Part shown: positions 1 through 64,000 of the stretch, piece after piece
How the letters are laid out: every line of letters starts with the position of its first letter
How positions within the stretch are numbered: position 1 is the first letter of the stretch
NCBI GenBank assembly: GCA_947629685.1
Contig: CANREP010000008.1
Span: forward strand, 1-64,000
Length of the DNA stretch: 64,000 nucleotides
Reading direction: 5' to 3'
DNA from: an uncultured Phascolarctobacterium sp.
Lineage (GTDB): Bacteria > Bacillota > Negativicutes > Acidaminococcales > Acidaminococcaceae
Position numbers and translations under genes: made by a program
The notes under the pieces: model-generated
The model's database searches: none
What the model saw: only the letters and a program-made list of their open reading frames with translations
Told to the model about the DNA's origin: nothing

Positions 1-3
1 ATG

Positions 4-53
4 AAAACGGGGCTGAACCGCTGAAAATTCAACGTGTTCAACCCCGTTTTTAG
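4..53. terminator. Hairpin at the window edge, likely terminator
   Basis: Arms AAAACGGGG and CCCCGTTTT pair, extended by TGAAC/GTTCA after one mismatch, and are followed by a T run on the plus strand. It probably ends a gene lying left of the window. The A-rich 5' flank means it could also act on the minus strand. Confidence 0.55.
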
Positions 54-77
54 TTCAAAGTACATTTTTCAAAATCA

Positions 78-98
78 CGGTGGCAAATCGGTGGCAAA
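78..98. repeat. Tandem 10-bp direct repeat
   Basis: CGGTGGCAAA occurs at 78-87 and again at 89-98, separated by one T. The second copy forms the 5' half of the terminator hairpin that follows. No function can be assigned. Short repeats of this kind can mark attachment sites, but no integrase is visible here. Confidence 0.5.
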
Positions 99-111
99 GC
101 CGCCTTTTTTG
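89..111 (+). terminator. Short intrinsic terminator
   Basis: GGTGGC, loop AAA, then GCCGCC followed by six T. It stands between the left window edge and the convergent end of the rRNA methyltransferase gene, so it would stop plus-strand transcription entering from the left. Confidence 0.5.
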
Positions 112-134
112 TTACTCAAAACAAGCGAAAATCC

Positions 135-1508
135 TTATTTTATGCGGGTTAGCCAGCACACGGTTTCGATATGGCTTGTCATCGGAAACATATCCACAGG
201 CTGCGCCGTCATCGCCTTATATCCGCGCTCACTTAAGTAAGCCAGATCCCTTGCCAGAGAAGCAGGGTTGCAGGAAACATATACTATGCGCTGCGGCTCA
301 ACATCGGCAATAGCTTTCAGCACCTTTTGCTCACAGCCTGCCCGCGGCGGGTCAACGACAACCACATCAGGTTTAACGCCATCAGCCAGCAGCTGCGGCA
401 GCTTTTCAGCCGCATCACCTAAGATAAATTCTGCATTATGGCAGTTATTATCTTGGGCGTTCTTTTTAGCGTCTTCAATAGCAGGCGCCACAATTTCTAT
501 ACCATAAACCTTATTGGCATGTTTTGCCAAATAAAGCGAAATCGTCCCTGTACCGCAATATACGTCTACCACAGTCTCGCTGCCGCTTAAAGACGCATAC
601 TCCAGCGCTTTGTTATACAGTTTTTCCGCCTGCTCACTGTTCACCTGGAAAAAAGACTGGGCAGAAATATTAAAATTCAGCGCCCCTAAGCTGTCAGTAA
701 TAGTAGGCAGTCCGTACAAGGCCCTGGTCTTGCTGCCCATAACCACGTTAGTAGGTTTTTTGTTAATATTCTGCACTACACTGACAAGATTAGGAACATA
801 TTTTGTCAGCCACTCCACCAGCTCTTTTTTATGCGGTATATCATAGGCAGATGTAATCAGTACCGCCATCACTTCACCGCTGTGCACGCCCACACGGCTC
901 ATGACATGACGCACCAGCCCCTTGCCCGTCTTTTCATCATAGGCGCTGATACCATACCGCTGCATCCATTTGCGCACCGTAGTCAGCACTTCATTGTTAG
1001 CTTCTTTTTGAATCAGGCAGCAGCCGGTATCGATAACGCTATGGGTAGCCGCTGCATAACAACCTATGTTAATCTTGCCTTCAACACCGCTGGCAGCCGG
1101 AAACTGCATTTTATTACGATAATTCCAAGGATTATTGCAGCCGATAACGGGCAAGACTTCCGTATCCAAGTGTCCTATACGTGTTAAGGCGTCTTTGACC
1201 TGCTGCCGTTTCATACGCAGCTGCCCGGCATAAGAAAGATGCTGCAGCTGACAGCCGCCGCACTCAGCATAGACAGGACAAATAGGCTCCACTCGCTCAG
1301 GCGAAGCTGCAATTATCTTTACCAGCTTACCTGCTGCATAGTTTTTCTTAACCAGAGTAATTTCTGCCTGCACTGTTTCTTCGGGCAACGCTCCCTGTAC
1401 AAAGACAGTAAAGCCTGCATACTTACCAACGCCCTCGCCGCTGCTGCCCAGTCCGGCAATCTGTAATTCTATATTATCCCCTTTTTTGACGGGTATATTC
1501 TCCTGCAT
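135..1508 (-). CDS. rlmCD: 23S rRNA (uracil-5-)-methyltransferase, RumA/RlmCD family
   Basis: SAM-dependent enzyme that makes 5-methyluridine in 23S rRNA in the cytoplasm. Of 457 residues, about 5-60 form a TRAM RNA-binding domain. CPVYAECGGCQLQ near residue 80 supplies cysteines of the family's [4Fe-4S] site. The SAM-binding VDVYCGTGTIS lies in the C-terminal half, then VVVDPPRAGC and the catalytic-cysteine region VYVSCNPASLARDL. Length is normal. ATG follows AAGGAG at a good distance. The gene stands alone, next to rubrerythrin but behind its own extended -10 promoter. In Bacillota a single enzyme often modifies two uridines, hence the RlmCD name; RlmD or RlmC alone cannot be separated from sequence by eye. 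Confidence 0.93.
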   Translation of the reverse strand: MQENIPVKKGDNIELQIAGLGSSGEGVGKYAGFTVFVQGALPEETVQAEITLVKKNYAAGKLVKIIAASPERVEPICPVYAECGGCQLQHLSYAGQLRMKRQQVKDALTRIGHLDTEVLPVIGCNNPWNYRNKMQFPAASGVEGKINIGCYAAATHSVIDTGCCLIQKEANNEVLTTVRKWMQRYGISAYDEKTGKGLVRHVMSRVGVHSGEVMAVLITSAYDIPHKKELVEWLTKYVPNLVSVVQNINKKPTNVVMGSKTRALYGLPTITDSLGALNFNISAQSFFQVNSEQAEKLYNKALEYASLSGSETVVDVYCGTGTISLYLAKHANKVYGIEIVAPAIEDAKKNAQDNNCHNAEFILGDAAEKLPQLLADGVKPDVVVVDPPRAGCEQKVLKAIADVEPQRIVYVSCNPASLARDLAYLSERGYKAMTAQPVDMFPMTSHIETVCWLTRIK

Positions 1509-1542
1509 TTACCAACACTCCTTCGGCAATCTTAATAATTAG

Positions 1543-1551
1543 ATTATACCA
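1543..1551 (-). promoter_or_regulatory. Extended -10 promoter of the rRNA methyltransferase
   Basis: On the minus strand TGG precedes TATAAT (ATTATA at 1543-1548), about 35 bases upstream of the ATG. No good -35 box is seen; that position is the T run of the rubrerythrin terminator. An extended -10 can work without it. Confidence 0.45.
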
Positions 1552-1562
1552 TAGCCGCAGGT

Positions 1563-1598
1563 AAAAAAACAAAACGCCCCGGCAAAGCCGGAGCGTTT
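1563..1598 (-). terminator. Rubrerythrin terminator
   Basis: Stem AAACGC/GCGTTT and CCGGC/GCCGG with one mismatch, loop of three, then a T-rich tract on the minus strand. It begins 18 bases after the rubrerythrin stop codon. Confidence 0.85.
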
Positions 1599-1615
1599 GA
1601 TATGCAAAATAAAGC

Positions 1616-2155
1616 TTAGTAGTTGATTACATGCAGTTGGAAATATCCCTGCGGATGAGCGCATACGGGGCATTCTTTCGGAGCTTCTTCACCAACGATG
1701 ATTTCACCGCAGTTGGTGCAGATCCATACTTTCTTTTCATTGCGTTTGAAAACGCGGTCATTTTCGATGTTAGCAAGCAGCGCACGATATCTTTCTTCGT
1801 GATGTTTTTCAATCTTAGCTACTTCTGCAAACAGATATGCCAGTCTTTCAAAGCCTTCTTCTTTAGCAGTTTTGGCAAATTCTGCATACATTTCCGTCCA
1901 TTCATAGTTTTCGCCTGCTGCTGCGTCAGCCAGGTTTTCCATAGTTTTGGGAACGCTGCCGCCATGCAGTTCTTTAAACCAGATTTTAGCATGTTCTTTT
2001 TCATTGCCGGCAGTTTCTTCAAAAATAGCTGCAATTTGATTGTAGCCTTCTTTTTTAGCTGCGCTTGCATAATAGGTGTACTTATTTCTTGCCTGAGATT
2101 CGCCGGCAAAAGCCGCCCACAAATTTTGTTCAGTCTTGCTGCCTTTTAATTCCAT
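1616..2155 (-). CDS. rbr: Rubrerythrin (non-heme di-iron peroxidase)
   Basis: Detoxifies hydrogen peroxide in anaerobes using NADH-derived electrons, in the cytoplasm. The 179-residue protein starts [12 protein letters not shown] and has a ferritin-like four-helix domain with diiron ligands in the [11 protein letters not shown] and [11 protein letters not shown] segments and the later [12 protein letters not shown] segment. A C-terminal rubredoxin-like domain carries CTNCGE and CPVCAHP. Length is typical. I moved the start in from a longer frame because this ATG has AGGAGG just upstream and matches the usual family start. It follows a Fur/PerR regulator by 57 bases on the same strand and ends in its own terminator, consistent with a peroxide-response unit. 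Confidence 0.95.
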
Positions 2156-2212
2156 GTTTTTCTCCTCCTCGAAGTGAAATATTATTTTACCCTGTCTCCA
2201 GGGGCCCAACAC

Positions 2213-2620
2213 TTAATTTTTCTTTTCCAGTTCTGCCTTTTTCTGGCATTCAGGACACAAGCCGTTGAATACGATGTCATGGTGCTCCATTTTATAGCCG
2301 GTAACAGCAGCTACTTTTTCATCCAGGTCCTGGAAATAATCAAAATTTTCTACATTAGAAAATTTACCGCAGCCGGTACATTTTATATGATAATGTCTGG
2401 CCAGGATATGATCAAAACGATCAGCGCCGCTGGGAACGGAAACCTTGCCCAACAGGCCGCTTTCCACCAGAGAGTTCAGATTGCGGTATACCGTGCCTTT
2501 ACTGATATCAGGATACTCCATGGTAATGCGGTCGTATACTTCTTCGGCAGTCGGGTGATCTGCCAGAAAACGTACGACAGCAATAACTAATTGTCTTTGA
2601 ATAGTATTCCTTTTCGCCAT
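2213..2620 (-). CDS. perR: Fur-family regulator, probably PerR
   Basis: Metal-dependent DNA-binding repressor. The protein has an N-terminal winged helix (LADHPTAEEVYDRI, then GTVYRNLNSLVESGLL) and a C-terminal dimer and metal domain with ARHYHIKCTGCGK and GLCPECQKK, the paired CxxC structural zinc site. About 135 residues is normal. The ATG encoding MAKRN is preferred because AAAGG lies nine bases upstream; two ATGs just before it are too close to that site. The rubrerythrin gene directly downstream and the lack of an iron-only context favour PerR over Fur, but this is inference. A palindrome overlapping its own -10 suggests autoregulation. Confidence 0.85.
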   Translation of the reverse strand: MAKRNTIQRQLVIAVVRFLADHPTAEEVYDRITMEYPDISKGTVYRNLNSLVESGLLGKVSVPSGADRFDHILARHYHIKCTGCGKFSNVENFDYFQDLDEKVAAVTGYKMEHHDIVFNGLCPECQKKAELEKKN

Positions 2621-2641
2621 CTCCATCATCCTTTATCAAAA

Positions 2642-2662
2642 ATAATTCTCAATTAGAATTAT
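2642..2662. promoter_or_regulatory. Palindromic operator, Fur/PerR type
   Basis: Arms ATAATTCT and AGAATTAT enclose five bases, giving a 21-bp near-perfect palindrome with one mismatched pair near the centre. It overlaps the -10 box of the regulator promoter. Size, A+T content and position fit a Per/Fur box, most simply for autorepression. Confidence 0.65.
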
Positions 2663-2685
2663 ACAATTATTTTAGTAAAAGTCAA
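2658..2685 (-). promoter_or_regulatory. Promoter of the perR-like gene
   Basis: TTGACT at 2680-2685, a 16-base spacer, then TATAAT at 2658-2663 on the minus strand. The -10 lies within the 21-bp palindrome. Confidence 0.7.
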
Positions 2686-2824
2686 GTCAGAACAATGCTA
2701 TTTTTCTAATATATCACATTTGAAAATCAGGCTTTGTGAGTATCTTGTCTCATTTAATCTGAATAATTCTTATTTTATAAAAAATACAGATATCCAAGCT
2801 TTACATAAAGTAAATACTTTTAAA

Positions 2825-2853
2825 TTGACACTCCAAATACATGATTATATAAT
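2825..2853 (+). promoter_or_regulatory. Consensus promoter of feoAB
   Basis: TTGACA, 17 bases, TATAAT, a perfect sigma-70-type match, 41 bases before the feoA ATG. The surrounding 2686-2894 stretch is very A+T rich. A 13-bp palindrome (AATAA, 3 bases, TTATT) lies at 2762-2774, but I see no convincing second copy of the 2642-2662 operator. Confidence 0.8.
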
Positions 2854-2894
2854 TATTAAGAGTTATTATTTATTACACAGAAGGTATCAGAATC

Positions 2895-3146
2895 ATGCAA
2901 AAAGACATATTGACGCTCGACAAACTCCCTTTGGGACAGAGCGGTATCATCCAGACTGTCGGCGGAGAAGGCATCTTGCGCCGCAGATTGTTAGATATGG
3001 GGCTTACTCCCAAAACTAAAGTAATGGTACGCAAGAAAGCGCCTCTCGGCGACCCGCTGGAAATTTTTCTGCGCGGCTACGAACTTACCCTCCGCGCCGA
3101 TGAAGCGGCTAAAATTACAGTTTTACCGGAAGGTGATGAAAAATGA
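2895..3146 (+). CDS. feoA: Ferrous iron transport accessory protein FeoA
   Basis: Small cytoplasmic SH3-like protein that assists FeoB. The 83 residues include the typical core GGEGILRRRLLDMGLTPKTKV and an acidic, glycine-rich C-terminal half ending in LTLRADEAAKITV. Its stop overlaps the feoB start by four bases (ATGA), so the two are translationally coupled. AGAAGG precedes the ATG. Together with FeoB it forms a Fe2+ import system suited to anoxic conditions. It is divergent from the Fur/PerR gene, with separate promoters in about 270 bases. Confidence 0.93.
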   Translation: MQKDILTLDKLPLGQSGIIQTVGGEGILRRRLLDMGLTPKTKVMVRKKAPLGDPLEIFLRGYELTLRADEAAKITVLPEGDEK

Positions 3147-5149
3147 GTATTCATTTCGCCTTAGTCGGTAACCAAAACTGCGGTAAAAGTACCCTTTTCA
3201 ATTATCTTACCGGCAGCAATCAGCATGTAGGCAATTTCCCAGGCGTTACCGTGCAGAAAAAAGAAGGCGCGTTGCTGCGTGTACCAGATGCCAGCGTCAT
3301 CGACCTGCCCGGTATTTACTCTCTTTCACCGTACACCTCGGAAGAAATCGTTACCCGCGACCTGCTGCTCTACAATAAGCCGGACGCCATCATCAACGTT
3401 ATAGATGCAACTAATATTGAGCGCAGCCTGTATCTGTCGCTGCAGCTTATCGAACTGAACATCCCCATGATTATCGCTTTGAACATGATGGACGAGCTGA
3501 CAGCCAGCGGCGGCAGCATTGATATCAAGGCCATGTCGGAAGCGCTTACTATTCCAGTAGTGCCTATTACAGCCAACAGCGGCGAAGGCGTGGCCGAACT
3601 TGTACGCCAGGCAATTTCTCTGGCCGAAAACAAACGCCTGCCGGAAAGGCTTGATTTCTGCAGCGGTCCTGTACACACTGCCATCCATGCTATCGCCCAT
3701 CTGATAGAACGGAAAGTACGCGCTAAGGGTCTGCCGCTGCGTTTTTCCTCTACCAAGCTTATCGAAGGCGACTCTATTTTTGCTCACGAGCTGGAGCTCA
3801 GCCCCAATGAGCTGGATATTATAGGCCATTTTACCGAAGAAATGGAAACCTCCCTTGGTACAGACAGAGAAGCCGCTTTGGCCGATATGCGCTATGCCTA
3901 TATTGAAAAGCTCTGCGCCAGCACGGTACACAAGCCAGTACATACGGATGCGCAGATGCGTTCTGTAAAGATAGACTATTATCTGACTCATAAATATTTC
4001 GCGCTGCCTATCTTTGTAGCCATTATGGGACTTATTTTCTGGCTGACTTTCGACGTTATCGGCAGTTTTCTCAGCTCGCTTTTGGAAGAAGGCATCGACG
4101 CTGTCACAGCGACAGCCGATGCAGGTCTGACGGCGCTTGACATCAGCGCTCCCATGCATTCGCTGATTATCGACGGTATTTTTTCCGGTGTCGGCAGCGT
4201 ACTTTCGTTCCTACCTACTATTATTACCCTGTTCTTCTTCCTCTCGCTGCTGGAAGACAGCGGCTACATGGCCCGTGTGGCTTTCGTCATGGATAAGCTG
4301 CTGCGCAAGATCGGCCTTTCCGGCTCGTCTTTTGTACCTATGATTATCGGCTTTGGCTGCAGCGTTCCCGCTATTATGGCCACACGTACCCTTGCCAGTG
4401 AACGTGACCGCAAAATGACGATTATGCTGACGCCTTTTATGAGCTGCAGCGCTAAGCTGCCTATTTACGGTATCTTTATTGCCGCTTTCTTTCCCGATAA
4501 CGGCAGCCTGGTTATGCTGAGCCTTTATTTTCTTGGTATCATCATGGCCGTTCTTTCCGGCCTGCTGCTGAAAAGCCTGATTTATAAAGGCAAGCCCGTT
4601 CCTTTCGTCATGGAACTGCCGGCTTACCGCCTGCCTACCTCCCGCAATATCCTGCTGCATATGTGGAGCAAGGCCAAGGATTTCCTGCATAAAGCCTTTA
4701 CAATTATCTTCTTAGCCAGCATCGTTATCTGGTTCCTGCAAAGCTTTGATACCCGTTTTTATATGGTAGATGCCAGCGAAAGTATGATTGCTCAGATTGG
4801 CAGACTGATTGCGCCTATCTTTGCTCCCCTTGGTTTCGGCAGCTGGCAGGCGGCTACCTCGCTGCTGACAGGCCTTACAGCCAAGGAAGTCGTTATCAGC
4901 ACACTCTCCGTACTGGCCGTAGGCACTAACGGCGCGCCTGCCTTAAACGATATGTTCAGCGGACTGACAGCGTATACTTTCCTTGTTTACTGTCTGCTCT
5001 ATCCTCCCTGCGTCGCCGCTTTGGCTACTATTAGAAGGGAAATGAACTCCAGTATGCATACTTTAGTCATTATTATCTACCAGCTTGCAGTTGCCTGGCT
5101 GGCAGCTTTCATCGTCCGTCATATAGGTCTTTTATTAGGTTTCAACTAA
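3143..5149 (+). CDS. feoB: Ferrous iron transporter FeoB
   Basis: Inner-membrane Fe2+ transporter with an N-terminal GTPase. G1 is GNQNCGKSTLFN, the FeoB-specific stretch HVGNFPGVTV follows, G3 is DLPGIYSL and G4 is NMMD. After the helical spacer come two gate domains; GFGCSVPAIMATRTL is a conserved core segment, and hydrophobic segments continue to the end. At 668 residues it is shorter than the E. coli protein (about 770), as is common in Bacillota. No FeoC follows; instead there is an intrinsic terminator 17 bases after the stop. The ATGA overlap with feoA shows coupling. Confidence 0.97.
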   Translation: MSIHFALVGNQNCGKSTLFNYLTGSNQHVGNFPGVTVQKKEGALLRVPDASVIDLPGIYSLSPYTSEEIVTRDLLLYNKPDAIINVIDATNIERSLYLSLQLIELNIPMIIALNMMDELTASGGSIDIKAMSEALTIPVVPITANSGEGVAELVRQAISLAENKRLPERLDFCSGPVHTAIHAIAHLIERKVRAKGLPLRFSSTKLIEGDSIFAHELELSPNELDIIGHFTEEMETSLGTDREAALADMRYAYIEKLCASTVHKPVHTDAQMRSVKIDYYLTHKYFALPIFVAIMGLIFWLTFDVIGSFLSSLLEEGIDAVTATADAGLTALDISAPMHSLIIDGIFSGVGSVLSFLPTIITLFFFLSLLEDSGYMARVAFVMDKLLRKIGLSGSSFVPMIIGFGCSVPAIMATRTLASERDRKMTIMLTPFMSCSAKLPIYGIFIAAFFPDNGSLVMLSLYFLGIIMAVLSGLLLKSLIYKGKPVPFVMELPAYRLPTSRNILLHMWSKAKDFLHKAFTIIFLASIVIWFLQSFDTRFYMVDASESMIAQIGRLIAPIFAPLGFGSWQAATSLLTGLTAKEVVISTLSVLAVGTNGAPALNDMFSGLTAYTFLVYCLLYPPCVAALATIRREMNSSMHTLVIIIYQLAVAWLAAFIVRHIGLLLGFN

Positions 5150-5166
5150 ATCACAATATTTTTCAG

Positions 5167-5201
5167 GCTGCACTGCTAAATCTCAGCGGTGCAGCTTTTT
5201 T
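5167..5201 (+). terminator. feoAB terminator
   Basis: GGCTGCAC pairs with GTGCAGC, extended inward by GCT/AGC across a T-G wobble, and is followed by TTTTTT. The 164 bases from here to the ilv promoter hold nothing I recognise. Confidence 0.85.
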
Positions 5202-5365
5202 GTCAAGCAAGTTACCCGCTGGTACCTATTGCAGTCACCATCCTGCTTAACCTTGCATGTTTGTTTAGAGCCCGATAGCAGCAAAACATTTGTTATATAC
5301 TTTACATTTTTTGATACTTTTAGCTTTATACATGCAAATATTTACAAATTGTTAGTGAATTATCC

Positions 5366-5394
5366 TTGACAGAAGCCTGTTTGCTTGACATAAT
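5366..5394 (+). promoter_or_regulatory. Promoter of the ilvNB T-box transcript
   Basis: TTGACA at 5366-5371, 17-base spacer, CATAAT at 5389-5394. Transcription would begin near 5401, at the 5' end of the T-box leader. Confidence 0.75.
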
Positions 5395-5400
5395 ATACAA

Positions 5401-5650
5401 AATAACTATTCATAACAGTAAATATTGTAAAGGCAAAGAACGGAAGGACTTTGCGTTAAGTCGGTAAGAGAAGCGGCGGTTGGTGCAAGCCGTTCCGAAT
5501 ACGCACGGTTGTAGTCCCGGAGCCTCGTTCCTGAACTATCAGTAAGGCGCGACGCTGCAGCGGCGTTATGCGTAGGAAGAGCATCTAAATAAGGGTGGTA
5601 CCGCGGTTTATCATCGCCCCTGTCTGCAATTTGCAGGCGGGGGTTTTATT
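5401..5650 (+). promoter_or_regulatory. T-box leader controlling ilvNB
   Basis: tRNA-sensing riboswitch. Stem I contains the conserved GCGGTTGGTGCAAGC apical region (5474-5490). The antiterminator T-box AGGGTGGTACCGCG is at 5592-5605. The competing terminator is at 5616-5648. Lining up Stem I with the second T-box in this window on the shared GGAGC places the specifier at 5511-5513, GTA (valine). An ATC (isoleucine) sits at 5538-5540 just before AGTA, but that lies past Stem I. Either amino acid suits acetolactate synthase. In the family, uncharged cognate tRNA pairs with the specifier and T-box and lets transcription continue. Confidence 0.93.
5616..5648 (+). terminator. T-box terminator of the ilvNB leader
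   Basis: CCCC and CTGCAA on the 5' side pair with TTGCAG and GGGG, followed by TTTTATTTTT. It lies directly after the T-box sequence, whose antiterminator form would block it. Confidence 0.85.
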
Positions 5651-5668
5651 TTTGGGGAGGGAAGATTT

Positions 5669-6208
5669 ATGGAACAGATTTTATCAATAGTAGTACGTAA
5701 TCAGCCGGGCGTGCTAATGCGTGTTTCGGGTATGTTTTCCAGGCGCGGCTTTAATATCGACAGTCTTGCTGTAGGCACAACGCAGAACCCGGAATTTTCC
5801 AGGATGACAGTTACTATGGAAGCGGACGAAGCAACTATCACCCAGGTGTGCAAACAGCTTGCCAAGCTTGTAGAAGTAGAAGCAGTCAAGATCCTGCCGC
5901 CTGACAGCAGCGCCAAGCGCAGTATGGCGATGGTCAAAGTACATGCTGGCGACAAAAGGCTGGAACTGCTGCGTCTGGCAGACGTTTTCCGAGCCCATGC
6001 GGTAGACGTTACCGGCGAATCGCTGATATTCGTCGTTACCGGCGACGAAGGCAAGTTGAAAGCCTTTGTTGACGTTATGCGTCCCTACGGCGTCACTGAA
6101 ATGGTTCAAACAGGGCTTGTCGCTCTTGAACGCGGCGATGCGTCGCTTGCCGTAGATAAATCCCGTTACGAATGGCCGCCGGTCGTGACCGCTGCCTGTA
6201 CGTTATAA
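5669..6208 (+). CDS. ilvN: Acetolactate synthase small (regulatory) subunit
   Basis: Regulatory subunit that binds branched-chain amino acid effectors and activates the catalytic subunit. The N-terminal ACT domain starts with ILSIVVRNQPGVLMRVSGMF and contains RRGFNIDSLAVG. A second ACT-like half follows from about residue 80. Length 179 is normal. ATG is preceded by GGGGAGGG. The gene comes first after the T-box, with the catalytic gene 27 bases downstream; the usual order in bacteria is catalytic then regulatory, so the order is reversed here. Assigned to the branched-chain amino acid pathway by both sequence and leader. Confidence 0.95.
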   Translation: MEQILSIVVRNQPGVLMRVSGMFSRRGFNIDSLAVGTTQNPEFSRMTVTMEADEATITQVCKQLAKLVEVEAVKILPPDSSAKRSMAMVKVHAGDKRLELLRLADVFRAHAVDVTGESLIFVVTGDEGKLKAFVDVMRPYGVTEMVQTGLVALERGDASLAVDKSRYEWPPVVTAACTL

Positions 6209-6235
6209 AAAAGCACATCAAAAGGAAGTGAAATT

Positions 6236-7891
6236 ATGCAGTTAACAGGTGCTGAAATAATGGTAAAATGCCTGGAAGAAGAAGGTATCAATACAGTTTT
6301 CGGATATCCGGGAGGCGCTATCCTCCCCTTTTATGACGCGTTGAGAAATTCTGACATCAAACATATCCTGACTGCCCACGAGCAGGGAGCCGCTCATGCT
6401 GCCGACGGTTACGCACGTGCTTCCGGCAAGGTAGGCGTATGCGTCGCCACCTCCGGCCCCGGCGCTACCAATCTCGTCACTGGCCTGGCGACAGCTTTTC
6501 TTGACTCTGTCCCGGTAGTGGCAATCACCGGGCAGGTTGCCTGTGAATTTATCGGGCACGACGCTTTTCAGGAAGTAGATATTACCAGCATCACTATGCC
6601 AATCACCAAACATAATTTTCTGGTCAAACATCCCGCCCATCTGCCCCAGATTATGCGTCTGGCCTTTCAGATTGCCAAAACCGGCCGCCCTGGCCCGGTG
6701 CTCATAGACGTACCCCGCGACGTGCAGACAGCTTTAATCGAATATACCTGCGATAAATTAAACGAATTGCCCCAACCACAGCCCGATAAACAGCGTGTAG
6801 ACGACGCTATCCAGGCGCTGGCAAAGGCTGAACGCCCGGTAATGCTTATCGGCGGCGGAGTTATCACTGCCGATGCTGAATATGATGCCATGCATTTATG
6901 CGAAAAGCTGCATATTCCTGTAGTAAGCACTCTTATGGGGCTCGGCGCCATCAGCGCCTACCGCAGGCTGTTTCTTGGTATGACCGGCCTGCACGGCCAC
7001 AAACGCGCTAATAATGCGATTAAAGCGGCCGACCTCATCCTGGCTGTAGGCAGCCGTTTTAATGACAGGGTTACTGGAGAACGCACCGGCTACAGTAAAG
7101 ATAAAACCATTATCCATCTTGACATCGACCCGGCCGAACTTGACAAAAACATCGATTCTGCCATCGGTATTACCGGCAATATCAGGATGACCCTGAATCT
7201 CTTAGAACGAGGCAGCGACGCACAGGATCTTTCCCGATGGTGGGAACTCATCGACAGCTGGGAAGGCATAGACGACGATTACGGCAGCGAAAAAGCGCCT
7301 GCATTTTTCCGGGCGCTCAATCCTGTTATCAGAGATAAGGACTATATTATCACAACCGACGTCGGGCAGCATCAAATGTGGGCTGCGCAGCATATCAAGA
7401 TCCAGTTTGCCCGTCAATGGATCAGCAGCGGCGGCCTGGGTACTATGGGCTTCGGTCTGCCTGCAGCAATGGGAGCGCAGCTGGCGCGTCCCGCCAGCAG
7501 AGTTATCTGTTTAAGCGGAGACGGCGGTTTTAAAATGACCGGCTCCGAACTGTTTACTATCGCCGCCAATAAACTGCCTGTTATAGCTATCGTTTTTAAT
7601 AACAGCGGCCTGGGTATGATCCGCCAGCTGCAGACAGTACAGTTTGACAGACGTTTTACTGCCTGCGAACTGCCCGGCTTTATCGATTTTGTCCAATATG
7701 CCTCAGCTTTCGGTATCAAAGGCGAGCGTGTCGCTGCTCCCCAGGAGCTCGCTGCTGCGGTAGAAAAGGCTATGCGGCTGTCTGAGCCTTACCTTATCGA
7801 AGTTGCTGTTGACCCGGAAGATATGGTTCAACCTATGGTAGCGCCCGGTAAAGGCATAAACGATTATGTAGACTTTGCAGCGAAAAAATAA
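6236..7891 (+). CDS. ilvB: Acetolactate synthase large (catalytic) subunit, biosynthetic
   Basis: Thiamine-diphosphate and FAD enzyme that condenses two pyruvates, or pyruvate with 2-oxobutyrate, in the first common step to valine, leucine and isoleucine. The N-terminal domain has [15 protein letters not shown] and the catalytic glutamate in [18 protein letters not shown] central FAD-type domain follows. The C-terminal ThDP motif begins [12 protein letters not shown] and ends in VFNNSGLGM. The 551 residues match the family. The gene is co-transcribed with ilvN under the T-box and ends at a strong hairpin shared with convergent pepT. The FAD-type domain and ilvN partner argue against a catabolic ALS. 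Confidence 0.97.
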
Positions 7892-7923
7892 TTTATTTTA
7901 CAAGCCAAAATAGGCTGAAAAGA

Positions 7924-7960
7924 AAAATGCCATGAAAGCATAAGCTTTCATGGCATTTTG
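7924..7960. terminator. Bidirectional terminator between ilvB and pepT
   Basis: A 16-bp perfect stem, AAAATGCCATGAAAGC with its complement, and a four-base loop. It has T runs on the plus strand (TTTTGCTTTTTATTT) and A/T tracts on the other side, so it can serve both convergent genes. Confidence 0.9.
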
Positions 7961-7964
7961 CTTT

Positions 7965-9212
7965 TTATTTAGTTATGAGTTCCACCAGTTTCAAGGTCAT
8001 CAGACATGATTTTTCCACTGCACTCATAGGCATAAATTCGCAGTTAGAATGGAAGTTATGCGCACCCGTAAAATAATTAGGAGTCAAAATTCCCTTACTG
8101 GAAATAAAGGAGCCGTCGGTGCCGCCGCGCATAGCAATAGTCTTAGGCGTAATCCCCAGCTCGTCCATAGCCTGATAAATAAAATCTATACACTTCTTAT
8201 TATCTTCACGCACGGCATCTTCGATATTGGCATAAGTATCGCTCATAGTCAATTCAATAACCGCTTTCGGATGACGCAGCCGTAAAAATTCTACTGCATC
8301 ACGAATCTGCTGCTTACGCGCTTCATAAAGTTTTTTATTATGGTCGCGTATCTTCAAAGAAACTTTAGCTTCCGACACGTTAGCGTCAATGCCGTTGACC
8401 CAGATAAAGCCTTCCAGTCCTTCGGTATGCTCAGGAGTCTGCATCCTGTCAAAACTGTTGACCAGGTCTACAGCTACCAGAGCCGGATTTACCAGCACAC
8501 CCTTGGCAGACATTGGATGAGCGGTAATACCTTTAATATAAACTTCAGCGCTGCCGGCATTAAAGGTCTGGTAAACTACTTCTCCCAGTTCGCAGCAGTC
8601 GATAGTATAAGCAAAATCAACAGGGAACTTACTGAAATCCATCTTTTTGCTGCCCAAAAGGCCTACTTCTTCGTCCGGCACAAAAGCAACATAGATTTCT
8701 CCATGATAACGGTTTTTATCATTGACCAGCGTTTCCAGCGCCACCATGATATTGCTGATGGCAGCTTTATTATCAGCGCCTAAAACAGAAGTACCGTCGC
8801 TGACGATGATATCGTCGCCGATATAGCGCTCGATTTCAGGATGCTCCTTGACAGTAAGATAAATCTGTTTTTCCTTATTCAGGCAGATATCGCCGCCCTG
8901 ATAGTTTTTGATAATCTGCGGATGTACCTCAGGCGACAGGCAGACATTGACAGTGTCAAGATGAGTTACCCAGCCGACCTTCGGCACAGCATGATAACCT
9001 TCGGGCAGATTGGCAGGCAGGCGACCCGTCAGTACGGAATATTCACTGATTTCCAAATCTACCAGGCCCAATTCCGCCAAATCCTTTTTCAACAGTTCTG
9101 CCAGTTCGCGTTGTCCTGGAGTACTGGGAACAACAGCCGCGCCTTCATTACTTTGACTGGAAACAGCAGCATAACGCAGGAACCGCTCCTGCAATCTTTT
9201 TTGCAAATTCAT
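7965..9212 (-). CDS. pepT: Peptidase T (tripeptide aminopeptidase)
   Basis: M20-family zinc aminopeptidase that removes the N-terminal residue of tripeptides in the cytoplasm. Metal and catalytic motifs are HLDTVNV, the bridging aspartate in LGADNKAAISN, PDEEVGLLGSK with the catalytic Glu pair, and the C-terminal GGTDGS and GAHNFHSNCEF regions. At 415 residues it is full length. It lies 16 bases downstream of the AbgT-type transporter on the same strand, so the pair likely forms a uptake-and-hydrolysis unit for small peptides or acyl-glutamates. The terminator is shared with ilvB. Confidence 0.95.
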   Translation of the reverse strand: MNLQKRLQERFLRYAAVSSQSNEGAAVVPSTPGQRELAELLKKDLAELGLVDLEISEYSVLTGRLPANLPEGYHAVPKVGWVTHLDTVNVCLSPEVHPQIIKNYQGGDICLNKEKQIYLTVKEHPEIERYIGDDIIVSDGTSVLGADNKAAISNIMVALETLVNDKNRYHGEIYVAFVPDEEVGLLGSKKMDFSKFPVDFAYTIDCCELGEVVYQTFNAGSAEVYIKGITAHPMSAKGVLVNPALVAVDLVNSFDRMQTPEHTEGLEGFIWVNGIDANVSEAKVSLKIRDHNKKLYEARKQQIRDAVEFLRLRHPKAVIELTMSDTYANIEDAVREDNKKCIDFIYQAMDELGITPKTIAMRGGTDGSFISSKGILTPNYFTGAHNFHSNCEFMPMSAVEKSCLMTLKLVELITK

Positions 9213-9228
9213 TACTAATTCCTTCTTT

Positions 9229-10782
9229 CTACATTACACGTCTGGGATATACGTAGTCAGCCTGGAAGCCCAGCGGGATATCCAGTCCCCAGAATACATA
9301 CAGCATGATGGTCAGACTTATCAGCAGCGCTACGGTATAAGGCAGCATGAGCGAGCTCAGCGTACCAATACCGGCACTTTTTACATAACGCTGGCAGTAC
9401 AGGATAATCAACGGATAGAAAGCAAACATAGGCGTTACTACGTTAACAGCAGAGTCGCTGACACGGAAAGCTACCTGGGTAAGCTCAGGAGCAATGCCTA
9501 CCGCCATCAGCATCGGTACAAAGATTGGCGCCAGAATGGCCCATTTTGCCGAAGCAGAGGTAATAATAAGGTTCAGGCAGGCAACAAAGATGATGATGCC
9601 GAAAACTGTTACCTGCGGCGGCAATGCCAGGGATTTCAAAAATTCCGCACCGGCAATAGCTATCAGCGCACCCATATTGGAAGCGCCAAAAGCATAGAGG
9701 AACTGCGCCGCAAAGAAATAAAATACAATAAGCTGTACTAACGTCTTGGTAATATCTTCCATGGCTTTGGTAACGTCCTGCGGCGATTTGAACTTACCTA
9801 CCATGATGCCATATACCAGACCAACAGTACCTGTAAAAACAAACAGCAAAGAGACAATAGACTGCATGATAGGAGCCTGGAAGCTTGCCAGTACGCCGTT
9901 TTTATCACGCAGGATGGAATCTGCCGGCAGGATAGCAGCAATCAAACCGACAATCATCAGGACAAGTACGCCGGTCGCTACCAGAAAAGCCCTGTTTTCC
10001 TTAGGAGTTACCTCAGTATTCGCATCTTCGCCGATATTGATATCCTTATCCAGCGGGCAGGCTTTCCACAGCCAGGGTTCAGAAATTTTTTCCGTTACAT
10101 ACCAACAGCTGGCAATAACGATAAAAGTTGACCCAAAAGCATAAAAATAATTGCAAAGTACATTGACCTGATAAGTCGGGTCAATCAGCTGGGCAGCGCT
10201 CTGCGTAAAGCCTTGGATTACCGGGTCGATGGCAGACGGCGTGTAGTTAGCTGCAAAAGCGCCGGCAATACCTGCAAATGACGCGCCGATACCAGCCAGA
10301 GGATGTTTGCCGCTGGCATAAAACATATAAGCTGCCACAGGGATAATAATTACATAGCCGGTATCAGGTCCCAGATGGCTCAGCATACCAACCAGAATGA
10401 TAATCGGGGTCAGCAAAAACTTCGGCGTAACAGAAAGAATCTTTTTCAGACCCGTATTGATATAACCAGAGCCGTCGGCAATACCGATACCGAGCGTAGC
10501 AACGATTACCATTCCCAGCGGCGGGAAGCCTGAATAGTTGGTTACCATGGTACTGAGCAGCTTAACGATATTTTCTCCGCTCAGCATATTATTAACAACG
10601 ATATTTTTGCCTGTCGTAGGATGCACATAATCAAAATGCATCTGTGACAACACTGCCGATACCACACAGACAATGACAAAAGCCGCAACAAACAGGATCG
10701 TGATGTCGGGGATTTTATTGCCTATACGTTCAATAAAACCGAGGACACCGCCCACCTGCTGCTTTTCCTGAACAGTTTTCAT
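9229..10782 (-). CDS. abgT: AbgT-family transporter
   Basis: Polytopic membrane carrier. The N-terminal signature FIERIGNKIPDITILFVAAF is followed by about 12 hydrophobic segments, and SAKWAILAPIFVPMLM near residue 425 is the typical re-entrant region. The length of 517 fits. E. coli AbgT takes up p-aminobenzoyl-glutamate; other relatives export sulfonamides or carry peptides, so the substrate here is open. Coupling to pepT (16-base gap) suggests import of a glutamate-containing peptide or folate breakdown product. AAGGAGTGG lies upstream of the ATG. Confidence 0.88.
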   Translation of the reverse strand: MKTVQEKQQVGGVLGFIERIGNKIPDITILFVAAFVIVCVVSAVLSQMHFDYVHPTTGKNIVVNNMLSGENIVKLLSTMVTNYSGFPPLGMVIVATLGIGIADGSGYINTGLKKILSVTPKFLLTPIIILVGMLSHLGPDTGYVIIIPVAAYMFYASGKHPLAGIGASFAGIAGAFAANYTPSAIDPVIQGFTQSAAQLIDPTYQVNVLCNYFYAFGSTFIVIASCWYVTEKISEPWLWKACPLDKDINIGEDANTEVTPKENRAFLVATGVLVLMIVGLIAAILPADSILRDKNGVLASFQAPIMQSIVSLLFVFTGTVGLVYGIMVGKFKSPQDVTKAMEDITKTLVQLIVFYFFAAQFLYAFGASNMGALIAIAGAEFLKSLALPPQVTVFGIIIFVACLNLIITSASAKWAILAPIFVPMLMAVGIAPELTQVAFRVSDSAVNVVTPMFAFYPLIILYCQRYVKSAGIGTLSSLMLPYTVALLISLTIMLYVFWGLDIPLGFQADYVYPRRVM

Positions 10783-10819
10783 GAAATTTCCACTCCTTCT
10801 TTTTAGCGCTTACTTTTTT

Positions 10820-10828
10820 ATTATAACA
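10820..10828 (-). promoter_or_regulatory. Extended -10 promoter of abgT-pepT
   Basis: TGTTATAAT reads on the minus strand 38 bases before the abgT ATG: TGn directly before a perfect TATAAT. The -35 position is only T rich. Confidence 0.45.
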
Positions 10829-10840
10829 TTTTTACCCGAA

Positions 10841-10875
10841 TAAAAAACAGAGCGGTCAGTATTTTGCTGCCGCTC
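10841..10875 (-). terminator. Terminator of the SH3-domain gene
   Basis: GAGCGG and CAG pair with CTG and CCGCTC across one bulged base, followed on the minus strand by TGTTTTTTATT. It lies 54 bases past the stop codon. Confidence 0.7.
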
Positions 10876-10910
10876 CATGGGCTCTTTTAGTAAAACTATT
10901 GGCGTCCGGC

Positions 10911-10927
10911 GTCAGAAAGTTTCTGAC
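10911..10927. repeat. Short palindrome abutting a stop codon
   Basis: GTCAGAAA and TTTCTGAC flank a single G, forming an 8-1-8 inverted repeat that ends one base before the stop codon of the SH3 gene. No T run follows. It could be a 3'-end stabilising hairpin or a protein site. Confidence 0.4.
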
Positions 10928-10928
10928 A

Positions 10929-11642
10929 TCATTTCAGCCTTTCAATAATCATAGCCTGTACTATCCCTGCCGGACTTATTTCAATAGCAAAACGGTAGGT
11001 ATCATCTTTCTGGTCACAGAAGAAATATTCATAGCAGACGCTGCCATCACCATAAACAACCGTATCAGGAGTACCGTACTGTCCTATCGCTCTGGCACTG
11101 TCATCCCCAACGCTGATTCCACGCATGGTAATGAACCGCGGGTCGCTTATCCTGTAATAGACAATATTCTTTGTACGTTTATGCACACCTGCAACCAGAT
11201 TGGCAAAAGTATAATAATATCTGCCGTCCTTTTTCTCTGAGCTGAGACATTTACCCATGCTCTGCTCAAATTTTTCCAGTACAAACTTATTATTTAAAGA
11301 AAGATACCCTAAGGCAAAATCTTCCTCAGTCAGCATATCCTTACGACACGCTTCTGTAAACGGCGCATAAACATATCCTTCCGTACCGTCCGCCAACACC
11401 TTATACCAATCCTGCTCCCTGTCCAGTACCCGCAAAAGCGTATGCCTGGATAACACCCGGATTACATTGCCTGTTTCCGGCCTCTGCCTGAGATTGACGT
11501 CATCGCCCTCCATCACCACGAAGCTGCCCTCAGCATAGCCCTTGACCTTATCTGTACAATACAGCTTTTCTGCAGCAGTCCCCGCTGCTTGCAGCATCAT
11601 GGTCATTACAAGCACCAGTATTGTCGCCTGCCATTTTTTCAT
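10929..11642 (-). CDS. Secreted SH3-domain protein of unknown function
   Basis: A signal peptide (lysines, hydrophobic LVLVMTMMLQAAG, AA before the mature part) directs export. Residues about 38-95 form a bacterial SH3 domain: VNLRQRPETGNVIRVL, then DWYKVLADGTEGYVYA. The C-terminal half (about 165-237) has ISVGDDSARAIGQYGTPDTV followed by beta-strand-rich sequence, reminiscent of the small periplasmic fold that uses GD..V...YG.P motifs, but I cannot name the family. A peptidoglycan- or envelope-binding role is likely from the SH3 domain only. It is downstream of sepF, with a terminator between, and has no clear promoter, so read-through may feed it. Confidence 0.7.
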   Translation of the reverse strand: MKKWQATILVLVMTMMLQAAGTAAEKLYCTDKVKGYAEGSFVVMEGDDVNLRQRPETGNVIRVLSRHTLLRVLDREQDWYKVLADGTEGYVYAPFTEACRKDMLTEEDFALGYLSLNNKFVLEKFEQSMGKCLSSEKKDGRYYYTFANLVAGVHKRTKNIVYYRISDPRFITMRGISVGDDSARAIGQYGTPDTVVYGDGSVCYEYFFCDQKDDTYRFAIEISPAGIVQAMIIERLK

Positions 11643-11679
11643 GGTTTTCCTCGCCTTCTATCCTGATTCTTATTGCAAA

Positions 11680-11719
11680 AACGCAAAAACTGCTCTCCCC
11701 GTTTCCAGGGAAAGCAGTT
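11680..11719 (-). terminator. sepF terminator
   Basis: AACTGCT and TTCCC pair with GGGGAG and AGCAGTT (one wobble) around a seven-base loop, followed by TTTTTGCGTTTTT on the minus strand. It begins 17 bases after the sepF stop. Confidence 0.75.
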
Positions 11720-11735
11720 CTTCAAGTTAATTTTA

Positions 11736-12116
11736 TCAGCCTAACCAGGAACGAACGCCACTGCGTTTTAAAACAGTTTCCTTATTCACGCCCACCTGCT
11801 CAGGAGCATATAAAAGCAAATCATCATTTACTTTTGATACGGACGCATTGACAATGTAGCTTACACCGTTCAGGTAGTCAAAAATACGGTTTTTCAGTGC
11901 TGCATCCACAGCGTCAAAGCAAACCATGATTGCACTGCCGCCCATCAGCGCGTCGGCATAATCGCGCACATCACTGAAAGATTTCGGAGTGCGGATCATA
12001 ATATTAAGATGTCCTGATTTCAAAAGACGCGGTCCGTCAAAAAGCTGCTCTTCATGTTCCTCTGCTGAGAAAAATTTCATTGCCGTATTTTTAAAGTCCA
12101 TTGGTATTGCCCCCAT
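11736..12116 (-). CDS. sepF: SepF-like cell division protein
   Basis: Membrane-anchored partner of FtsZ in Bacillota. Residues about 40-115 match the SepF core: IMIRTPKSFSDVRDYADALMGGSAIMVCF, then FDYLNGVSYIVNASVSKVNDDLLLYAP. The N-terminal part is short, so the total of 126 residues is at the small end; the usual membrane-binding amphipathic helix would be the MDFKNTAMKFF segment. A second ATG five codons in (12101) has GGGGG eight bases upstream and may be the true start. It follows typA by 72 bases with no terminator. Confidence 0.8.
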   Translation of the reverse strand: MGAIPMDFKNTAMKFFSAEEHEEQLFDGPRLLKSGHLNIMIRTPKSFSDVRDYADALMGGSAIMVCFDAVDAALKNRIFDYLNGVSYIVNASVSKVNDDLLLYAPEQVGVNKETVLKRSGVRSWLG

Positions 12117-12137
12117 ATCCCATATAAATACTATAGT

Positions 12138-12154
12138 AGAGAATTATATTCTCT
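12138..12154. repeat. Palindrome in the sepF upstream region
   Basis: AGAGAAT and ATTCTCT enclose three bases (7-3-7). On the minus strand the repeat contains TATAAT, so it may be an operator over a -10 box, but no convincing -35 box is seen. Confidence 0.35.
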
Positions 12155-12188
12155 ATGCATAGGTAAAACTCCTGCCGGAAATAAAAAT

Positions 12189-14012
12189 TTATTGATTATT
12201 TTTAGCACGTCCGCGCATACGGCCACGTTCTACACGGTCCAGCACTTTCTTGCGCATACGGATGCTCTTCGGAGTTACTTCGACCAGTTCATCATCATTG
12301 ATATGCTCCAGTGCCTGCTCCAGAGAGAAAGTCTTAGGCGGAATCAGACGGATAGCGTCATCGCTGCCGGAAGCACGCATGTTGCTGACATGTTTCTTTT
12401 TGCAGGGGTTAACGTCCATATCATCTTCACGGCTGTTTTCACCGATAATCTGTCCTTCATAAACCTGTTCAGCAGGAATAATGAACATCGTGCCGCGTTC
12501 CTGAGCGTTGCCGATACCATAGGAAGTAGTTTCCCCAGTTTCAAAAGCAACCAGGCTGCCGCGGGTACGGCCAGGAATCTCGCCTTTGTATTCTTCATAA
12601 CCGGCAAATACATGGTTCATAATGCCGTTGCCTTTGGTATCAGTCAGGAACTGGTTACGGAAGCCAATCAGGCCGCGGGCAGGAATCTTAAATTCCATAC
12701 GCAGATAGCCGGCCATCTCCGTCATGTTAGTCAGCTCTGCCTTACGCAGTCCTAATCCTTCCATAACTGCGCCCATATAATCCTGCGGCACGTCGATGGT
12801 CAGCGCTTCCATAGGCTCAAGCAAGGTGCCGTTTTCATCACGATGCATAATAACCTTGGGTTTGCCTACCTGCAGCTCATAGCCTTCACGGCGCATGGTT
12901 TCAATAAGGATGGACAGATGCAGCTCGCCGCGGCCGGAAACTTTGAACGCGTCGGGACTATCAGTTTCTTCCACATGCATGGAAACATTGGTTTCAATCT
13001 CTTTAAACAAGCGGTCGCGCAGATGACGGCTGGTAACAAATTCGCCTTCACGGCCAGCGAAAGGACTGTTATTAACCGAGAAAATCATGGACAAAGTCGG
13101 CTCATCGATTTTAAGGCCTTTCAGCAGTTCCGGATTTTCATAATCGGCAATGGTATCGCCGATATTAGCGTCGTTGAGACCGATCAGGGCAACGATATCG
13201 CCTGCTGCCACTTCCTGTACTTCTACACGTTTCAGGCCCTGATAGGTATACAGACGGCCGATTTTAGCTTTTCTGCTTTCATTTTCATTCATCAAAGTGA
13301 TGTTTTCGCCATTGTGGATAGTACCGCGTACAACGCGGCCTACAACGATGCGGCCTACATAATCATCATAGTCCAGGGTATTAACCAGCATCTGCAGCGG
13401 AGCTTCTACATCTACGTCCGGGGCGGGAATATTTTCCAGGATAACTTTGAACAGCGGTTCCAGATTAGTGCTTTCCTCGTCCATGGACAGTTTGGCAATG
13501 CCGTTGCGGGCAGAAGCCAGTACGACCGGGAATTCCAGCTGATCTTCATCTGCGTCCAGCTCGATGAACAGATCGAGTACTTCGTCGATAACCTCGGTAA
13601 CACGTTGGTCAGGACGGTCAATCTTATTGATAACTACGATAGGTTTCAGATGCTGTTCCAACGCTTTGCGCAGAACGTATTTTGTCTGCGGCATGGGGCC
13701 TTCATAAGCATCTACCAGAAGCAATACGCCGTCAACCATGGTCAGGACACGTTCTACCTCGCCGCCAAAGTCAGCATGGCCCGGAGTATCCAGAATGTTG
13801 ATCTTGGTACCGTTGTGCATAACGGCAGTATTTTTAGACAAAATGGTGATACCGCGTTCACGTTCCAGATCATTGGAGTCCATGACGCGTTCTTCAACAT
13901 GTTCATTGGCTCTGAAAATACCGCTCTGCTTCAGCATAGCGTCCACAAGCGTGGTTTTACCGTGGTCAACGTGGGCAATAATAGCTATATTACGTAAATC
14001 ATTTCTAATCAT
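12189..14012 (-). CDS. typA: Ribosome-associated translational GTPase TypA/BipA
   Basis: EF-G-like GTPase that acts on 70S ribosomes and 50S assembly, notably at low temperature. G motifs: G1 [10 protein letters not shown], switch I with RERGITI, G3 [15 protein letters not shown]4 NKIDRPD. The later EF-G-type domains and the BipA-specific C-terminus follow, ending [16 protein letters not shown]. Standard length of about 607. I chose the ATG giving [20 protein letters not shown]; a GTG seven codons upstream is possible but overlaps the AGGAG site that serves this ATG. Its promoter (14088-14116) lies upstream of a terminator-like hairpin in the leader. Confidence 0.96.
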
Positions 14013-14035
14013 TCTGATGATTCTCTCCTTCACTA

Positions 14036-14075
14036 ATTAAAAAGAAGAAGGATGCCTGTCAAGGAGCATCCTTCT
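14036..14075 (-). terminator. Terminator hairpin between dctM and typA, inside the typA leader
   Basis: AGAAGGATGC and GCATCCTTCT form a 10-bp perfect stem with a 10-base loop, followed on the minus strand by TCTTTTTAATT. It would end the TRAP operon, but it also lies after the typA promoter, so the typA RNA begins with it. Confidence 0.8.
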
Positions 14076-14087
14076 AACTGCTTTTCC

Positions 14088-14116
14088 ATTATATTCTTTT
14101 TATAACTCTCTGTCAA
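14088..14116 (-). promoter_or_regulatory. Consensus promoter of typA
   Basis: TTGACA at 14111-14116, 17 bases, TATAAT at 14088-14093 on the minus strand, a perfect match. The start of transcription would be near 14081, just before the hairpin. Confidence 0.8.
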
Positions 14117-14128
14117 TAAAATAGCATA

Positions 14129-15406
14129 TTATTTAACAACGCTGGGCAGCCAGGTGGCAATCTGCGGGAAGAAGCAGAGCAGGACGATTTCCAGCGCCAT
14201 AACGATGCCGAAGGGAATAACGCCTTTGATGATCTGCGTCATCTTGCTGTCCGGGCTGATGCCCTGCAGCACAAACAGATTCATGCCGACCGGCGGAGTA
14301 ATCAGCGCCAGTTCCAGGTTAATCAGCATTACTACGTTGAACCAGATCGGGTCGAAACCAAGACGCATGATAAGCGGGAACAAAATCGGCAGAGTAATAA
14401 AGATGATGGAAACAGATTCCAAGATACAGCCCAAAAAGAGCAGCAAAATATTGATAGCTACAAAAATCACCCAACGATTGGTCTGCATATCGACAACAAA
14501 ATTTGTCAAAGCCTGCGGAGCGTCTAAGATGGTAAGCACGAATCCGAACAGGCTGGCGCCGATCATGATGGCAAAAATCATGCAGGTGGTCTTGATAGTA
14601 TCTTCCAGTATCTCCGGCATATCTTTCAGTGACAAGGTACGGTAAATAAAGAAAGTGATAATCAGGCTGTAGACGGTACCGATGCCGGCAGCTTCAGTAG
14701 GCGTAAAAATACCGGTGTAAATACCGCCTACTACGATAACCGGCAGCATCAGTCCCCAAAAAGATTTTTTCAAAGCGCCGATACGCTCATCCCAGCTGGC
14801 AGCAGCCTCCAGCGGCAGATTTCTTGATCTGTACACAACAATCATAATAAACAATACTGTCAGAATAACTCCGGGAACCACGCCGGACATAAACAGTTTA
14901 CCGATGGATTCGTCAGTAATAGCGCCGTATAAAATCATGGGGATGGACGGCGGGATGAGGATGCCCAAAGTACCGCCGGCTGCAACAGCACCCAAAACCA
15001 GCGAGCGTTCATAACCGCGGGAAAGCATTTCCGGAATGGCGATAGCGCCTATCGTAACAGCACAGGCAACTGAAGAGCCGGTAATAGCAGCAAAGACCGC
15101 ACAGGCCATAACCGTAGCGATACCAAGACCTCCGGGCAGATGACGCAGCCATTTATTCGCCAGTTCAAACAAATCGTTGCCTACCTTGCCGGTCAGCAGT
15201 ATCTGGCTCATCAAAATGTATAATGGCACAGCAGTCAGTACAAAGTCATCCAATGATTTATAGCCGATAATCGGCAGCTGTGCCAACGCTCCGTCGCCGC
15301 CCATAAAAAGCAGCATTCCGGCAACGCCCGCCATACCGAGCGAAAAAGCAACCGGCAGACCCATAACAAGCAGCAGCAGCAGTAAAGCGGTAAATCCTAA
15401 AATCAT
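14129..15406 (-). CDS. dctM: TRAP transporter large permease subunit (DctM)
   Basis: Membrane subunit that carries the Na+-coupled transport pathway of the tripartite system. The 425 residues contain about 12 hydrophobic segments; GMAGVAGMLLFMGG, the CAVFAAITGSSVACAVTIGAIAIPEM block and GGTLGILIPPSIPMILYG are characteristic. Full length. Its start is one base after the dctQ stop. It is last in the T-box-controlled operon lyase-dctP-dctQ-dctM, and a hairpin follows. Confidence 0.95.
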   Translation of the reverse strand: MILGFTALLLLLLVMGLPVAFSLGMAGVAGMLLFMGGDGALAQLPIIGYKSLDDFVLTAVPLYILMSQILLTGKVGNDLFELANKWLRHLPGGLGIATVMACAVFAAITGSSVACAVTIGAIAIPEMLSRGYERSLVLGAVAAGGTLGILIPPSIPMILYGAITDESIGKLFMSGVVPGVILTVLFIMIVVYRSRNLPLEAAASWDERIGALKKSFWGLMLPVIVVGGIYTGIFTPTEAAGIGTVYSLIITFFIYRTLSLKDMPEILEDTIKTTCMIFAIMIGASLFGFVLTILDAPQALTNFVVDMQTNRWVIFVAINILLLFLGCILESVSIIFITLPILFPLIMRLGFDPIWFNVVMLINLELALITPPVGMNLFVLQGISPDSKMTQIIKGVIPFGIVMALEIVLLCFFPQIATWLPSVVK

Positions 15407-15931
15407 TTATTTTACCTCCTCACTGAAATCATTATTTTTGATTCTGACAAAATCTACCAACAACGTGCGGATAAGCTGCAAAAGCAGCACCAGCATACCA
15501 ACAGGCATCGCCATCTGCGGTATCCATAGCGGTGTACTCAAGGTCGTAGGCGCGCAGTTATTGATTTCCAGAGAAAACATCGTCATTTCCCAGGACTGCT
15601 GCATAAAGATAAAGCTGTAAAACAGGCCGATAATGCTTGTAATAAACTCCGTATAGCAGCGCGCCTTAGGCGACAGCTTGGACAGGACAATATCCACATG
15701 GATATGTTTTTTGCCTGCATAAGCAACGCCCATACCTAAAAATCCGGCCACGACCACACAATAGGTAGAAATTTCCATTACCCATTCTGTCGGCGCATTA
15801 AATGCTCCACGGCAGATTACCTCATAGACGATCATAAAGCCGGTAAACAGCACCAGCAAGCCGGCAACAATCCCGGCAGCCTTAGTAATCGCCCGTAATA
15901 TTCTGTCATATATTGCAATAAATCTTTCCAC
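15407..15931 (-). CDS. dctQ: TRAP transporter small permease subunit (DctQ)
   Basis: Four-helix membrane subunit of 174 residues that pairs with DctM. Hydrophobic segments lie near residues 17-38, 50-70, 90-110 and 133-155; the region AYAGKKHIHVDIVLSKLSP between the second and third is the typical conserved loop. It has the normal size for the family and lies between dctP (32 bases upstream) and dctM (abutting), so the order is the usual one. Confidence 0.93.
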   Translation of the reverse strand: MERFIAIYDRILRAITKAAGIVAGLLVLFTGFMIVYEVICRGAFNAPTEWVMEISTYCVVVAGFLGMGVAYAGKKHIHVDIVLSKLSPKARCYTEFITSIIGLFYSFIFMQQSWEMTMFSLEINNCAPTTLSTPLWIPQMAMPVGMLVLLLQLIRTLLVDFVRIKNNDFSEEVK

Positions 15932-15963
15932 TGTATCACTCTCACTTTAATTTACAAAACCCG

Positions 15964-16980
15964 TCAGGACTTGGTGCAGATATCAATCAGTTCCTGACCA
16001 AGTTTGCCGTTTTCTTTAACGAATACGTCCCAAACCGGGGCAGTTGCATCACGCCAAGCCTGCAATTCGTTTTCAGGAACGACATACACTTTCATGCCTT
16101 TGGCTTTCAGATCTTCCAATGCCTGCAAGTCTTCTTTCTTAGCATTAGCTCTGATATCGTTACGTACTTCCAGCGCAGCTTCATTCAAAGCTTTCTTCTG
16201 GCTGTCGTTCAGCTTGTTATAAGATTTTTCGTTAATAGCAACAATAAATTCCGGGGAAGCATGATTGGTAATAGTCAGATATTCATGCACTTCATACATC
16301 TTACGGTCGCGCATAGCCGGTGTGCCGGAGCTCTGTCCGTCAATAGTACCGCGCTGGATGCCCATATAAACTTCACTGGCGCCCATGGTAACGGAAGACG
16401 CGCCCAATGCTTTAATGGTTTCAGCAGAATATTTGCTGTAGCCGCGAATCTTGAGTCCTGCAAAATCTGCCGGCGATTTGATTTCCTTTTTGTTATTGGC
16501 AAACTGTACAAAACCATAGTCAGCCCAAATCAAAGGACGCACGCCTTTTTTCTGCAGTTCGCTGCCAAGCTTGTCGCCCAGGCCGCCGTCGATAGCATGG
16601 TCTACCTTAGCATAATCCGGGAACAGGAAAGGTACGTCAAAAACGTCCATCGCTGGTATGATGCTGGCCCATCTGCCTACGGTGTTAAGACCCATATCGA
16701 TACCGCCGGACATAATGGCATCATTCATATTTTTGTCGTTATACAGCTGACCCGCCGGATAAATAGCAATCTTGACTGTACCGCTGGATTTAGCCGCTGT
16801 CTTATCCTTAAGACTTTCCATTGCCTTTACCAGCGGGTGACTTGCCGGCAGCGCCGTAGCCATTTTAAGTTCTACTGTACTGCCGTCTGCAGCTTTTTTG
16901 TTGTCGCTGCCGCCGCAGCCGCCAACCAGAGCCATTGCGGCAATCAAAGCTGCCGCTGTCATCTTTTTCATCCATTTCAT
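15964..16980 (-). CDS. dctP: TRAP transporter substrate-binding lipoprotein (DctP)
   Basis: Extracytoplasmic solute receptor. A lipobox LVGGC at residues 18-22 predicts a lipoprotein rather than a freely soluble protein. The mature part has the DctP-family fold: MATALPASHPLVKAM, then LKIRGYSKYSAETIKALGAS, whose arginine in this family usually grips the substrate carboxylate, then YMGIQRGTIDGQSSG. At 338 residues it is full length. The substrate is therefore most likely an organic acid, but its identity is not visible. It lies 30 bases after the lyase gene in the same transcript. Confidence 0.93.
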   Translation of the reverse strand: MKWMKKMTAAALIAAMALVGGCGGSDNKKAADGSTVELKMATALPASHPLVKAMESLKDKTAAKSSGTVKIAIYPAGQLYNDKNMNDAIMSGGIDMGLNTVGRWASIIPAMDVFDVPFLFPDYAKVDHAIDGGLGDKLGSELQKKGVRPLIWADYGFVQFANNKKEIKSPADFAGLKIRGYSKYSAETIKALGASSVTMGASEVYMGIQRGTIDGQSSGTPAMRDRKMYEVHEYLTITNHASPEFIVAINEKSYNKLNDSQKKALNEAALEVRNDIRANAKKEDLQALEDLKAKGMKVYVVPENELQAWRDATAPVWDVFVKENGKLGQELIDICTKS

Positions 16981-17010
16981 AATTAAACACTCCTTTTTTA
17001 ATGAAATTTT

Positions 17011-17874
17011 TTATTTATATTTTTGATCAAGCTCATTGTATGCATTGAGCCCGATAAATTCATTGAACTGTTCAAAGCTGAGCATCTCCTGCCCGCTGCC
17101 TGTCGTGGTACCATGTTCACGCAGCTGACGCATAACCGTACCGAAAGCCTTGGTAACCGTATAGACAGAAGTGCAGGGCCAGAAAACAACTTTAAAGCCC
17201 ATTTCCTGCAGTTCAGCCGCAGTAAGTACGGGCGTTCTGCCCCCTTCTATCATATTAGCTATCAGAATTGTATCCGGGAAACTGCGGCTGATTGTTTCCA
17301 GCTCTTTCACATCCTGCGGCGCCTCGATAAAAAGCGCGTCGGCGCCGCTGTCAAGATAAAGCTTGCCGCGCTCGACAGCGGCCTCCAGCCCTAATACCGC
17401 TCTGGCATCAGTCCTGGCAATCAGCAGCGTATCCGTAAAAGTTTTAGCATCTGCGGCTGCGCGTAGTTTCTTGGCGTGTTCAGCAGCGTCAATAACCTGT
17501 TTTCCCCGCATATGTCCACAACGCTTAGGCCACACCTGGTCTTCAAAAAGTACGGCAGCAGCTCCTGCGGCTTCATACTCCCGCATCGTCCGCATAGCGC
17601 TCAGATTATTGCCATAACCAGTATCGCCGTCTGCAAAAACCGGCAGCTGCACGGCTCTTGTTATACACCGCAGCGCTTCAGCCATCTCCGTCATGGACAA
17701 ATACCCTACGTCAGGTTCTCCCAGCCTGCTGGCTGCCACCCCATAGCCGCCCATGACCAGACCTTCAAAGCCTGCTGCAGCCGCAATCTTGGCCGTCAGC
17801 GCATCGTAAACGCCGGGCAGAATTAGAATATCTTTTTGCTGCAGCCTTTGCCGCAGCTTTTTGCGTACATCCAT
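17011..17874 (-). CDS. Isocitrate lyase / PEP mutase family enzyme (PrpB-like)
   Basis: Mg2+-dependent (beta/alpha)8 enzyme of the family that cleaves or forms C-C or C-P bonds next to a carboxylate (2-methylisocitrate lyase, 2,3-dimethylmalate lyase, oxaloacetate hydrolase, PEP mutase). Visible: the metal-site region FADGDTGYGN, the active-site loop KRCGH within VWPKRCGHMRGK (lyase-type, with cysteine), LLIARTDAR and FIEAPQDVKE. The KRCGH loop favours lyase over phosphonomutase. At 287 residues it is PrpB-sized, but no prpC, prpD or other 2-methylcitrate gene is near. It is the first gene after a T-box leader and precedes a TRAP transporter, so its substrate is likely what the TRAP system imports. 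AGGTG lies upstream of the ATG. Confidence 0.88.
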   Translation of the reverse strand: MDVRKKLRQRLQQKDILILPGVYDALTAKIAAAAGFEGLVMGGYGVAASRLGEPDVGYLSMTEMAEALRCITRAVQLPVFADGDTGYGNNLSAMRTMREYEAAGAAAVLFEDQVWPKRCGHMRGKQVIDAAEHAKKLRAAADAKTFTDTLLIARTDARAVLGLEAAVERGKLYLDSGADALFIEAPQDVKELETISRSFPDTILIANMIEGGRTPVLTAAELQEMGFKVVFWPCTSVYTVTKAFGTVMRQLREHGTTTGSGQEMLSFEQFNEFIGLNAYNELDQKYK

Positions 17875-17897
17875 TTTTTCACCTCTCTGTTTACAAT

Positions 17898-17931
17898 AAA
17901 AAAAGCCCCTATCGGCAAAGCCGATAGGGGC
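17898..17931 (-). terminator. T-box terminator of the lyase-TRAP leader
   Basis: GCCCCTATCGGC, loop AAA (TTT on the minus strand), then GCCGATAGGGGC: a 12-bp perfect stem followed by seven T on the minus strand, right after the T-box sequence. Confidence 0.92.
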
Positions 17932-18143
17932 GTAATACGCGGTACCACCCTATATTATACTCTTAACTTTAACGCAGCAGTACGCTTTTTCCTAATTATT
18001 TCAGAAAAAGAGCTCCCGGGCGAGAAAAACAGTTCCTGCTTTTCCGGCTCACACCAACCGCCGGATCTCTGTAACGAGTCCCTGTCTTATTCCCGTTCAT
18101 TACCTATACATGTTTACAGTTTCTAAGGTTTTTCTTAAAAATT
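17898..18143 (-). promoter_or_regulatory. T-box leader controlling the lyase-TRAP operon, probable Leu specifier
   Basis: tRNA-sensing riboswitch on the minus strand. AGGGTGGTACCGCG lies at 17938-17951. The Stem I apical region GGCGGTTGGTGTGAGCCGG spans about 18044-18062. A hairpin CTTTTTC/GGAAAAAG follows Stem I. In T-boxes of this layout the specifier stands before an N-YCC-nGGAG block; here that gives CTC (leucine) at 18022-18024. One register away, TTC (phenylalanine) would be read, so the amino acid is probable, not certain. The presence of a T-box is clear; only its ligand tRNA is inferred. Confidence 0.92.
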
Positions 18144-18149
18144 AAACAT

Positions 18150-18178
18150 AGTATAACAACGCTCTTATTTTCTGTCAA
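18150..18178 (-). promoter_or_regulatory. Consensus promoter of the lyase-TRAP T-box operon
   Basis: TTGACA at 18173-18178, 17 bases, TATACT at 18150-18155 on the minus strand. Transcription would start near 18143. Between 18179 and the next gene at 18276 the sequence is A+T rich with no recognisable element. Confidence 0.8.
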
Positions 18179-18275
18179 CAATTCAGAGTTATCTTATAAA
18201 ATTCTTTTTAATTTTATCTTTTTTTGTATTAACCTTTACACTTTTATTTATATTCTCACTTGCATTATGTGTGCA

Positions 18276-19883
18276 TTACAAGTCGCTGAGCAAATCATCC
18301 ATGTATTTCCGCAGCTTATCCAGCTTTTTACGGATAGTATTTACCTTACTACTGTCACGTGCTGCAATCTGCTCTATCTTCGTTCTATGCAACAGATAAT
18401 CGCGCTCCATCTGTCTGAGATATTCTCTCAGTTCGAGTGCCGCAGTATCCACAGTAACAAGCTTGGACGCCTCGATATGCCATTCCGTACCGCTTATTTC
18501 CACACAGTCGCCAAACTGCGGTATATATGCTGCCGTTCCCAGACGTCGCTGCAGCTCATTAGCCAGGTTTCCCGCAGCGTCAAACTCGCCGTGGGTTACG
18601 AAAAAGGCTTTCGGCATACTGCTCATTTTTCCGTACCAGGCAAGCAGCTGCTCCTTGTCCGCATGAGCAGAAAAACCTTTCATATTATAGATTCTGGCAT
18701 TAACCCTGATATCTTCACCCATAATCTTGACCTGCTTAGCGCCCTCTACAATACGCCGCCCCAGCGTACCTTCTGCCAGAAAACCGGCAAAAACGACACT
18801 GCTGTCAGAGCGCCACAGATTATGTTTCAAATGATGCAGGATACGTCCGGCATCTGCCATACCGCTGGCAGAAATGATAATCTTGCTCGCTTCATCGTCA
18901 TTGATGGCCCGCGATTCTTCCGGCGTAGCAGTAAAACGCAGGTTCTTCATATCTACCAGCCTGCGTCCCTGCATTTCGTACAGAGCCCTTGCTTCTTCGT
19001 CATACTCTTCAGGATTGGTCAGCGTAATCTGCGTTGCCTTGTTGGCCATGGGACTGTCAACAATGATAGGAATATCCGGAATCTTGTTTTCCGCACGCAG
19101 TTTCTGGAAATAATACAGCAAGACCTGCGTCCTGCCAACAGCAAAAGCCGGAATGATGACATTTCCGCCGCGTTCTACGGTGTCATTGATAATCTTGGCC
19201 AACTCGCCCTCTTTATCATATTCCTTATGTACTCTGTTGCCATAAGTGGACTCGGTAATAATAAAATCAGCGCCGGAAATATGTTCCGGGTCTTCAATAA
19301 TCGGCTGGTTAGGCTGCCCGATATCACCTGTAAAGACCAGTTTCGTCCGCCTGCCCTCTTCTGTAACGAACATTTCCACGATTGCAGAGCCGAGGATATG
19401 TCCTGCCACTCTGAAGCAGACTTTAATATGCGGTATGATATCAACTGTTTCATCAAAATCATGTATTCTGAACAGCTTCATGGCTGCATAAGCATCATCA
19501 ACGGTAAACAGCGGCTCCACAATTTTTTTACCCGCTCTCAACCCTTTACGGTTAGCCAGTTCAGCATCGCCCTCCTGGATATGAGCGCTGTCCGGCAGCA
19601 AAATGGAGCACAGTTCCTGCGTAGATTTTGTACAGTGGATGTAGCCTTTAAAGCCTTTTTTTACTAATTTAGGCAGCAGGCCGCTATGATCGACATGCGC
19701 GTGTGTCAAAACTACAGCGTCAATATCGGCAGGATTAAAAATAAACTCCTTTTCATTAAATGCAGTAATAAGTTTGGAGCCCTGAAACATACCACAGTCA
19801 ACAAGGATCTTTCTGCCCGATACTTCCACCAGATAGCAGGACCCGGTCACCATACGTGCCGCACCTAAAAATGTAATCTTCAT
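18276..19883 (-). CDS. MBL-fold / beta-CASP RNA-processing nuclease
   Basis: Metallo-beta-lactamase hydrolase of the beta-CASP type (CPSF73/YSH1-like), expected to be an RNA endo- or exonuclease. The zinc motif is LTHAHVDHSGLLP near residue 60, with further ligand motifs HILGSAIVEMF and TGDIGQPN. Then come the beta-CASP inserts with TESTYGNR and the RMMBL C-terminus with GFSAHADKEQLLAW and FVTHGE. An extra C-terminal segment of about 60 mostly helical, charged residues follows. I used the ATG that gives MKITFLGAARMVTGS because AGGAGG stands seven bases before it. It lies about 100 bases downstream of recQ on the same strand. Distinct from RNase J1/J2 by motif spacing; exact substrate unknown. 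Confidence 0.88.
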   Translation of the reverse strand: MKITFLGAARMVTGSCYLVEVSGRKILVDCGMFQGSKLITAFNEKEFIFNPADIDAVVLTHAHVDHSGLLPKLVKKGFKGYIHCTKSTQELCSILLPDSAHIQEGDAELANRKGLRAGKKIVEPLFTVDDAYAAMKLFRIHDFDETVDIIPHIKVCFRVAGHILGSAIVEMFVTEEGRRTKLVFTGDIGQPNQPIIEDPEHISGADFIITESTYGNRVHKEYDKEGELAKIINDTVERGGNVIIPAFAVGRTQVLLYYFQKLRAENKIPDIPIIVDSPMANKATQITLTNPEEYDEEARALYEMQGRRLVDMKNLRFTATPEESRAINDDEASKIIISASGMADAGRILHHLKHNLWRSDSSVVFAGFLAEGTLGRRIVEGAKQVKIMGEDIRVNARIYNMKGFSAHADKEQLLAWYGKMSSMPKAFFVTHGEFDAAGNLANELQRRLGTAAYIPQFGDCVEISGTEWHIEASKLVTVDTAALELREYLRQMERDYLLHRTKIEQIAARDSSKVNTIRKKLDKLRKYMDDLLSDL

Positions 19884-19987
19884 AACAAAACCTCCTGCCA
19901 TTTTAAAAATTTACTATACAGATTATATTATATTTATTCGCTTTAAAAAGTTTTTTACCTGCCTTCCAAGGCTCTGTCACTAATTTA

Positions 19988-21232
19988 TTACAAATTAAGG
20001 AATCTTCGCCAGCTGGCATTGGCCCTATTGCTGCAGTTACCACAGTTACCGCAGTCTTTATCCGTTTTCTCGCCAAAATACTGGAGCAGATAATTACGCA
20101 GGCAGGCAGAAGTATTGCAGTAAGTAACCATCTTATCCAGCAGCTGCAGCTCGTGCTCTTTCCAGACCAGGTCAGGCTGATCATGTCCGATGAGATAAGT
20201 ATTGACTGCAATATCGCTTTTATCATAAAGCAGCAGGCATTCTGCCCGTTTACCGTCCCTGCCGGCTCTGCCAGCTTCCTGATAATAGCTTTCGATATCT
20301 TTGGGCATATTATAATGAATGACGAATCGCACATCTGCCTTGTCGATACCCATACCAAAAGCATTAGTCGCTACGATGAGCTTGATTTGGTCTCTGACAA
20401 AACAATTCTGATTAAACTCTCTTTCTTCACTGGTCAACCCGGCATGATAGCGCATAGCCAGATAACCATGCCTGATAAGCAGCGCGGTAACTGTTTCTAC
20501 CCTTTTTCTTGTTGAACAGTAAATAATACCGCTTGCATCACGATGTTGTGCCAAAAAGTCAAGTAAGGCTCTATCTTTATCTGCCGACCTTCTGACAGAA
20601 AAATGCAGATTGGGCCGGTCAAAACCCGTAACTACCGTCTTGGCATGTTCAATATGCAGCTTATTTAAAATATCGCGCCGCACTTCGGCCGTAGCAGTCG
20701 CTGTAAAAGCCGCAATCAAAGGCTTACGCGGCAGGCAGCCGATAAACTGCGGTATATTATAATAATCTTTACGGAAGCTGTGCCCCCACTGCGAAACGCA
20801 ATGCGCTTCATCTACTGCCACCATAGTAATGGCCGCCTTGCGTGCAAAACTGACAAACTGAGGATTAGCCAGCCTCTCCGGCGCAACATACAAAAATTTA
20901 CACTTTCCGTTCAGGGTATCGTATAGAATCTTGCCGTAAGCATTGCCCGTCAGGCTGCTGTCCAGATATGCTGCCGGTATGCCGCGGGCGCATAATGCTT
21001 CCGCCTGATCTTTCATCAGCGAAATCAGCGGCGATACTACCAGTGTCACGCCTTCCATCAGCAGCGAAGGCAGCTGAAAGCACAGACTTTTCCCGGCCCC
21101 TGTCGGCAGTACTGCTAAAACGGGCCTGCCGGCCATAATCTCACCGATTATCTCTTCCTGTCCGCTGCGGAAATTATCGTAGCCAAAATATTTTTGTAAC
21201 GCCGTTAATAAACTGTAATTTTCTTTAATCAT
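19988..21232 (-). CDS. recQ: RecQ-family DNA helicase, short form
   Basis: Superfamily 2 3'-5' DNA helicase. Motif I is LPTGAGKSLCFQLP, the aromatic-rich motif 0 is FGYDNFRSGQEEII, motif II is VDEAHCVSQWGHSFR, motif III is AAFTATAT, motif V is VATNAFGMGIDKADVR and motif VI is SYYQEAGRAGRDG. A zinc-binding region follows with CNTSACLRNYLLQYFG and CGNCGNC. The protein then stops at residue 414, shortly after the last cysteines, so the winged-helix (RQC) and HRDC domains of standard RecQ (about 600 residues) are absent. Short forms are known, so this need not be a broken gene. A small ORF overlaps its start by eight bases. Confidence 0.9.
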   Translation of the reverse strand: MIKENYSLLTALQKYFGYDNFRSGQEEIIGEIMAGRPVLAVLPTGAGKSLCFQLPSLLMEGVTLVVSPLISLMKDQAEALCARGIPAAYLDSSLTGNAYGKILYDTLNGKCKFLYVAPERLANPQFVSFARKAAITMVAVDEAHCVSQWGHSFRKDYYNIPQFIGCLPRKPLIAAFTATATAEVRRDILNKLHIEHAKTVVTGFDRPNLHFSVRRSADKDRALLDFLAQHRDASGIIYCSTRKRVETVTALLIRHGYLAMRYHAGLTSEEREFNQNCFVRDQIKLIVATNAFGMGIDKADVRFVIHYNMPKDIESYYQEAGRAGRDGKRAECLLLYDKSDIAVNTYLIGHDQPDLVWKEHELQLLDKMVTYCNTSACLRNYLLQYFGEKTDKDCGNCGNCSNRANASWRRFLNL

Positions 21233-21359
21233 TATATTTCCTATACTCTCGGTAAATTTCTTCCTTTAACTTGGAATAAGCTATTTTCACTGCTCCTAAT
21301 GACTGCAGCTTATTTAATCCAATAGATTCATTACCTGTCTTTTTATAATTTAATGTCAT
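21225..21359 (-). CDS. Small hypothetical protein (44 residues) coupled to recQ
   Basis: An ATG at 21359 preceded by AGGTG at six bases opens a 44-codon frame (MTLNYKKTGNESIGLNKLQS at the start) ending in a lysine- and tyrosine-rich helix-like tail (KLKEEIYREYRKYND). Its stop overlaps the recQ start by eight bases, an arrangement typical of translational coupling. The start lies just after the nth terminator. Composition is polar and basic (many Lys, Tyr), with no membrane segment. I do not recognise the family. It could instead be a non-coding spacer; the good ribosome site and overlap argue for expression. Confidence 0.5.
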   Translation of the reverse strand: MTLNYKKTGNESIGLNKLQSLGAVKIAYSKLKEEIYREYRKYND

Positions 21360-21373
21360 AGTTGCACCTAAAA

Positions 21374-21400
21374 TTAAAACGACTGCTCAGCAGTCGTTTT
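21374..21400 (-). terminator. nth terminator overlapping the stop codon
   Basis: AAAACGACTGC and GCAGTCGTTTT form an 11-bp stem with loop TCA (TGA), followed by TTAATTTT on the minus strand. Its 5' arm includes the nth stop codon. The next minus-strand frame starts only 15 bases beyond it. Confidence 0.8.
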
Positions 21401-22037
21401 AATCCATATTCTTCTCTTTATAGGGACATTCTGCCAGCACGGCACATTCTGTGCATAAGGGCTTACGTGCCTTGCATATCTTACGCCCATGCCAGATAAA
21501 CCAGTGATGAGAGTCGCTCCATTTCTCCTGGGGAATAATTTTCTGCAGCTCTTTTTCCGTGGCCAGCGGATCGGCTCCCTTAGCCAGCCCTAACCTGTGC
21601 GAAACCCGGAATACATGAGTATCGACAGCAATGGCAGGCACATTATAAATAACACTGGCTACTACGTTGGCAGTCTTCTTACCTACTCCCGGCAGCTTCA
21701 TAAGCGTTGGAATATCAGCTGGTATCTTACTGTCAAATTCCTGTACCAGCATTCTGCAGGTAGCCAGGATATTCTTAGCCTTGGCATGATACAGGCCGCA
21801 GTCGCGTATTTGTTCTTCCATTTCTTCCTGTGTCAGAGCGCTCATTTTAGCCGGCGTATCAAATTTAGGGAACAAGCGTGCCGTAATCTTATTAACACGC
21901 TCATCCGTACACTGCGCCGAAAGAATAACCGCAACCAATAATTCAAAGGGAGAGTTATAATTCAATGCCGTCTTGGTGCCGGCATAGGTCTCTTCCAGAA
22001 TATTTAATATCGCTTCACGTTTACTTTTACGCAGCAT
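21399..22037 (-). CDS. nth: Endonuclease III (DNA glycosylase/AP lyase)
   Basis: Base-excision repair enzyme for oxidised pyrimidines. The helix-hairpin-helix with catalytic lysine is LMKLPGVGKKTANVV, and the catalytic aspartate is in AIAVDTHVFRVSHRLG. The C-terminal [4Fe-4S] cluster cysteines follow the C-x6-C-x2-C-x5-C pattern in CKARKPLCTECAVLAEC. 212 residues is standard. Its start shares a base with the stop of the UPF0210 gene, and it ends at a hairpin that overlaps its stop codon. Confidence 0.97.
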   Translation of the reverse strand: MLRKSKREAILNILEETYAGTKTALNYNSPFELLVAVILSAQCTDERVNKITARLFPKFDTPAKMSALTQEEMEEQIRDCGLYHAKAKNILATCRMLVQEFDSKIPADIPTLMKLPGVGKKTANVVASVIYNVPAIAVDTHVFRVSHRLGLAKGADPLATEKELQKIIPQEKWSDSHHWFIWHGRKICKARKPLCTECAVLAECPYKEKNMD

Positions 22038-23398
22038 CAGTTGGTCAAACTCCTTACCGGCGCCGGTATACGTCCGCCTCTGGCAATAAATTTATCTGCT
22101 TTAAAATTATTCACTGCAATAATCGGCGCATAACCAAGCAGGCCGCCAAATTCTACCTTGTCGCCTACACCCTTGCCAGGCACCGGAATCAGCCGGACAG
22201 CAGTAGTCTTATTGTTAATCATACCAATGGCAGCTTCGTCGGCAATAATAGCGGCAATAGTTTCCGCGGTAGTATCGCCCGGAACAGCAATCATATCAAG
22301 ACCTACAGAGCATACACAGGTCATAGCCTCAAGTTTTTCCAAAGTCAGGCATCCTCTTTCAACAGCAGCAATCATGCCTGCGTCTTCGCTGACAGGTATG
22401 AAAGCGCCGCTTAATCCGCCGACATAGCTGGATGCCATCAAGCCGCCTTTTTTAACGGCATCATTGAGCATAGCTAGGGTAGCCGTAGTGCCTGGACAAC
22501 CGCAGCTTTCCAGCCCGATTTCTTCCAGAATATGCGCCACACTGTCGCCTATTGCCGGTGTCGGCGCAAGAGAAAGGTCGATGATACCGAACTGAGTATT
22601 CAACCTACGTGCCGCTTCCTGAGCGACAAGCTGGCCTACGCGCGTAATCTTGAAAGCAGTCTTCTTAATAGTTTCTGCAACCATGCCGATATCGCCGTCA
22701 CGCACGGCTTCAAGCGCGTGCTTTACTACGCCGGGACCGCTGACGCCTACATTGATAACGCTTTCCGGCTCTGTCACGCCATGAAAAGCGCCGGCCATAA
22801 AAGGATTATCCGGCACGGCATTACAGAAGACCACCAGTTTGGCGCAGCCGATAGCATCACGGTCAGCAGTACGCTCGGCAGCCATTTTTACGACCCGGCC
22901 CATCTGCGCAACAGCATCCATATTGATGCCGCATTTAGTGGACCCAACGCTTACAGAGGAGCAGACGATATCAGTAACTGCCAAAGCTTCGGGAATAGCG
23001 GCAATAAGATTATGATCGCCTTTGGTGTAGCCTTTATCTACCAACGCAGAAAAACCGCCGATAAAATTAACGCCGACATTTTTACCAGCTCTATCCAAAG
23101 CCTGTGCCAGCGGCACATAATCGCTGCTGTCGCAGCTTTCGCCAACCATTGCCACCGGAGTAACGGAAATACGTTTGTTGATGATGGGCACGCCAAGTTC
23201 CGCTTCCAGATCCTCGCCTGTCTTAACCAGCTTCTCAGCTTTTTGACAAATTTTATTATAAATTTTCTGCGCCGTAACCTTAATATCAGGATGAGCGCAG
23301 TCGCGCAGGCTGATACCCATAGTAATAGTACGCACATCCAGATTGTTTTCGGTAATCATGCGTGTTGTTTCTAAAATATCATTGGTATTGAACAGCAT
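22037..23398 (-). CDS. UPF0210 / PFL-like family protein
   Basis: Conserved 453-residue cytoplasmic protein of the UPF0210 (DUF711) family, which is structurally linked to the pyruvate formate-lyase-like fold but has no settled function. Typical segments: [68 protein letters not shown] and [22 protein letters not shown]. It lies nine bases after a small ACT-domain gene, the usual neighbour of this family, which suggests allosteric control by a small molecule, perhaps an amino acid. It touches nth downstream by one base. Confidence 0.9.
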
Positions 23399-23407
23399 GG
23401 CGGCCTC

Positions 23408-23677
23408 CTATATGCGATGCATGGCAGTAAAGATTTCTTCGCTCTGCAGACGGATTTCTACTCCTATCTCTCTGCCAAGCTCAGCAAATTTTTTCTGTGC
23501 TTCTTTAATTGTAACATTGGCGTTGCTCATATCCGCAATCAGCACCATGTTGAAAAAACCCTGCATGATATTTTGATTGATGTTGATGATGTTGATGTTG
23601 CATTCAGCCAAAGTCTGACTTACAGCGGCAATAATACCTACTTTATCTTTACCTACGATGGTCAATACAATACGCAT
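23408..23677 (-). CDS. ACT-domain protein (UPF0237)
   Basis: An 89-residue protein made of one ACT domain: MRIVLTIVGKDKVGIIAAVSQTLAECNINIININQ, then GFFNMVLIADM. In this family the ACT domain is expected to bind an amino acid or similar ligand and regulate a partner; the partner here is probably the UPF0210 protein encoded nine bases downstream. GGGAGG precedes the ATG. Promoter and overlapping terminator lie at 23699-23757. Confidence 0.9.
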   Translation of the reverse strand: MRIVLTIVGKDKVGIIAAVSQTLAECNINIININQNIMQGFFNMVLIADMSNANVTIKEAQKKFAELGREIGVEIRLQSEEIFTAMHRI

Positions 23678-23698
23678 AATGTTGCCTCCCTGTTGTTA

Positions 23699-23729
23699 AA
23701 ATAAAAACATCACTTCCGTGATGTTTTTA
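23699..23729 (-). terminator. comM terminator
   Basis: AAAAACATCAC and GTGATGTTTTT form an 11-bp stem with a four-base loop, followed on the minus strand by TATTTTAAC. It lies 36 bases after the comM stop and touches the -10 of the ACT gene promoter. Confidence 0.8.
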
Positions 23730-23757
23730 TTTTAACATATAATATGTTACCTGTCTG
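23729..23757 (-). promoter_or_regulatory. Promoter with internal palindrome for the ACT-UPF0210 genes
   Basis: CAGACA at 23752-23757, 17 bases, then TG-T-TAAAAT (extended -10) at 23729-23734 on the minus strand. The spacer holds a 7-1-7 inverted repeat, AACATAT/ATATGTT at 23733-23747, in operator position. Confidence 0.5.
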
Positions 23758-23764
23758 TAGTATT

Positions 23765-25285
23765 TTAACCCGCAATACTTGTCCGCAGCTGGATAGCTTC
23801 GGCCACATGCGCGGCTTTTATTTCCTCACAGCCTGCAAGATCGGCAATCGTCCGGGCAACTTTCAAGATTCTGTCGTGGCTCCGGGCGCTGAGATGCAGC
23901 GCGTTAAAGTATTTTTCTAATACGCCGGAAGCTACACTATCCAAGCGGCAATAGCGTACAACCTCCTGCCTTCCCATCTGGGCATTACAGTACAGGCCGC
24001 TGCCCTGCAGTCGCTTTAACTGGATATTTCTGGCTCCCACTACCCTGTTTCTTATAACAGCGGAGCTTTCTCCAGCTTCCTTATTTTTCAGCTCACTGAA
24101 ATTCACCCTTGTAAGATTGATCTGCATATCTATTCTGTCCAGCAACGGCCCGGATATCTTGCGCCTGTAATTGTCTATTTCTTTCTGCTTACAGCTGCAG
24201 CGGTGCTCCTTATCGCCAAGGTAGCCGCAGGGACATGGATTCTGAGCTGCGCAGAGGATGAATTTGCTGGGAAAGGTCAGCGCCGCCCGGACGCGGGAAA
24301 TATTTACTTCGCCGTCCTCCAGGGGCTGGCGCAGCATTTCCAGCGTATAGCGTTCAAATTCCGGCAGCTCATCTAAAAACAGTACGCCGTTATGGCTCAG
24401 CGTTACCTCGCCAGGACGGGGATAAGGCCCGCCGCCTAAAAGCGCACTGGCAGAAACACTGTGGTGCGGGCTGCGAAACGGCCGTTCCAGCATGATGCTC
24501 TCTGTTTCCGGCAGCATTCCCACTATACTGTAAATCTTGGTAACTTCTAAAGCTTCCTCCTCAGTCATCGGCGGCAGGATGGTAACCAGCCTTCTGGCCA
24601 ACATTGTCTTCCCGCACCCAGGCGCGCCGACCATCAGGATACTGTGCCCTCCGGCAGCGGCAATCTCCAGCGCCCTGCGCGCTACAGGCTGTCCCTTGAC
24701 ATCGGAAAAATCCTCGTGATACACACGTTCCGAGTTGGCAAGAATATTTTCCTTAGGCAGCGGCGACAGCTTCTTTTTGCCCAGGAGATGCTCTACCAGT
24801 TGGCTGAGGCTGTTTACCGCATACACATCTATTCCTGCAATCAGTTTTCCTTCAGCTGCATTATCAGCAGGAATGAAGATTTCTTTCAAGCCGCTTTTCT
24901 TAGCTTCGATAATCATGGAAAGGACTCCCGAAAGTTTACGGACGCTGCCGTCCAACGATAGTTCTCCCACAAATATCTTGCCGTTGACCATTTCCTGTGA
25001 AAGAAATTTAGAACTTACCAAAACACCTACCGCCATCGGCAGGTCAAGTCCCGAGCCTTCTTTTTTCAAGTCGGCAGGCGCAAGATTGACGGTTATTTTC
25101 GTCATGGGAAAAGGATAGGAGGAATTGCGGATTGCGGCCTTTACTCTTTCTCTGGCCTCACGCACAGCAAGATTAGGCAGTCCTACGATGTCAAACCCAG
25201 GCAGTCCGTTGGACACATCAACCTCTACTGCTATCTTTACTCCGTCGATACCCATAGTAGTCTCACCAAGTACATAAGAAAACAC
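23765..25285 (-). CDS. comM: ComM/YifB-family Mg-chelatase-like AAA ATPase
   Basis: Hexameric AAA+ helicase family (ComM in Vibrio promotes branch migration during transformation). The N-terminal domain is FSYVLGETTMGIDGVKIAVEVDV with GLPGFDIVGLPNLAVREARERV. Walker A is VGAPGCGKTMLARRL, the Mg-chelatase block includes FRSPHHSVSASALLGGG, and Walker B is VLFLDELPEF. A zinc-finger-like CPCGYLGDKEHRCSC follows. The 506 residues are typical. It is the last gene of the rnhB-yraN-comM cluster common in Bacillota (often followed by dprA, absent here). Confidence 0.94.
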   Translation of the reverse strand: MFSYVLGETTMGIDGVKIAVEVDVSNGLPGFDIVGLPNLAVREARERVKAAIRNSSYPFPMTKITVNLAPADLKKEGSGLDLPMAVGVLVSSKFLSQEMVNGKIFVGELSLDGSVRKLSGVLSMIIEAKKSGLKEIFIPADNAAEGKLIAGIDVYAVNSLSQLVEHLLGKKKLSPLPKENILANSERVYHEDFSDVKGQPVARRALEIAAAGGHSILMVGAPGCGKTMLARRLVTILPPMTEEEALEVTKIYSIVGMLPETESIMLERPFRSPHHSVSASALLGGGPYPRPGEVTLSHNGVLFLDELPEFERYTLEMLRQPLEDGEVNISRVRAALTFPSKFILCAAQNPCPCGYLGDKEHRCSCKQKEIDNYRRKISGPLLDRIDMQINLTRVNFSELKNKEAGESSAVIRNRVVGARNIQLKRLQGSGLYCNAQMGRQEVVRYCRLDSVASGVLEKYFNALHLSARSHDRILKVARTIADLAGCEEIKAAHVAEAIQLRTSIAG

Positions 25286-25304
25286 TACATAAAACCCTTC
25301 TTTC

Positions 25305-25673
25305 TCAGAAGCAATGCGGATAATGGTGAAACTCTTTTACCACAGTTCCTTCTTTTAAAATTTCTATTACATCAAAAGAAAGTAGCGGCATGTTTTGTAT
25401 TATACCTCTCACCTGCATATAATATTCAGCACATCGATAAATCTTTTTCTGTTTGGTCCAGGTCACTGCCTCCGCCGGTTTACCATATCTGCCGGAAGCA
25501 CGTGTCTTGACTTCAACAAAACATAGTACAGAATTTTTTTCAGCTATGATATCTATCTCGCCTAGGCGGCAGCGAAAATTACGGCACAAAATGCTGTAAC
25601 CCTGCCGCCGCAGATAATTGCAGGCTAAGTCTTCCCCGAATCTGCCTAATTCATCTTTCGGGTGCATATTCAT
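25305..25673 (-). CDS. yraN: YraN-family (UPF0102) nuclease-like protein
   Basis: About 122 residues with the UPF0102 pattern: GRFGEDLACNYLRRQGYSILCRNFRCRLGEIDIIAEKNSVLCFVEVKTR. The E-D-ExK catalytic set of a restriction-endonuclease-like fold is visible (GEIDII then FVEVK). Biochemical role unknown. I set the start at MNMHPKDELGRFGEDLA; the upstream part of the longer frame only overlaps rnhB. It overlaps the rnhB stop by 23 bases and has no clear ribosome site, so coupling is likely. The gene order rnhB-yraN-comM is conserved. Confidence 0.88.
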   Translation of the reverse strand: MNMHPKDELGRFGEDLACNYLRRQGYSILCRNFRCRLGEIDIIAEKNSVLCFVEVKTRASGRYGKPAEAVTWTKQKKIYRCAEYYMQVRGIIQNMPLLSFDVIEILKEGTVVKEFHHYPHCF

Positions 25674-26481
25674 ATGTATCAAGAAGCGGCGAATAAAGAA
25701 TATTTTCCTGCTGCTCTGCCGCAGGCAGTCCCATACTTTTAACAGGCTCAAAACTCCGCCTGTGCCAGCGTGTAGCTCCATACTCAGACAAAGCCTGCAT
25801 ATGCTCTTTGCTGCCATAACCTTTATTCCCCGCAAATCCATACTGCGGATAATAAGCAGCCAGCTTTTCCATAATCCTGTCACGCGTTACTTTGGCAATT
25901 ACCGAAGCTGCCGCAATAGATGCGCTTAAGGCATCGCCATGAATTACCGAAAGACACTTCATACCTGCTACTTCCAGCGGCATCGCGTCTATCAAGGCAG
26001 TCTGCGGCCTAACAGCCAGATGCCTGAGCACCTGGTTCATTCCCTCCTGCGTGGCTCGGTAAATATTTAAAGTATCGATATTGCTGACGCTGACTATATT
26101 TACACTGATAGCTGCCGCCGTTTTGACTATTTCTGTATATAATTGTTCTCTTTTCTTCGCGGATAGCTGCTTAGAATCATTGAGTCCGCTGATAAACACA
26201 TCTTGAGGCAAAATAACTGCTGCTACTACCAGCGGACCAGCCAACGGGCCTCGCCCCGCCTCATCCACACCAGCCACATACTCTGCCCCCGCTTCATATT
26301 CCTGCTTTTCGTACTGCAACAGCTCCTGGAAGCGCTTATATTCAGCTTCAGCTGCGGCAGTCTTCTTAAAATATCCTTGCAGCAGCTTCTGCACACCGCT
26401 GCGCTGATCTAAAGCCAGTTCATGCAAAAACTCTTCACTGGGATTATTGTTTAGAATTATTTTAATTTCCTGAATTTTCAT
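25651..26481 (-). CDS. rnhB: Ribonuclease HII
   Basis: Cleaves RNA of RNA-DNA hybrids and single ribonucleotides in DNA. The catalytic core is YVAGVDEAGRGPLAGPLVVAAVIL (D and E of the DEAGRGPLAG motif), then GLNDSKQLSAKKRE, VIHGDALSASIAAASVIAKVTRD and the YPQYGFAGNKGYGSKEH segment. An N-terminal extension of about 65 residues before the catalytic domain resembles the Bacillus-type RNase HII. Start chosen at MKIQEIKIIL because AGGTGA precedes it by six bases. It follows rbgA after a hairpin. Confidence 0.96.
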   Translation of the reverse strand: MKIQEIKIILNNNPSEEFLHELALDQRSGVQKLLQGYFKKTAAAEAEYKRFQELLQYEKQEYEAGAEYVAGVDEAGRGPLAGPLVVAAVILPQDVFISGLNDSKQLSAKKREQLYTEIVKTAAAISVNIVSVSNIDTLNIYRATQEGMNQVLRHLAVRPQTALIDAMPLEVAGMKCLSVIHGDALSASIAAASVIAKVTRDRIMEKLAAYYPQYGFAGNKGYGSKEHMQALSEYGATRWHRRSFEPVKSMGLPAAEQQENILYSPLLDTYEYAPER

Positions 26482-26493
26482 GCAAATCACCTC

Positions 26494-26520
26494 GCAAAAA
26501 AACCGCCTGCAAAGGCGGTT
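26494..26520 (-). terminator. Hairpin after rbgA
   Basis: AACCGCCT and AGGCGGTT pair with a four-base loop and are followed by TTTTTTTGCG on the minus strand. It begins four bases past the rbgA stop and lies 13 bases before the rnhB start, so termination must be partial or rnhB needs another promoter. Confidence 0.75.
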
Positions 26521-26524
26521 CTGT

Positions 26525-27382
26525 TCAGGGCTCGTCCATTGTAAAACGACCCATGCGTCCTGAACGAAAATCACGTAAAACAAGCTGATAGACCTTATCC
26601 AGGTCATATACGCCTCCGGCTTTCAGACAGCCGCGGGCAGCTGCGATTTTCGCCATTACATCCTTTACATCTTCACGATCGGCAAAATCTATCGTGTATT
26701 TACTTTTAACATCCTGAGGATATGCTTCCATAAGCCTTGCCAACAACAGTTCGGCAGCCTGTTCCCTGTCAAACACATCTTCTTTGATTGCACCGGTAAC
26801 CGCTAAACAGAAACCAACCTCTGGATCTTCGAACTTAGGCCACAACACGCCTGGCGTATCTAAAAGTTCCAGTCCTTTGGCAATGGTAATCCACTGCTGA
26901 CCTTTAGTCACGCCTGGCTTATCAGCAGCAACAACTTTATTCTTGCCCACCAGCCGATTGATTAAAGTAGATTTACCCACATTGGGGATTCCGACAATCA
27001 TTACCCGGATAGGACGATTGCGAACGCCTTTTTTCAGCCATTTATCAATGACAGGCTTAGCAGCCGTCTGGATTAGGCTTATCAACTGCTTGACGCCCTT
27101 ACCGGTAGCGCAGTCCACCTTGCATACAGGTATACCGCTGATTTTAAATTTCTGCAGCCATAACTCCGTTTTAGCATTATCAGCCATATCGACCTTATTG
27201 AGGGCAATTACTTTAGGCTTACCTCCCAGCAGATTAACCAGCATCGGATTAGTGCTTGAACGCGGTATTCTGGCGTCAAGCATTTCGACAACCACATCTA
27301 CCAGTTTAATCTGGGTTTCCATCATCCTCTTGGCCTTGGTCATATGCCCGGGGAACCATTGAATCTTGAAATTCGCTATCAT
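26525..27382 (-). CDS. rbgA: Ribosome biogenesis GTPase RbgA (YlqF)
   Basis: Circularly permuted GTPase needed for late 50S subunit assembly. The motif order is permuted: G4 ALNKVD comes first, then G1 GIPNVGKSTLINRL, G2 region PGVTKGQQW and G3 DTPGVLWP. The N-terminal IQWFPGHMTKAKRMM is diagnostic. The C-terminal domain has GGVYDLDKVYQLVLRDFRSGRMG. 285 residues is normal. Its start overlaps the lepB stop by four bases. Confidence 0.96.
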   Translation of the reverse strand: MIANFKIQWFPGHMTKAKRMMETQIKLVDVVVEMLDARIPRSSTNPMLVNLLGGKPKVIALNKVDMADNAKTELWLQKFKISGIPVCKVDCATGKGVKQLISLIQTAAKPVIDKWLKKGVRNRPIRVMIVGIPNVGKSTLINRLVGKNKVVAADKPGVTKGQQWITIAKGLELLDTPGVLWPKFEDPEVGFCLAVTGAIKEDVFDREQAAELLLARLMEAYPQDVKSKYTIDFADREDVKDVMAKIAAARGCLKAGGVYDLDKVYQLVLRDFRSGRMGRFTMDEP

Positions 27383-27951
27383 TTGCCCATACCTGTATCA
27401 GCCTTAATCAGATGGAACTGATCCAACGGCCAGAACACCAGCGCAGCCCTGCCTTTAACAAGCTTCAGCGGCACAAAGTCAACATCGGCAAAACGGCTGT
27501 CTTCCGAATTATTGCGATTATCGCCCAGCACAAAGATATGACCTTCCGGCACCACGGATTTCCTGTAGTCGGAAAGATTAGGCCCTTTAGGATCATCCTT
27601 ATAGATATAGCCTTCATTCAGCATCGTACCGTTGACAAATACTTTGCCTTGCCGCATCTCAATAGTGTCGCCGCCAACAGCTATTACCCTCTTGATAAAG
27701 TCCCGGCTTTGATCCTTTGGATAGCGGAAGACGATAATTTCGCCTTTTTTAGGATCAGTAAAATAATAGCTGAGTTTATCAACCATGACGCGTTCATGAT
27801 TAACCAAAGTCGGATACATGGAAGAACCTTCTACCATATACGGCTCAACCAAAAAAGTCCTTATGCAAAAAGCCAATGCCACGGCTACTATAATAGAAAC
27901 AAGCCAGTCACTGACTGAATCCTGCCAGGAAGAATTATTTTTATTGCTCAT
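27379..27951 (-). CDS. lepB: Signal peptidase I
   Basis: Membrane serine protease that removes signal peptides. One N-terminal membrane segment (WLVSIIVAVALAFCIRTFLV) is followed by the catalytic serine in PYMVEGSSMYPTL and the catalytic lysine in SRDFIKRVIAVGGD, plus GHIFVLGDNRNNSEDSR. About 190 residues, the short Gram-positive type. Start set at MSNKNNSSW because AAGGAG is seven bases upstream and the longer frame has no ribosome site. It is translationally coupled to rbgA. Confidence 0.96.
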   Translation of the reverse strand: MSNKNNSSWQDSVSDWLVSIIVAVALAFCIRTFLVEPYMVEGSSMYPTLVNHERVMVDKLSYYFTDPKKGEIIVFRYPKDQSRDFIKRVIAVGGDTIEMRQGKVFVNGTMLNEGYIYKDDPKGPNLSDYRKSVVPEGHIFVLGDNRNNSEDSRFADVDFVPLKLVKGRAALVFWPLDQFHLIKADTGMGK

Positions 27952-28007
27952 AGCTGCACTCCTTTTTGGAAACATTTCTAAAGCCTCTTGAATCAAGGCT
28001 GTTTTTT

Positions 28008-28036
28008 ATTGTAACACAAAATTTCTTTTCAGTCAG
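28008..28036 (-). promoter_or_regulatory. Probable lepB promoter
   Basis: CTGACT at 28031-28036, 17 bases, TG-T-TACAAT with the -10 at 28008-28013 on the minus strand. It lies between the rplS terminator and lepB. Confidence 0.5.
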
Positions 28037-28049
28037 CAGTTACGGCAAA

Positions 28050-28081
28050 AATAATAAAAGGGACTGTTAAAACAGTCCCTT
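28050..28081 (-). terminator. rplS terminator
   Basis: AAGGGACTGTT and AACAGTCCCTT form an 11-bp stem with loop TT, followed by TTATTATTTTTG on the minus strand, 19 bases after the L19 stop. Confidence 0.88.
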
Positions 28082-28099
28082 CCATCATTTCGGTAACAA

Positions 28100-28441
28100 T
28101 TAGCGTCTTTCTCTGATACGAGCTGCTTTACCGGTAAGGTTACGCAGATAGTACAGTTTTGCGCGACGAACAATACCACGACGAGCCACTTCGATTTTTT
28201 CCAGACGAGGGCTGTGTACCGGGAAAGTTCTTTCTACGCCGACACCATAAGAAATACGACGAACAGTAAAGTTTTCACGCACGCCGGAGCCGCTGCGGGA
28301 AATTACAACGCCTTCAAACAGCTGGATACGTTCTCTGCTGCCTTCAACTACTTTTACATAAACTTTTACGGTGTCACCTGCACGGAAGTCAGGAATGTCG
28401 GAACGAAGTTGTTCTTGTTCCAATACTTCAATAATGTTCAT
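28100..28441 (-). CDS. rplS: 50S ribosomal protein L19
   Basis: 113-residue ribosomal protein at the 30S-50S interface. Typical segments: [60 protein letters not shown] and [22 protein letters not shown] precedes the ATG. It has its own promoter and a structured leader, and ends at a strong terminator. Last gene of the rpsP-rimM-trmD-rplS group, with one extra gene inserted before it. Confidence 0.98.
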
Positions 28442-28449
28442 AATTTCCT

Positions 28450-28504
28450 CCTAATTCATAGACGTTCATGTGCGAACTCCACAGCGGACCGTCCGTATTA
28501 CACA
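28450..28504 (-). promoter_or_regulatory. Structured 5' leader of rplS, L19-leader-like
   Basis: Just upstream of L19 the minus strand carries CGGACGGTCCG (self-complementary, 28485-28495) and then GTTC, six bases, GAAC followed by GTC. The compact two-hairpin structure next to the rplS ribosome site resembles the L19 leader of Bacillota, in which the ribosomal protein is thought to regulate its own mRNA. The match to the family is from memory. Confidence 0.55.
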
Positions 28505-28510
28505 AAAAAG

Positions 28511-28539
28511 ATTTTATCATAATCTACGTTTTATTGCAA
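28511..28539 (-). promoter_or_regulatory. Promoter of rplS
   Basis: TTGCAA at 28534-28539, 17 bases, TAAAAT at 28511-28516 on the minus strand, placed in the 121-base gap before rplS. Confidence 0.65.
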
Positions 28540-28562
28540 TATATTTTACACTTTCCAGCAGA

Positions 28563-29135
28563 TTATTTTTCCCACCATGCCTCGCCAGCCAAGCGGTCCA
28601 AGATAATAGCCGCAGCACTGCGCACACACAGATGATTGTAGTCGCAGCTGCCATAAACCGGCTCCAAAATATAATCAAACTGTTTCATCACACCGGCCTC
28701 GATGCCGAAACCTGTACCAAAAAGCAGTAAAACTGGCCGCGAGCCTTCTTTGAGTTTCTGCCGCATAAACTGATAGCTTACCGTATTAGGATAAGTCCTG
28801 GCATCAGTAGTAACAATATATGGTTCCTGCCCGGTAATTTGCTTAATATTTTCCGCCGCTGCCGCAATATCAGGCTGCCAACAGACCCTATTAAGAGCGT
28901 CTTTACGGTCAGGATTATACACACTGCCATAACCATGCTGCCAATAACCGATAATGCGCTCAATAATTTGGCGCTGCACATCAAGCGGGTGGATAATATA
29001 ATATTTTTTTACATCATATGTCCTACAGGTACGGGAAATATCGTGCAAATCAAAATTTGTTACAGCGCTTGCAATAACCTGCATATTTTTATTATAAATC
29101 GGATAATGTACTAATCCTACAAATAAATCAGCCAT
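28563..29135 (-). CDS. SAM-dependent RNA methyltransferase, SPOUT-like (PF09936-type)
   Basis: About 190-residue protein with LFVGLVHYPIYNKNMQVIASAVTNFDLHDISRTCRTY at the start and the C-terminal knot-like region RPVLLLFGTGFGIEAGVM, YGSCDYNHLCVRSAAAIILDRL. This matches the small RNA methyltransferase family often found beside trmD and rplS; the modified RNA and site are not known to me. The ATG giving MADLFVGL has AGGGTG six bases upstream and is preferred to a GTG three codons before it. It overlaps the trmD stop by eight bases. Confidence 0.82.
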   Translation of the reverse strand: MADLFVGLVHYPIYNKNMQVIASAVTNFDLHDISRTCRTYDVKKYYIIHPLDVQRQIIERIIGYWQHGYGSVYNPDRKDALNRVCWQPDIAAAAENIKQITGQEPYIVTTDARTYPNTVSYQFMRQKLKEGSRPVLLLFGTGFGIEAGVMKQFDYILEPVYGSCDYNHLCVRSAAAIILDRLAGEAWWEK

Positions 29136-29874
29136 CTGTATCACCCTGCAGTTCCGCTTTTATTTCCGCAAATAGTTTTTTGTCTTCTTTATCCATTTCC
29201 TGCGGCAGCAGCTCCGGGCGCAGCAGATAGGTTGCCTTCAATGACTGTTTGCGCCGCCACTTATTGATCAGAGCATGATTGCCGTTGCGCAGCACTTCAG
29301 GAACTATCAGTCCCTCAAAATCTACCGGCCTGGTATATTGCGGATATTCCAAAAGCCCTGTACTGAAAGAATCCTCTTCAGCACTGACAAGTTTACCCAG
29401 CACGCCGGGAATAAATCTGGCCACAGCATCCATAACAATAAGCGCAGGCATCTCACCACCAGTAAGTACATAATCGCCTATGGAAAGCTTTTCATCCACC
29501 CAGTTGAAGATACGCTCATCAAAGCCTTCATAATGGCCGCAGACGAAAATAAGATCCTGACCGCAATGGGCATATTCCTCTACTATATCCTGTTTCAGCG
29601 TCCTGCCGCCGGGACACATAGCGATAACTCTGGCTGCCGGCAGCTGTTCTTTGGCCTTGCGTATCGCAGCCACCATCGGTTCCGGCTTCAGCACCATACC
29701 CGCGCCGCCGCCAAAAGGTGCGTCATCCACCGTACGGTGCTTATCCGTAGTAAAATCGCGCGGATTGATGCAGGACACGCTGATAAGGCCCTTGTCTATC
29801 GCACGTTTAATGATGCTGTGAGCAGCGGCCTGCTCAATCTGCTCGGGAAACAAGGTTATAAACAAAAAATTCAT
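29128..29874 (-). CDS. trmD: tRNA (guanine-N1-)-methyltransferase TrmD
   Basis: SPOUT-class enzyme that makes m1G37 in tRNAs and prevents frameshifting. Features: FLFITLFPEQIEQAAAHSI start, DDAPFGGGAGMVLKPEP, FVCGHYEGFDERI, and the trefoil knot with LSIGDYVLTGGEMPALIVMDAV. 248 residues is standard. It overlaps rimM by four bases (ATGA), the usual adjacency. Confidence 0.97.
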   Translation of the reverse strand: MNFLFITLFPEQIEQAAAHSIIKRAIDKGLISVSCINPRDFTTDKHRTVDDAPFGGGAGMVLKPEPMVAAIRKAKEQLPAARVIAMCPGGRTLKQDIVEEYAHCGQDLIFVCGHYEGFDERIFNWVDEKLSIGDYVLTGGEMPALIVMDAVARFIPGVLGKLVSAEEDSFSTGLLEYPQYTRPVDFEGLIVPEVLRNGNHALINKWRRKQSLKATYLLRPELLPQEMDKEDKKLFAEIKAELQGDTDG

Positions 29875-30374
29875 GCTTCATCAGTCCATTCGGGCAATTT
29901 TACCACAATACGTTTTTCCGGCAGATTGATTTCTCTTACATAGATTTTCAATGCCGGTATCAGCAAGTCCTTGCCGTCAGGAACAGCGACGATGTACACA
30001 TCATTGCTGCCGGTGGTAATACTGTCTTTAAATGTGCCCAGCTGTTTGCCCTGCTCGTCAAATACTGGCAGTCCTACCAGATCAGCCACATAAAAACGTC
30101 CTTCTTCCAAAGGCGGCAGATCCTCGGATCTGATCAGTATTTTTTTATCGCGCAGCAGTTCAGCTTCATTCATGTTAGTTATTTCTTTAGTGCTCACCAA
30201 CACCATTCTTTTATGGAAGCGGGCCGCCTTTACCGTCAGCTGGCGTCCGTCTTCCAAAAGCAGATACGTAAGATTTAAAAATTGTTCCGGCCTGTCCGTA
30301 AGAGGCATAATACGAATATCGCCCCGCACACCGTGCGGAGCGACTATTTTTCCAATAACTATTTCTTTATCCAT
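29871..30374 (-). CDS. rimM: 16S rRNA-processing protein RimM
   Basis: 30S assembly factor that binds S19. The N-terminal domain has IVIGKIVAPHGVRGDIRIMPLTD; the C-terminal PRC-barrel includes RFYVADLVGLPVFDEQGKQLG and the end region DLLIPALKIYVREINLPEKRIVV. About 167 residues. Start chosen at MDKEIVIGK, four bases after the ylqD stop; an upstream in-frame start would overlap ylqD. Confidence 0.95.
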   Translation of the reverse strand: MDKEIVIGKIVAPHGVRGDIRIMPLTDRPEQFLNLTYLLLEDGRQLTVKAARFHKRMVLVSTKEITNMNEAELLRDKKILIRSEDLPPLEEGRFYVADLVGLPVFDEQGKQLGTFKDSITTGSNDVYIVAVPDGKDLLIPALKIYVREINLPEKRIVVKLPEWTDEA

Positions 30375-30378
30375 GCTC

Positions 30379-30783
30379 TTACTCGCGAAAAGCAATAACC
30401 TTTCCGTCTTCAGTAAGGATTTCAGCGCCCATCAGAGCATCCAGATTGGTGCCAACCGTAATCTCCACAGTACGTTCTAAAGTACCATGTCCGATTTCAG
30501 CGCCCATTTCCAGAGCTTCAGCGCGTTTTAGCTTAGCCTCTGCCTCATTTTTGGCAGCCATGCGCTTATTGCGCTCGACATCGATTTGTTCGCGTAAAGC
30601 CGGAAGTACGCTCAAATCGCTGGCAGCCTGGCTGAGAGCTTTCTTGGCCTGGAATTCAAACTGTTCCAGATCAAGTTCCATTTTCTTTATAGTATTTTGG
30701 AGATCTCCAATAATTTTCAATTTCAAATCTTCGGTTACTTTAGCTTTTACTGCAACAGGAACCCTGACATACATTTTATCCAT
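30379..30783 (-). CDS. ylqD: YlqD family protein
   Basis: 134-residue cytoplasmic protein. An N-terminal beta segment (VRVPVAVKAKVTEDLK) is followed by a long charged helix with heptad-like spacing (about residues 25-90, TIKKMELDLEQFEFQAKKALSQ onward) that is likely a coiled coil. The C-terminal part LERTVEITVGTNLDALMGAEILTEDGKVI is beta rich. It matches YlqD, found between rpsP-khpA and rimM in Bacillota; function is not established, presumably linked to ribosome assembly by its place in the operon. Confidence 0.85.
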   Translation of the reverse strand: MDKMYVRVPVAVKAKVTEDLKLKIIGDLQNTIKKMELDLEQFEFQAKKALSQAASDLSVLPALREQIDVERNKRMAAKNEAEAKLKRAEALEMGAEIGHGTLERTVEITVGTNLDALMGAEILTEDGKVIAFRE

Positions 30784-30800
30784 TGTTATACCATCCTTGA

Positions 30801-31028
30801 TCAGATAATTTCCACGATAACCTTTACATTTTCGCGTGTTGCAACTGCTTTCATAACTGTTCTAATCGCTTTTGCGATACGGCCCTGTTTTCCAATAACT
30901 TTACCCATATCCTCAGAAGCAACATGGAGGCGAAGCACCGTTGTTGTACCGGTTGTTTCCTCCTCCACGACTACTGCAGACGGATTACTTACAAGAGACT
31001 TGGCCATTACTTCTACCAATTCTTTCAT
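30801..31028 (-). CDS. khpA: KH-domain RNA-binding protein KhpA (YlqC)
   Basis: 75-residue single KH domain: a GKVIGKQGRIAKAIRTV segment carrying the GxxG RNA-binding loop, flanked by LRLHVASEDM and NVKVIVEII strands. In Gram-positive bacteria KhpA partners with KhpB and binds RNAs that affect division and cell size. It lies 18 bases after rpsP, the conserved position. Confidence 0.93.
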   Translation of the reverse strand: MKELVEVMAKSLVSNPSAVVVEEETTGTTTVLRLHVASEDMGKVIGKQGRIAKAIRTVMKAVATRENVKVIVEII

Positions 31029-31046
31029 GTAAACACGCCTCTCTTA

Positions 31047-31319
31047 TTATTTTGCTGCTTTAGCTTCAGCAAATTTTTTCATGATGCCGTCTTTGCTGAA
31101 CAAAGATTTAACGGTATCGGTAGGTTGCGCACCTTTAGACATCCAGTCGATTGCTTTTTCAGCATCGATTTTTACGCTAGCCGGTTGTACAGTAGAATCA
31201 TAGTAGCCAATGCTTTCGATGAATCTGCCGTCACGCGGAGAACGGGAATCAGCAACAACGATACGATAGAAAGGAGCTTTTTTAGCACCCATACGTTTCA
31301 GACGAATTTTAACTGCCAT
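31047..31319 (-). CDS. rpsP: 30S ribosomal protein S16
   Basis: 90-residue early-assembly protein of the 30S subunit. The N-terminus [33 protein letters not shown] is nearly invariant, followed by [10 protein letters not shown] and [19 protein letters not shown] lies before the ATG. It leads the rpsP-khpA-ylqD-rimM-trmD group, 47 bases after ffh. Confidence 0.98.
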
Positions 31320-31366
31320 GTTGATTTCACCTCCTTAAACTGCTATCAACTAACTTAGATTATTTA

Positions 31367-32713
31367 TTAATGCATAAAGGGGATTTTAAACCCGCCTTTA
31401 GAAGCAAACTTTGCCATACCCTGCATACGCTTCATCATTTTCTTGCTTTCGTCAAAATTTTTCAGAAGCTTATTGACATCCTGCACCCTCATACCGCAGC
31501 CTGCCGCAATGCGCTTGCGCCTGCTGCCGTTGATGATGTCTGGATTGCGGCGTTCTTTCGGAGTCATGGAACGGATAATTGCCTCTATCCTGTCAAACTC
31601 TTTTTCATCCACATTTGCTTCTTTAAGCTTTTGGCTGATGCCGCCCATACCGGGTATAAGTCCCAGGATAGTATCCAGGGAGCCTAATTTTTTGACTTGC
31701 TGCATCTGTTCTAAAAACTGTTCAAGGGTAAATTCATCTTTACGGAGCTTTTTCTCCATTTCCAGCGCTTTAGCCAGATCAGTAGTAGACTGGATTTTTT
31801 CTACCAGCGTCAGAATATCGCCCATACCCAGGATACGGGAAGCCATGCGGTCGGGATGGAAAGGCTCGAGAGCGTCGAGTTTCTCGCCCATACCGATAAG
31901 CTTGACCGGTTTGCCGGTTACAGCCTTGACAGAAAGCACGGCACCGCCGCGAGCGTCGCCATCCAGCTTGGTAACGATCAAGCCGTCAATACCAAGTTCA
32001 CGGTCAAAACTTTCTGCAACAGTTACGGCATCCTGACCGGTCATAGCATCAACAACAAGGAGTATTTCCGTGGGATTTACGCTGCTTTTAATTTCCCGGA
32101 GCTCGTTCATCAGCTCCTCATTTATATGCAGCCGGCCTGCGGTATCGATGATTATCGTATCACACGCCAGAGAAAAAGCCTTCTCAAGAGACTGTTTGGC
32201 AATCTCTACCGGAGAAACTTTGTCGCCGAGAGCAAACACCGGCACATTGATTTGTTCACCCAGCACCTGCAGCTGCGTAATAGCAGCAGGACGGTAAATA
32301 TCGCCCGCAACCAGAAGCGGTTTCTTATTCTTACGTTTAAGATATGTTGCCAGCTTACCGGCAGTCGTAGTTTTGCCTGCGCCCTGCAGTCCGACCAGCA
32401 TGATGATAGTCGGCGGCTTCGGAGAAACTGCCAGCTTGCTTTGCGTTCCGCCAAGCAGCTGTATAAGTTCTTCATTAACAATTTTGATAATCTGCTGATG
32501 CGGATTAAGGCTTTCATTAACTTCTGCGCCAAGAGCACGTTCCTTGACCTTGGCAACGAAGTCCTTGACTACCTTGAAGTTTACATCCGCTTCCAGCAGC
32601 GCCATACGCACTTCACGCATCGGCGCCTTTAAATCTTCTTCTGTAATCTTCCCGGCGCCGCGGAACATCTTTATAGCGTTTTGTAATCTTTCAGACAAAC
32701 TTTCAAAAGCCAT
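31367..32713 (-). CDS. ffh: Signal recognition particle GTPase Ffh
   Basis: Protein part of the bacterial SRP, which targets membrane proteins co-translationally. N domain, then G domain with G1 LVGLQGAGKTTTAGKLA, DTAGRLHINEELM and TKLDGDARGGA. The methionine-rich M domain ends with RRKRIAAGCGMRVQDVNKLLKNF and MMKRMQGMAKFASKGGF, which binds 4.5S RNA and signal peptides. 448 residues is standard. It lies two bases after ylxM, its usual partner gene. Confidence 0.98.
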   Translation of the reverse strand: MAFESLSERLQNAIKMFRGAGKITEEDLKAPMREVRMALLEADVNFKVVKDFVAKVKERALGAEVNESLNPHQQIIKIVNEELIQLLGGTQSKLAVSPKPPTIIMLVGLQGAGKTTTAGKLATYLKRKNKKPLLVAGDIYRPAAITQLQVLGEQINVPVFALGDKVSPVEIAKQSLEKAFSLACDTIIIDTAGRLHINEELMNELREIKSSVNPTEILLVVDAMTGQDAVTVAESFDRELGIDGLIVTKLDGDARGGAVLSVKAVTGKPVKLIGMGEKLDALEPFHPDRMASRILGMGDILTLVEKIQSTTDLAKALEMEKKLRKDEFTLEQFLEQMQQVKKLGSLDTILGLIPGMGGISQKLKEANVDEKEFDRIEAIIRSMTPKERRNPDIINGSRRKRIAAGCGMRVQDVNKLLKNFDESKKMMKRMQGMAKFASKGGFKIPFMH

Positions 32714-32715
32714 TG

Positions 32716-33087
32716 TTACCTACTTTCGCCACACATTCCATTTAAAATCTTTATGGCTTCATCATTTTTCTGCCTGCTGCAGTCAGCAAGCAAATCTATC
32801 ACTTCCCGCAGCCGCGCCTTTTCGGCTTCGCTGCGAGCCAAAAGTCCTAATTTTTTTTCATTGCGCTCTAAAATAAGCTCTACCCTTTTCAGCAGGTCAT
32901 GAATTGCCTGCCTGGATACGCCTGTTTCTTCCGCAATCTCAGTCAGCGACAGGTCATCGTAAAAATACAGTCTCAAACATTGCTGCTGTTTATCAGTCAA
33001 AAGACCGCCGTAAATATCGAACAGCCTTCCCAGCCTCATTCTCTGCTCAAAATCGTGTTCTGACAATGCCCTGTTTCCTTTGCTCAA
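32716..33087 (-). CDS. ylxM: YlxM-like SRP-associated DNA-binding-type protein
   Basis: 123-residue protein with a sigma-70 region 4-like helix-turn-helix: QQQCLRLYFYDDLSLTEIAEETGVSRQAIHDLLKRVE. YlxM proteins stimulate SRP activity in some Gram-positive bacteria, but the biochemical role is thinly documented. It sits directly before ffh with a two-base gap, the conserved arrangement. The tail is basic and helical. Confidence 0.92.
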   Translation of the reverse strand: MSKGNRALSEHDFEQRMRLGRLFDIYGGLLTDKQQQCLRLYFYDDLSLTEIAEETGVSRQAIHDLLKRVELILERNEKKLGLLARSEAEKARLREVIDLLADCSRQKNDEAIKILNGMCGESR

Positions 33088-33138
33088 AATATCTGACTAT
33101 GCAATTATACTGTATCGCAAAATATATGTCAAGTATTT

Positions 33139-34056
33139 TTACTTGTCACTGTCAAATAAAGCTTCCACAAATTTATCGGCTTCAAAAGGACGGAAATCCA
33201 TAATGCCTTCGCCAACGCCTATCCATTTTACCGGTAGTCCCAGTTCTTCTTTGATGGCTACGACCACGCCTCCTTTAGCCGTGCCGTCAAGCTTTGTCAG
33301 CACGACGCCGGTAACATTGGCAGTTTCCATGAATACTTTTGCCTGACTGATAGCATTCTGCCCGGTAGTCGCATCCAATACCAGAAAAGTCTCATGGGGT
33401 GCTTCCGGTATTTCTCTTTTTACGATACGGTGGATTTTTTCCAACTCATTCATCAGATTAGTTTTGTTATGCAGTCTGCCGGCAGTATCAATAAAGAGGA
33501 TATCAGCTTTGCGCGCCACCGCGGCTTTCACAGCGTCAAAAACCACTGCAGCCGGATCAGCGCCTTCGGCATGACGGATTACATCGCAGCCGGCACGCTC
33601 GCCCCAGATCTGCAGCTGTTCAGATGCAGCAGCCCTGAAAGTATCGCCTGCAGCCAGCACGACCTTATAATTAAACAACGTAAAATAATTAGCCAGCTTA
33701 CCGATCGTAGTAGTCTTACCCACGCCGTTGACGCCGACTACCAGGATAACTGTCGGTTTAGCGCCGATACGTGTACGCTGCCCGGAATCCTGCAGCATCT
33801 CCGTAAGATATTTTTTTAAAAAGGGAATAACATCCTGAGTGCCGCCGATTTCTTTTTTCTTAGCCGCCTGACGCACAGCATCAATAAGCTTTTCCGTAGT
33901 CTTGACACCTACGTCAGCAGTTAAAAGAATCATCTCCAGTTCTTCCAAAAAATCCTCATCAATAGACGCAGAAAGGCCAACAAGTTCTTCTATTCTGTCC
34001 GTAAAATTACGGCGCGTCTTGCTGAGGCCTTCTTTCAATCGCTCAAAAAATCCCAT
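33139..34056 (-). CDS. ftsY: Signal recognition particle receptor FtsY
   Basis: SRP receptor GTPase at the membrane. The N domain is short (about 80 residues; no acidic A domain, as in most Bacillota). G1 is LVVGVNGVGKTTTIGKLANYF; also DTFRAAASEQLQIW, DTAGRLHNKTNLM, TKLDGTAKGG and the end GVGEGIMDFRPFEADKFVEALF. 305 residues. It follows smc by six bases and precedes ylxM-ffh, so both SRP GTPases are encoded side by side. Confidence 0.97.
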   Translation of the reverse strand: MGFFERLKEGLSKTRRNFTDRIEELVGLSASIDEDFLEELEMILLTADVGVKTTEKLIDAVRQAAKKKEIGGTQDVIPFLKKYLTEMLQDSGQRTRIGAKPTVILVVGVNGVGKTTTIGKLANYFTLFNYKVVLAAGDTFRAAASEQLQIWGERAGCDVIRHAEGADPAAVVFDAVKAAVARKADILFIDTAGRLHNKTNLMNELEKIHRIVKREIPEAPHETFLVLDATTGQNAISQAKVFMETANVTGVVLTKLDGTAKGGVVVAIKEELGLPVKWIGVGEGIMDFRPFEADKFVEALFDSDK

Positions 34057-34062
34057 AAAATC

Positions 34063-37000
34063 CTACTCCTTTTCATTTATCTTAACAGAAAGCAATTTCG
34101 ATACGCCAGATTCTTCCATCGTCACACCATACATGATATCGGCACATTCCATAGTACCTTTACGGTGCGTAATTATGATGAACTGCGTTTTCAGCGAAAA
34201 ATCCCGTAAAAATCTGGAAAACCTTATAATATTGGCATCATCAAGCGCCGCATCTATTTCATCCAGGATGCAGAACGGCGCCGGCCGATAGCTTAGCAAT
34301 GCAAAAAGCAGCGCGATGACAGTCAGCGCCCTCTCGCCGCCGGACAGCAGATACAGGCTCTGCAGCCGTTTTCCCGGTGGCTGCACTTCAATATCAATGC
34401 CGGAATTCAATAAATCGTCAGGCTCGGAAAGCTTCAGCACTGCCGTACCGCCGCCAAAAAGCCGTACATAGCATTCGGCAAAAAATTTATTTATTTCCGC
34501 AAATGCTTCTTTAAACTTCCGCGTCATACCAGAATTTATTTCGCTGATGACAGCCTGCAGATTATCTCTGGCGGCTGACAAGTCCTCATACTGACGGTTT
34601 AAAAATTCGCTGCGTTCTTTTACGGCCTGATATTCCTCCACAGCAGCAGGATTAACAGGTCCTAAGGCTGCAATAGCTGTAGCCAGCCTGCTCTCCCTCT
34701 TTTTCAGTTCCGCGCTGTCCAGTTCCAGTAATTTTTCTTTTCTTGCGGCAGTTTCATCAAGTCCGTATTCTTCTTCCAGCTGTACCAGCGCATGTTCATG
34801 GTCATTACTGTGCCGCGCCATTTCTATATCCAGCTGCTTTAAAGATGCTTCGCTGCTGTTGCACTGTTTGCGGATAGCAGCAGCCTGTTCTTCAGCCTGC
34901 TGTTGGCTGTTCTGCAAACGGAGCCTTTCCTCTCGGAACTCTTCCTTACCGCTTGCAGTCTCCTGCAGCTGCTGCAGCAGCGCCGCGCTCTGTTTATCGC
35001 AATCCTGCTTTGCTGCTTCACACTTAGCAATCAGCTGCTGCAGTCGCTGCTGTTCCTGTTCATTGCCTGTAATTTCCCTGCGCAGCTGCAGCGTATCGCT
35101 GTCCAGTCCTTTCATCCTGTCGCTCATTAGCTGTACTTTAGCCGCAGAAGTTTCTGCCAACAGGCGGACATCGTGCAGCTGATTTTCCGCCGCATCAACT
35201 TTACTCTTTTCCGCAGCAAGTTTTTTCTGCATTGCTTCCAGCAGCTGCTTAGCTGCACTGTCCTGTGCTTCCAGCTCTTTAACTTTAGAACGAAGTTCCT
35301 GCACTTGACCGCGTTTTTCCATGTATTCGGTAGCAATGGCATTTCTGTCATCAAGCAACAGGAACAGTCTTTCCTCTGTTTCCTGCTTTTTCTGCTGTAA
35401 ATGCTGCAGCTGTAAATCAAGCTGGGAAGCAGCTAACGTATACTGCTGCAGCTTTTCTTTTTCCTGCTGCAGTTTGGCAGCGAGTTTCTGCTGACTGCCT
35501 TCCGCTTCTTCCAGCTTTTCCTGCAGATAAAGCATTTCACCGCGCTGCTTGGTAAGCGCTGCTTGCAAATGCTGGATATCACGTCCGCGGCTCAGATAGC
35601 CCTCTTTATGCCTGCGGCTGCCGCCGGACATACTGCCGCCGGCATTGATGATATCTCCGTCTAAAGTCACTACCCGCAGACGGAACCGCGCCGCTCTTGC
35701 CGCTGCCAGCGCAGCGTCAATGTTTTCTGCAACCAGCACTCGTCCCAGTAAAAACTTTATGGCTTTGGCAGCCTGCTCCCGGCAGTTTACCAAATCGACA
35801 GCATAACCACAGATGCCTTTCAGACCGCGCAATCTTTCCTCTTCCTGCGTCAGCCTGTGTTCCTGAAGGGTGTCTAAAGGCAAGAAAGTAGCTCTGCCGC
35901 CATTTTGCTCTTTCAAAAATGTAATAGCAGCCTTGGCGGTAGCTGCATCTAAAGTCACCAGGTTCTGGGCGCTTTCTCCCAGCGCTGTTTCCACAGCAGT
36001 AACATATTTTTCATCTGTCTGCAGCAGTTCTGCCGCCACGCCGATAATATTTTTTCTCCAGGGCGCGCTGCATTTCAGAATATTTTTAATGCCATAGCCA
36101 AAACCCTCATAAGAAGCCTGCAGCCGCTGCAGCGAATTAAGGCGCGTTTCTGTTTCCACCAGTTTTTTCTGACATATGCTCTGCTCCTGTCTTATCTGCT
36201 GCAGCTGTTGCCCATAATTTGTTTCCTGCTGCATATCCGCAGCCAGCTCGTCAGCCAGGCGCTTCTGTTCATGGCCGCTGCGGGCCTGCTTTTCCAACAA
36301 CTGACGATATTCTTCCTCCATGGAGGAAGATGCGGCTTCTGCCTCGCTGATACTTTCTTTCAGCGCTTCCCTGCGCTTTACACGCCGTTCCTGTTCCTGT
36401 TCCAGCATCCGCAAGGCATTGCGCGCTTCCAGCAGGCTCTGCATATCTGCAAAAACATCCGCTTTTAAATTTTCCGACTGCTCGCTGATAGACTGCAGAT
36501 TTTCTTCATATTGCTCTTTTTCCCGCAGCAGCTGCTGCAAACTGTATTCGGCTGCTGCGCGCTTCTTATCAACAGCGTCAAATTCTTCTGCCAGCGAAGC
36601 CATCTGCTTTTCCAGCTCGTCAGCCTGTTGTTCCAGCTTACTGTTTCTCGCAGTAAGCCTTGCGGAACTCTGCCTGCTATTGATGATACGTTCATCCAGC
36701 ACCGCTTTCTGCCCGCGCAGCTTTTCCAGCGCCGTTTCCTTATCTTTCATTTCATCCAGCAGTTTGGCAAAATTTTCGTTCAGCAGGTCGGCTTCCGCCT
36801 GCAGCTGCGCTGACCGCGTTTCCTGCATACTTAAAGCAGCCAGGCGCTGTGCCAGTTCCTGCTCCAGCCGCTGTTTTTTTCCCTGCAGCTTCCGGCAGAT
36901 ATTTTCAATATCATCTATCTTGTGTATAAAACCGGTCAGACGGCACTGTCTTTGCTCTGCATAAAGGGCATTATACTGCTGCGTTTTTTCCGCAGCAACC

Positions 37001-37623
37001 CGCAGCGGCTCAACCTGCGCTTCAACCTCTCCCCTGATATCGTTAATACGGGTAAGATTGGCTCCCGTTTCATCCAGCCGTCGCACCGCCTCTTTCTTCC
37101 GCAGCCTGTATTTAGCAATACCAGCCGCTTCTTCAAATAAAGCCCTGCGTTCTTCGGGCCTGCTGTTAAGCACCTCGTCGATTCTGTTCTGCCCGATGAT
37201 GGACATGGAGCCTTTACCGAGGCCGGTATCTGCCAAAAGATCCAGAATATCCTTCAAACGGCAGGTTTTCTTATTGATTGCGTATTCGCTGTCGCCGCTG
37301 CGGAACAATCGCCGTGTCAGACTTACCTCGGCAAAATCAACATCCAGTACATGGTCGCTGTTGTCAAATTCCAAAGTTACTTCCGCAACGCCCAAAGCCC
37401 TTCTCTTACTGCTGCCGGAAAAAATAATATCTTCCATCTTGCTGCCGCGCAGATATTTGGCGCTTTGCTCGCCCAGTACCCAGCGGATAGCGTCAGAAAT
37501 ATTACTTTTCCCGGAGCCGTTCGGACCCACTACGGCCGTAATCCCTTTATCAAAAGTTAATTCAGTTTTTTCAGCAAAGGATTTAAAGCCGTATGTAGAA
37601 AAAGACTTTAAGCGCACGGTCAT
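34063..37623 (-). CDS. smc: Chromosome segregation protein SMC
   Basis: Condensin ATPase that organises the nucleoid. N-terminal KSFSTYGFKSFAEKTELTF and Walker A AVVGPNGSGKSNISDAIRWVLGEQ; two long coiled coils (about 170-500 and 670-1020) flank a hinge near 510-660 (YEGFGYGIKNIL to GGSMSGGSRRHKEG). The C-terminal signature is LYLLSGGERALTVIALLFALL with Walker B PFCILDEIDAALDD. About 1186 residues is full length. Start options are GTG 37626, ATG 37623 and GTG 37617; the last has AAGG at the best spacing and would also fit the family. Followed by ftsY. No scpA/scpB or rnc is near. Confidence 0.96.
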   Translation of the reverse strand: MTVRLKSFSTYGFKSFAEKTELTFDKGITAVVGPNGSGKSNISDAIRWVLGEQSAKYLRGSKMEDIIFSGSSKRRALGVAEVTLEFDNSDHVLDVDFAEVSLTRRLFRSGDSEYAINKKTCRLKDILDLLADTGLGKGSMSIIGQNRIDEVLNSRPEERRALFEEAAGIAKYRLRKKEAVRRLDETGANLTRINDIRGEVEAQVEPLRVAAEKTQQYNALYAEQRQCRLTGFIHKIDDIENICRKLQGKKQRLEQELAQRLAALSMQETRSAQLQAEADLLNENFAKLLDEMKDKETALEKLRGQKAVLDERIINSRQSSARLTARNSKLEQQADELEKQMASLAEEFDAVDKKRAAAEYSLQQLLREKEQYEENLQSISEQSENLKADVFADMQSLLEARNALRMLEQEQERRVKRREALKESISEAEAASSSMEEEYRQLLEKQARSGHEQKRLADELAADMQQETNYGQQLQQIRQEQSICQKKLVETETRLNSLQRLQASYEGFGYGIKNILKCSAPWRKNIIGVAAELLQTDEKYVTAVETALGESAQNLVTLDAATAKAAITFLKEQNGGRATFLPLDTLQEHRLTQEEERLRGLKGICGYAVDLVNCREQAAKAIKFLLGRVLVAENIDAALAAARAARFRLRVVTLDGDIINAGGSMSGGSRRHKEGYLSRGRDIQHLQAALTKQRGEMLYLQEKLEEAEGSQQKLAAKLQQEKEKLQQYTLAASQLDLQLQHLQQKKQETEERLFLLLDDRNAIATEYMEKRGQVQELRSKVKELEAQDSAAKQLLEAMQKKLAAEKSKVDAAENQLHDVRLLAETSAAKVQLMSDRMKGLDSDTLQLRREITGNEQEQQRLQQLIAKCEAAKQDCDKQSAALLQQLQETASGKEEFREERLRLQNSQQQAEEQAAAIRKQCNSSEASLKQLDIEMARHSNDHEHALVQLEEEYGLDETAARKEKLLELDSAELKKRESRLATAIAALGPVNPAAVEEYQAVKERSEFLNRQYEDLSAARDNLQAVISEINSGMTRKFKEAFAEINKFFAECYVRLFGGGTAVLKLSEPDDLLNSGIDIEVQPPGKRLQSLYLLSGGERALTVIALLFALLSYRPAPFCILDEIDAALDDANIIRFSRFLRDFSLKTQFIIITHRKGTMECADIMYGVTMEESGVSKLLSVKINEKE

Positions 37624-37697
37624 CACCTTATTTCATAATACTTTATCAAGATATTTTATCATATATATTACGCGGGGCACAACCCAAGATACTTTTA

Positions 37698-38192
37698 TCA
37701 TTCGCGCAGCCAGTATTGCAGTATTTTCCATTCCTCCTGCAAAGCTGCGAGATCCATCCTGGCATTGGCCGGACTGGTCGAATGCAGGTAGTATACCGGT
37801 ATATCGACGGCGGCAGCAAAATACCTTTTAAATGAACTGCCGGCTTTACCCCCGTTACAGACGATTGCCCGCAGTTGGGGATATTCCCGGAGCAGCCTCA
37901 TAACGTCATTAGGTTGCTCATTGCGTATATCGCTGTCAAGGCTGCCGTCCCGCTCACATATTCCCAGCACGTCCCACAACGCAAGCCTGTTATCCTGCAA
38001 AAGCTTCAATTTCGCCGGATAATCACCAGGCACATCGGCAGCAAACAAGGCCGCCAAAAGTTTCCAGAATCTGTTTTGCGGATGGGCGTAATACTGCTGC
38101 ATCTCCAATGATTTCCTGCCCGGCATGGAACCGAGAATCAACACCCTGCTGTCGGGAGTAATAACCGGCGGAAAACTTCTGCAAATATTCAT
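37698..38192 (-). CDS. Hypoxanthine-DNA glycosylase, uracil-DNA glycosylase superfamily family 6
   Basis: 164-residue repair glycosylase of the UDG superfamily. Motif 1 is VLILGSMPGRKSLEMQQYYAHPQNRFW and motif 2 is HSTSPANARM; the ASPxNA-like form with GSMPG fits the family that removes hypoxanthine (deaminated adenine) rather than Mug or Ung. It overlaps the radical SAM gene by four bases and precedes smc, an unusual neighbour. Substrate range is inferred from the motif. Confidence 0.85.
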   Translation of the reverse strand: MNICRSFPPVITPDSRVLILGSMPGRKSLEMQQYYAHPQNRFWKLLAALFAADVPGDYPAKLKLLQDNRLALWDVLGICERDGSLDSDIRNEQPNDVMRLLREYPQLRAIVCNGGKAGSSFKRYFAAAVDIPVYYLHSTSPANARMDLAALQEEWKILQYWLRE

Positions 38193-39208
38193 CTTCTCCT
38201 GCCTTTTTCATTCACTGCAGCTGCGCTGACAGTAATTTCATCAGCGTCAGCTTTTTCTATAATGATTTGAGACGGAGCCAACAACTGCCGCCAGTACTCA
38301 ATATTGCTGTTTCTGCTGCCTCGCAGCTTTGACTCCTGCCTATACGGACAGCGGATAATAATCTGTCCGGCTCCTTTGACAGCCAGCAGCTGCGTGGTCA
38401 AACGCTCGCGCAGCAGGAAACTCTGCACCAGTTCCCCCATAGCCGGATGAAAAGGACCTGCCAGGATATTGCCGGGAGCGCGCAGTTCATCGTCAGGCTG
38501 CAGTCCTACCCTGATCACCTTGATTCCGTTACGCGTTAATTCGTCATACGCCCAGGCGCTCTGACGGATGGCCTCTGCCAGGCTCAACGGCTGAAAATCA
38601 CCTTTCAGCCAGCTTTCAGCCAGCGGCGTATCCTTTATTACCAGGAGAGGATAGATTCTGGCAAGATCAGGCTGCAGCCTGACAGCCTGCATTATGGATT
38701 GCCGCAGGCTGTCAAAGCTCTGCAGCGGCATCCCCACCATCAGCTGCAATCCTATCTGGAAATCATAATCACGCAGCAGTTCTACTGCCTTGACCACATC
38801 TGCTGCTGTATGACCGCGGCCTGCTGCCTGTAATACTTTATCGTCAAGCGACTGCACGCCCAGTTCTACTACACGTACCCCGTGTCTGCGCAGCAGTTGC
38901 AATTTTTCTCCGTCAATATAATCAGGCCGGGTAGATATACGCACACTGCCTATAAGGCCGCGTTCACGCAGTTCGTCGGTCAAAAGCAGTAATCTTTCCT
39001 GCAAACCGCTGTCAAGAGCAGTAAAAGAACCGCCGTAAAAAGCCGCCTCATTGCTCAGTGACGGACGCAGCCACTGCAGCCAGCGGGCAATCTGCTCACG
39101 CGCGCCGCTTTCTGCAGCCGTCTTCTGTCCGCTGATGGTCTTCTGATTACAGAAAACACATTGATGCGGGCAGCCTGCATGAGGTATAAAAATAGGTAAA
39201 ATAGCCAT
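38189..39208 (-). CDS. Radical SAM protein, Elp3/YhcC-like
   Basis: 339-residue radical SAM enzyme. The cluster motif is CPHQCVFC at residues 13-20, within FIPHAGCPHQCVFCNQKTISG. Further typical segments: AFYGGSFTALD, RISTRPDYID, VVELGVQSLDDKVL and LQLMVGMPLQSFD. The C-terminal part (about 255-330) holds a TRAM-like or unknown domain. Relatives lie just upstream of smc in many Bacillota (often after rnc) and resemble the Elp3 catalytic half, but without the acetyltransferase domain. Probably acts in RNA modification; substrate unknown. Confidence 0.88.
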   Translation of the reverse strand: MAILPIFIPHAGCPHQCVFCNQKTISGQKTAAESGAREQIARWLQWLRPSLSNEAAFYGGSFTALDSGLQERLLLLTDELRERGLIGSVRISTRPDYIDGEKLQLLRRHGVRVVELGVQSLDDKVLQAAGRGHTAADVVKAVELLRDYDFQIGLQLMVGMPLQSFDSLRQSIMQAVRLQPDLARIYPLLVIKDTPLAESWLKGDFQPLSLAEAIRQSAWAYDELTRNGIKVIRVGLQPDDELRAPGNILAGPFHPAMGELVQSFLLRERLTTQLLAVKGAGQIIIRCPYRQESKLRGSRNSNIEYWRQLLAPSQIIIEKADADEITVSAAAVNEKGRRR

Positions 39209-39244
39209 TTACATTCATCCTTTGATTTTCACCATTGAAAAGTA

Positions 39245-39268
39245 CCACTAACGCTCGTTATATAGTGG
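39245..39268. repeat. Small hairpin between the radical SAM and HAD genes
   Basis: CCACTA and TAGTGG enclose twelve bases that themselves contain AACG/CGTT. It lies next to the 39268-39295 hairpin, so two hairpins stand in tandem. Confidence 0.4.
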
Positions 39269-39295
39269 AAAGGCAGGTATGCACGCATACCTGCC
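39268..39295 (-). terminator. Hairpin after the HAD phosphatase gene
   Basis: GGCAGGTATGC and GCATACCTGCC form an 11-bp perfect stem with loop of two, ten bases past the stop codon. The T run on the minus strand is short (TTTCC), so termination may be weak. Confidence 0.6.
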
Positions 39296-39304
39296 CTGCA
39301 GTCA

Positions 39305-40120
39305 TTATTCTTCGACATGTACCTGTTTAGTCAAGATACTCTCGATGACCAGCGCCACTCCGTCGTCATTATTAGAAGCTGTAACTATCTTCGCATTATC
39401 TTTGACGCTGTCTTTGGCATTAGCTACAGCCACGCCTACTCCGGCATTTTTAATCATCCCTATATCATTGTTGGAATCGCCTATACACATAATTTCCTGC
39501 GGCTGAATACCATAGGCTGCTGCTACAGCTTTCACCGCCTCCCATTTATTCACGCCCGGCTCCATCAGTTCCAGGAAATTATCCTTTGAACTGGTTACAT
39601 CCAGCCTGCCGGCAAATTTCTCGGCAAATTCACGCCACACCTGTTCAAATTCATCGTCTGCCGTCATGATAAGTATTTTGTACGGCGCTTCTGCAGTCTT
39701 ATAGATAGCTTCTCCGACCTCAGTAGTAGGTATGCCGGAAATCTTGGTATACATCCGGGAAAATTCGTTTTCTTCTTTAATCAAAATCTTATCGCCGATA
39801 TACACCTGCAGATAATAACCCTTTTCTTTACAATAAGTTAAAATATCGCAGGCTGTCGCCAGCTTCATTTTATGTTCATAAAACACCTTGCCGCTCAAGC
39901 TTTCCTTTACCAAGGCGCCGTTATACGTTACCAGCGGCACGTCAAGGCCAAGATCAAGCGCGTAAGGACGCGCAGACACATACATTCTGCCCGTAGCTAT
40001 CAGGAAAATAATCCCTTCGGCCACTGCTTTTTTGATAGCGGCCGCGTTGCGTTCCGAAATCTTACAATCTTTATTGAGCAAGGTATCGTCCATATCACTG
40101 GCAATCAATTTTATCTGCAT
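39305..40120 (-). CDS. Cof-type HAD-IIB phosphatase
   Basis: 271-residue cytoplasmic phosphatase of the HAD superfamily. Catalytic DMDDTLLN at residues 9-16, the conserved lysine in NKWEAVKAV, and the C-terminal acidic motif IGDSNNDIGMIKNAGVGVAVANA. The cap of type IIB lies between. Substrates in the family are sugar phosphates or flavin/pyridoxal phosphates, not predictable here. AGGAA lies upstream of the ATG; the gene follows a small membrane-protein gene by 13 bases. Confidence 0.93.
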   Translation of the reverse strand: MQIKLIASDMDDTLLNKDCKISERNAAAIKKAVAEGIIFLIATGRMYVSARPYALDLGLDVPLVTYNGALVKESLSGKVFYEHKMKLATACDILTYCKEKGYYLQVYIGDKILIKEENEFSRMYTKISGIPTTEVGEAIYKTAEAPYKILIMTADDEFEQVWREFAEKFAGRLDVTSSKDNFLELMEPGVNKWEAVKAVAAAYGIQPQEIMCIGDSNNDIGMIKNAGVGVAVANAKDSVKDNAKIVTASNNDDGVALVIESILTKQVHVEE

Positions 40121-40133
40121 CTTCTTTTTCCTC

Positions 40134-40469
40134 TCAATCCATTCTTTCCAATATATCAGCCATCCGCGCCGCTACACATCCATACAGTGCTAAAAATACA
40201 GTCAATATCAATCTGTCGGCAATCACATAGCCTGGCAACAGGCGGCACAGCAATTCCATCCCAACCAGAGTGCCAGCTACTGCTACTACACAGCCAGCAA
40301 CAGCAGGAAGTCTGCGGCACAACCTAACGAGCACGGTAACAAATGCTGCCAAAAGCGTCGTCCCTGTCAGCAGTCCTCCTAAGGTAACAACTTCGAGCCA
40401 TTCTGTCTGATAAATTACAGCAAAAAAAATAACACTCAATGTAAGCCACTGAGTAAAAATATTATACAT
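40134..40469 (-). CDS. Small integral membrane protein, unknown
   Basis: 111 residues with three to four hydrophobic segments (about 8-24, 26-48, 55-75, 82-102) and few charged residues, the last being the tail ADILERMD. No family recognised. GGTGA precedes the ATG. It is likely co-transcribed with the HAD phosphatase 13 bases downstream, divergent from yhdT-panF. Confidence 0.6.
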   Translation of the reverse strand: MYNIFTQWLTLSVIFFAVIYQTEWLEVVTLGGLLTGTTLLAAFVTVLVRLCRRLPAVAGCVVAVAGTLVGMELLCRLLPGYVIADRLILTVFLALYGCVAARMADILERMD

Positions 40470-40545
40470 AAAATCACCGTTTTTATTATATCATACTAAT
40501 TACTGTAAAGTACAATTTATATTTCTGCTTTTTGCATAAAAAAAC

Positions 40546-40573
40546 TTTGCAGACAGTAAAAATATGATAGAAT
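40546..40573 (+). promoter_or_regulatory. Probable promoter of yhdT-panF
   Basis: TTTGCA, 16 bases, TAGAAT, about 58 bases before the yhdT ATG. Both boxes are imperfect. Confidence 0.4.
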
Positions 40574-40630
40574 AGGGGCAATACAGCAAAGCAGATTCTG
40601 TTTCTGAACGTATAGAAAGGGGTTTTCTCT

Positions 40631-40888
40631 ATGAAACGGAGTGATAAATTCCGTCAGGCTAACTATGAAGCCAAAGCAACCGTGCTGGCAACTATTGCCG
40701 TAATAATTTTCTGGTGGGCGGCAGGTTTCGGTCTTGCCGACTGCGACATTACCTTCTGGCACACGCCCCTCTGGGTCTGGGGAGGCTGTTTCGGCACCTG
40801 GATTTTTGCCGTTTTAGTAACGGTTTTCCTGACTAAGAAAATCTTCGTAAATTTTGATTTAGACGACGAGGAGACAAAAAATGACTAG
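40631..40888 (+). CDS. yhdT: YhdT-family small membrane protein
   Basis: 85 residues with two membrane segments (about 17-37 and 48-70: FWWAAGFGLADC and WVWGGCFGTWIFAVLVTVF). It resembles YhdT/DUF997 proteins, which are encoded directly before the pantothenate symporter PanF in many bacteria and probably form a small accessory subunit. The stop overlaps the panF start by eight bases. AAAGGGG precedes the ATG. Confidence 0.85.
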   Translation: MKRSDKFRQANYEAKATVLATIAVIIFWWAAGFGLADCDITFWHTPLWVWGGCFGTWIFAVLVTVFLTKKIFVNFDLDDEETKND

Positions 40889-42377
40889 TATCTTCAACCT
40901 GCTGCCGGTAATGCTCTTCCTTATTTTTATGCTCGGCATCAGTATCTACATCCAAAAATCATCTACGGCAGAACGTAAAAAAGACTTCGCCAAAGACTAT
41001 TTCATCGGCGGCAGGACTTTAGGCGGCTTTGTCCTGGCAATGACCACTGCTGCCACTTACAGCAGCGTCAGCACCTTTGTCGGCGGACCGGGCATGGCCT
41101 GGGTCATCGGCTATGGCTGGCTGTATATGGCTATCGTACAAGTAGTAGTCATTTTCCTGGTCTTGGGCGTATTCGGCAAAAAAATTGCGCTTATTTCCCG
41201 TCGCATTGACGCCGTTACCGTTATCGACGTCATCCGAGCCCGCTATAAATCCGACCTGCTGGCAAATTTTTCCGCGCTGGTCATCGTTGCCTTTTTCTGT
41301 GCAACCATGGTAGCGCAGTTTGTCGGCGCCGCTAAGCTTTTTGAAGCCGTAACCGGCTTTTCCTATGTGACGGGTCTCAGCCTTTTTGGCTTAATCGTAG
41401 TCTTTTATACCACTATCGGCGGATTTAAAGGCGTGGCTGTAACAGATTCTGTCTGCGCTATTGCCATGATTCTTGGCCTGTGCCTGCTTATGGGCTCCAT
41501 GATGGAAGTAGGCGGCGGCTTTACAAACATTATGAACTATATAAGCACCAGCCATCCCGATATGCTGGAACCTCTCTCCCGCGGTAAGATGCCAGTTTCT
41601 CTGTATATCAGCCAATGGCTGCTGGTCGGTATCTGTACCCTGTCGCTGCCCCAATCCGTAGTACGCGGTATCAGCTACAAAAACACTCAGGCGCTGCATC
41701 GCGCCATGATTATCGGCACTATCGTCATCGGAGCAATGACCCTTGTCGCAACCTGGATAGGCGTGCTCAGCAAAGGCATTCTGACCGATTCTCTGGCAGC
41801 TTACGGCAACAGCGTAGATAATATCACTCCGCTTGCCATCGTCAAGAGCATGGGTCCTTTCTGGGCCGGCGTTACTATCATCGGGCCTATCGCCGCCACG
41901 ATTTCCACCGTATCTTCCCTGCTTTTAGCCTCTTCTTCTTCCATAATTAAAGACATCTACATGCACGAACTTGGCAAGCGCGGCCTTGCTCCTTTGAACA
42001 GCAAGATACGTACTTTCAGTCTGGCAGCGACCATTATTCTTGGTCTTGCAGTATACTTCATCGCTATTTCTCCCCCCAGCGTCATCTGGCAGATCAATAT
42101 GTTCGCTTTCGGCGGTCTGGAAACCGCCTTCTTCTGGGTGCTGATTTTCGGTCTGTTCTGGCCTAAGGCCAATAAAACGGGAGCGTTGGCAGCCATGATC
42201 GGCGGGGTCCTCGTTTACTGCACTACAATGGCTTTGAAGATAAAATTTTTCGACCTGCATCAGATTGTCTTAGGCATCCTTTTTTCTCTGCTCTTGTTCA
42301 TCATCGGCAATTATTTAGGACAGCCTGCTGACCGTAAAACGCTGGAAATCTTTTTCCCAGAAAAATTTGAAAACTAA
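40881..42377 (+). CDS. panF: Sodium/pantothenate symporter
   Basis: Solute:sodium symporter of 498 residues with about 13 membrane segments. Typical segments: KDYFIGGRTLGGFVLAMTTAATYSSVSTFVGGPG near residue 35 (sodium site region), GFKGVAVTDSVCAIAM, and SSLLLASSSSIIKDIY. The pairing with YhdT supports pantothenate as substrate, hence supply of coenzyme A precursor. GAGGAG lies inside the end of yhdT. It ends at a bidirectional hairpin. Confidence 0.93.
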   Translation: MTSIFNLLPVMLFLIFMLGISIYIQKSSTAERKKDFAKDYFIGGRTLGGFVLAMTTAATYSSVSTFVGGPGMAWVIGYGWLYMAIVQVVVIFLVLGVFGKKIALISRRIDAVTVIDVIRARYKSDLLANFSALVIVAFFCATMVAQFVGAAKLFEAVTGFSYVTGLSLFGLIVVFYTTIGGFKGVAVTDSVCAIAMILGLCLLMGSMMEVGGGFTNIMNYISTSHPDMLEPLSRGKMPVSLYISQWLLVGICTLSLPQSVVRGISYKNTQALHRAMIIGTIVIGAMTLVATWIGVLSKGILTDSLAAYGNSVDNITPLAIVKSMGPFWAGVTIIGPIAATISTVSSLLLASSSSIIKDIYMHELGKRGLAPLNSKIRTFSLAATIILGLAVYFIAISPPSVIWQINMFAFGGLETAFFWVLIFGLFWPKANKTGALAAMIGGVLVYCTTMALKIKFFDLHQIVLGILFSLLLFIIGNYLGQPADRKTLEIFFPEKFEN

Positions 42378-42383
42378 AACATA

Positions 42384-42418
42384 AAAAAATACCGGATCTT
42401 ACTGATCCGGTATTTTTA
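42384..42418. terminator. Bidirectional terminator between panF and the thi operon
   Basis: AAAAATACCGGATC and GATCCGGTATTTTT pair with loop TTACT, with T runs on both strands. It serves panF and the convergent tenI-like gene. Confidence 0.9.
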
Positions 42419-42991
42419 TTTTAACAGCATAAATCCGCCCATAATGCAGGCACCGGCAGCTCCACACTGCCGCAGCTCGGCAAACTGCTCTCCTGCCGGC
42501 GAGATTCCGCCGATAGCATAGACTGGTATATCGACCGCCTTACAGACGCTCTGCAACCAGACAAGTCCTCGTCCAGGCACTCCGGCTTTACAGTTTGTAG
42601 CGTAAATGTGCCCGGCAGTCAGATACTGCGCTCCCAAAGCAGCCGCTTCCTGCGCTTCTTCGCTGCTGTGCACGGAAGCGCCAATAAGCCTGAAAGCTCC
42701 TTTATGACGCTGAAATTTTTCCGTCTGCAGTACAGATAAAGGCAGATGGATATATCTAAAGTCCAAAGCCAAAGCAATTTGCCAGAAACTATGCAATATC
42801 AGGGGCACTTGATAAACTTCACATACTGCCGCTGCCTTTTGAGCCAGTTTCCCGTAAGCAGCGGCAGACAGGTCTTTTTCCCTCAGGATAACTGCATACG
42901 GGCAGCGCTGCCCGCTGCAGATAATTTGCAGTTGTTCTATCAGGCTGCCTGCGCACAGATGCCTGTTAGTTATTGCCAGCACTCTAAACAT
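42416..42991 (-). CDS. tenI: TenI/ThiE-family protein, likely thiazole tautomerase
   Basis: 191-residue (beta/alpha)8 protein. MFRVLAITNRHLC begins it; YLTAGHIYATNCKAGVPGRGLVWLQSV is closer to TenI (thiazole tautomerase) than to ThiE, and the end has YAIGGISPAGEQFAELRQCGAAGACIMGGFML. TenI converts the ThiG product to the thiazole carboxylate used by thiamin phosphate synthase; a ThiE role cannot be excluded. Start chosen at MFRVL because GGAG is at a good distance; it overlaps thiH by eight bases. Last gene of the thiSFGH-tenI operon. Confidence 0.8.
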   Translation of the reverse strand: MFRVLAITNRHLCAGSLIEQLQIICSGQRCPYAVILREKDLSAAAYGKLAQKAAAVCEVYQVPLILHSFWQIALALDFRYIHLPLSVLQTEKFQRHKGAFRLIGASVHSSEEAQEAAALGAQYLTAGHIYATNCKAGVPGRGLVWLQSVCKAVDIPVYAIGGISPAGEQFAELRQCGAAGACIMGGFMLLK

Positions 42992-44192
42992 AGACATACT
43001 CCGCCATGACTGGCTGCAAGCCACGTTCTTGAAGATCAGCATGAATTTCCTGCAGCGAACGTGTATCTGCTATTTCAAACTGCTCATCCCCCAAATGCTC
43101 TTTTCCATGACTGCCAATACCGGTGCTGACCCCTGCCGAAATCTTATTGGCTGCCAGCAGCATCAGATTATCACGTACACGGGCACATTCCCTGCTGGAG
43201 ACGACGATAGCAGCAAATGGCAGGAATAATCTGTAAGCGCAGACAATCTGCAGCAGCTGCCGCTCATGCACATCCAGCGGCTCAATCTTATCATTATTGA
43301 TAATGGGACGCAGACGCGGACAGGAAATACTTATTTCTGCATGGGGATACTTCCGCTGCAACAGATAGGCATGTAAGCCTGTCGCCAACGCGTCGCTGCG
43401 AAAATCATCAAGACCCAGCAGCGCCGCAAAACCAACGCCGCGCATTCCTCCCCTTAACGCTCGTTCCTGCGCGTAAAAGCGATAGGGAAAAATGCGTTTA
43501 TGCCCGGCAAGATGTAATTGTTCGTATTTAACGCTGTTATAAGTTTCCTGAAATACCGTCACATAATCTGCGCCGCAACGATGTAAATAACGATACTCAT
43601 CACTATTGACTGGATAAATTTCCAAACCTACTACCTTAAAATATTTAGCAGCCATCCGACAAGCCGCGCCAATATACTCTATATCGGACATCTTCCTGCT
43701 CTCTCCCGTCAGAAGCAGTATTTCCTGCATACCGGTAGACGCTATTGTCTGCATCTCCTGCTCCATCTGCTCGTTAGTAAGCTTGGCACGCTGAATTTTA
43801 TTATGACAGTTAAATCCACAGTAAACGCAGTAATTTTCACAATAATTTGCCAGATACAGCGGCGTAAAGATATTGACTGAATTGCCGAAATAGCGTTTTC
43901 TTTCCCGCTGCGCCGCTGCCGCTATCTCTTCCAGGCACTCGAGCGCCGCCGGTGACAGCAGCGCCTTAAAATCTTCTATACTGCGTTTGCCTTTGGCTAA
44001 CGCTCTTTTTACTTCCATAATAGTATACTGCTGCCACTGGCAATTATTTCTTGCCGCCGTTACCCGCTCCAGCAGATCCGAGTCAATAATTTCCATATCC
44101 GGCAGATACTGCATATGGTCTGTCCTGCAATTTTGCGCATATTCTTTGGCCTGGGCATCATAAATACTTGCATTGAAAAATTTATCTTCCAT
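42984..44192 (-). CDS. thiH: 2-iminoacetate synthase ThiH (tyrosine lyase)
   Basis: Radical SAM enzyme that cleaves tyrosine to dehydroglycine (2-iminoacetate) and p-cresol, supplying C2-N of the thiazole ring under anaerobic conditions. Cluster motif CENYCVYCGFNCHN within NIFTPLYLANYCENYC; further LLLTGESRKMSDIEYI, GLEIYPVNSDEY and HLAGHKRIFPYRFYAQERALRGGM. The 402 residues fit. Using ThiH rather than glycine oxidase ThiO suits an anaerobe. It is between thiG and the tenI-like gene. Confidence 0.95.
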   Translation of the reverse strand: MEDKFFNASIYDAQAKEYAQNCRTDHMQYLPDMEIIDSDLLERVTAARNNCQWQQYTIMEVKRALAKGKRSIEDFKALLSPAALECLEEIAAAAQRERKRYFGNSVNIFTPLYLANYCENYCVYCGFNCHNKIQRAKLTNEQMEQEMQTIASTGMQEILLLTGESRKMSDIEYIGAACRMAAKYFKVVGLEIYPVNSDEYRYLHRCGADYVTVFQETYNSVKYEQLHLAGHKRIFPYRFYAQERALRGGMRGVGFAALLGLDDFRSDALATGLHAYLLQRKYPHAEISISCPRLRPIINNDKIEPLDVHERQLLQIVCAYRLFLPFAAIVVSSRECARVRDNLMLLAANKISAGVSTGIGSHGKEHLGDEQFEIADTRSLQEIHADLQERGLQPVMAEYVYV

Positions 44193-44201
44193 ATGCTCCT
44201 C

Positions 44202-44969
44202 CTAATCATGCAGAAAGCCTGTCAGCGGCGAAGAAGCCCTGGCTGTATCGCAAACAGCGCCCAGTCCGGCTAAATACGCTTGCCTGCCAGCTATTACGGC
44301 TGCTTTAAACGCCGCCGCCATAAGCGGTATATCTCCAGCAGTAGCAATCGCCGTATTGAGCATTACCGCCGCCGCCCCCATCTCCATGGCTTCGCAGGCT
44401 TGTGACGGCCTGCCGATACCGGCATCCACAATAACCGGCAAATCTATTTCATCGATCAGAAGCTGAATAAACTCCTTCGTAGCCAGTCCTTTATTAGAGC
44501 CGATTGGCGCACCCAGCGGCATAATACAAGCTGCACCAGCAGCGCACATTTCCCTGGCTGCCTGCAAATCAGGATACATATAGGGCATGACGACAAAACC
44601 TTCCTGTGCCAGAATTTTTGTGGCTTTTATTGTTTCATAATTATCCGGCAGCAAATACCTGCTATCCTTAATCACCTCTATCTTGATAAAATCAGTACGG
44701 CATAACTCGCGGGCCATCCTGGCGATACGTACTGCTTCCTCCGCATTGCGGGCCCCGGAGGTATTGGGCAGCAGCACTACATTTTCCGGGATATAGTCCA
44801 GAATATTGTCTAATTGCCCGCCATTAGCACGGCGCAGGGCCAGGGTGACCATTTCAGCGCCAGCTTCTTCCACTGCAGCCTTAATCAATTTCAAAGAATA
44901 TTTTCCAGAACCTAAGATAAAACGCGACGAAAATTTTCTGCCGCCTAATTCCCAAAAATCTTCCTGCAT
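44202..44969 (-). CDS. thiG: Thiazole synthase ThiG
   Basis: Catalyses formation of the thiazole phosphate ring from DXP, dehydroglycine and ThiS-thiocarboxylate. [12 protein letters not shown] at the start, TLALRRAN, the Schiff-base lysine region [27 protein letters not shown], and the phosphate-binding [28 protein letters not shown]. 255 residues is standard. It is nine bases before thiH and six bases after thiF. Confidence 0.97.
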
Positions 44970-44975
44970 AAAATA

Positions 44976-45599
44976 TCACTCCAATCCTAATATAAGCCTG
45001 CACACAGTCTGGGCCTGATGTCCGGCACAAACTGCCGCCCTCGCCGCAGTCAGCGGCATATCGGCACAGTCGCTTCGTCCGTCGCCGCAGATATACAATC
45101 TGCCGTTGAGCTTACGGGTAACAATCTCATTAGCGCTGCCCAATCCTGCCATCCCCGAAGCTGCCACTACCTTCTTATCTGTATACTTCGTCATCAGGGT
45201 ATCCACCAGCAACGCTTTGCATTCTGCTGCATCCAAAGCTTCGCAGATAATATCATCTTCGGCAAATACTTCTGCCATATTGTCGGCATTAAGGCGCAGG
45301 CAGTCTGTTTTTATCGCTGCATAAGGATTTATCCCCAGCAACTGTTCTTGCAACACCTCTGCTTTATACCTGCCGATATCGCCAAACGCGTACTGCTGCC
45401 TGTTTAAATTGCTCAGCTCCACCCTGTCATAATCAATCAAGTGCAGCCGCTCTACTCCCATCCGCACTAACATTATGGCGATATTGCTGCCAAGTCCGCC
45501 CAAACCAGCTACTGCAACGCGTGCCTGCCTCATCCTTACGGCAAATTCAGCTCCATGCCTGTCGGCGAGGCTTGTTCTAAATCCGCTAATGTCTGTCAT
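44976..45599 (-). CDS. thiF: ThiS adenylyltransferase ThiF
   Basis: Activates the ThiS C-terminus as acyl-adenylate. A Rossmann region VAVAGLGGLGSNIAIMLVRMG binds ATP; LIDYDRVELSNLNRQQYAFGDIG and ICEALDAAECKALLVD follow. At 207 residues it belongs to the short ThiF type and lacks the C-terminal extension of E. coli ThiF (about 250). It is five bases from thiS, so the acceptor and its activating enzyme are adjacent. Confidence 0.93.
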   Translation of the reverse strand: MTDISGFRTSLADRHGAEFAVRMRQARVAVAGLGGLGSNIAIMLVRMGVERLHLIDYDRVELSNLNRQQYAFGDIGRYKAEVLQEQLLGINPYAAIKTDCLRLNADNMAEVFAEDDIICEALDAAECKALLVDTLMTKYTDKKVVAASGMAGLGSANEIVTRKLNGRLYICGDGRSDCADMPLTAARAAVCAGHQAQTVCRLILGLE

Positions 45600-45604
45600 T
45601 ACAA

Positions 45605-45805
45605 TCAGCCTCCGCCTACAAAACTCACAATTTCCAGCTTATCTCCATCCTTCAGCAATATGCCTCCATAGCTTTCTCTGCTGACGATTCTGCCGTTAAG
45701 TTCCGTTACTATCCGTTCTGTCCGATAGTCTTGCTGCTGCAAAAACTCTGCAATAGACAACTGTGCAGACAAAAATACTTTTTCTCCATTGACTATGACC
45801 AGCAT
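45605..45805 (-). CDS. thiS: Sulfur carrier protein ThiS
   Basis: 66-residue ubiquitin-like protein ending in the required Gly-Gly (EIVSFVGGG); sulfur is carried as C-terminal thiocarboxylate for thiazole synthesis. N-terminal VNGEKVFLSAQLSIAEFLQQ and NGRIVSRESYGGILLKDGD are typical. AGGAGG precedes the ATG. First gene after the thiS-motif leader. Confidence 0.95.
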   Translation of the reverse strand: MLVIVNGEKVFLSAQLSIAEFLQQQDYRTERIVTELNGRIVSRESYGGILLKDGDKLEIVSFVGGG

Positions 45806-45824
45806 CTTTTTACCTCCTGTAAAA

Positions 45825-45880
45825 CAAAAAAGTCCATGAAGAATCTACACCCGTGGTGGTGTACCCCTTCATGAACTTAC
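45825..45880 (-). promoter_or_regulatory. Terminator-embedded thiS-motif (HMP-PP) riboswitch candidate
   Basis: Between promoter and thiS the minus strand forms GTTCATGAAG (45867-45876), an internal region containing TACACC and GGTGTA that pair around ACCACG, then CTTCATGGAC (45832-45841) and TTTTTT (45826-45831). The outer stem is an intrinsic terminator that contains the inner hairpin. This matches the published thiS motif, whose aptamer is embedded in the terminator and senses the thiamin precursor HMP-PP. Location before thiS supports it. The TPP riboswitch (THI box) core is not present. I compared with the family from memory, not by covariance search. Confidence 0.7.
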
Positions 45881-45932
45881 GCTCACTCTCAGTCTGCAAT
45901 ATTTTCTTTATCAGCCTGACGGCTTATTTATA

Positions 45933-45961
45933 AGTATACTTGTTTCTTATCTGCCTGTCAA
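45933..45961 (-). promoter_or_regulatory. Consensus promoter of the thi operon
   Basis: TTGACA at 45956-45961, 17 bases, TATACT at 45933-45938 on the minus strand. The transcript would begin near 45926 and first form a small AGCC/GGCT hairpin. Confidence 0.8.
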
Positions 45962-46026
45962 ACATTTCATCATCCTACATATAGTGTTTTATACTTTTTT
46001 CGATGCAAAATATTGTTATATTTTGC

Positions 46027-46054
46027 TTGACATCTCTGAAAAAACCTTTATAAT
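46027..46054 (+). promoter_or_regulatory. Promoter of the ZTP-riboswitch transcript
   Basis: TTGACA, 16 bases, TATAAT on the plus strand, 65 bases from the divergent thi promoter. Confidence 0.8.
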
Positions 46055-46076
46055 ATGAATTACAATTCAACATTCT

Positions 46077-46178
46077 GGTGCAGGACTGACGGATAAGTGG
46101 AATTGACCACATGTACTGCTCCATGAACACTGCCGACCGTCTGGGCAATCTCATTTGACCCGGATGGTTTTTGTTTTT
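46077..46178 (+). promoter_or_regulatory. ZTP (pfl-motif) riboswitch controlling the OFA transporter
   Basis: The leader has GGACTGACGG (46083-46092), hairpin GTGG/CCAC (46097-46110), and CCGACCGTCTGGGC (46133-46146), the signature 3' part of the pfl motif. The pseudoknot pairs GACGG (46088-46092) with CCGTC (46137-46141); the usual form is GGCG with CGCC, so both sides changed together here. The expression platform is the terminator at 46137-46178, which uses the same CCGTCTGGG. Ligand binding would free the gene for transcription. Expected ligand: ZTP or ZMP, a sign of low 10-formyl-THF. Confidence 0.82.
46137..46178 (+). terminator. Terminator of the ZTP riboswitch
   Basis: CCGTCTGGG (46137-46145) pairs with CCCGGATGG (46159-46167) through nine pairs including two G-T wobbles, followed by TTTTTGTTTTT. 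The left arm is also part of the riboswitch pseudoknot, so aptamer folding and termination exclude each other. Confidence 0.75.
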
Positions 46179-46218
46179 CTTCCGGTCAAAAAACTATGAA
46201 CAGAAAGAGGTTTTGATA

Positions 46219-47439
46219 ATGAAAAAAAACAAATGGCTCATCGTTCTGTCAGCTATCGGAATCCATATCTGCATAGGCAGTGTTTACGCCTGGAGCGTCC
46301 TTACTAAGCCTATTATGCAGTCAATGGGCTTTACCCTGCAGGAAACTACCTGGACTTTCTCCCTGGCCATATTGTTTCTTGGCCTTTCTGCCGGTTTCTT
46401 AGGCAGTTACGTTGAAAAGCACGGTCCGCGCCGCAGCGGCCTTGTATCTACTGTCTTTTTCGGTATCGGTATGCTGGGCACCGCCTTTGCTCTTTCCCAG
46501 CATAGCTTATCACTGATGTATCTGTTTTACGGTGTTATCGGCGGCATCGGACTGGGCACAGGTTATATAACTCCTGTTTCTACCTTGGTAAAATGGTTTC
46601 CCAATAACCGCGGCCTGGCCACCGGTCTGGCTATTATGGGCTTTGGTTTTGCCAGCCTCATTGCCGGCCCCGTCATGCAGCTGTTGATTGCTAAATACGG
46701 ACTTATCAATAATTTTATCATCCTCGGCTGTGTTTACATGGTAGTAATGACAGCTTCCTCACTGTACCTGGAGCCGCCGCAAGCCGCTCCCATAACCGAA
46801 GCTAAAGCTAAACTTGCCTCTGTGCCAGCTGCCAGTCAGTCACAGTACACTGTTAACGAAGCTATGAAAACTTGGCAGTTTTATGCTTTATGGTGGATTT
46901 TCTTTACCAATATTACCTGCGGCATCGGCTTACTTGCAGTAGCATCTCCCATGGCCCAGGAAGTCATCCACATGACGCCGCTGGCAGCAGCCTCCATGGT
47001 CGGCATTATCGGTCTGCTTAACGGTCTTGGCCGTATCGTTTGGTCCACTATTTCTGATTATATCGGCAGACGTAATACCTACATCCTGTTCTTTTTACTG
47101 GAAATAATCGCGTTCTATCTGCTCGCCAGTGTTACCGACAGCTTCCTGTTCCAAGCGCTGATTTTCCTTATCATCACTTGCTACGGCGGCGGTTTTTCCT
47201 GTATGCCGGCATATCTCAGCGATTTATTCGGTACCAAACAGCTCAGCGCCATCCACGGCCGTATCCTCACTGCCTGGGGTCTGGCTGGTATCGCCGGACC
47301 ATTGCTGCTGTCCTGGATCAAGGAAACTACTAACAGCTACTCTATCACTCTTTATTTCTTCTCCGGCTGTTTCGTACTCAGCCTGTTGATTGCGGTTATT
47401 TTGAAATTAAAAACTCAAAACGGATTAAAGAAAATTTAG
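46219..47439 (+). CDS. OFA-family major facilitator transporter (oxalate/formate antiporter type)
   Basis: MFS carrier of about 406 residues with 12 membrane segments. MKKNKWLIVLSAIGIHICIGSVYAWSVLTKP is the typical OFA start; GGIGLGTGYITPVSTLVKWFPNNRGLATGLA and the second-half GIIGLLNGLGRIVWSTISDYIGRRN are MFS loop motifs. The family includes the oxalate:formate antiporter but many members move other monocarboxylates. Start chosen at MKKNKW, after AGAGG; the upstream in-frame ATG lies in the terminator. The ZTP riboswitch suggests a link to one-carbon metabolism, for example formate import. Confidence 0.88.
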   Translation: MKKNKWLIVLSAIGIHICIGSVYAWSVLTKPIMQSMGFTLQETTWTFSLAILFLGLSAGFLGSYVEKHGPRRSGLVSTVFFGIGMLGTAFALSQHSLSLMYLFYGVIGGIGLGTGYITPVSTLVKWFPNNRGLATGLAIMGFGFASLIAGPVMQLLIAKYGLINNFIILGCVYMVVMTASSLYLEPPQAAPITEAKAKLASVPAASQSQYTVNEAMKTWQFYALWWIFFTNITCGIGLLAVASPMAQEVIHMTPLAAASMVGIIGLLNGLGRIVWSTISDYIGRRNTYILFFLLEIIAFYLLASVTDSFLFQALIFLIITCYGGGFSCMPAYLSDLFGTKQLSAIHGRILTAWGLAGIAGPLLLSWIKETTNSYSITLYFFSGCFVLSLLIAVILKLKTQNGLKKI

Positions 47440-47474
47440 TATAATATTGTAGTCATTTAATAAAAACTATATAT

Positions 47475-47513
47475 AAATGACAGATAACTTACAGTTGTCT
47501 GTCATTTATTTTT
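47475..47513 (+). terminator. Terminator of the OFA transporter gene
   Basis: AAATGACAGATAAC and GTTGTCTGTCATTT pair (one wobble) around TTACA, then TATTTTT. Confidence 0.85.
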
Positions 47514-47561
47514 ACAACCATACTTCCAAAGCAATTTTTCTGAACAACTTTCCTATATACG

Positions 47562-47596
47562 CAAAAAGCACCTGCCAAATGGCAGGTGCTTTTTTA
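47562..47596. terminator. Terminator of the rbs operon
   Basis: AAAAAGCACCTGCCA and TGGCAGGTGCTTTTT form a 15-bp perfect stem with a two-base loop; T runs on both strands. It lies about 35 bases after the rbsB stop. Confidence 0.88.
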
Positions 47597-47628
47597 GATT
47601 TACAAGTTGTCAAAGTATTATGGATAAG

Positions 47629-48543
47629 TTATTTTTTTTCAACAAGTTTTAACGGAGCAGAAACTTTAGCATCAACTTTTTCGCCTTTAGCAGCTTTTAC
47701 AGCAACTTCTACGCCCTGTTGACCCATAATGTCCGGCTGCTGAGCAATAGTAGCGGACATGGTGCCGTTTTCAACAGCTTTTACGCCGTCAGCGGTACCG
47801 TCAAAGCCAACGATAAATACTTTCTTATTAGCGCTCTTAGCAGCTTCAATAGCGCCTAAAGCCATTTCGTCATTTTGAGCGAAAATAGCCTGGATGTCAG
47901 GATTTGCCTGCAGCATGTTTTCTGCTACAGTCAAGCCTTTGCTTCTGTCAAAATCAGCAGATTGTTTAGCAACAACAGTGAGCTTCTGATCGGCTACTTT
48001 GTGGAAACCTTCGCCGCGTTCACGAGAAGCGCTGGCGCCGGGAATACCTTCCAGTTCAGCGACTTTAACTTTTTCGCCCAGTTTCTTAACGATATATTCA
48101 GCAGCCATTTCGCCGCCTTTTACGTTATCGGAAGCAACCAGAGAAGTTACTTTCCCTTCGTCAGCACTGCGGTCTAAGCAAATAACAGGAATATTTGCTT
48201 TGTTAGCAGCTTTTACAGAAGTGGAGATTGCCGCAGAGTCAACCGGGTTAACCAGCAATACGCTGATATTCTGCTGCAGCAGGTCAGCAATATCATTAGC
48301 CTGTTTAGCAGGATCGTTTTGCGCGTCAACGATTTTTACGTTAACACCCAATTCTTTGGCTTTAGCTTCTACGCCATTACGCAAAGTAACGAAGAAGGGA
48401 TTGTTCTGAGTGGAAACAGAGAAACCGATGGTAATATTTTTGCCGTCGGCAGGTTTAGCTTCTTTTTTCTCGCCACTGCTGCAGCCTACAATCATCATAG
48501 CCATAGCAACAATAGCGATCATAACCAATAAAAGTTTTTTCAT
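47629..48543 (-). CDS. rbsB: Ribose ABC transporter substrate-binding lipoprotein
   Basis: Periplasmic-binding-protein-type receptor for D-ribose. The lipobox MIVGC lies at about residues 17-21 and is followed by a Ser/Gly/Lys-rich linker. ITIGFSVSTQNNPFFVTLRNGVEAKA, VKIVDAQNDPAKQANDIADLL, VNPVDSAAISTSVKAAN, VICLDRSAD, GIPGASASRERGEGF, AQNDEMALGAIEA and FDGTADGVKAVENG are the RbsB core. 304 residues. It is last in rbsK-D-A-C-B, directly after rbsC. Confidence 0.95.
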   Translation of the reverse strand: MKKLLLVMIAIVAMAMMIVGCSSGEKKEAKPADGKNITIGFSVSTQNNPFFVTLRNGVEAKAKELGVNVKIVDAQNDPAKQANDIADLLQQNISVLLVNPVDSAAISTSVKAANKANIPVICLDRSADEGKVTSLVASDNVKGGEMAAEYIVKKLGEKVKVAELEGIPGASASRERGEGFHKVADQKLTVVAKQSADFDRSKGLTVAENMLQANPDIQAIFAQNDEMALGAIEAAKSANKKVFIVGFDGTADGVKAVENGTMSATIAQQPDIMGQQGVEVAVKAAKGEKVDAKVSAPLKLVEKK

Positions 48544-48558
48544 TAGATGAAATTCCTC

Positions 48559-49488
48559 CTAAGATTTTTTGCGGTCCATAAGAACAGCAAGCAAAATAAC
48601 TATACCTTTGACAACTTGTTGATAAAAGCTGGATACATTAAGGATATTCAGACCATTATTCAAAGTACCGATAATAAGCGCGCCGACCAGGGTGCCAACA
48701 ATACGTCCTTTGCCGCCGGAAAGGCTGGTACCGCCCAATACTACGGCAGCAATGGCGTCAAGTTCATAACCTGTACCGGCTGTAGGCTGAGCGCTGTTCA
48801 GACGGCTGGTCAAAATAGCGCCGGCCATACCGCACAGCATACCAGTAATAGTATAAGCAAAAATCTTGATTCTATTAATCTTGATACCGGCAATATAAGA
48901 AACCTTTTCATTGCCGCCGACAGCATAAGTCTTACGTCCCAAAGGAGTCTTATGCAGGATGAAGTACAGAATGCCGAACATAATCAGCATCATCACCGCA
49001 GGTACCGGCAGTTCCAGGAAATAACCTTGACCAAAGTTCAGAAAAGCTTCATTTTCAGTAAGGCCGCTGATAGGATTTCCGTTGGTATAAACCAGAGTCA
49101 TACCTCTGAAAATAGTCATAGTAGCTAAAGTGGCTATAAAAGGCGCAACCTTGCCGTAGGTGATTACCAGGCCGTTAACGGCACCAAGCGCAGCGCCGAT
49201 CAGGCAGGCAAGTACGATACCCAGAATAGGATCTAAACCACCGACGATAAAACTTCCCATAAGAGCGCTGGATAAAGCCAAGATACTGCCCACAGACAGG
49301 TCGATGCCGCCGGTCAGAATAACAAAAGTCATACCGAAAGAAATAAGCGCGTTAATGGATACCTGACGCAGCAGGTTTTTCAGGTTGCCAGGATCAATAA
49401 AGCTGCTGTTCAGGCAGGCAATAACAACAAATAACACCACCAATCCGATTAGTGAACCGGATTTTTTTATTATAGCTTTCACATCCAT
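48559..49488 (-). CDS. rbsC: Ribose ABC transporter permease
   Basis: Integral membrane permease of 309 residues with about eight to ten hydrophobic segments. NLLRQVSINALISFGMTFVILTGGIDLSVGSILALSSAL is the family start and the loop YAVGGNEKVSYIAGIKINRIKIFAY is the ATPase-contact region; VLGGTSLSGGKGRIVGTLVGAL follows. It lies six bases after rbsA. Confidence 0.95.
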   Translation of the reverse strand: MDVKAIIKKSGSLIGLVVLFVVIACLNSSFIDPGNLKNLLRQVSINALISFGMTFVILTGGIDLSVGSILALSSALMGSFIVGGLDPILGIVLACLIGAALGAVNGLVITYGKVAPFIATLATMTIFRGMTLVYTNGNPISGLTENEAFLNFGQGYFLELPVPAVMMLIMFGILYFILHKTPLGRKTYAVGGNEKVSYIAGIKINRIKIFAYTITGMLCGMAGAILTSRLNSAQPTAGTGYELDAIAAVVLGGTSLSGGKGRIVGTLVGALIIGTLNNGLNILNVSSFYQQVVKGIVILLAVLMDRKKS

Positions 49489-49494
49489 TATAAA

Positions 49495-50976
49495 TTACAA
49501 ACCTCCCGTTGCAAGTGACATAATTTTTTCCTGAGTTGCTTCACTGCTCATCAGCTCTCCAGCAATCTTACCTTCATGGATAACCAGGATACGGTCGCTC
49601 ATCCCCAAGACCTCAGGCAATTCGGAAGAAACCATGATGATGGATACCCCGCTGGCTGTCAGTTCATTCATCAACTCATAGATATCTCTTTTCGCACCTA
49701 CGTCGATACCGCGGGTAGGCTCATCCATAATGATGACATCAGGATTCATCCCGACCCATTTGGCAATAACTACCTTCTGCTGATTACCGCCGGACAGCGC
49801 ACCAGCTTCCAAATCCAGCGTATGCGCCTTGACGCCCAGCTTATCAGCCAGGCCATGCGAAAATTCATTCACCCGCTTATAATCTATGATGCTCTTTCTG
49901 GCAAACTCATCTATACTCGGCAAAGCAATATTGCGCATGATAGAAAAATCAAGAATCAGGCCTTCCGTCTTTCTGTTTTCGGTAATGAAGCCGAAGCCCG
50001 CCTTAATAGCATCTTCCGGCTTTTCAATCTTCAATTTCTGCCCTTTAAAGAAAACCTCGCCGCTTTCGCATTTGTCCACACCGAAGATGGCACGCATGAT
50101 TTCTGTCCTGCCGCTGCCCATCAATCCGGCGATACCGAGGATCTCACCTTTTTTCAGATTGAAGTTGACATCATGGAAAACACCGGGCTGGTTAAAGTTT
50201 TTAACTTCCATAATTATTTCTCCCGGCAGATTACGCCGTTCAGGATAAAATTCCGTTATAGAACGGCCAACCATATCGCGGACAATTTCATCAAGACCAT
50301 ATTCGTTCACAGGCCTGGTATCTACGGAAATACCGTCTCGCATTACGGTAATCACATCGCAGTTATTAAATACCTCTTCCATACGGTGTGAGATATAAAC
50401 CATGGCTACACCGCGTTTTTTCAGTGATTTCATAACCTCAAACAGTTTTTCTGTTTCGCGGTCAGTAAGAGCCGCGGTAGGCTCGTCCATAATTACTACC
50501 TTGGCATCCAGCAACAGGTTGCGGACAATCTCCGTCATTTGCTGCTGTCCCACGGAACACTCGCCTGCTTCCATGTCCAAAGGCAGCTCGATATGTATTT
50601 CCCGGCATTTTTCTTCAGCAATCTGACGCATCTTCTGAAAATCCAACATACCAAACTTATTGGTAATACTGTGCATCAAAAATAGATTCTCCAGTATGGA
50701 AAGATTAGGCCAGATATTTAGTTCCTGATGGATAAAGGCAATACCGTATTTTTCCGCATCAACCGGGTTTTTAAAGTGCATTTCCTGCCCGTCAACAAAA
50801 ACTGAGCCTTTATCCTGTTTATGCAAACCCGTCAGTATATTCATCAACGTAGATTTACCGGCGCCATTTTCTCCCATCAAAGCATGTACTTCGCCGCTTT
50901 TCAGTTTTAAATTGACACCCTTTAAAACTTCATTGCTGCCAAAAGCTTTATGGATATTTCTTAATTCAATCTCCAT
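49495..50976 (-). CDS. rbsA: Ribose ABC transporter ATPase (two ABC domains)
   Basis: 493-residue sugar-type ATPase with two ABC cassettes. First: Walker A MGENGAGKSTLMNILTG, signature CSVGQQQMTEI, Walker B VVIMDEPTAALTD. Second: GLMGSGRTEIMRA (degenerate Walker A), SGGNQQKVVIAKW, DVIIMDEPTRGIDVG. The degenerate second site is typical of RbsA/MglA. 16 bases after rbsD. Confidence 0.96.
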   Translation of the reverse strand: MEIELRNIHKAFGSNEVLKGVNLKLKSGEVHALMGENGAGKSTLMNILTGLHKQDKGSVFVDGQEMHFKNPVDAEKYGIAFIHQELNIWPNLSILENLFLMHSITNKFGMLDFQKMRQIAEEKCREIHIELPLDMEAGECSVGQQQMTEIVRNLLLDAKVVIMDEPTAALTDRETEKLFEVMKSLKKRGVAMVYISHRMEEVFNNCDVITVMRDGISVDTRPVNEYGLDEIVRDMVGRSITEFYPERRNLPGEIIMEVKNFNQPGVFHDVNFNLKKGEILGIAGLMGSGRTEIMRAIFGVDKCESGEVFFKGQKLKIEKPEDAIKAGFGFITENRKTEGLILDFSIMRNIALPSIDEFARKSIIDYKRVNEFSHGLADKLGVKAHTLDLEAGALSGGNQQKVVIAKWVGMNPDVIIMDEPTRGIDVGAKRDIYELMNELTASGVSIIMVSSELPEVLGMSDRILVIHEGKIAGELMSSEATQEKIMSLATGGL

Positions 50977-50992
50977 GTTGGTTCCTGCCTTA

Positions 50993-51391
50993 TTAAAAAA
51001 TTACATTACTGTGAAGGATTATATTCGCATAAGGTGTAATCTCGCCCGTGCGAATTACTGCTTTCGCTTTAGCAGTAGCCGCCTTAAATGCTTCGTGATC
51101 CTTATCTATGATCCATTGCTGCTGCGGGAAAAGTTCTTTCAGCGCTGCGTACACGTCGGGATTTTTCTCCTGTATTTCTGCAGCAACCTCCACCTTCTCA
51201 ATTTCCATATATTTTGCTACTTCGCTTACAACTTCCATAAAAGAAGGCGTTCCCCATTTCAGTGCCAAATCAATTTTCGGCACGCCTGCCGGTACCGGCA
51301 AGCCGCAGTCACCGATGACGATGGTGTCTGTATGCCCAAGGTCTGCCAACACTTTGGCTATAGAGCTATTTAAAATACCAACTTTCTGCAT
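50993..51391 (-). CDS. rbsD: D-ribose pyranase
   Basis: 132-residue cytoplasmic enzyme that interconverts beta-pyranose and furanose forms of ribose for RbsK. Start MQKVGILNSSIAKVLADLGHTDTIVIGDCGLPVP holds the catalytic histidine region; RTGEITPYANIILHSNVIF is the end. It is next to rbsK with a one-base gap. Confidence 0.96.
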   Translation of the reverse strand: MQKVGILNSSIAKVLADLGHTDTIVIGDCGLPVPAGVPKIDLALKWGTPSFMEVVSEVAKYMEIEKVEVAAEIQEKNPDVYAALKELFPQQQWIIDKDHEAFKAATAKAKAVIRTGEITPYANIILHSNVIF

Positions 51392-51392
51392 C

Positions 51393-52271
51393 TTAAAGCA
51401 TCTCCTCTACTTCTTTTAAATAAGGCATACCGCCCTGCGCACCGATTTTCTGCACGGAAACAGCTGCTGCCGCATTCGCAAAACGGACGCTGTCAGCCAT
51501 ATCCTTGCCTGCCGCACGCGCCACAGCAAAAGCGCCGTTAAAAGTATCTCCTGCGCCGGTAGTATCCACCGGTGTCACCTTGAAAGCCGGCACAATCTGT
51601 ACTTTTCCATTCTCATAATAAGCAACTCCTCTGCTGCCCAAGGTCATCAGTACCTTGCCGGCATAACGGCTCAGAATCGCTTCGGTCGCCATATTCTCAA
51701 ACAGTATTGCTGCTTCATGTTCATTAGGCGTAAGGTAGGTAACTTTTTCCAAAAGTTCCTGCGGAACAGGCGCAACAGGAGCCGGATTGAGCAATACTGG
51801 CACACCCAGCCGCCAACATTTTTCAATCGCATAAGCGATAGCGGCAAAAGGAATTTCATGCTGCAGTAAAACAAGATCCGCTTCCTTGATTTTTGCTTCG
51901 GCCTGGTCTATCAGCTCCGCATCAACCAAATCGTTGGCAGCCTTGATTACAATTATCGTGTTATCATCTTCAGCAACAGTAATATGAGCAGTACCGCTGT
52001 TTTCACCTGGCAGCACTTTGACAAATTCTGTATCAATACCGTTTTGCTGCAGATTTTTGATAATCATTTCACCGTAGACATCATCACCTACGCAGCCCAC
52101 CATGGTAACATCTGCCCCTAAACGCGCTGCTGCCACAGCCTGGTTGGCACCCTTGCCTCCGGGAGAAACAATCAAACGGTTGCCGAAAATTGTTTCGCCG
52201 GGCTTGGCCCATCTGTCACACTCTACTGTAACATCTATATTGCAACTGCCGATAACAACTATTTTAGCCAT
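51393..52271 (-). CDS. rbsK: Ribokinase
   Basis: PfkB-family kinase that phosphorylates ribose to ribose-5-phosphate. KIVVIGSCNIDVTVECDRWAKPGETI, VSPGGKGANQAVAAARLGA (sugar site), ENSGTAHITV, LLNPAPVAPVPQELL, and the catalytic GAGDTFNGAFAVARA near the end. 292 residues from MAKIVV; this start has GAGAGG eight bases upstream. First gene of the ribose operon; no rbsR repressor is adjacent and I could not define its promoter. Confidence 0.96.
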   Translation of the reverse strand: MAKIVVIGSCNIDVTVECDRWAKPGETIFGNRLIVSPGGKGANQAVAAARLGADVTMVGCVGDDVYGEMIIKNLQQNGIDTEFVKVLPGENSGTAHITVAEDDNTIIVIKAANDLVDAELIDQAEAKIKEADLVLLQHEIPFAAIAYAIEKCWRLGVPVLLNPAPVAPVPQELLEKVTYLTPNEHEAAILFENMATEAILSRYAGKVLMTLGSRGVAYYENGKVQIVPAFKVTPVDTTGAGDTFNGAFAVARAAGKDMADSVRFANAAAAVSVQKIGAQGGMPYLKEVEEML

Positions 52272-52379
52272 TTTTCTACCTCTCTGTACAATATATATCA
52301 TCAGTATTAAATAAAAATTCTGATATCTTATTAGACTTCTATCTCAATACTGTATTTTCCTTTTTTTTATAAAAAAATG

Positions 52380-53438
52380 TCAGCTTATTGATAATAAAAG
52401 CTTACAATATGTATCATCAAGTAAATCAGGCTGCAGTAAATCCTCCAGATATGTCAGCTGTTTTCTGCTTGTCTTGGGCTTAGTCCTGCTCCAATAGGCA
52501 ATCTCCAGCTGGAGCAGCAGTAACACGCGCTGCTTCATTCTCTCTCCGGCGTCCTGCAGCAACCAATCATGCCATTGCCTGATAATCTTCAGTTCATCCT
52601 GCATCGTTGCACGTGCCATATTGGCAATAAGATCGCGAATATTAAGCAGCACCGCCCGCAGATATTGACACCGCAAACTTTCACTGAAGCCAGATTTTCC
52701 TGCATAATCAATGAGGATAAAATAGAAATACTGTAATTTCCTGTATGCTGCAAAGGCGTTCTCCACACCGTCCCAGCGGCAATACATCTGCAAATGCAGC
52801 TGCAGCTGCAGTAATACGCTGTTAAGCAGGCTGCTGTCTTTTTTCCGCCATAAAGCCTCAAACAGGCTCAACAATAAAAAGTCACTGACTTCAAACCATT
52901 GTCTTCTGACCATTTGGGCAACCAAGCTGGTCCATTCACTGATAAATTGCGTCAGTACAGCCTTATTGATCGTGCAGCTGACGAAACATACCATCAAACG
53001 CCTTATATACGCAAAAGCAGCTGTAAGCTTTCTGTCACAGACAATAAACGTAATGCTCAGCAAAAAATTGCTCAGCGCATCTGGTTTTTCTCTGTCTGCA
53101 ATCACAACTTTAATAAAGCCTTGCGCCTGCTGCAGCCAACTGCAAAATAACTCTTTTTTTCTCAGCCGAGCAGCCATTGCCAGCATATCTCTCAACGACA
53201 AAAGCACCGTCATGGAATCATCAGAATTATCTGCTGCTTCCAGCAGCTGCCGGAAACATTGTACTGCATAATCTTCCGAAGCGTATTTCAACGCCAGACA
53301 TCCATACAAGCTTATCTGTTGGATATGTTGCGGCCTATCATCAGCTACAGCCTTATGTAAAGCAGAAAAAGACTGCTCTAAAATATACTGCCACTTATCA
53401 GTTTCCGTAACAGTTATATCTAAATCAGTCTTTTCCAT
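52380..53438 (-). CDS. Hypothetical protein, all-helical, unrecognised
   Basis: 352 residues with no signal peptide, long amphipathic helices rich in Leu, Ala, Gln and Arg, and many aromatic residues; no membrane segment is certain. Repeated helical pairs such as QHIQQISLYGCLALKYASEDYAVQCFRQLLEAADNS suggest a tetratricopeptide or HEAT-like scaffold, but I see no clear repeat consensus. It follows pyk by 15 bases on the same strand, so it is in the pyruvate kinase transcript. No family name is offered; a regulator or adaptor is one guess. Confidence 0.65.
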   Translation of the reverse strand: MEKTDLDITVTETDKWQYILEQSFSALHKAVADDRPQHIQQISLYGCLALKYASEDYAVQCFRQLLEAADNSDDSMTVLLSLRDMLAMAARLRKKELFCSWLQQAQGFIKVVIADREKPDALSNFLLSITFIVCDRKLTAAFAYIRRLMVCFVSCTINKAVLTQFISEWTSLVAQMVRRQWFEVSDFLLLSLFEALWRKKDSSLLNSVLLQLQLHLQMYCRWDGVENAFAAYRKLQYFYFILIDYAGKSGFSESLRCQYLRAVLLNIRDLIANMARATMQDELKIIRQWHDWLLQDAGERMKQRVLLLLQLEIAYWSRTKPKTSRKQLTYLEDLLQPDLLDDTYCKLLLSIS

Positions 53439-53453
53439 AACTTCACCGCCAGC

Positions 53454-55205
53454 TTACAAATTTATTTTTCCTTCGTAAACAACTCCTGAAACAGTATCCA
53501 CTGTCACCAGCTGACCGTCACGCAGGATATCGACTGCAGCGGCAGCTCCTACGATAACCGGTATTCCGCAGGTTACGCCGACAATCGCCGTTGTTGAAGT
53601 AAGACCGCCTTCCTGCGCAATAATTGCCGCCGCCTTTTTGGAAGCAGCAGCAACAAATTCGTCATCCAATATATCTACCACCAGAATATCACCCTGCTGC
53701 AGCTTTTCGGTAAAATCAGCCGCACTCACAGCCCGGCAAACTTTGCCGCTGACAGATACTCTGCCGATGCCGGTACCTGCTACCAGTTTATTGCCCACAT
53801 TAACCACCTTGATTAAATTGGTACTGCCAGTCATACCTACCGGCACGCCTGCAGTAATCACCACACAGGAACCATCCTTAATAACATTATGCTGTAAAGC
53901 ACATTCCAACGACAGGTCGATTATCTCATCCGTGCTGTCTGAAGACGGCCCCAGTAATGGCTGTACGCCCCAATACAGCTGCATAGCCCGCACCTTTTCA
54001 GGCAGGCGCGATACTGCGATAACCGGCGCCTGAGGTTTGTATTTGGCAATCATTCTGGCCGTAAAACCTGTTTCGGTAATGGTCAGGATATTATCGGCCT
54101 GCAATTCCTGCGCAATCTGCACCGTAGCATGACTGATCGCATCTGTAGCATGAATACTGTCACTGATGCCTTTCTTACGGAAAATGGCAGCATAATCAAG
54201 AGCAGCCTCCGTGCGCTCCGCAATCTTGGCCATGGTCTGCACTGCTTCCAAAGGATATTTTCCGGAAGCAGTTTCACCGCTCAGCATAATGACATCGGTT
54301 CCGTCAAAAATAGAATTAGCTACATCGCTGGCTTCTGCACGGGTAGCACGATAGCTGTGCATCATACTTTCCAGCATCTGCGTCGCTGTAACTACCGGTT
54401 TGCCGGCCCTGTTGCAGGCAGCAATGATTTCTTTCTGTACCAGCGGTACAACCTCGTAGGGAATTTCCACTCCGAGATCCCCTCTGGCAACCATTATACC
54501 GTCAGATACATTGATTATTTCTTCAATGTGCCTTACGCCAGCTTCATTCTCAATTTTGGAAATGATACCCATAGACGAGCCTTCTTTTTCCAAAACCTTG
54601 CGGATAGCCAGCACATCGTCGGCTTTCTGCACAAAAGAAGCGGCAATATAATCCATGTCATTTCTGGCTGCAAAACATATATCAGCCTTATCCTGTTCGG
54701 AAAGGAAAGGCAGCTGCAGTTCTATACCCGGGCAAGCCACGCGTTTGCGTGAGCTCAGCTCACCGCCGTGAGTTACTTTGGTATGGATAATATTGTCTTC
54801 AATACCAGTCACTTCTAAAGAAAGTAAACCGTCTGACAATAATATCTTACTGCCGCATCCTACTTCAGCAGGCAATCCGGCATAATTTACCGAAGCAATT
54901 TTTTCGTTGCCTATAATTTCTTCTGTAGTCAGAGAAAATTCTGCACCTTCCTGCAAGTAGACACTACCAGCAGCAAAATTTCCCAGCCGCATTTCCGGCC
55001 CTCTGGTATCGGCAATACAAGCCACAGTCTTGCCGGCTTTAGCAGCCGCTTCTCTTACCAGCTGCAATCTGGCTGCATGATCCTGATGCGAGCCGTGAGA
55101 AAAATTAAAACGCGCTAAGTCCATACCGGCATACAGCATCTTTTCCAGCAGGCCAACATCGTCGGTACTGGGACCAACTGTACAGATAATTTTAGTTTTT
55201 TTCAT
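53454..55205 (-). CDS. pyk: Pyruvate kinase with C-terminal PEP-utilising domain
   Basis: Converts PEP and ADP to pyruvate and ATP. Start KKTKIICTVGPSTDDVGLLEKML, the MARGDLGVEIPYEVVPLVQKEIIAACN active-site block with ATQMLESM, and the regulatory domain after residue 350. From about 480 to 583 an extra domain resembles the phosphohistidine domain of PEP synthase: GDILVVDILDDEFVAAASKKAAAIIAQEGGLTSTTAIVGVTCGIPVIVGA. Its usual TSH active-site histidine appears as Thr (GGLTSTTA), so it is unlikely to be phosphorylated. This extended form is common in Bacillota. It lies 14 bases after a small DUF2007-like gene. Confidence 0.96.
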   Translation of the reverse strand: MKKTKIICTVGPSTDDVGLLEKMLYAGMDLARFNFSHGSHQDHAARLQLVREAAAKAGKTVACIADTRGPEMRLGNFAAGSVYLQEGAEFSLTTEEIIGNEKIASVNYAGLPAEVGCGSKILLSDGLLSLEVTGIEDNIIHTKVTHGGELSSRKRVACPGIELQLPFLSEQDKADICFAARNDMDYIAASFVQKADDVLAIRKVLEKEGSSMGIISKIENEAGVRHIEEIINVSDGIMVARGDLGVEIPYEVVPLVQKEIIAACNRAGKPVVTATQMLESMMHSYRATRAEASDVANSIFDGTDVIMLSGETASGKYPLEAVQTMAKIAERTEAALDYAAIFRKKGISDSIHATDAISHATVQIAQELQADNILTITETGFTARMIAKYKPQAPVIAVSRLPEKVRAMQLYWGVQPLLGPSSDSTDEIIDLSLECALQHNVIKDGSCVVITAGVPVGMTGSTNLIKVVNVGNKLVAGTGIGRVSVSGKVCRAVSAADFTEKLQQGDILVVDILDDEFVAAASKKAAAIIAQEGGLTSTTAIVGVTCGIPVIVGAAAAVDILRDGQLVTVDTVSGVVYEGKINL

Positions 55206-55219
55206 AACAGAAATCCCCG

Positions 55220-55414
55220 CTAACCTTTAAATTTATGCTCGCAAAGAACTTCGTAAGCGTCTTCCGCTTCTGAAAACGGAACACATATTTCATAAGCTTT
55301 ATTATGCTTGCCTCCGGCCGCCTTTACCCTGATCAGGAACCCGTTGGCCGTAAGCATTTCTTTTATTTTTTCCGCATTCTCTTCATTTTGCTCAATATAT
55401 ACAACTTTCCACAT
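55220..55414 (-). CDS. Small DUF2007-like protein
   Basis: 64 residues, MWKVVYIEQNEENAEKIKEM at the start, then GFLIRVK and a C-terminal YEICVPFSEAEDAYEVLCEH. This resembles the DUF2007 (putative signal-transducing) family: two short beta-alpha units. Start taken at MWKVVY because GGAGG is ten bases upstream. It lies between etfA and pyk; similar small genes stand beside glycolytic genes in clostridia-like genomes. Function unknown. Confidence 0.75.
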   Translation of the reverse strand: MWKVVYIEQNEENAEKIKEMLTANGFLIRVKAAGGKHNKAYEICVPFSEAEDAYEVLCEHKFKG

Positions 55415-55436
55415 GGGAAGCTTCCTCCGGCAAAAC

Positions 55437-56633
55437 TCAGGCTTCTTTATAGGCTTTGATTTTGGCAATCAGCTTAGGCAGGATTTCCTTAATATCACCG
55501 ACGATGCCATACTGTGCAATCTTGAAGATAGGCGCATTAGCGTCTTTATTGATGGCAATAATGATATCTGAAGCGTTCATACCGGAAATATGCTGGATAG
55601 CACCAGAAATACCGCAGGCAAAATAAATCTTCGGAGTTACAGTCTTGCCGGACTGACCTACCTGCTGACCGTGTCCGATCCAACCTTCGTCAACTACGGC
55701 ACGAGAACCGGCAATAGCGCCATTTTCAAACAGAGCTGCCAATTCTTCCAGCAGCTTGAAGTTATCAACACAACCCATACCGCGTCCGCCGGAGCAGATT
55801 ACTTCTGCGTCTTCAATTTTTATAGAACCGCTTGTTGTTAAAGCTTCTTTGTGCAGCAATTCTACTGAGGATGCTTTAACATCTTGAACGGTAAAGCTGA
55901 TAATCTCGCCGGTACGGGATGCGTCAGCAGCGGCAGCTTTGAAGACTTTAGGACGCACGGTGCCCATCTGCGGACGATGCTCGTCACAGAGGATGGTAGC
56001 AAGGATATTGCCGCCCAAGGCCGGACGAGTCCATTCAACAATATTGTTTTCCGCTGCAATGTCCAGGGCAGTGCAGTCTGCGCACAGGCCGGTATGCAGT
56101 CTTGCTGCTACGCGGGGAGCAAAATCACGTCCGTCTGCAGTAGCGCCGAACAGCACTGCATTAGGCTTATAGGCTTCTGCCAGCTGGCAGAAAGCATCTG
56201 TATATAAATCTGTATTATAGTCAGCATAACGACTGTCAGTAATAACATATACTTTGTCTGCACCTGCCGCAATCAGCTTCTGCGGAATATCGGCAGCATC
56301 AGCAGCAATCAGAACGGCGCAGCATTTTTCACCGGCTTTTTTTGCCAGCTCTGCAGTTACTCCCAGCAGTTCATAAGTAACGCCGACAGGCTCGCTGTCT
56401 TCCAGTTCAGCCATGACCCACAGGTCGCTGCCTTCATTATTTTTTACTTCACGCACAACCGCTTCGCGGGAAATAGCTTCCACCGGGCATTCGTTAATGC
56501 AGGCGCCGCAGGAAATACATTGCTCGGCGTCCACAGCCGCTTTACCGTCTTGCATACTCAAAGCTCCTACCGGGCACACTGCTACGCAGGATTCACAACC
56601 TATACATTTTTCTCTATCTACAAAAACTGCCAT
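55437..56633 (-). CDS. etfA: Electron transfer flavoprotein alpha subunit with N-terminal ferredoxin domain
   Basis: 398 residues. Residues about 5-60 hold two [4Fe-4S] motifs, CIGCESCVAVCPVGAL and CISCGACINECPVEAI. The middle contains VMAELEDSEPVGVTYELLG, and the C-terminal FAD-binding block has SRAVVDEGWIGHGQQVGQSGKTVTPKIYFACGISGAIQHISGM. The fused ferredoxin is found in EtfA partners of electron-bifurcating caffeyl-CoA and lactate dehydrogenase systems (CarE, LctC type), whereas simple EtfA lacks it. No dehydrogenase gene is adjacent here, so the partner is unknown. Paired with etfB 11 bases upstream. Confidence 0.95.
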   Translation of the reverse strand: MAVFVDREKCIGCESCVAVCPVGALSMQDGKAAVDAEQCISCGACINECPVEAISREAVVREVKNNEGSDLWVMAELEDSEPVGVTYELLGVTAELAKKAGEKCCAVLIAADAADIPQKLIAAGADKVYVITDSRYADYNTDLYTDAFCQLAEAYKPNAVLFGATADGRDFAPRVAARLHTGLCADCTALDIAAENNIVEWTRPALGGNILATILCDEHRPQMGTVRPKVFKAAAADASRTGEIISFTVQDVKASSVELLHKEALTTSGSIKIEDAEVICSGGRGMGCVDNFKLLEELAALFENGAIAGSRAVVDEGWIGHGQQVGQSGKTVTPKIYFACGISGAIQHISGMNASDIIIAINKDANAPIFKIAQYGIVGDIKEILPKLIAKIKAYKEA

Positions 56634-56644
56634 TTTCTTTCACC

Positions 56645-57439
56645 TCAGCGAGTAATAATTTTAGCTTCAACAAGCTTGTCAAATAACATATCTACAGCTT
56701 TATCAGTATCTTCTTCGTTGATAATTTCACTTTCCACTACTGGTACTTCAGGTGTGAATACCTTTTTTACCTTAGTAGGAGAACCGGAAAGGCCGACAAG
56801 CTTGGTGTCAATAGCCAAATCAGCTACCGTCAGAGTGGAAATAACAGCCTTGCGCGCTTTCATTTTACCTTTGATGCTGGCAAAGCGCGGCTCTTTTTCA
56901 GCCCTGGTAACAGTTACCAAAAGCGGAGCAGCGCAGGCGAGAGTCTGCACGCTGCTTTCATTTTCGCGTACAACAACAAATCTGCCGTCAGCAAACTCGA
57001 CTTTCAAAGCGCCGGTAATCTGAGGAATACCCAGATGTTCTGCCATTTCAGGACCAACCTGCGCAGTATCGCCGTCAACAGCCTGCTTACCGCACATTAC
57101 CAGGTCATAACCGCCGATATGTTTTACAGCGGCCGCCAGGGCGATACTGGTAGCCAGTGTATCGGAGCCGGCCAGCGCACGGTCGCTCAGCAGAATACCG
57201 TCGTCAGCACCCATAGCGATAGCTTCTTTTAAAATATCAGTTGCCTGCGGCAGACCCATAGTAAGTACGGTAACCTTGGCACCTTCTTTATCCTTCAGCA
57301 TCAGCGCGGTTTCCAACGCCTGTCTGTCAAAAGGATTCATGATGTTTTCTACACCGTCACGCACTAAAGTATTGGTTTCTGGATTTAATTTTACCGCTTC
57401 TGTATCCGGTACTTGTTTAAGACAAACTATAATATTCAT
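56645..57439 (-). CDS. etfB: Electron transfer flavoprotein beta subunit
   Basis: FAD/AMP-binding subunit of the ETF dimer. MNIIVCLKQVPDTEAVKLN, VENIMNPFDRQALETALMLKD, VLTMGLPQATDILKEAIAMGADDGILLSD and MCGKQAVDGDTAQVGPEMAEHLGIPQ are the ETF-beta core. 264 residues from the ATG that has AAGGAGG upstream; a start nine codons earlier has no ribosome site. Bifurcating forms keep an extra NADH-linked loop; whether this one does is not clear. Promoter and a 16-bp palindrome lie upstream. Confidence 0.95.
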   Translation of the reverse strand: MNIIVCLKQVPDTEAVKLNPETNTLVRDGVENIMNPFDRQALETALMLKDKEGAKVTVLTMGLPQATDILKEAIAMGADDGILLSDRALAGSDTLATSIALAAAVKHIGGYDLVMCGKQAVDGDTAQVGPEMAEHLGIPQITGALKVEFADGRFVVVRENESSVQTLACAAPLLVTVTRAEKEPRFASIKGKMKARKAVISTLTVADLAIDTKLVGLSGSPTKVKKVFTPEVPVVESEIINEEDTDKAVDMLFDKLVEAKIITR

Positions 57440-57480
57440 GAGCAACCTCCTTGCGCATACTAACAAAATATTTTCTCTTT

Positions 57481-57510
57481 ATTGTAACATTTTTACAGTT
57501 ATACTTGCAA
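57481..57510 (-). promoter_or_regulatory. Promoter of etfBA with operator over the -35
   Basis: TTGCAA at 57505-57510, 18 bases, TACAAT at 57481-57486 on the minus strand. The -35 is the centre of the palindrome at 57500-57515. Confidence 0.55.
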
Positions 57511-57515
57511 GTATA
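57500..57515. promoter_or_regulatory. Perfect 16-bp palindrome upstream of etfBA
   Basis: TATACTTG and CAAGTATA abut without spacer, a perfect inverted repeat over the probable etfBA -35. This is the layout of a repressor site. The regulator is unknown and no regulator gene is adjacent. Confidence 0.6.
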
Positions 57516-57531
57516 CCTAATATTTTCTTCT

Positions 57532-60500
57532 TTAAAGAAAACAATTCTCACCCAAAACTTTTTCAATCGCTGCTTTAAAACCTTCTGCAGTACTGTCTAC
57601 CCAGAAAGAAGGATTGGTTTTAATTACTTTACGCGAGCCCTGCAAATGCAGATAAACCACGTCATTGCCCCTGAAACGGCTGAATACTTTGGCAAGCTCC
57701 CGCTGCACCAGCGGGTTTTCCAAATAAGGCGCTATCTTTATTCTTACTTCGCCTGCGCTCTTGCTGAGCTTGACAACCTTGGCAGCATTAACGCTCCTGC
57801 TGCGTTCATCTATATTCATGCGTCCTTCGACAATTACAATATTTTCTTTGTACATCTCTTTCAGGCAGGAATGATAAACGGTCGGGAACACCAAGACTTC
57901 TATACGTCCAGTATAGTCCTCTAAGGTCAGCACAGCCATGGTATCGCCTCTCTTAGTCGTCTTAATCACACACTCAGAGATAATACCGGCTACATTTATA
58001 TGTTGTCCGTCTGCAACATTATTTTCATTTTGCAGCCAGTAAAGAGGCGTATACTTGCTCAGCACTTCTTTATATTCGTCCAGCGGATGTCCTGTCACAT
58101 AAAAGCCGATCAGTTCTTTTTCATTCTGCAATACATTAGCGCGCGGCATTTCCTCTAAGTCAGGTAGCTTAATATCGTTTATTTCTGTAAAACTGTCTTC
58201 GCTGTCGTCAAAAAGCCCCATCTGTCCGCAGGCATAATCTTTCTGATAGCTGGCGCCAAGATCCTCTGCCTGTTCGGCAATGGCCAGCAGCTGAGACCGC
58301 TTGGCCCCGAAAGAATCCATAGCTCCGCATTTTATGAGGTTTTCCACTACTCTTTTGTTTACCAGCCGCATATTCACGCGCCTGCAGAAATCAACCAGAC
58401 CGGTAAATTCTCCACCTTCTGCACGGGCCCGGATAATTTCCTTGACAGCCGCTTCCCCGGCGCTTTTGATGCCGGCCAGTCCGAAACGGATAGAATTTCC
58501 TTTATGAACGGTAAAATCAAAACCGCTTTCATTAACATCCGGAGGTAAAATCTGGATGTTAGCATTGCGGCAGATAGAAATATACCAGCTGAGCTTATCG
58601 GCATCACTGATGATGCTGTTCAAAAACGCCGCCATATACTGGGCCGGCCAATGCGCTTTAAGGTAAGCTGTCTGATAAGCAACCAAGGCATAGGCTACCG
58701 AGTGAGATTTATTGAATCCATAACCGGCAAAATGCTGCAGCAAGGAAAATATTCTGTCGCTGAGCTCTTCGGAAATATTATTGATCTTGCGTGCCCCCTG
58801 GATAAAGGCTTCACGCATGGAATCCAGTTCCTTAGCTTTCTTTTTGCCCATAGCGCGCCGCAGGATATCTGCCTGTCCCAGCGTAAAACCCGCCAATACG
58901 GAAGTAATCTGCATTACCTGCTCCTGATAAAGGATGACGCCGTAAGTATCGGCAAGAATGGGCTCCATTAACGGATGCAGTATCTGCGCAGTCCTGCGTC
59001 CGTGCCTGCCTGCAATAAAATCTTCGGCCATACCTGTTCCCAGCGGCCCCGGACGATACAAAGCCACCAGCGGGATCAAGTCCTCGAAGCTTTCTGGCGC
59101 CAAATCCATGACCAGCTTGGTAATACCGGCGGATTCCAGCTGGAATACGCCGTAGGTATCACCGTCACAAAGCATCCTGCAAGTTTTTTTATCAGCCAGT
59201 GGTATATTATCAATATCTATTTTCTCTCCAGTAGTCTCGGCAATAAACCGAATCGTATCACCGATAACGGTCAGAGTACGCAGCCCCAGGAAATCCATTT
59301 TCAGCAGACCGAGATTTTCCACCTTATCTTTATCATACTGAGTAATGACCGAGCCTTCACTGCCCAGCTGCAGCGGCACATAATCCTTAAGATCCTGCGG
59401 TGCGATAATAACGCCGGCCGCATGGGTACCTGCGTTACGAGGCATACCTTCCACGCTCTTTGCCAGGTCGATAAGACGATGTACTTCTTCGTTTTGCTCA
59501 TACAAATCATGCAAATCGTTATTGCCGGCTAAAGCCTTATCTAAAGTTATTCCCAACTCACGTGGAATCTTCTTAGCGACTTCGTCTACCGCGCCATAGG
59601 TCATCCCTAACGCGCGTCCTACATCACGTACCGCCGCCCTGGCCTGCAAGGTACCGAAAGTAATAATCTGAGCTACGCGTTCCTGCCCATAGCGCCGCAC
59701 CACATAATCCAGCACCTGGTCACGTTTCACGTAACAAAAATCTGTATCTATATCCGGCATACTGACACGTTCAGGATTTAAAAAACGTTCAAACAGCAGG
59801 TGATATTTCAACGGGTCTATATTGGTAATCCCCAAAAGATAAGCGACAATACTGCCTGCAGCACTGCCCCTGCCAGGGCCTACAGGTATATCATGTTTTT
59901 TACAATAGTCGATAAAATCCCATACGATGAGGAAGTAACAGGAATAACCCATCGTCCTGATGATATCAAGCTCAAAATCAAGCCGCTTTAAAACTTCTTC
60001 ACTATCCGCCCCATACTTGGCAGGAATAGCTTCACGACACAAATACAATAAATATTCATTAGCATCAACAAAACCTTCCGGGATAGGAAATTCCGGCAGC
60101 AACAGCTTACCAAACTCCAGCTCCACATGACAGCGCTCAGCTATCAGCTGCGTATTTGTCAGCGCCTCCGGGCAATCGCTGAACAGCTCTGCCATTTCTT
60201 CATAGCTTTTCAGATAAAACTCATCATTAGGAAAGCGCATACGTTCGGGCGCATCCACCGTGCTGTTAGTCTGGATGCACATCAACACGTCCTGAGCTTC
60301 GGCATCTTTTTTCCTTACATAATGCAAGTCGTTAGTAGCGACAAGCCCCAGTCCAAACTCCTCTGCCAACAGTTTTAAACCGCGGTTAATTTTCTTATCT
60401 TCCGGCAGGCTGTGATCCTGGATTTCAAGGAAATAATTCTCCTTACCGAAAATATCTATATACTCACTGACAGCCCGTCTGGCTCCGTCCATATTATCCT

Positions 60501-60936
60501 GCAGAATATAGGCAGGTACTTCGCCGATAATGCAGGCGCTCAGACAGATAAGCCCCTCAGAATTCTGACGCAGGATGTCCTTGTCCACACGCGGCTTATA
60601 ATAAAATCCCTCCAGCTGCCCTTTGGAAACTATCTTCATCAGATTATGATAGCCAGTATTATTTTCAGCCAGCAGGATTAAATGATGCATACTGCGATTG
60701 TTCTTTTCCAGATGATCGTCTACCACATATACTTCGCAGCCAATAATTGGTTTGAGGCCTTGTTTGACTGCTTCCTGGTAAAAATCAATTACGCCGTACA
60801 TAACGCCGTGGTCAGTGATAGCGATGCTGTCCATTCCCAGTTCTTTGGCATAGCCCAGCAAATCAGTAATCTTAGAGGCTCCGTCCAAAAGACTGTATTC
60901 CGTATGTACATGCAAATGAGTAAATTTTTTCTCCAT
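57532..60936 (-). CDS. dnaE: DNA polymerase III alpha subunit (DnaE)
   Basis: Replicative C-family polymerase of 1134 residues. The PHP domain starts [19 protein letters not shown] and keeps metal-type residues ([16 protein letters not shown]). The polymerase core has the catalytic aspartate region [21 protein letters not shown] with [24 protein letters not shown] before it, followed by [33 protein letters not shown] and the HhH region. A C-terminal OB fold ([39 protein letters not shown]) ends it. It follows the SSS symporter by 38 bases. Confidence 0.97.
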   Translation of the reverse strand: [1134 protein letters not shown]

Positions 60937-60974
60937 AAAAACCTCTGTTAAGCAAAATCAGTCAGGCGCTGTTC

Positions 60975-62357
60975 TCAGTGCCTGTGTTTATAGTAATAGG
61001 TAAGTCCCGGCAAAAGGAAAAACAGATTGCAGGCCAGTGCCGGAAACAAGGCGTTAAATTTCAGCGGCGGGAAGATACTCCACAGGCAGGAAACCAAGAT
61101 GCCGAAAAATATAGCTGCAAGGCCAGCTTTGGACTGTATCTTACCAGCAAAGAACACGGCAAAAGTCAACGGCAGGAAAATACCGCTGCCTCTAAGAGCC
61201 ATAGACAGATAATTCCATTCCAGCACGGAAGAATGCAGATGAAAGAATACAAAGACAATGGCGCATATCGTCACCAGCAACACACAAAAGCGGTTTGTCC
61301 ACAGAAGGTTTACCTGGTTGGCATTGCACCAGAAATTTTTTACCAAGTCACGGGAAATCATGGTACCGATGCCCAGCGCCAAGCCGGCAATGGAACCCAG
61401 GGCCGACAGTAACAGAGCACCCAACCCTATGCCCCCCAGCCAATCCGGCAGATAATACAGCATATATAAGGGCAGGGCGTCGATGGAATTTATTTCAGGG
61501 TGCTGCACATGCATAAACATCCCTATCAATACGGACGGCAGCCCAATCGGAATAATGATGCAGGCTGCGGCAGCACAGCCTTTTGCAGCCGTTTTGCTGT
61601 CTTTGGCAGAAAAAATCGCCTGCACATAACTTTGCGTGGAAATGACGCCCACAATCATGGACACCAAACTGAACAGGCCGTCTTCCCAGCCCCTGCCAAA
61701 AAGACTGAACCAGGGATAGGCAGGAAAAGTGTGATGCAACCCCTGCCAGCCGCCGAGCTCTCCGTATGACAGAAACCCTCCGACAAAGATAGTCAGGACT
61801 ATGAATCCCAGCTTCAATAACCCAGCCATGCCGCTGCCGCTGATACCGCCAAAAAACACGAAGCCAGCCGTAATAAGCAGGATGATGACGGCGCTCGTCA
61901 GCAACTCTACATTAAAGATGCCGGCCACAAGGTGCAGTGCCGTCAGCGTACTGGCCACGATGCTGAAAAAAATACCTGCCGACGCTGACAGACTGGTCAA
62001 AATCCCCGCTTTACTGCCATAACTGTTCACCAGGAACTCGCTGACAGTCGTCAGCCCGCTCCTGCGCAGAGGCACAGCATAAAAAGCCGCCATAATCAGC
62101 AGCGCAATGCCGCTGCCAAGAGTAAACCACCAAGCCGTCAGCCCCAGACGGAAACCAAGCTGCGCCGTACCGACAGTAGCTGCACCGCCAACAAGAGTAC
62201 CGATAATACTGCCCGCCACCATGCTTACGCCGGCACTGCGCCCGCCTACATTATAGTCGTCTGCAGATTTTATCTTTCTTGAAATAATTATACCCGGTAA
62301 AATACTTATCGCCAGTGTTAGCAATAGGCTGACAATATGTGTAGCAGATAATTGCAT
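60975..62357 (-). CDS. Sodium:solute symporter family protein
   Basis: 460 residues with about 12 to 13 membrane segments. SADDYNVGGRSAGVSMVAGSIIGTLVGGAATVGTAQLG holds the sodium-site region, then GGISGSGMAGLLKLGFIVLTIFV and VSMIVGVISTQSYVQAIFSAKDSKTAAKG. Compared with panF in this window it is shorter and the middle loops differ. The substrate is unknown. AGGAG precedes the ATG. Divergent from the FAD/Fe-S oxidoreductase gene, with 228 bases between. Confidence 0.9.
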   Translation of the reverse strand: MQLSATHIVSLLLTLAISILPGIIISRKIKSADDYNVGGRSAGVSMVAGSIIGTLVGGAATVGTAQLGFRLGLTAWWFTLGSGIALLIMAAFYAVPLRRSGLTTVSEFLVNSYGSKAGILTSLSASAGIFFSIVASTLTALHLVAGIFNVELLTSAVIILLITAGFVFFGGISGSGMAGLLKLGFIVLTIFVGGFLSYGELGGWQGLHHTFPAYPWFSLFGRGWEDGLFSLVSMIVGVISTQSYVQAIFSAKDSKTAAKGCAAAACIIIPIGLPSVLIGMFMHVQHPEINSIDALPLYMLYYLPDWLGGIGLGALLLSALGSIAGLALGIGTMISRDLVKNFWCNANQVNLLWTNRFCVLLVTICAIVFVFFHLHSSVLEWNYLSMALRGSGIFLPLTFAVFFAGKIQSKAGLAAIFFGILVSCLWSIFPPLKFNALFPALACNLFFLLPGLTYYYKHRH

Positions 62358-62506
62358 ACCTATATCTCCTGTATTACGTAATTTATTTCTTTACTTAGTA
62401 TAACATATACTAAAAATATTTTTTATCAAAAGTAACAAAAAGCGGCCTCTCTATATTCATCAGAACATTTTAATTGCCAAACCAACTAAAATTCGTTATA
62501 ATTATT

Positions 62507-62542
62507 GCATACTATTATATGTTTTATGCATATATAGTATAC
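62507..62542. repeat. Imperfect inverted repeat in the divergent promoter region
   Basis: GCATACTATTATAT (62507-62520) is an imperfect complement of ATATATAGTATAC (62530-62542), with nine bases between. The region 62358-62585 is A+T rich and must hold the promoters of both divergent genes; I could not fix a convincing -35/-10 pair for either one. Confidence 0.35.
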
Positions 62543-62585
62543 ACTTTAAATCAAGGTTAAGTATCAATAATATTAGGAGGGAAAT

Positions 62586-64000
62586 ATGAGTCGTCTACAT
62601 CTTGAAACACAAACCCAGGCTCAACGTACAGTCGAACGCCTGTATAAAGACCTGGAACGCCATCTCATCGCCAGTCCTCCGGGAGCCTGCCCGATAGATC
62701 TGCAGCTGTCATTTCTTAAGCTATGCCATGCTCAGACCTGCGGCAAATGTGTTCCCTGCCGCATCGGTCTCGGCCAGCTACAGCGTCTGCTGGAAGACGT
62801 CCTGGACGGCAAAGCAACCAAACAAACCATTGCCACAATTAAGAGCACTGCGGCCAATATCCGTGATTCTGCCGACTGTGCCATCGGCTATGAAGCTGCC
62901 AACATGGTTCTGACCGGTTTAGACGGCTTTATGGACGACTATATCCATCATATAGAAAAGGGCACCTGTGCAGGACTGGCTGCTGCGCCTATTCCCTGTA
63001 CTGCTTTCTGCCCGGCTAAAGTCGATATTCCAGGCTATATTGCCCTGGTCGGGGCAGGCCGCTACGCTGACGCAGTACAACTCATCCGCAAAGATAATCC
63101 GTTCCCAACTGCCTGCGGCCTAATCTGCGAGCATCCTTGCGAAACACACTGCCGCCGCAATATCATTGACACAGCTATCAATATCCGCGGGCTGAAACGC
63201 ATGGCAGTAGATAATGCCCCCAGCAACACTGTTCCTCTGCCTGAGAAAGCTCCTGCTACCGGCAAACGTGTAGCAATCATCGGCGGCGGACCCAGCGGAC
63301 TTACAGCTGCTTATTACCTGCAGCTGATGGGCCATCAGACTGCTGTGTTTGAAGCAAAAAGCAAGTTGGGCGGTATGCTGCGTTACGGCATCCCCAGTTA
63401 TCGTTTCCCGCGTGAGCGCCTGCAGCAGGATCTGGATGCTATTCTTGCCGCTGGTACGGAAATTCATCTGAACAGCAAGATAGGCAACGCTCCCGGCGAA
63501 ATTCCGCTGGAACAGTTAAATAAAGACTATGACGCTATTTATATCGCTATTGGCGCTCATACCGACAAAAAAATCGGTATCGAAGGCGAAGATGCCGACG
63601 GAGTAATCTCTGCAGTAGAACTTCTGCGCAACATCGGCGATGACAATCTGCCCGACTTTACCGGCAAGACCGTAGTAGTCGTAGGCGGCGGCAATGTGGC
63701 CATGGACTGTACCCGCAGCGCCATCCGTCTGGGAGCAGAAAAAGTCGGTATCGCCTATAGACGCCGTCAGGAAGATATGACTGCACTGCCAGAAGAAATA
63801 GAAGGCGCTATTGCAGAAGGCGCAGAGCTCTACAGCCTGAAAGCACCGCACAAAATTGAAAAAGACGCTGACGGCAAAGTTGCCGCCCTGTGGGTAGAGC
63901 CTCAGATTATCGGCCCTATCGACGACTGGGGCCGCGCCCGTCCTGTACGTGCCGACCTGCCCCTACTGAGGATTCCCTGCGACATCGTCATCGTCGCTAT
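62586..64000 (+). CDS. FAD/NAD(P) oxidoreductase with NuoF-type iron-sulfur domain, partial
   Basis: Runs off the right edge after about 471 codons. Residues about 45-105 resemble the C-terminal Fe-S part of NuoF: CHAQTCGKCVPCRIGLGQL, then SADCAIGYEAANMV. Next comes a GltD-type N-terminal cysteine domain (CTAFCPAKVDIPGY, then CGLICEHPCETHCRR). Two dinucleotide folds follow: KRVAIIGGGPSGLTAAYYL for FAD and VVVVGGGNVAMDCTRSAIRLGA for NAD(P). The order NuoF-cluster plus GltD-like flavoprotein fits electron-confurcating or NADH-linked oxidoreductases of anaerobes, not plain glutamate synthase. The ATG follows AGGAGG. The partner subunits, if any, lie to the right. Confidence 0.85.
   Translation, partial: MSRLHLETQTQAQRTVERLYKDLERHLIASPPGACPIDLQLSFLKLCHAQTCGKCVPCRIGLGQLQRLLEDVLDGKATKQTIATIKSTAANIRDSADCAIGYEAANMVLTGLDGFMDDYIHHIEKGTCAGLAAAPIPCTAFCPAKVDIPGYIALVGAGRYADAVQLIRKDNPFPTACGLICEHPCETHCRRNIIDTAINIRGLKRMAVDNAPSNTVPLPEKAPATGKRVAIIGGGPSGLTAAYYLQLMGHQTAVFEAKSKLGGMLRYGIPSYRFPRERLQQDLDAILAAGTEIHLNSKIGNAPGEIPLEQLNKDYDAIYIAIGAHTDKKIGIEGEDADGVISAVELLRNIGDDNLPDFTGKTVVVVGGGNVAMDCTRSAIRLGAEKVGIAYRRRQEDMTALPEEIEGAIAEGAELYSLKAPHKIEKDADGKVAALWVEPQIIGPIDDWGRARPVRADLPLLRIPCDIVIVA

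Follow-up and report, generated by a model that had tools for sequence, protein, structure and literature searches.

A leucine T-box upstream of a lyase and a TRAP transporter points to possible isopropylmalate salvage in Negativicutes

In an uncultured Phascolarctobacterium sp., a T-box leader with a leucine specifier precedes the genes of a lyase and a TRAP transporter, which raises the question of which compound these proteins handle and how it relates to leucine. The locus lies in a stretch of 64,000 nucleotides of contig CANREP010000008.1, here called the window. A preliminary description of this DNA had proposed that amino acid starvation, most likely for leucine, induces the import of an organic acid which the lyase turns into an amino acid precursor. 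Regulation by leucine is supported by the analysis reported here, and the chemistry, import of an organic acid and its conversion by the lyase to an amino acid precursor, is the most likely reading from genomic context. The features of the locus are as follows.

18150–18178, minus strand: sigma-70-type promoter, TTGACA-17-TATACT, with extended −10, matching 11 of 12 consensus positions.
17923–18109, minus strand: T-box leader of the transcription-attenuating type (RF00230; cmscan, 104.3 bits, model positions 1–219).
18022–18024, minus strand: specifier CUC (Leu), from the specifier columns of RF00230 and an alignment of the leuS, leuA and leuC T-boxes.
17944–17947, minus strand: UGGU of the antiterminator bulge, whose partner is the ACCA of tRNA-Leu, read from the sequence.
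17905–17931, minus strand: intrinsic terminator, a stem of 12 bp followed by T7 (z = −5.3).
17011–17874, minus strand: lyase of the PEP mutase/isocitrate lyase superfamily, 287 aa, predicted 2-isopropylmalate (2-alkylmalate) lyase (PF13714; TIGR02317 below cut-off).
15964–16980, minus strand: dctP, TRAP solute-binding lipoprotein (PF03480, TIGR00787, NF037995).
15407–15931, minus strand: dctQ, TRAP small permease (PF04290).
14129–15406, minus strand: dctM, TRAP large permease (PF06808, TIGR00786).

The complete T-box leader, consensus promoter and strong terminator described beforehand were all recovered. The leader gave a single complete match to RF00230 (E = 6e-22; score above the gathering score of 93), within which an antiterminator alternative to the terminator aligns, and AGGGTGGTACCGCG lies at 17951–17938 on the minus strand. 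The host genome has 13 T-boxes, this leader and 12 others, and comparison gave the specifiers CUC for leuS, leuA and leuC, AUC for ileS and ilvB, GUA for ilvN and UUC for pheS. Read with the covariance model, the CTC proposed earlier as the leucine specifier agrees with these other T-boxes and with those of relatives, and the specifier region resembles that of the host leuA leader. We found no specifier that lacked a link to the pathway, nearly all relatives having a leucine codon at this position (CUG in two cases). The host also carries a gene for tRNA-Leu(GAG) that ends in ...ACCA; the discriminator is therefore A, which matches the UGGU of the leader. Together these sequence comparisons strongly support transcription of lyase-dctPQM under leucine T-box control.

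Three further regulatory elements were observed in the window. A second T-box (5427–5624, plus strand, 92 bits) with the valine specifier GUA precedes an ilvN/ilvH-like and then an ilvB-like gene, and a ZMP/ZTP riboswitch (46072–46153, plus strand, 55.8 bits) directly precedes an ORF (46171–47439) that resembles an MFS transporter and not a purine or folate gene. Just upstream of typA/bipA (14116–14046, minus strand) lies a promoter of perfect consensus, TTGACA-17-TATAAT, with a short leader in which an 11-bp hairpin (GAAGGATGCT..TTGACA..AGCATCCTTC) is followed by a T-rich tail; the hairpin is kept in most relatives compared, suggesting control of BipA by an attenuator or by a conserved hairpin.

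Downstream of the leader, dctP, dctQ and dctM follow the lyase gene without interruption, as had been described, with gaps of 30, 32 and 0 bases, so that one operon encodes all three subunits of a DctP-type TRAP transporter. The earlier placement of the lyase, with its KRCGH motif, in the PrpB/isocitrate lyase family holds at the level of the superfamily: PF13714, the K-(K/R)-C-G-H motif and the Asp pair, Arg, Glu and Asn are all present, and the catalytic residues D82, D84, C119, H121, R154, E184 and N207 are invariant. We rejected identity with PrpB itself on the TIGR02317 (methylisocitrate lyase) score, which was 286.4 bits against a curated equivalog cut-off of 354.4 bits. PrpB has the same fold and catalytic residues, but the T-box lyase lacks the Arg that aligns, in the solved methylisocitrate lyase, with Tyr238; this Arg presumably reads the third carboxylate, and its absence would fit the loss of that group from the substrate. 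Reading the ORF list of the window by eye, we saw no propionate or 2-methylcitrate gene, in agreement with the preliminary description.

A second candidate, the 2,3-dimethylmalate lyase of nicotinate fermentation, belongs to the same superfamily and its likely Negativicutes paralogues lie beside LeuCD-like and isomerase genes. It was rejected on the lyase tree, in which the Leu- and Val-T-box lyases group together in a single clade (support 0.97), with the nicotinate-cluster enzymes, those adjoining DmdAB-like and isomerase genes, standing apart (0.99); the T-box lyases also differ from it at G42, Y58, Y87, W115 and C234. The nearest solved structure by sequence is the petal death protein (1zlp, 45% identity over the model), a 2-alkylmalate/oxaloacetate lyase which shares WPK(K/R)CGHM with the T-box lyase, but is a plant enzyme with no such gene context and occupies a separate branch of the tree. 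Like dimethylmalate lyase, the petal death protein splits 2-alkylmalates into a 2-oxo acid and a carboxylic acid.

Orthologues of the lyase (63–91% identity) are found both within the host family and in several further Negativicutes families, with Sporomusa ovata as one example. A T-box lies upstream in 13 of the 15 loci of the first set scanned and in two of a second set, with the specifier CUC throughout both sets (several specifiers were missed by automatic reading, and those loci were read by eye), and dctPQM lies downstream in nearly all. The order T-box, lyase, TRAP thus recurs across several families of the Negativicutes, and it is well supported that the unit is a member of a leucine/valine regulon of this group. 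In a Sporomusaceae MAG (L061/L093) the gene order is T-box-leuA-leuC-leuD-leuB-lyase-dctP-dctQ-dctM, where the T-box matches Rfam with 87.5 bits, LeuA, LeuC and LeuB score above their NCBIfam cut-offs, and LeuD falls just under an equivalog cut-off and above a subfamily cut-off. In another genome, G046, the lyase gene lies 41 bases upstream of ilvD (a gap of about 40 bases), whose product also yields 2-oxoisovalerate. Among 18 T-box-lyase genomes tested, 17 have a LeuA homologue, and the host itself has LeuA, LeuCDB, IlvB and IlvC.

These gene neighbourhoods bear on the possibility that the lyase cleaves some other 2-alkylmalate or malate derivative, such as citramalate, 2,3-dimethylmalate or 2-methylisocitrate, with leucine starvation acting as a general signal for carbon scavenging. 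The superfamily is promiscuous, and relatives of the lyase at 42–51% identity are located in nicotinate/dimethylmalate-type clusters. Nevertheless, such a role is rather improbable, as it leaves the leu operon location, the lyase-ilvD pair and the constant Leu/Val specifiers unexplained, and the lyase falls outside the dimethylmalate clade and under the PrpB cut-off.

One genome (G006) has a promoter before lyase-dctPQM and a short, terminator-containing leader that Rfam does not match to a T-box and that may be a decayed one, and in family f15 the TRAP genes occur with or without a T-box. Neither case speaks specifically for the T-box being a relic or a chance neighbour, irrelevant to lyase and TRAP alike, and we consider this extremely unlikely given that the element is kept across families with an intact terminator and that its specifier changes are synonymous.

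The lyase and the transporter had been presented as a unit, but the two do not always occur together. In several genomes T-box-dctPQM occurs with no lyase in the unit at the equivalent chromosomal spot, and the specifier is CUC or CUG, the latter on two distinct branches of a DctP tree. We therefore dropped the lyase as the core of the unit and regard TRAP as its constant part. True leuC and leuB are present in most of the genomes with TRAP only, so whatever is imported must be of use to the cell even where the unit has no lyase. Because nearly all relatives have leuB, its co-occurrence carries no information. Of 380 Negativicutes genomes, 74 carry a DctP of the host clade, and a sample of the phylum showed none outside the class. 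R179 of DctP is invariant in 34 relatives, and a structure model was obtained with a pLDDT of 86.8; many DctP folds score alike, and the ligand specificity of DctP cannot be read from sequence or fold.

The link to leucine, borne out by the specifier and by the location in a leu operon, has to be widened to include valine. IlvC (PF01450) is absent from all seven genomes of family f173, one of them a single contig, and is present in all 14 control genomes. In genus g354 of this family the TRAP leader has the specifier GUC (Val), as does the T-box of valS, and a lyase of the sister subclade (53–54% identity) is encoded elsewhere under its own GUC T-box. Two g354 genomes have this GUC-controlled lyase, as does a contig with the name Dialister sp. 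UBA7295. Genus g355, the sister of g354, keeps lyase and TRAP together under CUC. The leuCDB genes of g354 have a T-box and no leuA alongside, and leuA was not found in the T-box loci examined or beside leuC. As the evidence for valine is drawn from paralogues with 53% identity and from a DctP with about 50%, specificity may have shifted. In three of the lyase loci (L382, L407 and L099), a second antiterminator-like element (GAGUGGUACCGCGC...GCGCCUC) lies between the valine T-box and the lyase, and in L407 the terminator of this second element is visible, giving two decision hairpins behind one Stem I. Two f173 genomes (G720 and G725) have 33 and 37 T-box matches, several of which lie upstream of ABC transporters of the methionine and branched-chain types and of uroporphyrinogen-decarboxylase-like proteins.

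The valine-controlled lyase argues against a role in cleaning up after LeuA, an enzyme that accepts other 2-oxo acids. The lyase would then clear off-pathway products of derepressed LeuA (citramalate, 2-ethylmalate) while TRAP recovers leaked isopropylmalate, which agrees with the operon shared by lyase and leuA in L061. In genomes without IlvC, and with no leuA seen beside leuCDB, few LeuA products would be available to a lyase under valine control, and we regard this role as more doubtful still than cleavage of an unrelated acid.

The strongest rival explanation is that TRAP imports branched-chain 2-oxo acids, as TakP does, and that the lyase acts on another substrate or in reverse, forming 2-isopropylmalate from 2-oxoisovalerate and acetate, which is plentiful in gut or acetogen cells, without acetyl-CoA. 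TakPQM of Rhodobacter is a TRAP transporter for 2-oxo acids which was proposed to feed branched-chain amino acid synthesis by supplying valine and isoleucine precursors (PMC1839085). Genomes lacking IlvC need 2-oxoisovalerate, and the Leu/Val specifier switch fits this compound directly. This explanation covers the valine switch but leaves the valine-controlled lyase of g354 unexplained, because condensation would draw 2-oxoisovalerate away from valine, and a second synthase would be unneeded where LeuA homologues are already present. The same two observations led us to lower the idea of the lyase as a standby LeuA. Moreover, TakP was not among the best DctP matches listed, either by sequence or by fold, from which its exclusion does not follow. 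Overall, import of 2-oxo acids appears unlikely, although less so than the other alternatives.

We favour 2-isopropylmalate as the imported substrate, with moderate confidence, because it is a 2-alkylmalate and a dicarboxylate of the type that proteins with a DctP fold bind, could serve as a source of leucine through LeuCDB without the lyase, and would give 2-oxoisovalerate on cleavage. It would explain the leucine-controlled units with TRAP only, the valine-controlled lyase in genomes without IlvC, the site in the leu operon and the lyase-ilvD pair; fewer of these observations are accounted for by the scavenging of unrelated acids or by the removal of LeuA by-products. The leader comparisons strongly support a switch in which binding of uncharged tRNA-Leu(GAG) lets the antiterminator form and lyase-dctPQM be expressed. 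In the mechanism that we propose, TRAP would then import 2-isopropylmalate, or an isopropylmalate mixture, released by other organisms. LeuCD and LeuB would convert the imported compound to 4-methyl-2-oxopentanoate and on to leucine, while the lyase would cleave it by a retro-Claisen reaction to 2-oxoisovalerate and acetate, the former feeding valine (and pantothenate). Such salvage would bypass LeuA and, where IlvC is missing, IlvC too; in the host, with LeuA, LeuCDB, IlvB and IlvC present, it would be supplementary.

The isopropylmalate proposal has its weak points. A cell short of leucine would use up a leucine precursor by cleaving 2-isopropylmalate, which speaks against it; the apparent waste could be explained by co-transcription of the lyase with the importer and by a joint need for valine. 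G046, which is 79% complete, is a weak point, as it has T-box-TRAP and lyase but neither leuB nor a true leuC was found, the best leuC match being only a 40% relative. On balance, we judge that salvage in which imported 2-isopropylmalate feeds leucine via LeuCDB and valine via the lyase is about as likely as not. We advance a little more tentatively the wider idea that T-box-controlled TRAP transporters import isopropylmalate from the community, that LeuCDB turn it into leucine and that a new family of isopropylmalate lyases supplies 2-oxoisovalerate for valine, so that anaerobes without IlvC could draw both amino acids from a single shared metabolite.

Leucine T-box regulons have been described for ilv-leu in B. 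subtilis and for leuA in Geobacter (PMC2494555), and share with the present locus the CUC specifier, attenuation and the leucine pathway, but here the controlled genes are instead a TRAP importer and a lyase. The table of T-box-controlled transporter families in Wels et al. 2008 comprises ABC, APC, DAACS, LIVCS, MFS, NHAC and NSS, and TRAP is absent from it. TakPQM is likewise a TRAP transporter, but is not a close relative and has neither T-box nor lyase. No system joining a T-box to TRAP or to a methylisocitrate lyase was found in the literature searched (the two main T-box surveys lay outside the search), nor was anything relevant to isopropylmalate uptake by TRAP; the novelty of T-box control of TRAP is thus probable, not proven.

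These results add TRAP transporters to the apparent targets of T-box regulation and provide a testable function for a lyase that would be annotated in databases as PrpB-like or as a carboxyphosphonoenolpyruvate mutase. If the proposed salvage is true, isopropylmalate-type intermediates would be traded between gut bacteria, and the apparent valine/leucine auxotrophy of some Negativicutes lacking IlvC would amount to dependence on an intermediate made by a neighbour.
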